This document shows positions 1-32,205 of a stretch of 32,205 nt of DNA, piece after piece. The DNA is taken from contig JAKLKD010000045.1 in the NCBI GenBank assembly GCA_023150845.1, positions 3,113 through 35,317 on the forward strand, read 5' to 3'. Both the position numbers and the translations under genes were made by a program. This DNA comes from Myxococcota bacterium (GTDB taxonomy: Bacteria; Myxococcota_A; UBA796; CAJQPC01). A model generated the notes under the pieces. It was not told the origin of the DNA, did not search any database, and saw only the letters and a list, made by a program, of their open reading frames with translations. Every line of letters starts with the position of its first letter. Positions within the stretch are counted from its first letter, which is position 1.

Positions 1-1
1 G

Positions 2-151
2 GGCAGCTTCGGGTTCGGCGGCGTCGGCGGCGCCACCCCCGAGCCCGCGACGGGCCTCGCCATCGGCCTGCTCGCCGCGGGGGCGGCCCTGGCCGGGCGG
101 CGGCGCGGCCAAGCTCCAACGGAGGACGGGCGCTCTCCTCCCCGCGCGTGA
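2..151 (+). CDS. C-terminal tail of a secreted protein with a PEP-CTERM-like sorting signal (5' end outside window)
   Basis: Only the last 49 codons are present, in a frame open from the window edge to TGA at 149-151. The visible end is Gly-rich, then has the triad Thr-Pro-Glu-Pro-Ala-Thr, a hydrophobic segment of about 16 residues (GLAIGLLAAGAALAG) and a cluster of three arginines. That order (Pro-Glu-Pro, one helix, basic patch) is the known layout of PEP-CTERM sorting signals, which are processed by exosortases and usually mark exported proteins in exopolysaccharide-producing bacteria. About 13 further residues follow the arginines, more than usual. The tail differs from the Cys-containing MYXO-CTERM tails of two other proteins in this window. 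The function of the main body cannot be inferred. Confidence 0.7.
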   Translation, partial: GSFGFGGVGGATPEPATGLAIGLLAAGAALAGRRRGQAPTEDGRSPPRA

Positions 152-162
152 CCGGACGCTGC

Positions 163-168
163 TATCTT
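163..168 (+). promoter_or_regulatory. Putative -10 element (TATCTT) for the MopE-repeat gene
   Basis: TATCTT lies 31 nt before the ATG at 200, in otherwise GC-rich DNA just after the stop of the preceding gene. No convincing -35 box is visible. GGAG at 191-194 gives a Shine-Dalgarno site 5 nt before the ATG. The hexamer belongs to a recurring TATNNT-like family in this window. Confidence 0.35.
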
Positions 169-199
169 AGGGGCACCCCCCTCCAAAGACGGAGCCCCG

Positions 200-2737
200 A
201 TGCGCCTCACCCTGCTCTTCACCCTCGCCCTGGTGGCCTGTAAAGACGACGGCACGACCGTCACGGACAGCGGGATCGTCAGCGCCGACTCCGGCGCGGA
301 TCCCGACGAGGACGGCGACGGCGTGCCCGCCAGCGAGGACTGCGACGACAACAACGCCGACGTGTCCCCCAGCGCCGCCGAACAATGTGACGGCCTCGAC
401 AACAACTGCGACGGCGCCGTCGACGAGGGCGTGCTCACCACCTTCTACGCCGACGGCGACGCCGACGGCTACGGGGACCTCTCCAAGCCCACCGAGGCCT
501 GCGAGCAGCCCGAGGGCGCCGCGGCGACGGGTGACGACTGCGACGACACGAACCCGGCGATCCACCCCGACGCGCCGGAGACCGACTGCGCCGACCCCAC
601 GGACTACAACTGTGACGGCTCCACCGGCTTCGCTGACGAAGACAAGGACGGCTGGCCGGCCTGCCAAGACTGCGACGACTCCGACGCTGGGGAGAACCCC
701 GACGCCGTCGAGATCTGCGACGAGGACGACGACGACTGTGACGGCCTGGTCGATGAGGAGGTCACCACGACCTTCTGGGCCGACACCGACACCGACGGCT
801 ACGGCGACCTCGACTTCCCCGTGGAGTCCTGCGCCTTGCCGGACGGCTACGCGGTGAACGATGACGACTGTGACGACTCCGACGCCCTGGTGAACCCCGG
901 CGTCACCGAGATCTGCGACGAGCGCGACGACGACTGCGACGGCGAGATCGACGAGGGCGTGACCATCACCTACTACGCCGACCTCGACGGCGACGGCCAC
1001 GGCGACCCCGACGCGCCCGTCGAGGCCTGCGCTTTGCCCACGGGCCACGCCTCCGACGCCGAGGACTGCGACGACGGCGACGCCGACATCTCCCCCGACG
1101 AGCTTGAGCTCTGCGACGGCGTCGACAACGACTGTGACGGGGATCTCGACGAGCCTGACGCCGCTGACGCGGACATCTGGTTCGCTGACGATGACGGCGA
1201 CTCCTTCGGCGACGCCGACGCGAGCACGGCGGCCTGCGAGGCGCCCTCGGGCTTCGTCGGCGACGACACCGACTGCGACGACGCCGACGGGGCGACCTTC
1301 CCCGGCGCCGCCCCGGAGGATGACGCCGCGGCCTGTATGACCGACGCCGATGACGACGAGTACGGCGACGACAGCCCCAGCGCCTTGGCCGAGGCGGGCT
1401 CGGACTGCGACGACAGCGACGACACGGTGTACCCCGGCGGGGCCGAGGACGGCGGCGACGGCAGCGACGCGGGCGACGGCCTCGACAACGACTGTGACGG
1501 GTACGACGACGAGGGCCTGCTCTACGGCTCCGGCGGCGACGGCGTGGCCAGCGTCACGAGCGACACGGCCTGGGAGGATCTCGGCGGGGCCTGCACCGTC
1601 GTGAGCGCCATCAGCGGGGCCGGCGCGGTGACCGTGGCCGACGCCAGCGACCTCAGCGTCGGCGACAAGGCGCTCCTCGTGAACCTCCAGGGCGCGAGCG
1701 GCAAGACGACGAACGTCGGCGCCTGGGAGCTCCTCGACGTGGCGGCGGTGAGCGGCTCGACGGTGACCTTCGTGACCGCGCCGACCCGCACCTACGGCAA
1801 CAGCGCCAACAGCGACCTCAGCGGCCAGTCCGTCGCCCTGTTCCGGGTGCCCCAGCTCCTCGACCTGAGCGTGGCCTCGGGCGCGGAGATCACCGCCGAG
1901 CCCTTTGACGGCGACTGCGGCGGCGTGGTGGCCCTGGTGGTGGCGTCTACGGCGCGCATCTCCGGCACGGTCAGCGCCGCGGCCTTGGGCTACTCCGGCG
2001 GGGCCCAGAACACCACCTACGCCTCGACGGGGCAGTCCGGCGAGGGCACGACGGGCACGGGCAGCAAGACCTACCTCGGCAACGGCACCGGCGGCGGCGG
2101 CGGCGGGCTCTCGGGCTCGTCCTGCTCCAACTGTGAGGGCAACGGCGGCGGCGGCGGCCACGGCACGGCGGGCGAGGCCGGTGAGCAGTCGAACCCCAGC
2201 CTGGGCTATGGCGGCGTCGGCGGCACGACCTATGGCGACGTGGCGCTCTCGGCCTTGACCATAGGCTCCGGCGGCGGCGCCGGGGCCTTGGACCAGTCGA
2301 CCGAGCGGGGCATCGGCGGCTCCGGCGGCGCGGGCGGCGGCGCGCTCCTGCTCTACGCCCGGAACCTCACCGTGCCGAGCGGCGGCCTGCTCACGGCGGC
2401 GGGTGAAGACGGCGAGATCGGCTGCGCGGAGTTCTCCAACTGGTGCGGTACGGCGGCGAGCAGCCCCCAGCAGTCCGAGGCCGAGGCCGGCGGCGCGGGC
2501 GCGGGCGGCTCCCTCTACGTCGTGTCCACCACCGCCGTCGTGAGCCCCGACACGCTCAGCGCCGTGGGCGGCCTCGGCCAGCTCAGCGGCTCGTCGTGGA
2601 AGAAGTACAGCGGCGACGGCGGCGACGGCCGGGTGCGCCTGGACCTCGGCACGCTGAACGGCGTGAGCGCGTCCAGCGCCGCGACCGAGGCCGCCTCGGT
2701 GTGTGAGCCCGACCCGGGGACGATCAGCGCGCTCTGA
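200..2737 (+). CDS. MopE-repeat (putative metal-binding) lipoprotein with glycine-rich C-terminal half
   Basis: The 845-residue protein begins MRLTLLFTLALVACKDDG: a short signal peptide with a lipobox ending at Cys14, so it is probably a lipoprotein. Residues of about 35-440 hold roughly six Asp/Cys-rich repeats built on CDG-x-DN-x-CDG-xx-DE, separated by DxDGDGYGD and DCDD motifs. This pattern is typical of the MopE putative metal-binding repeat (calcium or copper). The second half (about 450-845) is an unlike, Gly/Ser/Ala-rich domain with long Gly tracts, resembling secreted adhesin-like or beta-helical regions. The ATG at 200 has GGAG 5 nt upstream. The gene converges on the minus-strand lipoprotein gene at 2753, leaving 15 bp. 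Surface display and metal binding are inferred. The exact ligand and role are unknown. Confidence 0.85.
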   Translation: MRLTLLFTLALVACKDDGTTVTDSGIVSADSGADPDEDGDGVPASEDCDDNNADVSPSAAEQCDGLDNNCDGAVDEGVLTTFYADGDADGYGDLSKPTEACEQPEGAAATGDDCDDTNPAIHPDAPETDCADPTDYNCDGSTGFADEDKDGWPACQDCDDSDAGENPDAVEICDEDDDDCDGLVDEEVTTTFWADTDTDGYGDLDFPVESCALPDGYAVNDDDCDDSDALVNPGVTEICDERDDDCDGEIDEGVTITYYADLDGDGHGDPDAPVEACALPTGHASDAEDCDDGDADISPDELELCDGVDNDCDGDLDEPDAADADIWFADDDGDSFGDADASTAACEAPSGFVGDDTDCDDADGATFPGAAPEDDAAACMTDADDDEYGDDSPSALAEAGSDCDDSDDTVYPGGAEDGGDGSDAGDGLDNDCDGYDDEGLLYGSGGDGVASVTSDTAWEDLGGACTVVSAISGAGAVTVADASDLSVGDKALLVNLQGASGKTTNVGAWELLDVAAVSGSTVTFVTAPTRTYGNSANSDLSGQSVALFRVPQLLDLSVASGAEITAEPFDGDCGGVVALVVASTARISGTVSAAALGYSGGAQNTTYASTGQSGEGTTGTGSKTYLGNGTGGGGGGLSGSSCSNCEGNGGGGGHGTAGEAGEQSNPSLGYGGVGGTTYGDVALSALTIGSGGGAGALDQSTERGIGGSGGAGGGALLLYARNLTVPSGGLLTAAGEDGEIGCAEFSNWCGTAASSPQQSEAEAGGAGAGGSLYVVSTTAVVSPDTLSAVGGLGQLSGSSWKKYSGDGGDGRVRLDLGTLNGVSASSAATEAASVCEPDPGTISAL

Positions 2738-2752
2738 GGCAGGCGCCTCGCC

Positions 2753-3181
2753 TCAGCGCATCACGGAGCGCTTCTCGTCGAGCTTGGCCGCGCCCTCATC
2801 GAGGCGCGCGGTGAGCTTGTCGAGGGTCTCCTGCAGCGCGACCTCGCTCGGGCGGCCCATGGCCTCGCGCACGAGGCCGAAGCGGTACTCAAGCTCCGTG
2901 GCCAGGCGGGGGTCTACGTCACGGCGAATGAGGGGCTCAAGCTCGGGCAAGAACGAGCCGCGCCGCACGGCGTCGACCTCGGCCTTCGCGCCCTCTTTGT
3001 CGCCGGAGCGCCAGCGCCGCATCGCCTCGTCGAGGCCGGCCTTCACGGTGAGCGCGCGCTGGGCCCAGAGGCCCTCAGTGTAGACCGACGCCGCCGCCGG
3101 GAGCACCGGAGGCTCCTCAGCGGGATCAGCGGGCGCAGGCGGGGCCCCGCTGCAGGACCAGAGCACCAGGATCCACAGCAT
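2753..3181 (-). CDS. Small lipoprotein with an alpha-helical, FTR1/EfeO-like extracytoplasmic domain (tentative)
   Basis: The 142-residue product starts MLWILVLWSC, a very short signal with a lipobox at Cys10. This start is chosen because longer versions of the frame would run into the upstream gene that ends at 3223. A Pro/Ala-rich linker follows, then a predicted helical domain rich in Arg, Glu and Leu. The stretch around VDAVRRGSFLPELEPLIRR and the later ELEYRFGLVREAM recalls the periplasmic helical domain found at the N-terminus of bacterial FTR1-type iron permeases (DAYF-x-FE-xLEP ... ELE-xxF-xxLR). No permease membrane segment is present, so if the likeness is real this is a stand-alone domain. 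It lies 41 bp downstream of two paralogous envelope genes on the same strand. Iron handling is speculative. Confidence 0.75.
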   Translation of the reverse strand: MLWILVLWSCSGAPPAPADPAEEPPVLPAAASVYTEGLWAQRALTVKAGLDEAMRRWRSGDKEGAKAEVDAVRRGSFLPELEPLIRRDVDPRLATELEYRFGLVREAMGRPSEVALQETLDKLTARLDEGAAKLDEKRSVMR

Positions 3182-3222
3182 GGAGCGCGGATAACCTGCC
3201 CAGAGCCTCCGCGCCGCGCGGA

Positions 3223-3681
3223 TCACGGCAAACTGAAGCCGAGCACGGTGCCCCCGGCCGCCATGACGCCCAAGAACACCCCGGCCATCACCGTGGCGCC
3301 GACCAGCCCGCCGCCCATGGCCGCCAGGGCGTTCCGCGAGCGCGCCGCGTCTTGGTAGCCCTGGACGTAGCCGTTGCGGTAGTCCACGGGGCGGGTGCTC
3401 CACTCGGCGCTGAGCGGCGGCGCAGGCGGGCTCTGGGCGTAGCGGATCACCGGGGTCACCGAGACGGCCACGCCCAGCGGCACGCCACAGGGCCCAAACG
3501 CCAGCACCACGGCGCCCCCGGCGACGCTCCCGGCGCAGCCCCCGGCGGCGGGGCGCACCCAGTCGAGGGACCGCGCGTCTTCAGCGCCGTCGAGCTGGCC
3601 CTGGCCGTAGCTGTCCGGCGCCAGCGGCGGCGGCTCCGAGGCCCAAGCGGTGCCGAGCAGGGCGAGGCCGACGACCACCAC
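3223..3681 (-). CDS. Glycine-rich envelope protein, paralogue A of a tandem pair
   Basis: The 152-residue protein has an N-terminal signal peptide (MVVVGLALLGTAWA, likely cleaved before Ser-Glu). It then has a YGQGQLDGAEDAR motif, a hydrophobic Gly/Ala/Val-rich segment (about residues 45-75), a second YRNGYVQGYQDAARSRN motif and a final Gly-rich hydrophobic segment of about 35 residues ending in FSLP. The order (signal, Y-G-G motif, helix, Y-x-x-G-Y-x-x-G-Y motif with Arg, Gly-zipper-like helix) matches the adjacent upstream gene at 3685-4161, so the two arose by duplication. Only 3 bp separate them, which implies cotranscription. The GxxxG-type helices suggest membrane insertion or oligomers. 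No named family was recognised. Confidence 0.75.
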   Translation of the reverse strand: MVVVGLALLGTAWASEPPPLAPDSYGQGQLDGAEDARSLDWVRPAAGGCAGSVAGGAVVLAFGPCGVPLGVAVSVTPVIRYAQSPPAPPLSAEWSTRPVDYRNGYVQGYQDAARSRNALAAMGGGLVGATVMAGVFLGVMAAGGTVLGFSLP

Positions 3682-3684
3682 GGC

Positions 3685-4161
3685 TCAGTACGGGATGAAG
3701 AGGTTGTCCGTCGCGAAGCCGACGATGACGAGGCCCCCGACGGCGACGGCGGTGCCGACCCCGGCGCCCAACATCGCGGCGCTCGTGCCGACGAGCTGCC
3801 GCCGGGCCCGCCACGAGGTGTCGTAGCCCTCGGTGTAGCCCAAGGCGTAAGGCTGCGAGGCCTCGGCCCAAGGCCCGACCGGCGGATCTACCGCAGGCCG
3901 GGTCTGGGCGATGACGCTCGGGCCGAGGCAGGTCCCAACGATGAGCGGCGCGCCGACGAGCCCGACGCAGCCCACCGAGGCCGCCATCAGCCCGAAGCCG
4001 ACGCCGAAGGACCGCACGGCGATGGGCCGCGGGTCTTCAGCCTGGGCGGCCGCCTGGCCCGCGGCGAAGCCCTCGTTGTACTCGGCCCGCGCCTCAGGAT
4101 CCCGCGGGGCCGCAGCCTCGGCGACGCCCAAGGGGAGCGTGAGCAGCGGCAGCATCAGCAT
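3685..4161 (-). CDS. Glycine-rich envelope protein, paralogue B of a tandem pair
   Basis: The 158-residue protein starts MLMLPLLTLPLGVAEAAAPRD, a signal peptide likely cleaved after AEA or EAA. The mature part has YNEGFAAGQAAAQAE, a hydrophobic Gly-rich segment (about residues 53-85), the motif YALGYTEGYDTSWRARRQ, and a C-terminal Gly/Ala/Val helix (GTSAAMLGAGVGTAVAVGG). This layout parallels the downstream gene at 3223-3681. The frame is closed by TGA at 4186-4188, so no longer form exists. The best Shine-Dalgarno (GAGGAG, 4182-4187) sits about 20 nt from the first ATG and is better spaced for a six-codon reading frame whose TGA overlaps the second ATG at 4155, so translation might start at Met3 by coupling. 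Function unknown. Confidence 0.75.
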   Translation of the reverse strand: MLMLPLLTLPLGVAEAAAPRDPEARAEYNEGFAAGQAAAQAEDPRPIAVRSFGVGFGLMAASVGCVGLVGAPLIVGTCLGPSVIAQTRPAVDPPVGPWAEASQPYALGYTEGYDTSWRARRQLVGTSAAMLGAGVGTAVAVGGLVIVGFATDNLFIPY

Positions 4162-4256
4162 ACGCGGCGTCCCATGACGGGCTCCTCAGAGTGCTAGAGG
4201 AGTGTACACCTGACCGCGGCGCCCCGCGAGGGCGAGAGCGCGCCGACCGGGGGGGC

Positions 4257-4889
4257 TCACCCCCCCGCCTCCTCCTCGCCGAAGACCGCCGCCGTCGCGG
4301 CCATCATCTCCGCCTTCACCGCCGCCCAGTCGGGGACCGCGCCGAGCTCCAGCGCCATGCTGGTCATCACGTCGCTGGTGAGGCCGCAGGGGTTGATGCG
4401 GCCGAAGTAGCTCATGTCGGGGTTCACGTTCAGGGCGAGGCCGTGCCAGGTCACCCAGGAGCGGCAGGCAACGCCCACCGAGGCGATCTTGCGGCCGCGC
4501 ACCCAGGCCCCGGTGTTGCGGGGGTCACGCTCGGCGCCGAGCCCAAAGGCCGAGCACACGCGCAAGGCGATCTCTTCGAGGTTCTTGAGGTGGCGGTGGA
4601 GGTCTTGGCGGCCCGGCGGCAGGGCGAGGATGGGGTAGACGACGAGCTGGCCCGGGCCATGAAAGGTCACGTCCCCGCCGCGCTCGACCTGGATCACGGG
4701 CACATCCCCGGCGACGAGCACGTTGTCCGCCGCGCCCCGCCGACGCCCCAGGGTGAAGACCGGGTCGTGCTCGACGACGAGGGCGACGTCCTCCCCTTCG
4801 CCCCGGATGCGGGCCTCCAGCAGCTCCTTCTGGAGCGCGTAGGCCTCGGCGTAAGGCGTCCGGCCAATGTCTCGCAGGCTCAGAGGCAC
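4257..4889 (-). CDS. lipB: Octanoyl-[acyl carrier protein]:protein octanoyltransferase (lipoate biosynthesis)
   Basis: LipB moves the octanoyl group from acyl carrier protein to lipoyl domains of 2-oxoacid dehydrogenases and the glycine cleavage H protein, the first step of endogenous lipoate synthesis in the cytoplasm. The 210-residue length is normal for the family. Diagnostic motifs are RGGDVTFHGPGQLVVYP (about 70-86), GAWVRGRKIASVGVACRSWVTWHGLALNV in pieces at 127-155 with the conserved Lys134, and INPCGL with the acyl-accepting Cys168. The start is a GTG at 4889 with GGAGGTG about 5 nt upstream. This places the first codons inside the 3' end of tmk (10-nt overlap), so the two are translationally coupled. 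No lipA is present in the window. Confidence 0.96.
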   Translation of the reverse strand: MPLSLRDIGRTPYAEAYALQKELLEARIRGEGEDVALVVEHDPVFTLGRRRGAADNVLVAGDVPVIQVERGGDVTFHGPGQLVVYPILALPPGRQDLHRHLKNLEEIALRVCSAFGLGAERDPRNTGAWVRGRKIASVGVACRSWVTWHGLALNVNPDMSYFGRINPCGLTSDVMTSMALELGAVPDWAAVKAEMMAATAAVFGEEEAGG

Positions 4890-5485
4890 CGCTGCACCTC
4901 CGCCCAGACCCGCGCCGCGACCTCGTCCGGGCCCCCGTGGCCGTCCACGGCGACGACCGGGTAGCCCCGGGCCTTGAGCGTCGCCATCGAGAGGCCATAC
5001 GCCGCGGCCAAGGCGGCGGCGCGGTCCATGTCCTCAAAACGCTCCAAGGCCGCGCCCCGGGCGCGCACCCGGGCGGCGCACTCCTCAAGGGGCAGGTCGA
5101 TGAAGAGCGTGAGGTCCGGCGCGGGGAAGCGGGCGTTGAGCGCCCAGACCTCCTCCAAGGGCAGGCTGAAGGACTGGTACGCCAAGGAGGAGCCGACGTA
5201 GCGGTCACACACGAGCACCTCCCCCCGGGCCAAGGCCGGGAGGATCTCGCGGTCGAGGTGGTCCCGGCGGTCGGCGGCGAAGAGGTACGGCAAGGTCGCC
5301 TCGCCGAGCTGGGTCGGGTCCAGGAGCGCCTGGCGGATGAGCTTGCCGATGGGCAGGCCCGAGGGCTCGGCGGTGAAGCGCGCCTGGCGGCCGGTGGCCT
5401 GCAGCGTGCTGACCAGGCGACGGGCCTGGGTGGTCTTGCCAGAGCCGTCCAGGCCCTCCACGACGATGAAGCGACCTCGGGACAC
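4880..5485 (-). CDS. tmk: Thymidylate kinase
   Basis: Tmk phosphorylates dTMP to dTDP with ATP, an essential step in dTTP supply. The 201-residue protein has the P-loop EGLDGSGKTT at about residues 10-19, the DRY motif (CDRYVGSSLAYQ, substrate binding) near residue 90, FIDLPLEECAARVRARG preceding the LID, and the RFED segment. The length is typical. GTG at 5485 is taken as the start because it begins the conserved RFIVVEG strand and is preceded by GGAGGTG with good spacing; further upstream no homology is evident. The gene overlaps lipB by 10 nt and diverges from the metalloprotease gene at 5612. A TAGGTT hexamer at 5514-5519 (minus strand) could be its -10 element. Confidence 0.96.
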   Translation of the reverse strand: MSRGRFIVVEGLDGSGKTTQARRLVSTLQATGRQARFTAEPSGLPIGKLIRQALLDPTQLGEATLPYLFAADRRDHLDREILPALARGEVLVCDRYVGSSLAYQSFSLPLEEVWALNARFPAPDLTLFIDLPLEECAARVRARGAALERFEDMDRAAALAAAYGLSMATLKARGYPVVAVDGHGGPDEVAARVWAEVQRCL

Positions 5486-5554
5486 CCGCGCACCTCCACA
5501 GATCGGGACAGGTAACCTACCGTACCCGAATCTACACCGCGTCGTGACACGAGG

Positions 5555-5575
5555 CCCCGGAGTCCGGGGTATGGT
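5555..5575 (+). promoter_or_regulatory. Putative -10 element (TATGGT) preceded by a 6-bp palindrome
   Basis: TATGGT at 5570-5575 lies 36 nt upstream of the metalloprotease ATG. Directly in front is a perfect inverted repeat, CCCCGG-AGT-CCGGGG (5555-5569), which occupies the spacer region and could be an operator or simply a GC-rich hairpin. A GTGACA hexamer lies 20 bp upstream of the -10, too far for a standard -35. Regulator unknown. Confidence 0.3.
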
Positions 5576-5611
5576 TCCTTCACCCTTCGCCCCTCTTCGC
5601 ATGAGGCCCCC

Positions 5612-7249
5612 ATGCTCTTCGCCCTGCTCTCCTCCGCGCTGGCGGCCCCGCCTACGGTGGACCACCTCATCGACGCCGACCTCCAGGCCGGTCGGATCAC
5701 CGAGGGCGAGGCGCTCTATCTCCATGTCCTTGCTCATTTTTCTCCCGCGGAGCTGCCCACGGCTTACCTGGGCGCCGACTTCGGCGGGCCGAGCTGCCTC
5801 AGCGGCCTGATCATGGACATGAAAGTGGGCTATCACCTGCTCACCCCGGACCAGCAGGCCTTCGTCACCCACACCCTCACGCCTTGGGCCGCGGACTTCG
5901 CCGACCCCTTCCCCGACGCCCAAGGCCCCGTGTCGCCTCCGGCCCCCCTCACCGACACCTGCTTCGGCCAGGTCGGCGAGAAGCGTTACCTCAGCGAGCA
6001 CTTCTCCATCGAGTACGACGCCGCTGTGCCCGACGTCACCGCGGAGAAGTTCGCGAACGCCCTGGAGGAGGGCTACGACGCCATGGTCAACGAGCTCGGC
6101 TGGAAGCGGCTCTCGGGCGACAACAACTACTACATCCTCGCCTACATCAGCGAGCAGAGCGGCGACGGCGCCTACACCACCGTCGATTATTGCCAGGACG
6201 GCCGCTCCTGGATGCCCTACATCGTCACCTACCAGAACGTCTTCTCGGGCATGGGCACCTGGTACGAAGACATGGCCGTGCACGAGTTCAACCACGCCCA
6301 GCAGTTCAACTACGGCTTCGCCCATGAGTTCTGGTGGTGGGAGGCCACGGCCACCTACATCCAGGAGAGCGCCCAGCCCTCGAACAACTGGTGGTCCCAG
6401 TACATCAACGAGGGCTACTCGTCCCAGCCCTGGGTGTCGATGCGGGCGAGCTCCCAGTCCGACGCCGCGCAGTTCTGGCACATGTACGGCATGGCCGTCT
6501 TCGGGTTCTACCTCGACGAGCACGTTGACGGGCATGACCTCGTGCGGGAGACCTGGGAGGAGATCGTCGGCAACCGCGGCCAGTACGACACGACGATGGA
6601 GGAGATCCTCACCGACCTCGGCTACGACTTCGAGGCGCTGTTCATCGACTTCAGCATCCAGAACGGCCAGATGAACTACCGTGAGCACAAGCTCATGGAG
6701 ACGCCGAACCTCTCGGGCAACGTCACCTCCTTGCCCGCCGGGGGCGAGCCCCCCAGCAAGGAGCGCCCGAAGGGCCTCGGCCAGAACTACATCAACGTGA
6801 ACCCCAGCACCGCCACGGCGGAGCTGCCCGACCTGCTCTTTAAGTTCGGCGGCGACCCCGAGGGTGACTTCCGCGTACACCTCGTTGGCTACAACGCCCG
6901 GGTGCCCGAGGTGATCGTGCCCGTCGAGATCGTCGATGGCGTCGGCGAGGGTGTGCTCACGGGCTTCGGCGAGTTTGACGACGTGCTCGTCGTGATCACG
7001 CCGATGGGCGACGTCCGCTCCACCTACAACTACGGCTGGGCCGCCGAGGGCGCCCTCATCGAGCCCCCCGAGGAGGACGAGCCCGAGGACGAGCCCATCA
7101 TCGACGAAGGCGAGACCATCGAGGGTGACCGCCCGCTCAACATCGGCGCGGACTGCGGATGCGCGGCCGGCGCACGCGACGTGAGCGGCGGCGCGGCGGG
7201 CTTGGCGCTCGTCGTGTTCGGGTTGTTGACCCTTCGGCGGCGCTCATAA
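5612..7249 (+). CDS. Secreted HExxH zinc metalloprotease with MYXO-CTERM anchor
   Basis: The 545-residue protein has a short N-terminal signal (MLFALLSSALAAP), a catalytic zinc motif HEFNH at residues 224-228 and a likely third ligand Glu244 in the sequence WWWEATATYIQ, the arrangement of gluzincins. The fold around it (EDMAVHEFNHAQQFNYG) resembles the myxobacterial MXAN_6640-type putative metalloproteases. Aromatic- and Asp-rich stretches surround the site. A beta-rich domain follows (about 380-480), then an acidic Pro/Glu/Asp linker. The tail has Cys-Gly-Cys, a helix and RRRS, a MYXO-CTERM signal, so the enzyme is probably exported and surface anchored or sorted for release. The ATG has GAGG 5 nt upstream. 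The substrate is unknown. Confidence 0.88.
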   Translation: MLFALLSSALAAPPTVDHLIDADLQAGRITEGEALYLHVLAHFSPAELPTAYLGADFGGPSCLSGLIMDMKVGYHLLTPDQQAFVTHTLTPWAADFADPFPDAQGPVSPPAPLTDTCFGQVGEKRYLSEHFSIEYDAAVPDVTAEKFANALEEGYDAMVNELGWKRLSGDNNYYILAYISEQSGDGAYTTVDYCQDGRSWMPYIVTYQNVFSGMGTWYEDMAVHEFNHAQQFNYGFAHEFWWWEATATYIQESAQPSNNWWSQYINEGYSSQPWVSMRASSQSDAAQFWHMYGMAVFGFYLDEHVDGHDLVRETWEEIVGNRGQYDTTMEEILTDLGYDFEALFIDFSIQNGQMNYREHKLMETPNLSGNVTSLPAGGEPPSKERPKGLGQNYINVNPSTATAELPDLLFKFGGDPEGDFRVHLVGYNARVPEVIVPVEIVDGVGEGVLTGFGEFDDVLVVITPMGDVRSTYNYGWAAEGALIEPPEEDEPEDEPIIDEGETIEGDRPLNIGADCGCAAGARDVSGGAAGLALVVFGLLTLRRRS

Positions 7250-7326
7250 AGACCTGTGCATCCTCGTGTAGATGGACAAAATGAGCTTCCCTGCTGTGCA
7301 GTTGCCCCTTGAAGCGCGGGGCGACG

Positions 7327-7655
7327 GCTGACGCGCTCGGCGAGGCTCCCGAGAGCGCCGGAGACGTGAACGGCGACGGCTACGCCTAGCTCAGTCATGG
7401 TCGTTCCAGCGGGCTCCCCGGCGCGAAGACGGCGGCGAGACCTACTCCGTGGGCGCGCTCTAGGTCTTCTACGAGGCGCTCTCGGGCAGCGTCTCGGCCT
7501 CGGCCGCCGACGCCCTCTTCACCGGCACGACCTCCTAGGGCAACGCAGGGCTCGGCGCCTACACCGTAGACGCCAACAGCGACGGCGTTGACGACCTCAT
7601 CTTCGGCGCGCACGGCGCCGGGAAGCTCTACGCGCTGTTCGGCGGCGGCCTCTGA
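7327..7655 (+). pseudogene. Decayed FG-GAP (integrin-alpha-like) repeat protein fragment
   Basis: Conceptual translation gives ADALGEAPESAGDVNGDGYA and then stops (TAG 7387). The homology continues one frame over as SWSFQRAP...GGETYSVGAL, a second TAG (7461), VFYEALSGSVSASAADALF, a third TAG (7536), then GNAGLGAYTVDANSDGVDD, LIFGAHGAGKLYALFGGGL and TGA at 7653. The DVNGDGYAD / DANSDGVDDLIFGA pattern is the calcium-binding FG-GAP beta-propeller repeat. A frameshift near 7386 and two in-frame TAGs (the 7461 one probably a Tyr codon changed to TAG) show this is a remnant with no start. The stretch 7250-7326 upstream holds no gene that I can see. The parent gene probably had many more repeats. 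Confidence 0.75.
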
Positions 7656-7665
7656 GCCCAGCCGC

Positions 7666-8892
7666 TCACGGCGTCGGCGAGTCCGGCGCCGTGAGCAGGC
7701 TCGCCGGGGGCAGCTCCGCGGCGAGGCCCTCCTCCAAGAAGGCCTCCAGCGCGGCGAGCTCGTCGGCGCCGAGGTCCAAGGGGAGGAGCGTCTCTTCGCG
7801 GTGGCCGTCCAAGGGCTGGGGAGGCAGCTCGTTGTAGTGCTCCAGCACCTCGGCCAAGGTCTCAAAGCGGCCGTCGTGCATGTAGGGCGCGGTGAGCGAC
7901 ACCGCGCGCAGGTTCGGCGTCTTGAACTGGCCGTCGAGGTGGTCCCCCTCGGGGTCCCCCTCTTCGTACACCTGGAGGTTCGCGAGCTTCCTCGCGCCCG
8001 CCGTCGGGTCGTCGGAGTAGGCCCCGACCCCATTAAACGGGCTGCTGAGCACCACGGCGAGGCCGTCCCGGCGGTCCTTGAGGCCGTCGTCCTCGACGCT
8101 CAGCCCGACGTTGTGGAACTCGAGATCCGTGAGGTTCGGCCCCGCGTGGCAGAAGTGGCAGCGCGCCTCGCCCACAAACAGCGCCAGGCCCTCCCGCGCC
8201 TCGGGGGAGAGCGCCGCCGACATCGCCTCCGTGTCTCCAGCCGACATCGCCCGGGCGAAGGTGTCGAGCGGCGCGTCGCCGGTCACGAGCAGGCGCTCAT
8301 AAGCCGCGATGGCCTTGCCGACGTTCACGAACACCCGCGCCGGGTCCGGCTCGGCGCTGGGGTCCTGGCCGAAGACCGAGGTGTAGGCCGCGCGGACCTC
8401 GGGCTCGTCCTGCACAAACGCCACGACCTCCTCCCGGCTGATCCCGTGCTCCAGCGGGTTCTCCAGGGGGCCCAGCGCTTGGGCCCAGTGGGAGTCGGCG
8501 CGGCCGTCCCAGAAGAACCAGCGGTTAAACGCCGTGTTGAGCACCGTCGGCGCGTTGCGGCTGACCTCGGCCTGGCCCACGGCGAGGGCGAGGCCGTCGG
8601 CGAAGCCCAGGTCCCCGGCGTGGCAGGTGGCGCAGGAGACGTCTTTGGCCTCGGGCTCGTCCGGGCGCAAGAAGCCCGCGCTGAGCCGGGGGTCGAAGTA
8701 CAAGAACTGTCCCAAGGCCGCGGCGTCGGCGCGATCCGCGAAGGCGTTTGTGGGGTCGGCGGGCGGGGCCTCTTGGCGGACGAGGCCGATCACGCGGTCC
8801 TGGAGGGTGGGGCTGAACGGCGCCCAAGGATCATCATCCGCGGCGCCCCCGCAGGCGGCGAGCAGGCTGAGGCTCAGGGCGATGGCGCGCAT
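7666..8892 (-). CDS. Di-heme cytochrome c peroxidase (MauG/CcpA family), lipoprotein
   Basis: The 408-residue protein would reduce hydrogen peroxide with electrons from small cytochromes, or act as a MauG-like oxidase, in the periplasm. It begins MRAIALSLSLLAACGG with a lipobox at Cys14, so it is membrane tethered. Two c-type heme motifs are present: CATCH at 87-91 and CHFCH at 245-249. Other family hallmarks are LYFDPRLSAG (about 64-73), NAPTVLNTAFN, FWDGR (127-131) and PYMHDGRFETLAEVLEHYN near the end, whose Met is in the position of an axial heme ligand. GGAGGTG 3 nt before the ATG fixes the start. It lies 22 bp downstream of the sulfatase-like lipoprotein gene and is probably cotranscribed with it. 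Confidence 0.92.
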   Translation of the reverse strand: MRAIALSLSLLAACGGAADDDPWAPFSPTLQDRVIGLVRQEAPPADPTNAFADRADAAALGQFLYFDPRLSAGFLRPDEPEAKDVSCATCHAGDLGFADGLALAVGQAEVSRNAPTVLNTAFNRWFFWDGRADSHWAQALGPLENPLEHGISREEVVAFVQDEPEVRAAYTSVFGQDPSAEPDPARVFVNVGKAIAAYERLLVTGDAPLDTFARAMSAGDTEAMSAALSPEAREGLALFVGEARCHFCHAGPNLTDLEFHNVGLSVEDDGLKDRRDGLAVVLSSPFNGVGAYSDDPTAGARKLANLQVYEEGDPEGDHLDGQFKTPNLRAVSLTAPYMHDGRFETLAEVLEHYNELPPQPLDGHREETLLPLDLGADELAALEAFLEEGLAAELPPASLLTAPDSPTP

Positions 8893-8914
8893 GGTCACCT
8901 CCGAGGGCGGTGAA

Positions 8915-10231
8915 TCACTCTGGCTCAACATACCCGAGCTGTTTGAGCTGCTCTTTGACCTCATCGTTCACGCTCTGAATCTCCCAGACCTGCTGCTCGG
9001 CGATGAGGCGCGCCTGCAGGGCCTCGGACTGGGCGCGCAGCCCGCCCAGCGCCGCCTGCTCCCGGGGCGAGACGTCTTCGCCTTGCTGGCGATCCCGGGC
9101 CCGGTAGAGCTCCTCACCCTTCGGAGAGGTCACCGGGACGCGGTGGTTGCGCAGGTAGGTCCACTCCGGTGTGGTGAGCCGCGCCTTGTGCTCAGGGCCG
9201 AAGTAGGTCTCGGCGTAGAGCCAGGGGTTGTCGGCGTCGAGGCCGCCCCGCAGGGCCGCGGCCTGGGAGCGCCCGTGCATCGCCGCCGACGCCGGCAGGC
9301 CCGCGAGCTCCAGGAGCGTCGGCCCGACGTCGATGGACTGGGTGAGCCCGCCGACGACGACGCCGGGCTTCACCCCAGGCCCGTGGGCGATCCAGGGGAC
9401 CTGCAGGTTCGCGTCGTAGAGGTAGCGGCCGTGGGCCTTCCCGGCCTTGGGCGGGGTGTAGAGGCCCTCGCCGTGGTCGCCAACGACAAACAGGAGCCGC
9501 CCGCCCCGGCCCATCGCCGTGAGCGCCTCGTCCAAGCGGCGGATCGCGTCGTCGAGCACGAGCAAGGCGGCGTCGTAGCGGTCGAGGTCCGTGGGCCACA
9601 GGAGCGCGCCGAGGCCGAGGCTGAGGCGCTGGCGGCGGGCCTCGGCCAGGGGCTTGTGGGTGTCGACGAGCACGAGCTGACCGAAGAGCTTGCCCTTGAC
9701 CGCGGCGGCCTCTTTGGCCCAGGCGGCGACCACGTCGGACCCGGCGACCTTCCGGCGGTCCTCCCGCCAGAGCCCCGTGGCCTCCTGGTAGGTCGTAAAG
9801 CCCTGGTGCAGCCCGAAGACGGCGTTGGCGTTGGGGTTCGCCGTGGCGCCGACCGTGGCGTAGCCCTCCGCCGCGAAGCGCTCAGCGAGGGTGTCGACGT
9901 CGGGGTGCAGGCCCCGGTTGGTGAAGCCGCCATCCTTGGGGTCGTCGATGCCGAGGCTCAGGGGGTAGCGGCCCGTCGTGAGCGCGGCCAGCGCCGGGCG
10001 CGTCCAGGGCGCGTTGGAGACGAGGCGCTCCACCCGGGCGCCCTCGGCGGCGAGGCGGTCGAGCGTCGGGCTCGTCTCTCGGGGGTTGCCGTAGCTGTGC
10101 AGGCGATCCGCGCGCAGGGTGCAGCCGATGACCAAGATCACCGTGTCCGGCGCGGCGTCATCAAAGGCGCGCGGGGCGGGCGCCGGGGCGTCGCAGCCCG
10201 AGGCCAAGAGCGGGAGGAGGGCCAGGATCAT
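8915..10231 (-). CDS. Sulfatase / phosphotransferase superfamily lipoprotein with atypical active site
   Basis: The 438-residue product opens MILALLPLLASGC (lipobox, Cys13). It has the alkaline-phosphatase-superfamily core: VILVIGCTLRADRLHSYG (residues 31-48), SPTLDRLAAEG, WTRPALAALTTGRYPLSLG, a His in VDTHKPL, VVGDHGEGLY (metal site) and a C-terminal Arg/Glu/Gln-rich helix. Two key positions differ from sulfatases. The first metal-binding Asp is Cys37, and the residue at the formylglycine (Cys/Ser) position is Thr77, with the following Arg also lost. Thr nucleophiles are known in lipoteichoic-acid-synthase-type phosphotransferases, so a phosphotransfer role is possible. No Shine-Dalgarno is visible, and a -10-like hexamer ends 7 nt before the ATG, which suggests a leaderless message. 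Confidence 0.85.
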   Translation of the reverse strand: MILALLPLLASGCDAPAPAPRAFDDAAPDTVILVIGCTLRADRLHSYGNPRETSPTLDRLAAEGARVERLVSNAPWTRPALAALTTGRYPLSLGIDDPKDGGFTNRGLHPDVDTLAERFAAEGYATVGATANPNANAVFGLHQGFTTYQEATGLWREDRRKVAGSDVVAAWAKEAAAVKGKLFGQLVLVDTHKPLAEARRQRLSLGLGALLWPTDLDRYDAALLVLDDAIRRLDEALTAMGRGGRLLFVVGDHGEGLYTPPKAGKAHGRYLYDANLQVPWIAHGPGVKPGVVVGGLTQSIDVGPTLLELAGLPASAAMHGRSQAAALRGGLDADNPWLYAETYFGPEHKARLTTPEWTYLRNHRVPVTSPKGEELYRARDRQQGEDVSPREQAALGGLRAQSEALQARLIAEQQVWEIQSVNDEVKEQLKQLGYVEPE

Positions 10232-10237
10232 CGGCCT

Positions 10238-10243
10238 AGCTTA
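10238..10243 (-). promoter_or_regulatory. Putative -10 element (TAAGCT) giving a leaderless start
   Basis: On the minus strand TAAGCT ends at 10238, 7 nt before the A of the sulfatase-like ATG at 10231. A transcript from it would begin at or next to the start codon. No ribosome-binding site lies in the intervening TAGGCCG-like bases, consistent with leaderless translation. Confidence 0.35.
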
Positions 10244-10381
10244 ATGGACCGGCGGCCCCCGCGCCGGGGTCACCGCGTCGCCTGGGCCAAAACCTCGGCC
10301 TCGGGATCCTCCGGCGCGTCGGGGTCGGACAGCCCGGCCAAGGCCTGACGCCAAGGCCGGTCTCGACAGCGGATTTCGCGG

Positions 10382-10387
10382 TATACT
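10382..10387 (+). promoter_or_regulatory. Putative -10 element (TATACT) for the DUF4157 gene
   Basis: TATACT (5 of 6 to the sigma-70 consensus) lies 33 nt before the ATG at 10421. Transcription would start near 10394, which rules out the in-frame alternative start at 10388. TCGACA at 10363-10368 resembles a -35 box but is only 13 bp away. Confidence 0.45.
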
Positions 10388-10420
10388 TTGCGCTCCCGCT
10401 CATCTCCGTGGAGCCCCCCC

Positions 10421-11677
10421 ATGAGCCTCAACGTCCAGCGTCGCCCCCAGCGCCAAGCCCAGGCCGCCGTGTTGACCCCGCCCGAGGCGTCCGCCGAGCG
10501 CTCGGCGGCTCCGCTCAGCCAGGCCCTCATCGCCGCGGCGCTCGCCGGGCATGGCCTCGACGGCATGGGCCCGCTCATCGTGCTCGACCTGGCCTTGTCC
10601 GAGGCCGGGGTCGCCCCGGAGCACCGCGCGCTCAACGCCTCTCAGGAGCGGCTCCGTGAGGTGATGGGCGTCGCCCAGGCCGAGCTGGGCCTCGGCGCGC
10701 TGGAGGCTGACGGGCTGGACGGGCGGGGCTTCGCGGGCGAAGGCGCCGCCGAGGAGGGCGCCGTCGAGGCCCCGGCGGCGAACCTCGGCGCCGTGCTGCG
10801 CGCCGCGCTCTCCGTCTTCCGCCACGCCTACGGCGACGCGCCCCCGGACGTGATGCGCCGGGTGGAGTCCATGCTCGGCGGCGGCAGCCCCCTGGCGCCG
10901 GATCAGGCCGCGCGCTTCGGCGCCGTGCTCGGCCACGACCTCAGCGACGTGCGTGTTCACGTCGGCGCCGAGGTGGGCGCCTTGGCCCGGGCGCTGAACG
11001 CCCACGCCTTCACCGTCGGCACCGACGTCTTCTTCGGCAGCGGCGAGCTGAGCCCCGGCACCCCCGGCGGCGACCGCCTGCTCCTGCACGAGCTCACCCA
11101 CGTCGCCCAGGCCATCGAGGGCCGCCTGCCCACCGAGGGCGGCGTCTCCGATCCTTCAGACAGCGCCGAGCGTGAGGCGAGCTTCAACGAGCGGGCCTTG
11201 GCGCCCCAGCTCGACGCCATCGACAGCGGGTGGGGCGAGGACGTGTCCTTCGACGCCCCCGCCGTGGCGGCGCCGGTGGAGTCCCAGGCGGCGACCACGG
11301 GCGGCGAGACCACGGTGAGCCTCTCGGCCTTGTCCGGTCCAAGCCCCACCCAGGCCCCCGGCGGCCCCAGCGGCCCGGCCCAAGGCGGCGAGCGCCTCGT
11401 CTGCCAAGACCCCGCGGCCCTGGTGCTCGACGAGGACCTCCAGCCCAAGGAGCCCTCGACCCCCGTGCCCGTCGGCGTCGAGCTGACCGTGCTGGAGACG
11501 CGCCAAGACGGCGAGGAGGTCTATGTGCGGGTGGCCCAGGCCGCGACCAACCAAGGTGAGGCCCCCAACCCCTTGGGCTGGGTGAAACGCAGCGAGCTCG
11601 TGGCGCCGAACGCCCAAGGGGTGCCCGGCCAGGCGCCCCCGGGGATGAGCCCGGCGCCGGGGAGCGTCGGGGGCTGA
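10421..11677 (+). CDS. DUF4157 (eCIS-type metallopeptidase-like) protein with C-terminal SH3-like domain
   Basis: The 418-residue protein has no signal peptide. Residues of about 130-245 match the DUF4157 core: FGAVLGHDLSDVRVHVG, LNAHAFTVGTDVFFG and LLLHELTHVAQ with the HExxH zinc motif. DUF4157 proteins are often cargo or associated factors of extracellular contractile injection systems, and others sit in secreted toxins. No sheath, tube or baseplate gene is in the window. The N-terminal region is Ala/Leu-rich and helical. After the core comes a Pro/Gly/Ser linker, then LDEDLQPKEPSTPVPVGVEL and VYVRVAQ...GWVKRSELV, the pattern of a bacterial SH3 domain (cell-wall or peptide binding), and a Pro/Gly tail. 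GGAG lies 7 nt before the ATG. Confidence 0.85.
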   Translation: MSLNVQRRPQRQAQAAVLTPPEASAERSAAPLSQALIAAALAGHGLDGMGPLIVLDLALSEAGVAPEHRALNASQERLREVMGVAQAELGLGALEADGLDGRGFAGEGAAEEGAVEAPAANLGAVLRAALSVFRHAYGDAPPDVMRRVESMLGGGSPLAPDQAARFGAVLGHDLSDVRVHVGAEVGALARALNAHAFTVGTDVFFGSGELSPGTPGGDRLLLHELTHVAQAIEGRLPTEGGVSDPSDSAEREASFNERALAPQLDAIDSGWGEDVSFDAPAVAAPVESQAATTGGETTVSLSALSGPSPTQAPGGPSGPAQGGERLVCQDPAALVLDEDLQPKEPSTPVPVGVELTVLETRQDGEEVYVRVAQAATNQGEAPNPLGWVKRSELVAPNAQGVPGQAPPGMSPAPGSVGG

Positions 11678-11723
11678 GGGGCGGCGTGGGCGCGGGTCCT
11701 CGGGCTCACCCAAGGCCACGAGC

Positions 11724-11786
11724 GCCGTGAGCGCGAACGTTGACGCTCACGCAGGTCCGCGAGGGCCGTGAGCGCGCCTGGCGCTC
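11724..11786. repeat. Two hairpins sharing a 12-bp direct repeat
   Basis: GCCGTGAGCGCG occurs at 11724-11735 and 11765-11776. Each copy supplies the left arm of an inverted repeat: CGTGAGCG / CGCTCACG (11726-11733 with 11744-11751) and GAGCGC / GCGCTC (11770-11775 with 11781-11786). They lie between the DUF4157 stop and the MtnB-like start. No T-run follows, so a regulator site is as likely as a terminator. Confidence 0.45.
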
Positions 11787-11871
11787 GCCCACCCGCCCCC
11801 AACCTGTGCGACAATCCCCGACGCTCTGCGAGACCCGCTCGCGCCTGCGTCCCCTCACTCTGGAGCTCATG

Positions 11872-12498
11872 ATGACCGCCCCGGCGGACCCGCGCGCCAC
11901 CCTCGCCACGCTCTCGCGCCGCTTTTATGAGCGCGGCTGGCTGGCCGGCGCCGCGGGCAACCTCTCCTGTCGCCTGCCCGACGGCTCCATCGAGATCACC
12001 GCGCTCATGCGCCCCAAGGACAACCTGCGCGAGGACGACTTCTTGCAGGTCGCCATCGACGGCCAGATCCTGCGCCGGGGCCGCGCCCAGGACAAACCCT
12101 CTAACGCCACCGCCGTCCACCTCGCCCTCTACGACCGCTTCCCCGGCGCCCGCTACGTCGCCCAGCTCCTGCCCGCCGAGGCCCAGCTCGTCGCCCGCAT
12201 GGCGCTCCAGGATGAGCTGCCCCTGCCCGGCCTGGAGCACCTCAAGGCCTTCGGCATCTGGGAGGTCGGCCCGGAGATCACCATCCCCGTGTTTGAGAAC
12301 CACCTCGACGCCCCGCGCATCGCCGGGGAGATCCGCGCCCGGGTCGCCGCCAGCCCGCCCCGGGTGCCCGGCCTGCTCATCCGGGAGCATGGCCTCACGC
12401 TCTGGGCCAGCTCCGCCCAGCAGCTCGTCAACTACGCCGAGGTCTTCGACCACCTCTTCCGGTTCATGCTCAAGGCTCGCATGGCGGGTTTGGACTAA
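11872..12498 (+). CDS. Class II aldolase / MtnB-like (methylthioribulose-1-phosphate dehydratase-type) protein lacking zinc histidines
   Basis: The 208-residue protein follows the MtnB pattern: FYERGWLAGAAGNLSCRLPDG (residues of about 20-40), DFLQVAIDGQILRRG, VHLALYDRFPGARYV, LEHLKAFGIWE, IPVFENHLDAPRIA and LIREHGLTLWASSAQQLVNYAEVFDHLF. MtnB dehydrates methylthioribulose-1-phosphate in methionine salvage, using zinc bound by a His-x-His pair and a later His. Here the His-x-His position reads AQLLP, so both ligands are missing, while the later His and the presumed catalytic Glu remain. The enzyme may be inactive on the usual substrate or altered in metal use. Two ATGs are adjacent (11869 and 11872); GGAG at 11862-11865 is better spaced for the second. 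No other salvage gene is nearby. Confidence 0.8.
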   Translation: MTAPADPRATLATLSRRFYERGWLAGAAGNLSCRLPDGSIEITALMRPKDNLREDDFLQVAIDGQILRRGRAQDKPSNATAVHLALYDRFPGARYVAQLLPAEAQLVARMALQDELPLPGLEHLKAFGIWEVGPEITIPVFENHLDAPRIAGEIRARVAASPPRVPGLLIREHGLTLWASSAQQLVNYAEVFDHLFRFMLKARMAGLD

Positions 12499-12534
12499 AC
12501 AACTCTTGACGCCGCAAGAGAGATCGGGGTTGGT

Positions 12535-12540
12535 TATGCT
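12535..12540 (+). promoter_or_regulatory. Putative -10 element (TATGCT) for the SpmAB-like gene
   Basis: TATGCT lies 24 nt before the GTG start at 12565. TTGACG at 12506-12511 looks like a -35 box, but its 23-bp spacing is too long for it to pair with this -10. Confidence 0.35.
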
Positions 12541-12564
12541 CTCGGAGACTCGCCGGGAGCCCCT

Positions 12565-13905
12565 GTGAACCCAGTATTTCTCTTCATCGTCTTCGCGGCG
12601 TTCATCGTGGCCGCGCTCAGCGGCACGATGGAGGCCACGTCCAAAGGCGCCTTTGACGGCGCGAAGTCGGCGGTGGACCTCGCCTTGGGCCTCGTGGGCT
12701 ACATGGCGCTGTTCTTGGGGCTGATGAAGGTCGCTGAGGAGGGCGGGCTCCTGCGCATCCTCTCCCGGGCCATCCGGCCGGTGATGGTGCGGCTGTTCCC
12801 CGACGTGCCCCCGGACCACCCGGCCATGGGCGCGATGATCATGAACATCGCCGCGAACATGATCGGCCTGACCAACGCCGCCACCCCGCTCGGCATCAAG
12901 GCGATGCAGGAGCTCAACCGGCTCAACCGCCGCCCCGGCGTGGCCACGGACGCCATGGTGCTGTTCTTGGCGATCAACACCTCGGGCCTGAGCATCTTGC
13001 CCACGGGCGTGATGGGCGTGCGGGCCTCGGCGGGCTCCGTGGACCCCTTCGGCATCATGGCGCCCACCTTGTTCGCGACCACGATGGCCACGGTCACGGC
13101 GATCATCGCCACGAAGCTCTACCAGCGGATGAGCCGCTTCTCCTTGGACAACGAGCCCGTCGCCGAGGGTGAGGCCCAGGCCGCCGCGCAGGAGAGCGCC
13201 CAGGTCGCGGCCCTGATGGCGGACGAACAAGAGCCCGTGAGCGACCGCGCCGTGCTCATCTTACGCCTCGTCTTCGTGGGCGCCTTGGCGGTCTTGGTGC
13301 TCCCGGCCTTAGGCGCTGCCATCGGCCCGGCCTTGGGGCGCAGCCCTGAAGAGTCCGCGAGCCTGCGGGCGTTCAGCACCACGAGCGGCCAGTGGGTCGT
13401 GCCCTCGCTGTTCGTGCTGATGTTGGGCTTCGGCTGGGCCAAGGGCGTGAAGGTGTACGAGACCTTCATCCGTGGCGCCAAAGAGGGGTTCACCACGGCG
13501 CTGACCATCATCCCCTACCTCGTGGCGATCCTCGCCGTGGTCGGCATGTTCCGGGGCTCCGGGGCGATGACGGCGCTCACCTCTTGGTTCGGCGTGATCA
13601 CCTCGCCTCTGGGCATGCCCGGCGAGGTGCTGCCCATGGCGCTCATCCGGCCGCTCTCGGGCTCCGGCGCCTTCGCGCTCATGGGTGAGCTGATCACGAC
13701 GCATGGCCCCGACAGCTACATCGGCAACCTCGCGAGCGTTCTCCAGGGCTCTACGGACACGACCTTCTACATCCTCGCGGTGTACTTCGGCGCCGTCGGC
13801 ATCAGCCGCACCCGCCACGCCGTGCTCGCCGGGGTCACCGCCGACCTCGCCGGGTTCATGGCCGCCACCGCCGTCTGCGCCGCGATCTACGGGCATCTGC
13901 GCTAG
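12565..13905 (+). CDS. Fused SpmA-SpmB nucleoside-recognition (Gate) domain membrane protein
   Basis: The 446-residue polytopic membrane protein joins two domains that are separate in Bacillus. The N-terminal half (about 1-200) matches SpmA: GYMALFLGLMKVAEEGGLL, MGAMIMNIAANMIGLTNAATPLGIKAMQELN in pieces, NTSGLSILPTGVMGVR. The C-terminal half (about 270-446) matches SpmB: FIRGAKEGFTTALTIIPYLVAILAVVGMFRGSG in pieces, RPLSGSGAFALMGELITTHGPDS, GSTDTTFYILAVYFGAVGI. Both carry the Gate/nucleoside-recognition fold of transporters. In Bacillus the pair affects spore core dehydration; in Gram-negatives the fused form is an uncharacterised putative transporter, so no sporulation role is claimed. The start is GTG with GGAG 5 nt upstream. 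Confidence 0.92.
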   Translation: MNPVFLFIVFAAFIVAALSGTMEATSKGAFDGAKSAVDLALGLVGYMALFLGLMKVAEEGGLLRILSRAIRPVMVRLFPDVPPDHPAMGAMIMNIAANMIGLTNAATPLGIKAMQELNRLNRRPGVATDAMVLFLAINTSGLSILPTGVMGVRASAGSVDPFGIMAPTLFATTMATVTAIIATKLYQRMSRFSLDNEPVAEGEAQAAAQESAQVAALMADEQEPVSDRAVLILRLVFVGALAVLVLPALGAAIGPALGRSPEESASLRAFSTTSGQWVVPSLFVLMLGFGWAKGVKVYETFIRGAKEGFTTALTIIPYLVAILAVVGMFRGSGAMTALTSWFGVITSPLGMPGEVLPMALIRPLSGSGAFALMGELITTHGPDSYIGNLASVLQGSTDTTFYILAVYFGAVGISRTRHAVLAGVTADLAGFMAATAVCAAIYGHLR

Positions 13906-13958
13906 GCCTCAGCCCCTGTGCTACGCTCCTCACCAGGGCTGGGCTTGGTGAGGTGATC

Positions 13959-14591
13959 ATGCGACATCTGTTGTGGTGTTTGGCGCCCTTGGCGCTGGTG
14001 TTTGGCTGCGGCAAAGTGGCCGAGACCTGCGAAGACGTCGAGCTGATCAACGCCGACTACGAGCCGATCGAGGCCGAGTCAGGGATCCGCTACTGCGAGA
14101 CCGACACCGAGATCGACAGCCTGAAAGGCGGCGCCTTCATCCGCGACATGGCGGTGGACTGCCCTGAGCTCGTCGGCCCGGCCGCCTGCCCTGAAGACCA
14201 GCTCAGCGAATGTGACTGCGGTGACGGGGAGGTCTGCGGCCTCAACATCGAGGGCTACGGAAACTGCGAGTGTTACGCCCCCTGCGCCACCGACGCTGAC
14301 TGCGGCGCCGACGAGGTCTGTTTCTGCGCCAGCCGACGGGATCCTACCCAAGCCGGGCACAACATCATGCACATCAACACCTGCCTGCCCAGCGAGTGTG
14401 ATGGCCCTGAAGACTGCGGCGGGGAGCTCTGCGGCGTGGCCTTGGACTCATGCCAAGGCGCGGCGGCCCAGCGCTGCCACACCGCTGACGATGACTGCGA
14501 TGATGACGGCGACTGCGACGGCAACGAGCAATGCACCTACGATGAGCCCGAGGCCCGCTGGACCTGCCAAGGGGTCGCGACCTGTGAGTGA
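13959..14591 (+). CDS. Cysteine-rich lipoprotein
   Basis: The 210-residue protein starts MRHLLWCLAPLALVFGCGK, with a lipobox at Cys17. The mature part is acidic and has many Cys residues in short patterns (CDCGDGEVCG, CECYAPCATDADCGADEVCFC, CDGPEDCGGELCG, DDDCDDDGDCDGNEQC). These look like the small disulfide-rich, EGF- or Dickkopf-like repeats common in myxobacterial surface proteins. No catalytic motif is seen. The upstream GAGGTGATC is close to a perfect anti-16S match and directly precedes the ATG at 13959; an in-frame GTG lies 6 nt earlier. A TACGCT hexamer at 13922-13927 could be its -10. The gene converges on the minus-strand gene ending at 14616. Function unknown. Confidence 0.82.
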   Translation: MRHLLWCLAPLALVFGCGKVAETCEDVELINADYEPIEAESGIRYCETDTEIDSLKGGAFIRDMAVDCPELVGPAACPEDQLSECDCGDGEVCGLNIEGYGNCECYAPCATDADCGADEVCFCASRRDPTQAGHNIMHINTCLPSECDGPEDCGGELCGVALDSCQGAAAQRCHTADDDCDDDGDCDGNEQCTYDEPEARWTCQGVATCE

Positions 14592-14615
14592 GAGGTGCTG
14601 GGCCTCACCCTAGGC

Positions 14616-14873
14616 TCAGCCCCCCTCCCCCTCCTCGGGCAGCTCCCGCAGCACGAGGAGGAGCGCGCCTTCGGCGACCTCTTCGCCCTCCTTCACCTTG
14701 ACCTCGACGACGACGGCGCGTTTGCGGGCGCTCAGGCGCTCGACCTCGCGGTCACCCTCGATGATCACGAGGCCCTGGCCTCGATAGACCGTCTCGCCGG
14801 GGCGCACGAGCAGCTCGACGCCGCCGGGGAAGTTCGCCCGCACACGCACCTGGCCCTCACGATCTGCCAGCAT
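14616..14873 (-). CDS. Biotinyl/lipoyl-like single-domain protein without carrier lysine
   Basis: The protein of about 85 residues is almost entirely one barrel-sandwich domain. The pattern GETVYRGQGLVIIEG then VKVKEGEEVAEGALLLVL lines up with biotinyl carrier domains (GDxVxxGQxLxxIEAMKM ... VxEGDxVxxGxxLxxL). At the biotinylation site, where AMKM is expected, the sequence reads GDREV, so the modified Lys is replaced by Arg. It therefore cannot be a normal biotin carrier, and no DKA-type lipoyl Lys is evident. It could be a binding or structural domain. Two ATGs are adjacent (14876 and 14873), and GGAG favours the second. It lies about 27 bp downstream of the lipoprotein gene and is likely cotranscribed with it. 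Confidence 0.7.
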   Translation of the reverse strand: MLADREGQVRVRANFPGGVELLVRPGETVYRGQGLVIIEGDREVERLSARKRAVVVEVKVKEGEEVAEGALLLVLRELPEEGEGG

Positions 14874-14903
14874 CATCCGCTCCGAGTCCGAGGAGCCGCC
14901 AGT

Positions 14904-15776
14904 CTACCGGACGTTGACCACGACCTGCTCATCCCCGGCCGACACGTCGCCCCACAAGACCAGGGTGACCTCGGCGCCGGTCTGCTCCTCGCCGGAGCCC
15001 TCCACGGCGGCGGTGATCTCCGTGTCCCCGGCGAGCCTCAGGGTGACGCCGCCCCCGGCGCCGTCGAGGGCCTCCTTCGCGACGGTCACCCGAGACCCGG
15101 CGTGGGTGATCCGCAGGAGCAGCTCATCAAAGCGGCCGTCCCCGCTGCCCTCAAAGAGCGCCCAGAAGGCGCCGTCCCGCCACGGGATGACCGCGGCGCG
15201 CTCGGTGTCCAAGGCGTCGATGGCCTCCCCGACCGGGGGGGCGAGGGCCGGGGTGAGGGTCAGCCAGTCCGGGGTGAGCAGGGCCACACGATCCAGCCCC
15301 GTGGTGAGCGCCCCGCCGGACAAGCTCAAGGTCAAGGTGACCGGCGACTCCCCCTCGTTGAGCCCGGTCTCCGGCAAGAGCCCCTCACACACGAGCTCAG
15401 CGCCCAGAGACTCCTCCACCTCAAAGAGCTCCCCGACACACCCGGCGCCGTCGCCGAGGATGTGCACGTTGCCGTAACGCTGGCGCACGGCGAGAACGTC
15501 CGCGGGGCCCGGCGTCAGGGATCCGAGGATCAACGTCAGCTCGTGGACCCCGGCGTCATCGATGGCGGCGTAGGTGGCGAAGTCGTCTCCGTCGAGCTGG
15601 GCCCAGCCCGCGCTGGTCAACGCGGCGTCCTCTTGAGCCCAGGGCCCGCCGCTCCAGGAGAGGGCGGCGTCGCCGCTGAAGCGGTCGGGGTTCACCGTCG
15701 CCTCCGGTGTACAACCAAGGATCACGGCCAGGAATGCGGTGCAGGGCGGGAGGATCGTCATTTTTTTGATCTGCAT
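14904..15776 (-). CDS. Lipoprotein of unknown function
   Basis: The product of about 290 residues begins MQIKKMTILPPC and continues through TAFLAVILGC: a basic n-region, hydrophobic core and a lipobox Cys. The rest is Gly/Asp/Thr/Leu-rich with alternating hydrophobic residues that suggest beta strands, and acidic overall. No catalytic or binding motif was recognised. An ATG at 15785 is also in frame, but a strong TACAAT hexamer overlaps it; a transcript from that -10 would start at about 15777, right at the ATG at 15776, so this start is preferred. No Shine-Dalgarno is visible. It is divergent from the TSP3-repeat gene and heads a short operon with the biotinyl-like protein. Confidence 0.7.
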   Translation of the reverse strand: MQIKKMTILPPCTAFLAVILGCTPEATVNPDRFSGDAALSWSGGPWAQEDAALTSAGWAQLDGDDFATYAAIDDAGVHELTLILGSLTPGPADVLAVRQRYGNVHILGDGAGCVGELFEVEESLGAELVCEGLLPETGLNEGESPVTLTLSLSGGALTTGLDRVALLTPDWLTLTPALAPPVGEAIDALDTERAAVIPWRDGAFWALFEGSGDGRFDELLLRITHAGSRVTVAKEALDGAGGGVTLRLAGDTEITAAVEGSGEEQTGAEVTLVLWGDVSAGDEQVVVNVR

Positions 15777-15783
15777 GTTCAGC

Positions 15784-15789
15784 ATTGTA
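15784..15789 (-). promoter_or_regulatory. Putative -10 element (TACAAT), leaderless start
   Basis: TACAAT on the minus strand (5 of 6 to consensus) overlaps the first possible ATG of the lipoprotein gene and ends 8 nt before the ATG at 15776. It is the second case in the window where a -10 sits directly in front of a start codon that lacks a ribosome-binding site. Confidence 0.45.
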
Positions 15790-15861
15790 CGTTGGCGTCC
15801 TGGCGCGGGTCATGAACTCTCTCACAATACTTGCAAGAGGGCCTTCCCGACGATGTTTCAT

Positions 15862-15926
15862 TTGATTTCAGAGCGTACAGCCAGCTACCTTCTCCGGGCA
15901 CAACGCAGCAAGAGATGCGCTACCCT
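15862..15926 (+). promoter_or_regulatory. Putative promoter region of the TSP3-repeat surface protein gene
   Basis: This region is relatively AT-rich. TTGATT (15862-15867) and TACCTT (15886-15891) are 18 bp apart. TACCCT at 15921-15926 lies 21 nt before the ATG at 15948 and matches the recurring hexamer. Which one is used cannot be told from the sequence. Confidence 0.3.
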
Positions 15927-15947
15927 ACGCACCCCTCGGAGAACATG

Positions 15948-18900
15948 ATGCGCCGCTTATCACCGATCAAGAAGCAACCTACGACCGCCCGCGCGGGCGC
16001 CGCGCTGCTCCTCAGCTTGGCCGCCCTCGGTCTCCCCAGCCTCGCCCACGCTGAGGGCAGCGCCCAGTGGACGACGACCCAAGGCTTCCAGGGCGGCACC
16101 GTCTATGTCGACATCCTCGACTACACCGTCGAGTCCATCAAGTGGACGGGCTCGGGCTCGGCGACGATCGTCGACCCCTCGGGCACCTCCTTGGGCTCCC
16201 TGAGCTCGGGCAGCACCAAGACGCTGACCGCCAACGGCACCTACACCATCACGCTGAGCTCCCAGGGCTCGTCGAGCTGGGACCTCACCGTCGTCGGCCA
16301 GACGGACCCGGGCTATGGCCGCCTCTGGGCCTACTCCTGGAACTTCAGCACCGGCAGCTACGCCGACACCGCCTCGTACAACGGCAGCGTCTACGCCCTG
16401 ATAGAGAGCGGCTCGGACAGCGCGGTCATCGAGATGAAGACCAACGGCCTCTCGGGCTTCGCCTGGACCCTCGCGGCGAACAGCGTCGGCGTCGAGGGCG
16501 CCAACGGCCGCTCCACCTACAGCGGGTCGCTGACGCCGGAGTTCCCGATCTACGTCAACCCGCCGTCGTTGGCGACCTACTCGTTCACCGCGCCGACGGT
16601 GTCTTCGCCCAAGTTCACCTCGGGTGAGCTGGAGTGTGACTACCTCGCGCCGGGCTACACCACGGGCGAGTTTGTGGTCACCAGCGGCTCCGACGGCACG
16701 GGCCACATCATCTGTGACCTCAACGGCGACGGCGACTACGACCTCACCAGCGACGATGACCTGCACCTCCTGTTCTCGGTCACCTCGGGCGACAACTCGA
16801 CGACCTGGGACGGCACGGACAACAACGGGAGCTACGTCGAGACCGGCACCTACAACTGCGTGGCGCTCATCACCGTCGGCGAGTTCCACTACGTCGGCTA
16901 TGACATCGAGACGAGCTACGAGGGCTTCCGCCTGTTCTTGGTGGACGCCGCCCTGGGCCGCACCGGCCTCGACATGTACTGGAACGACGCCGAGGTCCAG
17001 TCCACCGAGGTGACGATGCCCAACGGCTCGAAGGGCCTGGAGTCCTCCGGCGGCGCAGGCGTCGCCAGCGGCGCGTACACCGACGCCGAGTCCCCCGGCG
17101 TCAACGCCCGGGCCTGGGGTAACTTCAACTCCACAAGCAAGGGCAACGGCGCGTACCTCGACACCTACACCTTCGTGGACTCCGACCTCTCCTCGGTGTT
17201 CACCGTGGACGTCGTGGACGGCAGCATCGACACGGACGGTGACGGCCTCATCGACGCCGAGGAGGAGTGTGAGCACGGCACCGACGTCAACGACACCGAC
17301 ACCGACGACGACGGCCTCAACGATGACGCCGAGGTCGACCTCGGCACGGACCCGGCGGCCGAGGACACCGACGGCGACGGCCTCAACGACGGCGATGAGG
17401 TGGACATCTACGGCACGGACCCGCTCGTGGCCGACGCCGACACCGACAGCGACGGCATCGCCGATCCCGGCGACCGCGACGACGACAACGACGGCGTGCC
17501 GGACTGGACGGAGATCGAGGGCGCTGACAGCGACGGCGACGGCGTCCCCAACACGCTCGACAGCGACAGCGACAACGACGGCCGCACCGACGCTGAAGAG
17601 GCCGGCTACGGCGACTTTGACAGCGACGATGACGGCGTGCTCGACGGCGGCGTGAACGAGTACGGCATCCCCGAGTCCGTGGCGAGCGGCGAGGGCACCG
17701 AGGACTGCCCCGACGGCACCTCGCTCCTCGTGAACGCCGGCTTTGAGGAGCCCGCGCTCAGCCTGGGCTCCTTCAACCTCTTCGCCCAGGACTCCGTGCC
17801 CGGCTGGTTCACCACGGACACCACGGGCTTCATCGAGATCTGGTCCACGGGCTTCAACGGCGTGCCCAGCTACGCGGGCAACCAGTTCGCTGAGCTGAAC
17901 GCCAACGTCGCCGGTGAGCTCTACCAGGAGGTCGCCACGGAGATCGGCGTCACCTACAGCCTCGCCGTCGCCCACCGCGCCCGCTCGGGCACGGACGTGG
18001 CCCGGTTCTTGGTGGACGGCGTCGAGATGGACGTCTACACCGACGACACCTCGGCTTGGGGCCTGTACACCAGCTCCTTCACCGCCACCGGCGAGACCAC
18101 CCGCCTCGGCTTCGAGGCCGTGTCGACGGGCAGCGGCAGCGCCAGCGTCGGCAACTTCTTCGACGTCATCGGCGTGTACGTGGACTGCGGCCTGCCGGAC
18201 AACGACGAGGATGGCCTCGACGACTTCATCGACGTCGATGACGACAACGACGGCGTGCCCTCGGTGGACGAGGCCGACGAGGACTCCGACGGCGACGGCC
18301 TGCCCAACAGCCTCGACGACGACTCCGACAACGACGGCCTCCTCGACGGTGAGGAGCTCGAGCTCGGCACGGATCCCACCCTCGGCGACACCGACGGTGA
18401 CGGCCTCACCGACGGCGACGAGCTCGAGACTGGCACTGACCCGCTGAACCCCGACACCGACGGCGACGGCCTCAACGACGGCGACGAGATCGACCTGGGC
18501 ACGGATCCGTTCGAGCCTGACTCCGACTTCGACGGCCTCACCGACGGTGAGGAGGTCAACGACTACGGCACCGACCCCCTCAGCATCGACACCGACAGCG
18601 ACGGCCTCACGGACAGCGAGGAGGTCAACGAGACCGGCACGGATCCGGTGGAGAATGACACCGACAACGACGGCATCGATGACGGCACCGAGGTCAACAC
18701 CACGGGCACCGATCCCCTCGATCCTGACGTTGATGAGGACGGCCTGGTCGACGGGGAGGAGCTCGCCTTCGGCAGCGACCCGTTCAACCCCGACACCGAC
18801 GGTGACGGCCTCAACGACGGAGACGAGGTCAACGTCCACACCACGGACCCGACGAACGCTGACACCGACGGCGACACGCTGACGGACGGTGACGAGGTCA

Positions 18901-19265
18901 ACACCCACGGCACCTCACCGATCGACGTGGACACCGACGGCGACGGCCTGACGGACAGCGACGAGGTCAACTCCACGACCACGGATCCCAACGACGCGGA
19001 CAGCGACGACGACGGCTTGACCGACGGCGACGAGGTCAACGTCCACGGCACGGATCCGCTGAACGAGGACACGGACGGCGGCGGCATCCCCGACGGCGAG
19101 GAGGTCGAAGACGGCCTCGATCCCAACGATCCTTCGGATGACGTCGTGGACGGCAAGTACGGCGGCGGCCGCGGCGGGAGCTGCTCGACGGCGCCCTCGA
19201 CCGGCGCCTCGGTCGGCCTCCTCGGCATGCTCGCGGGGCTCCTGCTCCGCCGCCGCCGGAGCTGA
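15948..19265 (+). CDS. Large calcium-binding (thrombospondin type 3 repeat) surface protein with MYXO-CTERM tail
   Basis: The product of about 1105 residues begins [17 protein letters not shown], with a signal peptide ending near LAHA. Residues of about 30-430 form a beta-rich region. TSP3-like Asp repeats follow, then a galactose-binding or DUF642-like domain ([10 protein letters not shown] ... VPGWFTTD ... [17 protein letters not shown], about 590-740). A tandem array of about twelve 22-23-residue repeats of the form DTDGDGLxDGEExxxxGTDPxxx then bind calcium. The protein ends [18 protein letters not shown], a helix and RRRRS, a MYXO-CTERM signal. GGAG at 15938-15941 is better spaced for the second of two adjacent ATGs (15945, 15948). 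It probably forms a rigid calcium-stiffened stalk on the surface. The OmpA-family gene follows on the same strand. Confidence 0.88.
18340..19130 (+). repeat. Tandem array of about twelve 66-69-bp TSP3 coding repeats
   Basis: Each unit encodes Asp-x-Asp-x-Asp-Gly, a short link, Glu-Glu or Asp-Glu and Gly-Thr-Asp-Pro. The motif GACACCGACGGCGACGGCCT recurs with small changes. The units vary at third positions, so the array is old or under repeat-copy drift, and it could change length by recombination. Confidence 0.85.
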
Positions 19266-19315
19266 TCCCCTCGCTGGGGAGCGGACGTCGCCACGTCGCG
19301 GCGTCCTCTCCCCGG

Positions 19316-19345
19316 CCTCCCTCTTCTCCTCTTCTTTTTCCTTCT
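19316..19345 (+). promoter_or_regulatory. 30-nt pure pyrimidine tract in the OmpA-family leader
   Basis: Bases 19316-19345 are all C or T, and the tract nearly continues to 19350. It ends 16 nt before the ATG at 19362, and no clear Shine-Dalgarno is present. U-rich leaders can bind ribosomal protein S1, so it may serve as a ribosome entry element. A TCCCC/GGGGA hairpin lies upstream at 19266-19280. Confidence 0.4.
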
Positions 19346-19361
19346 GCTTCGAGTGTGTCGA

Positions 19362-21227
19362 ATGCTGCTCACCCTCAGCCTCTTGTCTCTCAGCGCCTAC
19401 GCCCAAGATGACCAGGTGGTCGTCTCCGGCGGCGAGATGCCTGACATCAACGCCCAGCTCTTCCGGCCGTCCATCGACTCCACGACGATGTTCTGGACCG
19501 ATGACACCGTCGTCCTCGACCCCAACACGATCACCGCCCGGGCGCTCTTCAACTACGCCCACGAGCCGCTGATCTACTACCCCACCGACGGCGAGCAGGT
19601 CGATCTGATCAAGAACCTGCTCACCGCCGACGTCATGATCGGCTTCACCCGCGGCCGGGCCCGCTTCGGCCTCGACATCCCCGTCTTCTTGCGCTCCACG
19701 GGCACCGCGGGCGGCGAGACGGGCATCGGTGACCTCGGCATCGACGCCAAGTTCAACCTGCTCAACCGGTTGGACGCCCCGGTCGGGCTGTCGGTGTACG
19801 GTCGCGCGGGCCTGCCCACGGCGACGATGGACTCGGCGCTCAGCTACGGCGGCCTCAGCGGCGAGCTGGGCCTCATCGTGGACAAGCCGGTGAACGAGAA
19901 GCTGCTCCTCGCGGCGAACGTCGGCACCCGGATCCAGCCCAAGGTCGTGCTGGAGAACGCCACCTGGAACGATCAGCTCTACCTCCGCCTCGGCGGCAGC
20001 TACGCGCTGAGCGAGTCCTTCGGCACCTCCGTGGACATCGCCGGGAGCTTCACCTACGCGAACCTCACGAACCCCGCCGCGGCCCCCATCGAGGGCATCC
20101 TCGGCGCCTGGACCCGCCCCGGCGCGGGTGACCTCGTCGTGCGCGGCGGCGTCGGCACCGCCCTCACCGGCGGCATCGGCGCCCCGACGGCCCGGGTGCT
20201 CTTCGCCTTGGGCTACGAGCCGACCCGGGCCAAGAAGCCCGTGGAGCCTGTCATCCTCGACAGCGACAACGACGGCCTGCTCGACAACGTCGACGCCTGC
20301 CCGGACAAGCCCGAGGACATGGACACCTACAAGGACGACGACGGCTGCCCCGAGCCCACCGTGGTCACCTTCCGCTTCGTCGATCAGGACGGCCAGCCCG
20401 CGAACGGCCTCGGCTTCACCGTCGCCGACCTGCAGGGCGCGTCGAGCATGGAGCTGCCCCCCGGCGAGCACCCGATGACCATCACCGGCGAGGGCTTCGC
20501 GCCCACGGCGGGCGTGGCCAAGGTCGTCGAGGGTCCGCCCATCGAGATCGTGCAGACCGTGCCCTACCTCACCGGCACGATCATCGTCGAGGCCGTAGAC
20601 GCCAAGGGCAAACGTATCCCCGACGCGAGCTGGCTCCTCAACGACAAGCCCAAGGGCAAGATGCCCGACGGTAAGGTCGAGACGCTCGTGCGTGTCGGCC
20701 AGGTCAAGGTCGGCGCCGAGGCCGAGGGTTACCTCCGCGGCTCCAAGACCGTCGAGCTCAAGTCCGGTGACACCGTGACCATCGTGCTCGACCTCAAGCC
20801 CTCCAAGACCAAGGTCCAGGCCGCGAACATCGACCTCGGCGGCAGCGTCTTCTTCGAGACGAACAAGGACGTCATCAAGCCTGAGTCCTACAAGCTGCTC
20901 GACGACGTCGCGTCCATCATGAAGGAGCACCCCGAGCTCAAGCTCGTGCGCATCGAGGGTCACACCGACTCTCGCGGCGACGACGCCTTCAACATGGACC
21001 TCAGCCAGCGCCGCACCGAGGCCGTCCGCAACTACCTCATCAACAAGGGCGTCGAGGCGAACCGTCTGGAGGCCAAGGGCTACGGCGAGACCAAGCCCCT
21101 GGTCCAGGGCAACAACGAGGCCGCGTGGGCCAAGAACCGCCGCGTGGACTTCTTCATCGTCGAGCGCACGGACATGGCCGTAGACGGCCAGCCCAAGCCC
21201 GTCGAGGGCGCGCCCAAGCCCCAGTGA
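19362..21227 (+). CDS. OmpA-family outer-membrane protein (beta-barrel, TSP3 linker, peptidoglycan-binding domain)
   Basis: The 621-residue protein starts MLLTLSLLSLSAYAQ, with a signal cut after AYA. Residues of about 20-290 form a predicted outer-membrane beta-barrel (alternating strands, DIPVFLRSTG, YGRAGLPTATMD, GGSYALSESFG). A TSP3 calcium motif, [20 protein letters not shown] (about 305), is followed by two PEGA-like or Ig-like domains (350-490). The C-terminal OmpA domain (about 490-600) has VFFETNKDVIKPES, IEGHTDSRGDD, LSQRRTEAVRNYL, LEAKGYGETKP and NRRVDFFIV, including the conserved Asp and Arg that bind diaminopimelate of peptidoglycan. It links the outer membrane to the wall. An in-frame GTG at 19353 is a possible alternative start. 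It sits 96 bp downstream of the TSP3 protein gene. Confidence 0.93.
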   Translation: MLLTLSLLSLSAYAQDDQVVVSGGEMPDINAQLFRPSIDSTTMFWTDDTVVLDPNTITARALFNYAHEPLIYYPTDGEQVDLIKNLLTADVMIGFTRGRARFGLDIPVFLRSTGTAGGETGIGDLGIDAKFNLLNRLDAPVGLSVYGRAGLPTATMDSALSYGGLSGELGLIVDKPVNEKLLLAANVGTRIQPKVVLENATWNDQLYLRLGGSYALSESFGTSVDIAGSFTYANLTNPAAAPIEGILGAWTRPGAGDLVVRGGVGTALTGGIGAPTARVLFALGYEPTRAKKPVEPVILDSDNDGLLDNVDACPDKPEDMDTYKDDDGCPEPTVVTFRFVDQDGQPANGLGFTVADLQGASSMELPPGEHPMTITGEGFAPTAGVAKVVEGPPIEIVQTVPYLTGTIIVEAVDAKGKRIPDASWLLNDKPKGKMPDGKVETLVRVGQVKVGAEAEGYLRGSKTVELKSGDTVTIVLDLKPSKTKVQAANIDLGGSVFFETNKDVIKPESYKLLDDVASIMKEHPELKLVRIEGHTDSRGDDAFNMDLSQRRTEAVRNYLINKGVEANRLEAKGYGETKPLVQGNNEAAWAKNRRVDFFIVERTDMAVDGQPKPVEGAPKPQ

Positions 21228-21251
21228 GCTTGAGCGGTCGATAAAACACTG

Positions 21252-21290
21252 AAGGTCGGACGGTCAAACGTCCGGCCTTCTTTGTTTTTT
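21252..21290 (+). terminator. Rho-independent terminator after the OmpA-family gene
   Basis: An 11-bp stem, AAGGTCGGACG with CGTCCGGCCTT (one G-U pair) around the loop GTCAAA, is followed by a T-rich run ending at 21290. On the opposite strand the same hairpin is followed by a weaker T-rich run, so it may also stop the convergent secretion operon. Confidence 0.88.
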
Positions 21291-21308
21291 GGTGGCCCGG
21301 CCCGCGCC

Positions 21309-22688
21309 TCACTCCGCCGTGGTGAGGCCCAAGGCGTAACGATACGCCGCCAAGGCCGCGTAGTAGTCGAGGCTCGCGTCCACCTCGGCGAGCACGGCGT
21401 CGGCGAAGATCTGCTCCCGCTGGTAGACGCGCAGCAGGTCGGCGTCGCCCAAGGCGAAGCGGGCCTGCTCGGCGAGCTCAAGCTGCCGGGCGAGCTCGAC
21501 GGAGCGGGTGGTGGCCTCCCAGCGGACGTAGGCGGTCTCGACGGCGACGAGGCTGCGGTTCACCTCGGCCACCACCCGGTCCTCTAACCAGCGGCGGTCG
21601 GCCTCCAGCTTGAGCAGCTCGGCCCGGGCGCTGTCGAGCTTGCCTTGGGCCTCGCGGCGCTGGAGCGGCACGCCCATCGCGACGCCGACCTTCAGCTCCG
21701 TGGCGTCGGGGGTGGTGCCCGGCGGGCCGAGGGTCTGGGCCACGCCGCCCTTCACGTCGAGCTTGGGCAGGAGGCTGTTCTCGGCGAGGCGGGCGTTCAC
21801 CTCGGCCTCGGCCATGGCGCGCTCGAGCTGGTCAAGCTCCGGGCGGGCGTCGAGGGCCTGGGCGACCAGGCTGTCCATAGACGCCGGGGCCTGGGGCGCG
21901 GGCGTCGGGAAGGCCTCGGGGAGGCGGTCCCGGCCCGGCACGAGGGGGCGGCCCGACTCGTCGCGCAGGTAGAGCGAGAGCTCCTGCTCGGCGGCGACGA
22001 GGCCCCGCTCCGCCTCGGCCCGGCGGGCCTGGCGCTCCAGGATGATGCGCTCGTTGTCGAGGCGGTCCACCTCGGGGAGATCCCCGGCGACCACCCGAGC
22101 GGCGATGGCGGCGTCCCGGGCGATGGCGATCTGCAGGAGCTCCTCGGCCAAGGCGAGGCGGCGCCCGGCGCTCACCCAGCGCCAATAGGCGAGGCTGGCG
22201 TCCCGGGTGACGACGAGGCGCGCGGTGTCGACGATGGCCTCGGCGACCTCCACCCGCGCCTCAGTGGCCTGGAGCGCGGCGCGCTCGGCGTCGATGGCGC
22301 GGCCCTTGAGCAGCGGCACGGTGAGCCCGGCGACGAGCTCCCCGGCGGGCCCCGTGGCCAGCTCGCCGTAGTAGTCCGGCAGGCCGCCGACGCCCAGGTT
22401 GTAGCCCGCGTCGAGCTGGGCGCCCCAGAGCGGCGTGAGCTGGCTGAGGCCCGCCTCGGCGGTGACGTAGTCGTACTCCCCGACAGGCACGGCGAGGCCC
22501 GAGGCGCTCCAGCCGAGGTCGTAGGCGCCTCGGGCGCCGAGCTGGGCGGCCTCGGCCTTGGCGAGCTCCTGCGCCGCCTTGGCGACCAGCGGCGAGCGCT
22601 CCTCGGCGGAGATCAAGACCTCTCCCAGCTCCAGCGGCGCCGCCCAGAGCCCGACCATCAGCCAGAGCGCCGCGGAGACGAGGCTCAC
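21309..22688 (-). CDS. TolC-family outer-membrane efflux protein of a type I secretion-like system
   Basis: The 459-residue protein starts with GTG at 22688 (VSLVSAALWLMVGLWAAPLE, a signal peptide). It contains two TolC-like repeats of long amphipathic helices and strands: about 25-240 (SPLVAKAAQELAKAEAAQLGARG, LVVTRDASLAYWRWVSAGRRL) and about 270-459 (RPELDQLERAMAEAEVNARLAENSLLPKLDVKGG in pieces, VETAYVRWEATTRSVELARQLELAEQARF in pieces, ending AALAAYRYALGL). TolC trimers form the outer-membrane exit duct. The GTG overlaps the stop of the HlyD gene as GTGA, with AAGGAGGCC just upstream, so the two are translationally coupled. It is the last gene of the operon. Confidence 0.9.
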   Translation of the reverse strand: MSLVSAALWLMVGLWAAPLELGEVLISAEERSPLVAKAAQELAKAEAAQLGARGAYDLGWSASGLAVPVGEYDYVTAEAGLSQLTPLWGAQLDAGYNLGVGGLPDYYGELATGPAGELVAGLTVPLLKGRAIDAERAALQATEARVEVAEAIVDTARLVVTRDASLAYWRWVSAGRRLALAEELLQIAIARDAAIAARVVAGDLPEVDRLDNERIILERQARRAEAERGLVAAEQELSLYLRDESGRPLVPGRDRLPEAFPTPAPQAPASMDSLVAQALDARPELDQLERAMAEAEVNARLAENSLLPKLDVKGGVAQTLGPPGTTPDATELKVGVAMGVPLQRREAQGKLDSARAELLKLEADRRWLEDRVVAEVNRSLVAVETAYVRWEATTRSVELARQLELAEQARFALGDADLLRVYQREQIFADAVLAEVDASLDYYAALAAYRYALGLTTAE

Positions 22689-24034
22689 TTGGCCTCCTTG
22701 AGCGCGTCCTTGAGGTCCGGGGCCGACAAGGCGCCAGCGTCCTTCGTGTCTTGGGACTTCGAGGGGATCGACGGCGGGAAGTCGTTGAGCTGGCGCCACA
22801 GCTCGTAGGCCAGGGGCACGGTGTTGAGCATCACCCAGCCCTTCGCTTTGCCGCCTTGGCGGAGGTTCTTGCCGTCGGGCCAGGGCGGCTCCTTGGGGTC
22901 GGGCACGACGAGCACCCGGAACTTGCCCTGGCCGTCCCCGGCGGCGTCGACGAAGGCCACGACGCCGCCGAAGGTGCCCACGGCCACCGACGGCCAGCCA
23001 GAGAACTGCACCGCGGGCCAGCCCTCAAACTGGAGTCGCACCTGCTGGCCCTCGGAGAGGAGCGGCATGTCGTTGCCGTCGATGATGAGCTCGGCGCTGC
23101 GCTGGGTGACGTCGGGGATGATGACCACGAGGGGATCCCCGGCCTTCACCTGCTCGCCGCCTTGGCCCGCGACGACCTTAAAGATGACGCCGTCCCGGGG
23201 GGCGACGATGGTCTGGCTCTCCTGGCGGGAGAGCCGCACGTCGATCTCGACGATCTTGCCTTGGGCGGCGGCCTCCCCGGCGATGGCCGAGTTGAGGTCG
23301 CCGTCCACCGAGGCGATGGCGGCGTCGGCTTTGCGGTTCACCACGTCCACGTCGAGGCGCGCGGCGTTGAGGTCGGACTGCGCCACACGCAGCGCGGCCT
23401 GGGCCCGGCTGAGGCTCGCTCGGACCTGCTCCGCGCGCAGCTCGGCGAGCTCCAGCTCCCGGGTAGGCGTGAGGCCCTGGTCGTGGAGGGAGCGCACGCG
23501 GTCGAGGTTCTGCTTGGCCTGAAGCGCCGCGGCCTCCTCGGCGGCGACGGACTCCTGGGCCGCCTGGAGCTTGTCTTCAGCCATCCGTACTTCAGCCTCG
23601 GCGATGCGCAGCTCCAGGTCGCGGCTCTGCTCCAGGGCGAGGATGCGGTCCTTCATCGACGCGATGCGGTCCTCCAGGGCGTTCCGCTGCTGCACCTGGA
23701 GGGCGCGCTCCTGGCGCATCCGGTCGAGCAGGGTCGGGTCGTTGTCGCGCAGCTCGACGATGGGGTCCCCCGCCTTCACGCGGTCCCCCTCCTGCACGAA
23801 CCACTCGACCGCGCGGCCGGAGATCGTGGCCTCGACGTTCTGGATGCGCTCCTGGGGGGCGTAGGCGATCACCTGGCCCGAGCCCAAGGCCGTCTGCTGC
23901 CAAGGCACGACGGCGACGCCGACGAGGATGACGACGAAGGCGATGAGCAGCGCGCGGGCGACGGCGCGGGCGCTCTGAGGCGTGCGCACGAGGCGCTGGG
24001 CGGTGAGGCCGTGGGGCAGCGGGTGTCCGGGCAT
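22685..24034 (-). CDS. HlyD-family membrane fusion (adaptor) protein
   Basis: The 449-residue protein has one membrane helix (about residues 26-48, ARALLIAFVVILVGVAVVP) and then a periplasmic part. The split lipoyl domain is visible as ISGRAVEWFVQEGDRVKAGDPIVEL (in two pieces, about 75-100) and IVAPRDGVIFKVVAGQGGEQVKAGDPL (about 270-300). They flank a long coiled-coil hairpin (about 105-260) rich in Glu, Gln, Arg and Ala. It bridges the inner-membrane ABC protein to the TolC duct. It starts 3 bp after the ABC stop and overlaps the TolC gene by 4 nt, so the three form one operon. The C-terminal 20 residues are Lys/Asp/Ala-rich and hydrophilic. No dedicated substrate gene lies next to it. Confidence 0.92.
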   Translation of the reverse strand: MPGHPLPHGLTAQRLVRTPQSARAVARALLIAFVVILVGVAVVPWQQTALGSGQVIAYAPQERIQNVEATISGRAVEWFVQEGDRVKAGDPIVELRDNDPTLLDRMRQERALQVQQRNALEDRIASMKDRILALEQSRDLELRIAEAEVRMAEDKLQAAQESVAAEEAAALQAKQNLDRVRSLHDQGLTPTRELELAELRAEQVRASLSRAQAALRVAQSDLNAARLDVDVVNRKADAAIASVDGDLNSAIAGEAAAQGKIVEIDVRLSRQESQTIVAPRDGVIFKVVAGQGGEQVKAGDPLVVIIPDVTQRSAELIIDGNDMPLLSEGQQVRLQFEGWPAVQFSGWPSVAVGTFGGVVAFVDAAGDGQGKFRVLVVPDPKEPPWPDGKNLRQGGKAKGWVMLNTVPLAYELWRQLNDFPPSIPSKSQDTKDAGALSAPDLKDALKEAK

Positions 24035-24037
24035 AGC

Positions 24038-26257
24038 TCAGGCGTCCCCAGGAGGAGTAGAGGCGGGCGAGAAGAGGCTGAGGTCAGCGCTGGAGTCGAG
24101 CTCCACCAGGCCGCCGTCGGTGAGCAGCAGGCGCCGGGGGCAGCGCCGGGCGAGCTCGGCGTCTTGGGTGAACAGCGCCAAGGTCCAGGGCGCGCTCTCG
24201 TCGGTGAGCCCGGCGATGAGCGGCGCGCGCTGGTTCACGGGCAAGGCGTCGAGCACACGATCGGCGAGGAGCAGCCGGGGCCGGGTGAGCACCGCCCGGG
24301 CCAAAGAGAGCCGCAGGATCTGGTTCGTCGAGAGCGGCGCGCCGCCGGGCTGCAGCTCGGTCTGGAGCCCCTCGGGCAAGGCGCGCACGGCGTCCCAGAG
24401 GTCCACCTGGCGTAAGGCGCGCTCCATGTCGGCCAAGGAGATGTCGGCGCGGCCGAAGCCGAGGTTCTCGGCGAGGGTGCCCATGAACAGCTCGACGCCG
24501 CGCACGAGCACCACCTGCTCCCGGAGCTCGTCTGGGCGTAGGGTGTGCAGGGGCTGGCCGTCGAGGGACACCACCCCTTCAGTCGGCTGGCGCACCCCCG
24601 CGAGCAGGTCGGCGACGAGGGACTTGCCCGCGCCGTCCAGGCCGAGGATCGCGACGTGCTCCCCGGCCTTGAGCTGCAGGTTCAGGCCAACGATGGGCCG
24701 GGCGCCGCTGCGCATCCGCAGAGAGACTCCCTGGGCCTCCAGGCTGGCCGGGCCCTCCCCCGCGGGAACCGGCAGGCCATCGACGGGCTCAGTGCGCAGC
24801 TCGACGAGGGTGCCGAGCTTGTCTACGGCGGCGACGAGGTCGTAGAAGGTCTCGAGCTTGGAGGTGAGCTTGGAGAAGCCCGAGAGCGACGAGGCGACGA
24901 TGAGCTCGGCGGCGACGAGCTGGCCCAGGGTGAGCTGGCCGTCGAGCACCAAGAAGCCGCCCATGCCCAAGAGCGCCGTGCCCGCGATGGCCTGAAGGCC
25001 GAGGCTCGCGAGGATCTGCTTAAAGACGACACGCCAGTGCTCGTCCCGGGCCTTGAGGTAAGCGCAGGAGAGCTCATCGGCCCGGCGCATGGCCAGCTCG
25101 GCGCCGCCCGGCATCCGGAACAGCCGGGTCGCCAGGGCGACCTCCTCCAGCCAGCCCGCGACGGCGTACTTCGCTTTGCTCTCCTTGAGCGCGGTCCTCG
25201 GGCCGTCCCGCCCGGCGACGAAGACGATGACGAGGATGCCCGCCACCAAGAGCAGGTCAAAGGCCAGGAGGTAAGGGTGATAAAGCGCCAAGAGCACGAG
25301 GCCCACCGCCGCCTGGAGCAGCGCCGAGACGCCCTCGACCAAGAGCGAGGCGCTGGCCTTCTGCACGGTGAGCACGTCGAAGAAGCGGTTGAGGAGCTCT
25401 GAGCCCCGGTCCCGCTCAAAGCTCTCGATCAGCACCCGCGGCAGGCGCCAGGAGAGGTCGGAGACGAGGCGCACGAAGACCCGGCGCTGGAGCAGCTCGA
25501 CGGTGGTGAGCTGCAGGGCCTTGAGCGCCGCGGCGAGGCCCAAGGCCGCGAGCAGCAGGATCGCCAGCACGACGATGGGCTGGCGGAAGGCCCCGAAGGC
25601 CACGGTGTTGATGAGCACCTGGACCGTGAGGGGCGTCGCGAGGGTGAGCACCCCCACGGCCGCGGCGTAGAGCACGACCACGCCGAGGTCGTCCCGCTCG
25701 GCGCGCAGCATGGCGCCCAGGCGCACGAAGGGGTTGACGTGGCCGTCGGAGGCGTCCTTCGCGCCGCCCAAGAAGCCCTCCGCCGGGGAGAGCCGCTCGA
25801 TCAAGAAGACCTCGTGCTCCTGGTGCTCCCCGAGGCCAAGGCGCTGGCCCAAGGCGTCCAGCGACAGCTTGGCGGGGGGCGCGCCGCTCGCCGGGCGCAC
25901 CAGGCGGAGCTGGCCGTCGAGCACGGCCCACTCCCCGAAGCGGTCCACGAGCGCCACGGGCATGCCCGGGCGCACGACGTCGCCGAGCTCACCGAGGGTG
26001 CCCCGCCAGCGCGTCGCCCGCAGGCCGAGGCTCGCGCACACCCGGGCGAACCGCACGGGCTCGGAGAGCGCCTCGACGCCGAGCTGGGCGATCACCGTCG
26101 CGCCGCGCCCCGGATCCCAAGGCGCGCCGACGAGGTTGACGAGCACCTCCAAGAGCGCCACGGCCTGGGCCTCCACCTGTCGCTGACGCTCTCGCCGCTC
26201 CACCGGGGGCGGGCTCGCGGGTGGCGGCGGCGGGGTCAGCTCGGGCTCGTTCGACAT
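24038..26257 (-). CDS. Type I secretion-like ABC transporter with degenerate C39-like domain and degenerate ATPase
   Basis: The 739-residue protein has a Pro-rich start, a C39-peptidase-like N-terminal domain without catalytic Cys (about 50-150), six predicted membrane helices (about 190-480, for example VVVLYAAAVGVLTLATPLTV) and a C-terminal ATP-binding domain. Walker A is intact (GLDGAGKS, Lys545). The other elements are changed: Q-loop Gln is Arg586, the signature is LSTNQ (642-646) instead of LSGGQ, Walker B is LLLADR with Asp666 kept but the catalytic Glu replaced by Arg667, the D-loop reads DALP, and the H-loop His is Gln698. ATP binding is plausible, but hydrolysis by the usual mechanism is not. 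The frame is intact, so this is not simple decay. Confidence 0.9.
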   Translation of the reverse strand: MSNEPELTPPPPPASPPPVERRERQRQVEAQAVALLEVLVNLVGAPWDPGRGATVIAQLGVEALSEPVRFARVCASLGLRATRWRGTLGELGDVVRPGMPVALVDRFGEWAVLDGQLRLVRPASGAPPAKLSLDALGQRLGLGEHQEHEVFLIERLSPAEGFLGGAKDASDGHVNPFVRLGAMLRAERDDLGVVVLYAAAVGVLTLATPLTVQVLINTVAFGAFRQPIVVLAILLLAALGLAAALKALQLTTVELLQRRVFVRLVSDLSWRLPRVLIESFERDRGSELLNRFFDVLTVQKASASLLVEGVSALLQAAVGLVLLALYHPYLLAFDLLLVAGILVIVFVAGRDGPRTALKESKAKYAVAGWLEEVALATRLFRMPGGAELAMRRADELSCAYLKARDEHWRVVFKQILASLGLQAIAGTALLGMGGFLVLDGQLTLGQLVAAELIVASSLSGFSKLTSKLETFYDLVAAVDKLGTLVELRTEPVDGLPVPAGEGPASLEAQGVSLRMRSGARPIVGLNLQLKAGEHVAILGLDGAGKSLVADLLAGVRQPTEGVVSLDGQPLHTLRPDELREQVVLVRGVELFMGTLAENLGFGRADISLADMERALRQVDLWDAVRALPEGLQTELQPGGAPLSTNQILRLSLARAVLTRPRLLLADRVLDALPVNQRAPLIAGLTDESAPWTLALFTQDAELARRCPRRLLLTDGGLVELDSSADLSLFSPASTPPGDA

Positions 26258-26315
26258 TCCTGCACCTCTCCTCTCAGCATTGCCACAGGATCGCGACCTG
26301 ACAAGGCGCGCACAT

Positions 26316-26362
26316 TCAAATGTTCAAAAAAATTAATACGCGCACTTATGAACGCGATCCAA
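26316..26362 (-). promoter_or_regulatory. AT-rich promoter/operator region of the secretion operon
   Basis: On the minus strand TTGGAT (26357-26362) and TATTAA (26333-26338) are 18 bp apart, a plausible sigma-70 pair giving a leader of about 70 nt. Just downstream is an imperfect palindrome of half-sites ACATT and AATGT separated by 2 bp, which could be an operator. GGATCGCG and CGCGATCC repeats flank the area. This is the most AT-rich stretch of the window. Confidence 0.4.
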
Positions 26363-26391
26363 AAAAAGATCGGCGCCTTCGCTGGTCTCGC

Positions 26392-26420
26392 TTGTGCGCC
26401 CACGATCGTTGAGGTAGAGT
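26392..26420 (+). promoter_or_regulatory. Putative promoter of the structured non-coding RNA
   Basis: TTGTGC (26392-26397) and TAGAGT (26415-26420) are spaced 17 bp, giving a predicted start near 26427, just before the base-paired 5' end of the candidate RNA at 26432. Match quality is modest (3 of 6 and 4 of 6). Confidence 0.35.
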
Positions 26421-26552
26421 TCCCGAGTCTTTGGCAATGGACTGTGAGGTTCTGCTGGTCTGGCTCGGTGCTCTGCACCAGGGCGGCGTTTCGCCGTCTG
26501 AGCGCCTTCTTCCGCAAGCTTCACAAGGAAGGCTGTTCCAGAATCCGCTGAT

Positions 26553-26636
26553 CGGCGTAGGGAGCCCTAATCGACGGCGGCCTGGGACAACCCCGCCGGT
26601 CGTGGTTCCGCACGTCGATTAGGGCTCCCTACGCCG
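26553..26636. repeat. 24-bp perfect inverted repeat with 36-nt loop
   Basis: The arms 26553-26576 and 26613-26636 are perfect reverse complements and contain GTAGGGAGCCCTAATCGACG. The loop can form a small GCGG/CCGC sub-hairpin. The arms extend outward as two further 8-bp stems. A perfect stem of this length in non-coding DNA implies selection on structure or recent origin. Confidence 0.9.
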
Positions 26637-26703
26637 GCGGATTCAGTGAGCCTTCCATGTCCCTGGTCTTGTAGCTGACCGCCTCACTGTCCATGCCAGA
26701 AAC

Positions 26704-26732
26704 AGCCGCCCCTCACCGGGCGGCTTTTTTTT
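26704..26732 (+). terminator. Strong rho-independent terminator closing the non-coding RNA region
   Basis: The stem AGCCGCCC / GGGCGGCT (26704-26711 with 26718-26725) has a 6-nt loop and is followed by eight T residues. No plus-strand protein gene lies upstream, so it must end a transcript that starts inside 26.3-26.7 kb. Confidence 0.92.
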
Positions 26733-26769
26733 GCCTCGCGGACGCCCTCGGGGGTCGATGTCCGCACTT

Positions 26770-26775
26770 TATGCT
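26770..26775 (+). promoter_or_regulatory. Putative -10 element (TATGCT) of the XRE regulator gene
   Basis: TATGCT lies 59 nt before the preferred ATG at 26835 and after the terminator, giving the regulator its own promoter. It is identical to the hexamers in front of the GNAT and SpmAB-like genes. Confidence 0.35.
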
Positions 26776-26834
26776 TGCGAGCGAATCATAAGATCAATAA
26801 AATGACCACACATCCCTTCGGAGGTGTTTGGTTC

Positions 26835-27233
26835 ATGAGACAACGCGGTCAATCCCCCTCTCCTTCCGCCCCTGACACCACGCCCCGGATCGAAGAGCTC
26901 CTCGGCCCACGCATCCGCCTCCTGCGAGAGCAGGCCGGGCTCACCCAGACCGAGCTGGGCCTGCTCGCGGGGGGGCTCGCCCCGGCGGAGATCAGCCGCT
27001 ACGAGACCGGGCGGCGGGTGCCTGGGCTCATCGCGCTCCACCGCCTCGCCCGGGGCTTCGGCCTGCCCATCTCGGCGCTCTTGGAGCCCCAGCCCGCCCA
27101 GAAGAGCCCGATGATCCGCGATCTCGACGCCGTGCTCGCCCGGCTGCGCCTCCAGTCGAAGGGTGTGCGCGACCACACGATCCGCGTGATGAACACGCTC
27201 ATCGCCGAGGACGCGCCCCTCGTTCAGCCCTGA
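26835..27233 (+). CDS. XRE-family helix-turn-helix transcriptional regulator
   Basis: The 132-residue protein has one Cro/C1-type HTH at about residues 28-85: IRLLREQAGLTQTELGLLAG (helices 1-2), LAPAEISRYETGRRVPGLIALHRLARGF (recognition helix and after, in pieces) and LPISALLEP. A short helical tail (RDLDAVLARLRLQSKGVRDH) could mediate dimers; no sensor domain is present. ATG at 26835 is chosen because GGAGGTG lies 8 nt upstream; an ATG at 26802 is in frame but lacks a ribosome-binding site. It lies right after the terminator of the structured RNA and opposite the secretion operon, so either could be its target. It is not an obvious toxin-antitoxin partner. Confidence 0.88.
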   Translation: MRQRGQSPSPSAPDTTPRIEELLGPRIRLLREQAGLTQTELGLLAGGLAPAEISRYETGRRVPGLIALHRLARGFGLPISALLEPQPAQKSPMIRDLDAVLARLRLQSKGVRDHTIRVMNTLIAEDAPLVQP

Positions 27234-27311
27234 GCCCGTCGAGGGCGGCCGCGCGCCGGGCGCATCAACGGGCGCCGAGCGGGTTACCCAATCGGTCTCT
27301 TCGAGGTCGAT

Positions 27312-30164
27312 ATGCGCGCGCTCACCCTGCTCACGCTCCTGTCTCCCAGCCTCTTGTCCTGCGGGGGCGCCCCCTCGCCCGTCGCCGTCGAGTCCCTCGC
27401 CGAGCCCGAGGCCTGCTTCACCTCGATCACGACCTGGCTCGCCGACGACGCCCGCGGCGGGCGCGGACTCGGCAGCCCGGGCCTCGACGAGGCCGCCGAT
27501 GGCCTCGCCCGGCTGATGAAGGAGCTCGGCCTCAAGCCCGTGTCGGGGAGCTACGAGCAACGTTTTGAGGTGACGACGGGGGTGAGCCTCGACCCCTCGA
27601 CGGCCCTCTCGGGCCCCGGCGGTGCCGTGGTCGTCGGCGAGGGGTTCACGCCGCTCGGCTTCTCGTCCTCGGCGGCGCTGGGCGGGGAGCTCGTCTTCGT
27701 CGGCTACGGGGTGAGCGCCCCGGATCTCGGCTACGACGACCTCGCCGGGGTTGACCTCAAGGGCAAGGTCGCCTTGGCCCTGCGTTACGAGCCGGGCATG
27801 GACGACCCCGAGAGCCGCTTCGACGGCCGCCGCCCGTCGCGGTACTCCGACATCCGCTACAAGGCCCTCAAGGCCCGAGAGGCCGGGGCCACGGCGCTCA
27901 TCCTCGTCACCGGGCCGGGCAGCGCGCAGGAGGGGGAGCCCGACGTGCTCCCGCCGCTCAAGGTGGACGGGCCTACCTCCGACGCCGGGATCCCCGTGAT
28001 TCAGGTGACCCGCGCCGTGGCGACGGCCTGGGTCGCCGCCGGGGGCCAAGACCTCGCCGCGCTCCAGGCGAAGATTGAGCAGAGCGGCGCCCCGGCCTCG
28101 GCACCCCTCGGGGTGGAGGTCCAGGGCCTCGTGAAGCTCACCCCGACCCGGGCCGAGGCGCGGAACATCGTCGGCCTCTTGCCGGGCAGCGGCGCCTTGG
28201 CCGATGAGGTCGTCGTGGTCGGCGCGCACTACGACCACCTCGGCCAGGGCGGGCGCGGCTCGATGCGCCCCGACGAGCAGGCCATCCACAACGGCGCCGA
28301 CGACAACGCCTCGGGCGTCGCCGCCACCCTCTGCGGCGTGCGGGCCCTCACCGCCGCGCCCCCCGCCGGGGACCGCCGCGCCCTGCTCGTGGTGGGCTTC
28401 TCCGCTGAAGAGGTGGGCCTCGGGGGCTCGTCGTACTACGTCGATCACCCGCTCCTGCCCCTTGAGAAGACCGTCGCCATGGTCAACCTCGACATGGTGG
28501 GCCGGGTGCGCGACGGCGCGCTCTCGGCCTTGGGCAGCGACAGCGCCCCGGAGTGGGCGGACCTGCTCACCGCCGCGGCGACGCCGACGGGCCTCACGCT
28601 GAAGCTCGGCGGCGACGGCTACGGCCCCTCGGACCACATGAGCTTCTACAGCCGCGGCGTGCCCGTCGTGCACCTCTTCAGCGGCTCACACCCCGAGTAC
28701 CACACCCCCGAGGACGACGTCGGGACGCTCAACCCCGGCGGCGGCGCCCAGGTGAGCCAGCTCCTTGAAGGGGCCCTGCGCGCCTTGCTCACCCAGCCCG
28801 AGCGCCTCACCTACACCCCGAGCACCACCGGGCCGCTCCTCGCCGGGGACAGCCGCGGCTATGGCGCTTACCTCGGCACCATCCCCGACTACAGCGCCAT
28901 GGAGTCCACCGAGGGCGGCGTGCTGCTCTCCGGGGTGCGGGCCGGGGGCCCGGCGGCGATGGCCGGGGTGCAGGCCGGGGACCGCCTCGTGCGCCTCGCC
29001 GGGGTCGAGCTGCGTAACCTCTACGACATGACCTTCGCCCTGCAGGACCACCGCCCTGGGGAGACCGTCGAGCTCGTCGTCGTGCGCGGCGGGGAGACGG
29101 TCACTCTGCACGCCACCTTAGGCAAACGCGGCGCCGAGCCCACCGGGGCCCACGCCACGCCGACGCCTTGGGCGCCCAAGGCCGGGATGCCCGTCGATCA
29201 CCTCCTCGATCCCCGGGAGAAGCACCTCAGCGAGCTGCGGCAGCTCACCTTCGGCGGCGAGAACGCCGAGGCCTACTTCTCCCCCGACGGCCAGAGCCTC
29301 ATCTTCCAGCGCACCCCGCCCGAGGGCGGCTGCGACCAGCAGCTCTTGATGGACCTCAACACCGGGACCATCACCCCGCTCTCGTCGGGCAAAGGACGCA
29401 CCACCTGCGGCTACTACAGCTTCCCCGACGGCAAACGCCAGATCTACGCCACCACTGAAGGCGCCAGCGCCGAGTGCCCGCCCACCCCCGACCGCAGCCA
29501 GGGCTACGTCTGGCCGCTCTACCCGAGCTATGACCTCGTGTGGCAGGACGGCCCCGGCGGCGCGGTGACGCCGTTTCTGCCCTCGCCGGGCTACGACGCC
29601 GAGGCGACGGTGTGTATGAAGACGGGCCGGGTGATCTTCACCTCCACCCGCGACGGCGACCTGGAGCTCTACTCGGCGAACGCCGACGGCAGCGACCTCA
29701 AGCGCCTCACCAACACCCCGGGCTACGACGGCGGGGCCTACTTCACGCCGTCCTGCGAGGAGATCGTCTGGCGGGCCTCCCGCCCCACGGGCGACGCGCT
29801 CAAGGACTACCAGCGCCTGCTCAAGCAGGGCCTCGTGCGCCCGAGCCAGCTGGAGCTGTACATGGCGAAGGCCGATGGCAGCGAGGTCCGGCAGCTCACC
29901 CAGAACGGCGCGGCGAACTTCGGCCCCTACCCCACCCCCGACGCCAGCGGCGTGATCTTCTCCACCAACGTCGGGGCCAGCCCCCGTGAGTTTGACCTGC
30001 AGCTCGTCTCCCGCGACGGCGGCCCGCTCACGCAGATCACCTTCACCACGGGCTTTGACGGCTTCCCGATGTTCTCGCCGGACGGGCGTTACCTCGTCTT
30101 CGCCTCCAACCGCGCGGGCGACGACGGGCAGACCAACCTGTTCATCGCCCGCTGGACGCCCTGA
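27312..30164 (+). CDS. M28-family aminopeptidase lipoprotein with PDZ domain and TolB-like beta-propeller
   Basis: The 950-residue lipoprotein starts MRALTLLTLLSPSLLSC (Cys17). An M28 zinc peptidase domain (about 35-490) with an inserted PA domain shows the metal and catalytic residues in order: HYDHLG, NGADDNASG, SAEEVGLGGSS, NLDMVGR, GPSDHMSFYSRG and SGSHPEYHTPEDD. A PDZ domain follows (about 525-600: GVLLSGVRAGGPAAMAGVQAGDRL in pieces). The last 320 residues are a WD40/TolB-type propeller with repeated SPDGxxLxFxS blades (AYFSPDGQSLIFQR, FTSTRDGDLELYSANADGSD, MFSPDGRYLVFASNRAGDDG). It would cleave peptides outside the inner membrane, with PDZ and propeller guiding substrates. GAGG lies 5 nt before the ATG. 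It converges on the GNAT gene with 6 bp between. Confidence 0.93.
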   Translation: MRALTLLTLLSPSLLSCGGAPSPVAVESLAEPEACFTSITTWLADDARGGRGLGSPGLDEAADGLARLMKELGLKPVSGSYEQRFEVTTGVSLDPSTALSGPGGAVVVGEGFTPLGFSSSAALGGELVFVGYGVSAPDLGYDDLAGVDLKGKVALALRYEPGMDDPESRFDGRRPSRYSDIRYKALKAREAGATALILVTGPGSAQEGEPDVLPPLKVDGPTSDAGIPVIQVTRAVATAWVAAGGQDLAALQAKIEQSGAPASAPLGVEVQGLVKLTPTRAEARNIVGLLPGSGALADEVVVVGAHYDHLGQGGRGSMRPDEQAIHNGADDNASGVAATLCGVRALTAAPPAGDRRALLVVGFSAEEVGLGGSSYYVDHPLLPLEKTVAMVNLDMVGRVRDGALSALGSDSAPEWADLLTAAATPTGLTLKLGGDGYGPSDHMSFYSRGVPVVHLFSGSHPEYHTPEDDVGTLNPGGGAQVSQLLEGALRALLTQPERLTYTPSTTGPLLAGDSRGYGAYLGTIPDYSAMESTEGGVLLSGVRAGGPAAMAGVQAGDRLVRLAGVELRNLYDMTFALQDHRPGETVELVVVRGGETVTLHATLGKRGAEPTGAHATPTPWAPKAGMPVDHLLDPREKHLSELRQLTFGGENAEAYFSPDGQSLIFQRTPPEGGCDQQLLMDLNTGTITPLSSGKGRTTCGYYSFPDGKRQIYATTEGASAECPPTPDRSQGYVWPLYPSYDLVWQDGPGGAVTPFLPSPGYDAEATVCMKTGRVIFTSTRDGDLELYSANADGSDLKRLTNTPGYDGGAYFTPSCEEIVWRASRPTGDALKDYQRLLKQGLVRPSQLELYMAKADGSEVRQLTQNGAANFGPYPTPDASGVIFSTNVGASPREFDLQLVSRDGGPLTQITFTTGFDGFPMFSPDGRYLVFASNRAGDDGQTNLFIARWTP

Positions 30165-30170
30165 CCAGCC

Positions 30171-31055
30171 CTAATGCTCCCAGAGCGGCGAGACGCCGAT
30201 GGGGCCGAGGCTCGGCCAAGGCCCCCGGGTCATGAACGCGCCGTTGGCGGCTGGGACCGGCTCCGGGCTGGCCTCGGGGTCGAGGAGATCCGGGGCGAAG
30301 CTCCACAAGACCCGCCCCCGCGTCGGCGGCAGGGCGCCCAGGATCACCTCACGGGGCGGCAGCCGGGCGGCGATCACGTCGAGGACGTGCAGGTCGTCGC
30401 CCACCGCCTCCCAGGCGATCACCGCGTCGTGCTCGGGGAGGCTCCAGAACACCGTGTCGGCGCGCCGGGAGAGCGCGGCGTCGGTGAGCACGAGCCAGCC
30501 CGGCTCCAGGGTGCCCCAGCGCGACGAGGCCGGGGCCCGGCGCCGCAGCAGCCCGCGGAGGAGCTCAAGGTCCGCCGCCACGCTCGACGGCCGCAGGGGG
30601 CGGCAGACCACCGAGCTCGGCGCCGCGGGGCTCGCGACGAAGCGGTAGGTCTGGGTCACCCGGAAGCCGTGGCCGGTGTAGATCGGCGGGTCGTCCGTGC
30701 TCAGCTCGCTCAGGGGGGTGCGCGCGTCCGCGAAGGCGCAGGCCTCAGCGAGCAGGCGCCTGGCGAGGCCGCGCCCCCGGTGGGAGGGCCGGGTGCAGAC
30801 CGCGTGAAACCCGGCGACGAGGCGATCCTCACCGCCGAGGCGCATCGGCTGCATCAGCACCCCGACGTGGCTCACCGCCTCGTCCCCGTCAAAGAGCGTG
30901 AAGGGCGTCGTGTTCGTGGGCCAAGGCACGCCCACCGCCTCGGCGCGCTGGATGCCCGCCGGGAGCCCCGGGAAGCTCGTCTCATAGAGCGCGTAGACCT
31001 GCGCCCAGAAGTCCGCCGGGTAGCGCTCGCCTGGGGCGCCGCCAAAGTACCGCAT
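30171..31055 (-). CDS. GNAT-family N-acetyltransferase
   Basis: The 294-residue cytoplasmic protein has a GNAT fold in its N-terminal half. AGFHAVCTRPSHRGRGLARRLLAEA (about 82-105, in pieces) contains motif A, whose Arg-x-x-Gly-x-Gly/Ala loop binds acetyl-CoA. PPIYTGHGFRVTQTYRF gives motif B. The C-terminal half (about 150-294) is less clear and may be a second, divergent GNAT-like domain, as in Eis-type two-domain enzymes. The acceptor substrate is unknown. The ATG has GGAGGAGG upstream, and TATGCT (31076-31081, minus strand) is a good -10 at 20 nt. Confidence 0.85.
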   Translation of the reverse strand: MRYFGGAPGERYPADFWAQVYALYETSFPGLPAGIQRAEAVGVPWPTNTTPFTLFDGDEAVSHVGVLMQPMRLGGEDRLVAGFHAVCTRPSHRGRGLARRLLAEACAFADARTPLSELSTDDPPIYTGHGFRVTQTYRFVASPAAPSSVVCRPLRPSSVAADLELLRGLLRRRAPASSRWGTLEPGWLVLTDAALSRRADTVFWSLPEHDAVIAWEAVGDDLHVLDVIAARLPPREVILGALPPTRGRVLWSFAPDLLDPEASPEPVPAANGAFMTRGPWPSLGPIGVSPLWEH

Positions 31056-31075
31056 GGGGTTCCTCCTCCGCGATG

Positions 31076-31081
31076 AGCATA
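31076..31081 (-). promoter_or_regulatory. Putative -10 element (TATGCT) of the GNAT gene
   Basis: TATGCT on the minus strand lies 20 nt upstream of the ATG at 31055, with GGAGGAGG between. It is the clearest minus-strand member of the recurring hexamer family. Confidence 0.4.
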
Positions 31082-31162
31082 GCGCGACGCCGGGCTGAGT
31101 CGCCCGAGGAGGATCATGAAGGCCGCGCCGCAGACTTCCTTGGCTGGTCTCGCGCGTCCCCC

Positions 31163-31191
31163 TGCGCGCCGACGCGCAGATCAGCTATGAT
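31163..31191 (+). promoter_or_regulatory. Putative promoter with palindrome for the FHA-domain gene
   Basis: TATGAT (31186-31191, 5 of 6 to consensus) lies 25 nt before the ATG. A perfect inverted repeat, TGCGCG-CCGA-CGCGCA (31163-31178), covers the -35 position, so it could be an operator. Otherwise the interval 31056-31216 holds nothing recognisable. Confidence 0.4.
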
Positions 31192-31216
31192 GCTCGCCCC
31201 ACAGTGAGGGTGAGCG

Positions 31217-32205
31217 ATGCAGGGCGTCCCCCTGAACCTCCGGATTCTGCAGCCCGGTCATCCGGACCGCCTCATCTCCCTTCCTGAGGGGGAGCTGACC
31301 CTCGGCCGCGCCGACGGCAACCAGCTCATCTTGCCGGACATCGGCATCTCGCGCCGCCACGGCAAGCTCACGCTGCGCCAAGGCGTGCTGGAGTACGAAG
31401 ACAACGCCTCGGGCAACGGCAGCTACAAGAACGGCGAACGTGTCACCCGGGCGATCCTCAAGCCTGGGGACGAGCTGGTCTTGGACCCCTTCACCCTGCG
31501 GGTCGAGGCCGTCGAGGACGCCGGGGGCCTCCAGGCGGAGTCTACGGTGCGCCTCGGCCAGGCCCCGCCGCCCCCCGCCGCCGCCGAGGCCGACGCCCGG
31601 CTGGAGCTGGTGAAGGGGGACCCCGCCATGGCCCCGGTGTACGCGGTCACCCGCCAGGGCCTCACCTTGGGTCGCTCCGAGCAGCGCGACGTGATCCTCA
31701 ACGACCTCGCCGCGTCTCGCCTGCACGCCGAGATCCTCCACCTCCAGGGCCAGTTCTGGGTGAAGGACCCCGGCTCGGCGAACGGCGTCTTCGTCAACGG
31801 GGAGCTCGTCCGGGAGCGGGCCCTGCGGGACGGCGACGTGCTGCGCATCGGCTCGACGGAGCTGCGTTTCCGCCAGAGCCAGGCCGAGGGCCAAGACGAT
31901 GACGCCGCCGAGCGCACCGAGGGCTTCTCCGCGAGCGCCCCGGCCCCCGTTCGCAGCGCCGAGCTCTTCCCGGCCTCGGTGACCGGCAGCTTCTCCCGGG
32001 CCCAGCTCGCCGCCGAGGAGGCCCAGCTCTCCGGCCCCTACACCCCGGTCGGCGGGGTCCCGAGCCACGTCGAGCGCCCCGCGCCGCCGCCACCGCCCAT
32101 CCCGCCGCCCATCCCGACGCCGCCGCCCGCCCCGACGCCCGCGGCGCCCTCTTTGGCCGCCGTCGTGCCCCCGGCCCCGCTCTTGCCCGCGGACCCGACC
32201 GCCCC
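31217..32205 (+). CDS. Tandem FHA-domain protein (3' end outside window)
   Basis: The frame is open for 329 codons to the window edge. Two forkhead-associated domains are visible, each a phosphothreonine-peptide-binding beta-sandwich. The first (about residues 8-100) has TLGRADGNQL, DIGISRRHGKL and the NGSYKNG turn. The second (about 135-220) has TLGRSEQRDV, ASRLHAEI, GSANGVFVNG and VLRIGSTELRF. The GR, SRRH/SRLH and NG residues that contact phosphothreonine are all present. A low-complexity Pro/Ala-rich linker follows and continues past the window, so a further domain is expected beyond. FHA proteins usually read Ser/Thr kinase signals or act with type VI or contractile systems. The start is ATG with a GGTGAG-type Shine-Dalgarno. 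Confidence 0.9.
   Translation, partial: MQGVPLNLRILQPGHPDRLISLPEGELTLGRADGNQLILPDIGISRRHGKLTLRQGVLEYEDNASGNGSYKNGERVTRAILKPGDELVLDPFTLRVEAVEDAGGLQAESTVRLGQAPPPPAAAEADARLELVKGDPAMAPVYAVTRQGLTLGRSEQRDVILNDLAASRLHAEILHLQGQFWVKDPGSANGVFVNGELVRERALRDGDVLRIGSTELRFRQSQAEGQDDDAAERTEGFSASAPAPVRSAELFPASVTGSFSRAQLAAEEAQLSGPYTPVGGVPSHVERPAPPPPPIPPPIPTPPPAPTPAAPSLAAVVPPAPLLPADPTA

Follow-up and report, generated by a model that had tools for sequence, protein, structure and literature searches.

Retrons are described as compact loci in which the template RNA lies beside its reverse transcriptase (RT), and detection pipelines search there. The locus studied here raised the question of what a structured RNA with retron-like organization is when that neighbor is missing. 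The window (the whole 32,205-nt stretch of DNA that was analyzed; positions 3113 to 35317 of contig C10) came from a draft Myxococcota genome with 444 contigs (G000), and it contained no RT, unlike a textbook retron locus with its dedicated RT in the same place. An earlier note on this DNA had recorded the RT-free window and offered three readings: a retron RNA that lacks a neighboring RT and is served in trans, a relic, or long-hairpin RNA of a new class.

Folding of positions 26400-26740 gave -187.9 kcal/mol vs. -131.6 ± 5.8 kcal/mol for dinucleotide shuffles (z = -9.7; 0 of 100 shuffles as stable), which was far beyond chance. The parts described earlier were all located: paired ends (26430-26449 with 26682-26702), two small 5′ hairpins (26467-26479 and 26482-26498, the second with the UUU loop), 24 perfect pairs in the long stem (exact inverted repeat 26553-26576/26613-26636, 24/24 pairs), and a strong terminator (26704-26732). 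The opposite strand displayed a fold of similar stability, as expected from the long inverted repeat, and the strand of the RNA was assigned from the terminator and the homologues, which fix the direction. The features were as follows:

26392..26420, + strand: candidate promoter TTGTGC-N17-TAGAGT, read by eye, with a predicted start near 26427
26427..26732, + strand: msr-msd RNA gene, terminator included (fold z = -9.7; covariance model match)
26430..26449, + strand: a1, 5′ arm of the outer stem, pairing with a2
26457..26464, + strand: GGUCUGGC, counterpart of GGUCUAGC in relatives (alignment A2), with G26463 as candidate 2′-OH priming (branching) guanosine
26467..26479, + strand: possible msr hairpin GGUGC-UCU-GCACC, read from the sequence and common to Singulisphaera and G168 units
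26482..26498, + strand: msr hairpin GGCGGCG-UUU-CGCCGUC (helix 1 of A4: 100% of cells paired, double changes in 2/7 pairs)
26522..26661, + strand: msd long hairpin with conserved base CACAAGGAAGGCU.../...AGCCUUCCAUGUC (A4 helices 2-4: double compensatory changes in 41/48 pairs)
26553..26576, + strand: variable msd stem arm 1, 24 nt (perfect inverted repeat; in relatives, the sequence varies among copies of one genome)
26577..26612, + strand: msd apical region GCGGCCUGGGACAACCCCGCCGGUCGUGGUUCCGCA, conserved across HEAT-class units
26613..26636, + strand: variable msd stem arm 2, on the same basis as arm 1
26665..26675, + strand: GGUCUUGUAGC just 5′ of a2, conserved as GGUCUAGCAGUAGC in relatives; reverse transcription would be expected to start in or near here
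26682..26702, + strand: a2, 3′ arm of the outer stem, complementary to a1
26704..26732, + strand: intrinsic terminator (8-bp GC stem plus U8), also kept in the sister species

Positions 26400-26426 were 93% identical to the sister species vs. 69% immediately upstream, and the RNA probably has its own promoter; the candidate listed above fell below the pass mark in a consensus scan (weak by consensus). The possible hairpin 26467-26479 was partly paired elsewhere in the predicted minimum-energy fold. The UUU loop had been taken as a likeness to Ec86; relatives displayed UUG, UAG, AUG, and others, so that the loop was unconserved and the likeness was coincidental. Contrary to the statement that a clear branching-G context was lacking, homology placed a candidate at UGGC 26461-26464. 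TAGC is the usual priming motif and UAGC the commonest context (PMC6868368); most relatives, cis units included, carried UAGC after a1, and the window and its sister species carried UGGC at the aligned place with the G and C kept, a variant absent from those listed in PMC6868368.

No Rfam family matched the window at the gathering score, and the sole low-E matches of a permissive scan were animal microRNA precursors, far under their cut-offs and attributable to the long hairpin. 6S RNA, which had been named as a possible better match, was rejected, being found neither at the gathering score nor among the permissive matches.

A nucleotide search identified a 98% copy in the sister species G001 (matching Myxococcota MAG.430, JAKLKE01) and diverged copies of the RNA in two genomes from another family. 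A four-unit tandem array was found in G059 at the adjoining ends of two contigs: L021 7786-8881 and L022 1-600, both on the minus strand, each unit having its own a1/a2 and stem, and the contigs overlapping within one unit. These units had common 5′ and 3′ segments plus apical loop, and the stem of 22-28 nt was unlike in each, yet complementary. Two covariance models were used, R1 from the window RNA plus relatives and R2 from 37 units; the model match to the window covered 26457-26678 with 211.5 bits, the window being a member of the model's own training set. Compensatory changes in relatives, whose absence the earlier note held to count against the RNA, were massive: double compensatory changes affected 27/68 predicted pairs in a seven-unit comparison, and the 37-unit alignment displayed standard pairs in 96.3% of pair cells, double changes in 47/61 pairs, and a covariation score of 0.658 (vs. 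0.149 ± 0.007 shuffled and at most 0.115 slid), the slid controls weighing more than the raw paired percentage because the alignment was fitted to the model. The arms a1 and a2 were complementary in the window, as in almost every relative, though their sequences were entirely different among relatives.

The family of the RNA was identified from its neighbors in other genomes. Directly downstream of the G059 array and the single unit of G055 lay genes for HEAT1, for a HEAT/WD40 protein, and for a protein of 610-626 aa; in G059 the RT came next. PADLOC profiles assigned these partner genes to HEAT-ARM_XIII, SWIM_XIII, and RT_XIII, which together make up a type XIII retron. Related units were located directly upstream of type XIII operons (HEAT-ARM, HEAT-ARM/WD40, SWIM, RT), and in other genomes R1 and R2 matched units adjacent to HEAT1 or RT, so that RNA homologues were present in cis with type XIII genes. 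These homologues, together with the massive covariation, bore out the msr-msd identity of the window RNA.

The same four-gene operon was harbored by contig C372 of G000 (RT_XIII 521 bits, SWIM_XIII 592 bits, HEAT-ARM_XIII 1810 bits, and HEAT1 1144 bits), with the full type XIII complement of two HEAT-ARM proteins, SWIM, and RT. The C372 RT was full length with intact YADD and was the sole RVT_1 match in the G000 genome; a dedicated retron RT was present in the same genome, on a contig other than that of the RT-free window. No msr-msd of this RNA family was found in the C372 operon, even with search filters off, and both models detected one sense-strand unit genome-wide in G000, that of the window. 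The stretch of C372 upstream of HEAT1 (about 18.6-21 kb, L035), where an msr-msd would be expected, presumably carries helicase-like, DUF790-like, and small-ORF genes. C10 and C372 had no common end sequence at which to join; in whichever way these draft contigs join, a distance of about 11 kb or more separates the RNA from the RT, and the RNA is not part of the RT operon. The XRE gene next to the RNA was dropped as a partner candidate, as it accompanied the RNA in the sister species only.

Placement of the units relative to type XIII operons was compared across genomes (G121 and G218, with the RNA or HEAT1 at a contig end, were left out of the count): (i) linked units: in G055, G059, and three Planctomycetes, among them the closed Singulisphaera acidiphila genome, the unit preceded HEAT1 by 75-220 bp (75-90 bp in G055 and G059 and about 200 bp in Singulisphaera); 0.9-1.6 kb upstream of HEAT1 in G222 (HEAT1 on the RNA's own contig and SWIM on another) and G109; and G269, counted as linked with its unit immediately downstream of SWIM-RT on one short contig; (ii) units firmly in trans: two in G365, located 104 kb and 107 kb into a 1.55-Mb contig, with HEAT1 on a 784-kb contig; G245, G117, and G242, with unit and HEAT1 deep inside separate contigs; a weaker unit in G207, 112 kb from HEAT1 on one contig; and four units over four contigs in G260, 3/4 of them well inside; and (iii) other operon-separated units: G168 (two), G133 (three in tandem), G198, G328, G120, and G374 (about 15 kb downstream of RT), a group to which the window unit of G000 was also assigned. 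The G260 units (C95, C29, C32, and C2; L138 and L165-L167) constituted a divergent class, two of them having orthologues in G328.

SWIM_XIII was present in 67/379 Myxococcota genomes, and the RNA (models R1 plus R2) in 38/379, 37 of these 38 also carrying SWIM_XIII (Fisher p about 1e-31). The exception, G277, was a 65% complete assembly with a weak RNA match (G277:C3:57340-57530), and its lack of a detected SWIM_XIII probably reflects assembly incompleteness. RNA distances (variable stem left out) followed those of the RT (Mantel r 0.81) and of SWIM (Mantel r 0.79), with 0/10,000 permutations reaching these values, a correlation that could partly mirror common species history. Long hairpins are common to many RNAs, and the window unit stands alone, as would suit a structured RNA of a different kind (6S-like, antisense, or sRNA scaffold) whose presence in genomes with type XIII retrons is incidental. 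We regard this as very improbable: the closest relatives lay 75-220 bp from HEAT1 in five genomes, units of the WGR subtype lay between SWIM and RT, and the co-occurrence and the missing 6S match speak against it as well.

Given the cis type XIII homologues, the co-occurrence, and a single RT without an msr-msd of its own, the reading as an RT-less retron RNA served in trans was the best of those offered earlier. With a probability of about 0.88, the region encodes a stand-alone msr-msd RNA belonging to a type XIII retron of the HEAT type, an RNA that would be bound in trans by the C372 RT, primed at the GGUCUGGC guanosine, and copied into an msDNA restraining the HEAT/SWIM effectors. The idea of a new class of long-hairpin RNA failed in that this is a retron RNA, while the detached, multi-copy, stem-variable organization is indeed unusual.

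Compared with the sister species, the window had 94% identity in the RNA region and 98% in the RNA core, vs. 60-69% for the intergenic flanks and 84% for the neighboring XRE coding sequence. In the congeners G260 and G328, two dispersed units were orthologous, one being 91.5% identical vs. 72-76% for its flanks, and these orthologous units retained their own stem via compensatory changes on both arms. Detached units are thus under RNA-level selection and probably in use. The same comparisons disfavor the relic reading, by which the RNA would be a decayed or retrotransposed partial template copy, out of use. Its detachment from the RT, UGGC in place of UAGC, and precedent titles mentioning partial or retrotransposed copies (among the references of PMC6868368) would fit such a copy; however, the a1-msr-msd-a2-terminator order was complete, the core was conserved far above its flanks, the G260/G328 units behaved likewise, and the C372 operon would then be left without any template, so that we judge a decayed copy improbable.

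Stem arms were unlike both among the copies of one genome and from one genome to another (39 distinct arms in the set compared), each with a complementary partner arm, and copies in one genome kept their flanks while their msd stems were unrelated yet fully complementary. Read most simply, the duplex is what counts, and the stem sequence is free or chosen per copy. A motif GTACCC/GGGTAC common to the stems was considered and judged unconvincing, at most a lead, occurring in 9/39 distinct arms vs. a shuffle maximum of 10 and hence within the shuffle range.

Dispersed copies with variable stems resemble cassettes, which raised the possibility of a MITE-like inverted-repeat mobile element, or of a variable stem acting as a phage-targeting guide. 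G000, however, contained a single copy; the window stem had no match elsewhere in its own genome at up to 3 mismatches, the conserved RNA segment was absent from viral contigs, and the 15-nt core of the stem matched in 3 viral contigs only, the match extending by at most a base or so. The guide idea was accordingly rejected for the window stem, the one stem tested, which had no second genome match and no meaningful viral matches; RNA-level selection on the units is a further point against this pair of explanations, and we hold them to be hardly credible.

As retron templates, detached units with unlike long hairpins occurred in up to four copies per related genome; therefore, one type XIII RT probably makes several different DNA molecules. 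Somewhat short of even odds, and put forward tentatively, HEAT-type XIII may be a multi-template system in which dispersed or tandem msr-msd genes supply a single RT and effector set in trans; their conserved flanks would bind the RT, and each msd would yield a different 22-30 bp DNA duplex, these duplexes acting as interchangeable baits or sensors that widen the range of detectable phage activities. The bait or sensor role of several stems per system is speculation.

Retron complexes generally hold a toxic effector until phage infection. In characterized retrons, a1 and a2 pair, the RT recognizes the msr, the 2′-OH of a guanosine after a1 primes synthesis, and the msd becomes a DNA hairpin (PMC6868368). 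By analogy, the window RNA would be transcribed and bound in trans by the C372 type XIII RT, which may start synthesis at the GGUCUGGC guanosine and reverse-transcribe the msd. The product would be a branched RNA-DNA molecule with a long DNA hairpin of about 160 nt, as suggested by Mx162; the msDNA-RT complex would then restrain the HEAT/SWIM effectors until disturbed by phage infection, providing defense. The span from the candidate G to a2 (about 220 nt) fits the size of Mx162 (241-nt transcript).

Among known systems, the type XIII HEAT-ARM subtype (PADLOC) had the same RNA class, with partner genes in the same genome and RNA distances paralleling those of RT and SWIM, but the window RNA lies outside the operon, as a putative transcription unit of its own elsewhere in the genome. 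The long msd of Retron-Mxa1 (Mx162) from Myxococcus xanthus (241-nt transcript, 162-nt msd; PMC6868368) is, by its description, of similar size, and an RT of the myxobacterial group with N-terminal extension is a further likeness; Mx162 is presented as a classic retron. By its description, Retron-Nex1 (Ne160) from Nannocystis exedens resembles the present case in being a set of RT-less msr-msd units in a myxobacterium: the passages of PMC6868368 covered here, citing Lampson and Rice 1997, describe repeated msr-msd with no RT within a kilobase, interpreted as duplication by a distant RT or possible retrotransposition. Unlike the window RNA, Nex1 is assigned to no effector system in those passages. 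In the part of the literature covered, no paper assigned RT-less units to type XIII, showed recurrent trans placement, or noted stem exchange. For the RT-less Nannocystis repeats of 1997, the finding would supply a mechanism as well as a broader setting. With templates regularly detached and multiplied here, such retrons would be scored incomplete and their RNAs taken for unexplained hairpins; several msDNAs per RT would also bear on what the msd stem does, the stem being the strongest difference among copies.

WGR-subtype type XIII retrons (G006, G298, G273, and a Lewinella MAG) contained a shorter unit of about 190 nt, in cis between SWIM and RT, with the same core architecture as the window RNA and recognized by the same covariance model. 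The Lewinella MAG displayed two tandem msr-msd units with unlike stem tips there (L042 5463-5872). In G365 and G117, where both subtypes were present, the WGR operon was accompanied by a cis unit of its own, and the units that lay detached belonged to the HEAT class. A third unit class, with a CACAAGGUAGGCU base, was observed at G368:C21:12711, 14464, and 14757 (L117, L124, and L127) and in G354:C68 (L119), several copies lying near the SWIM_XIII gene in one genome.
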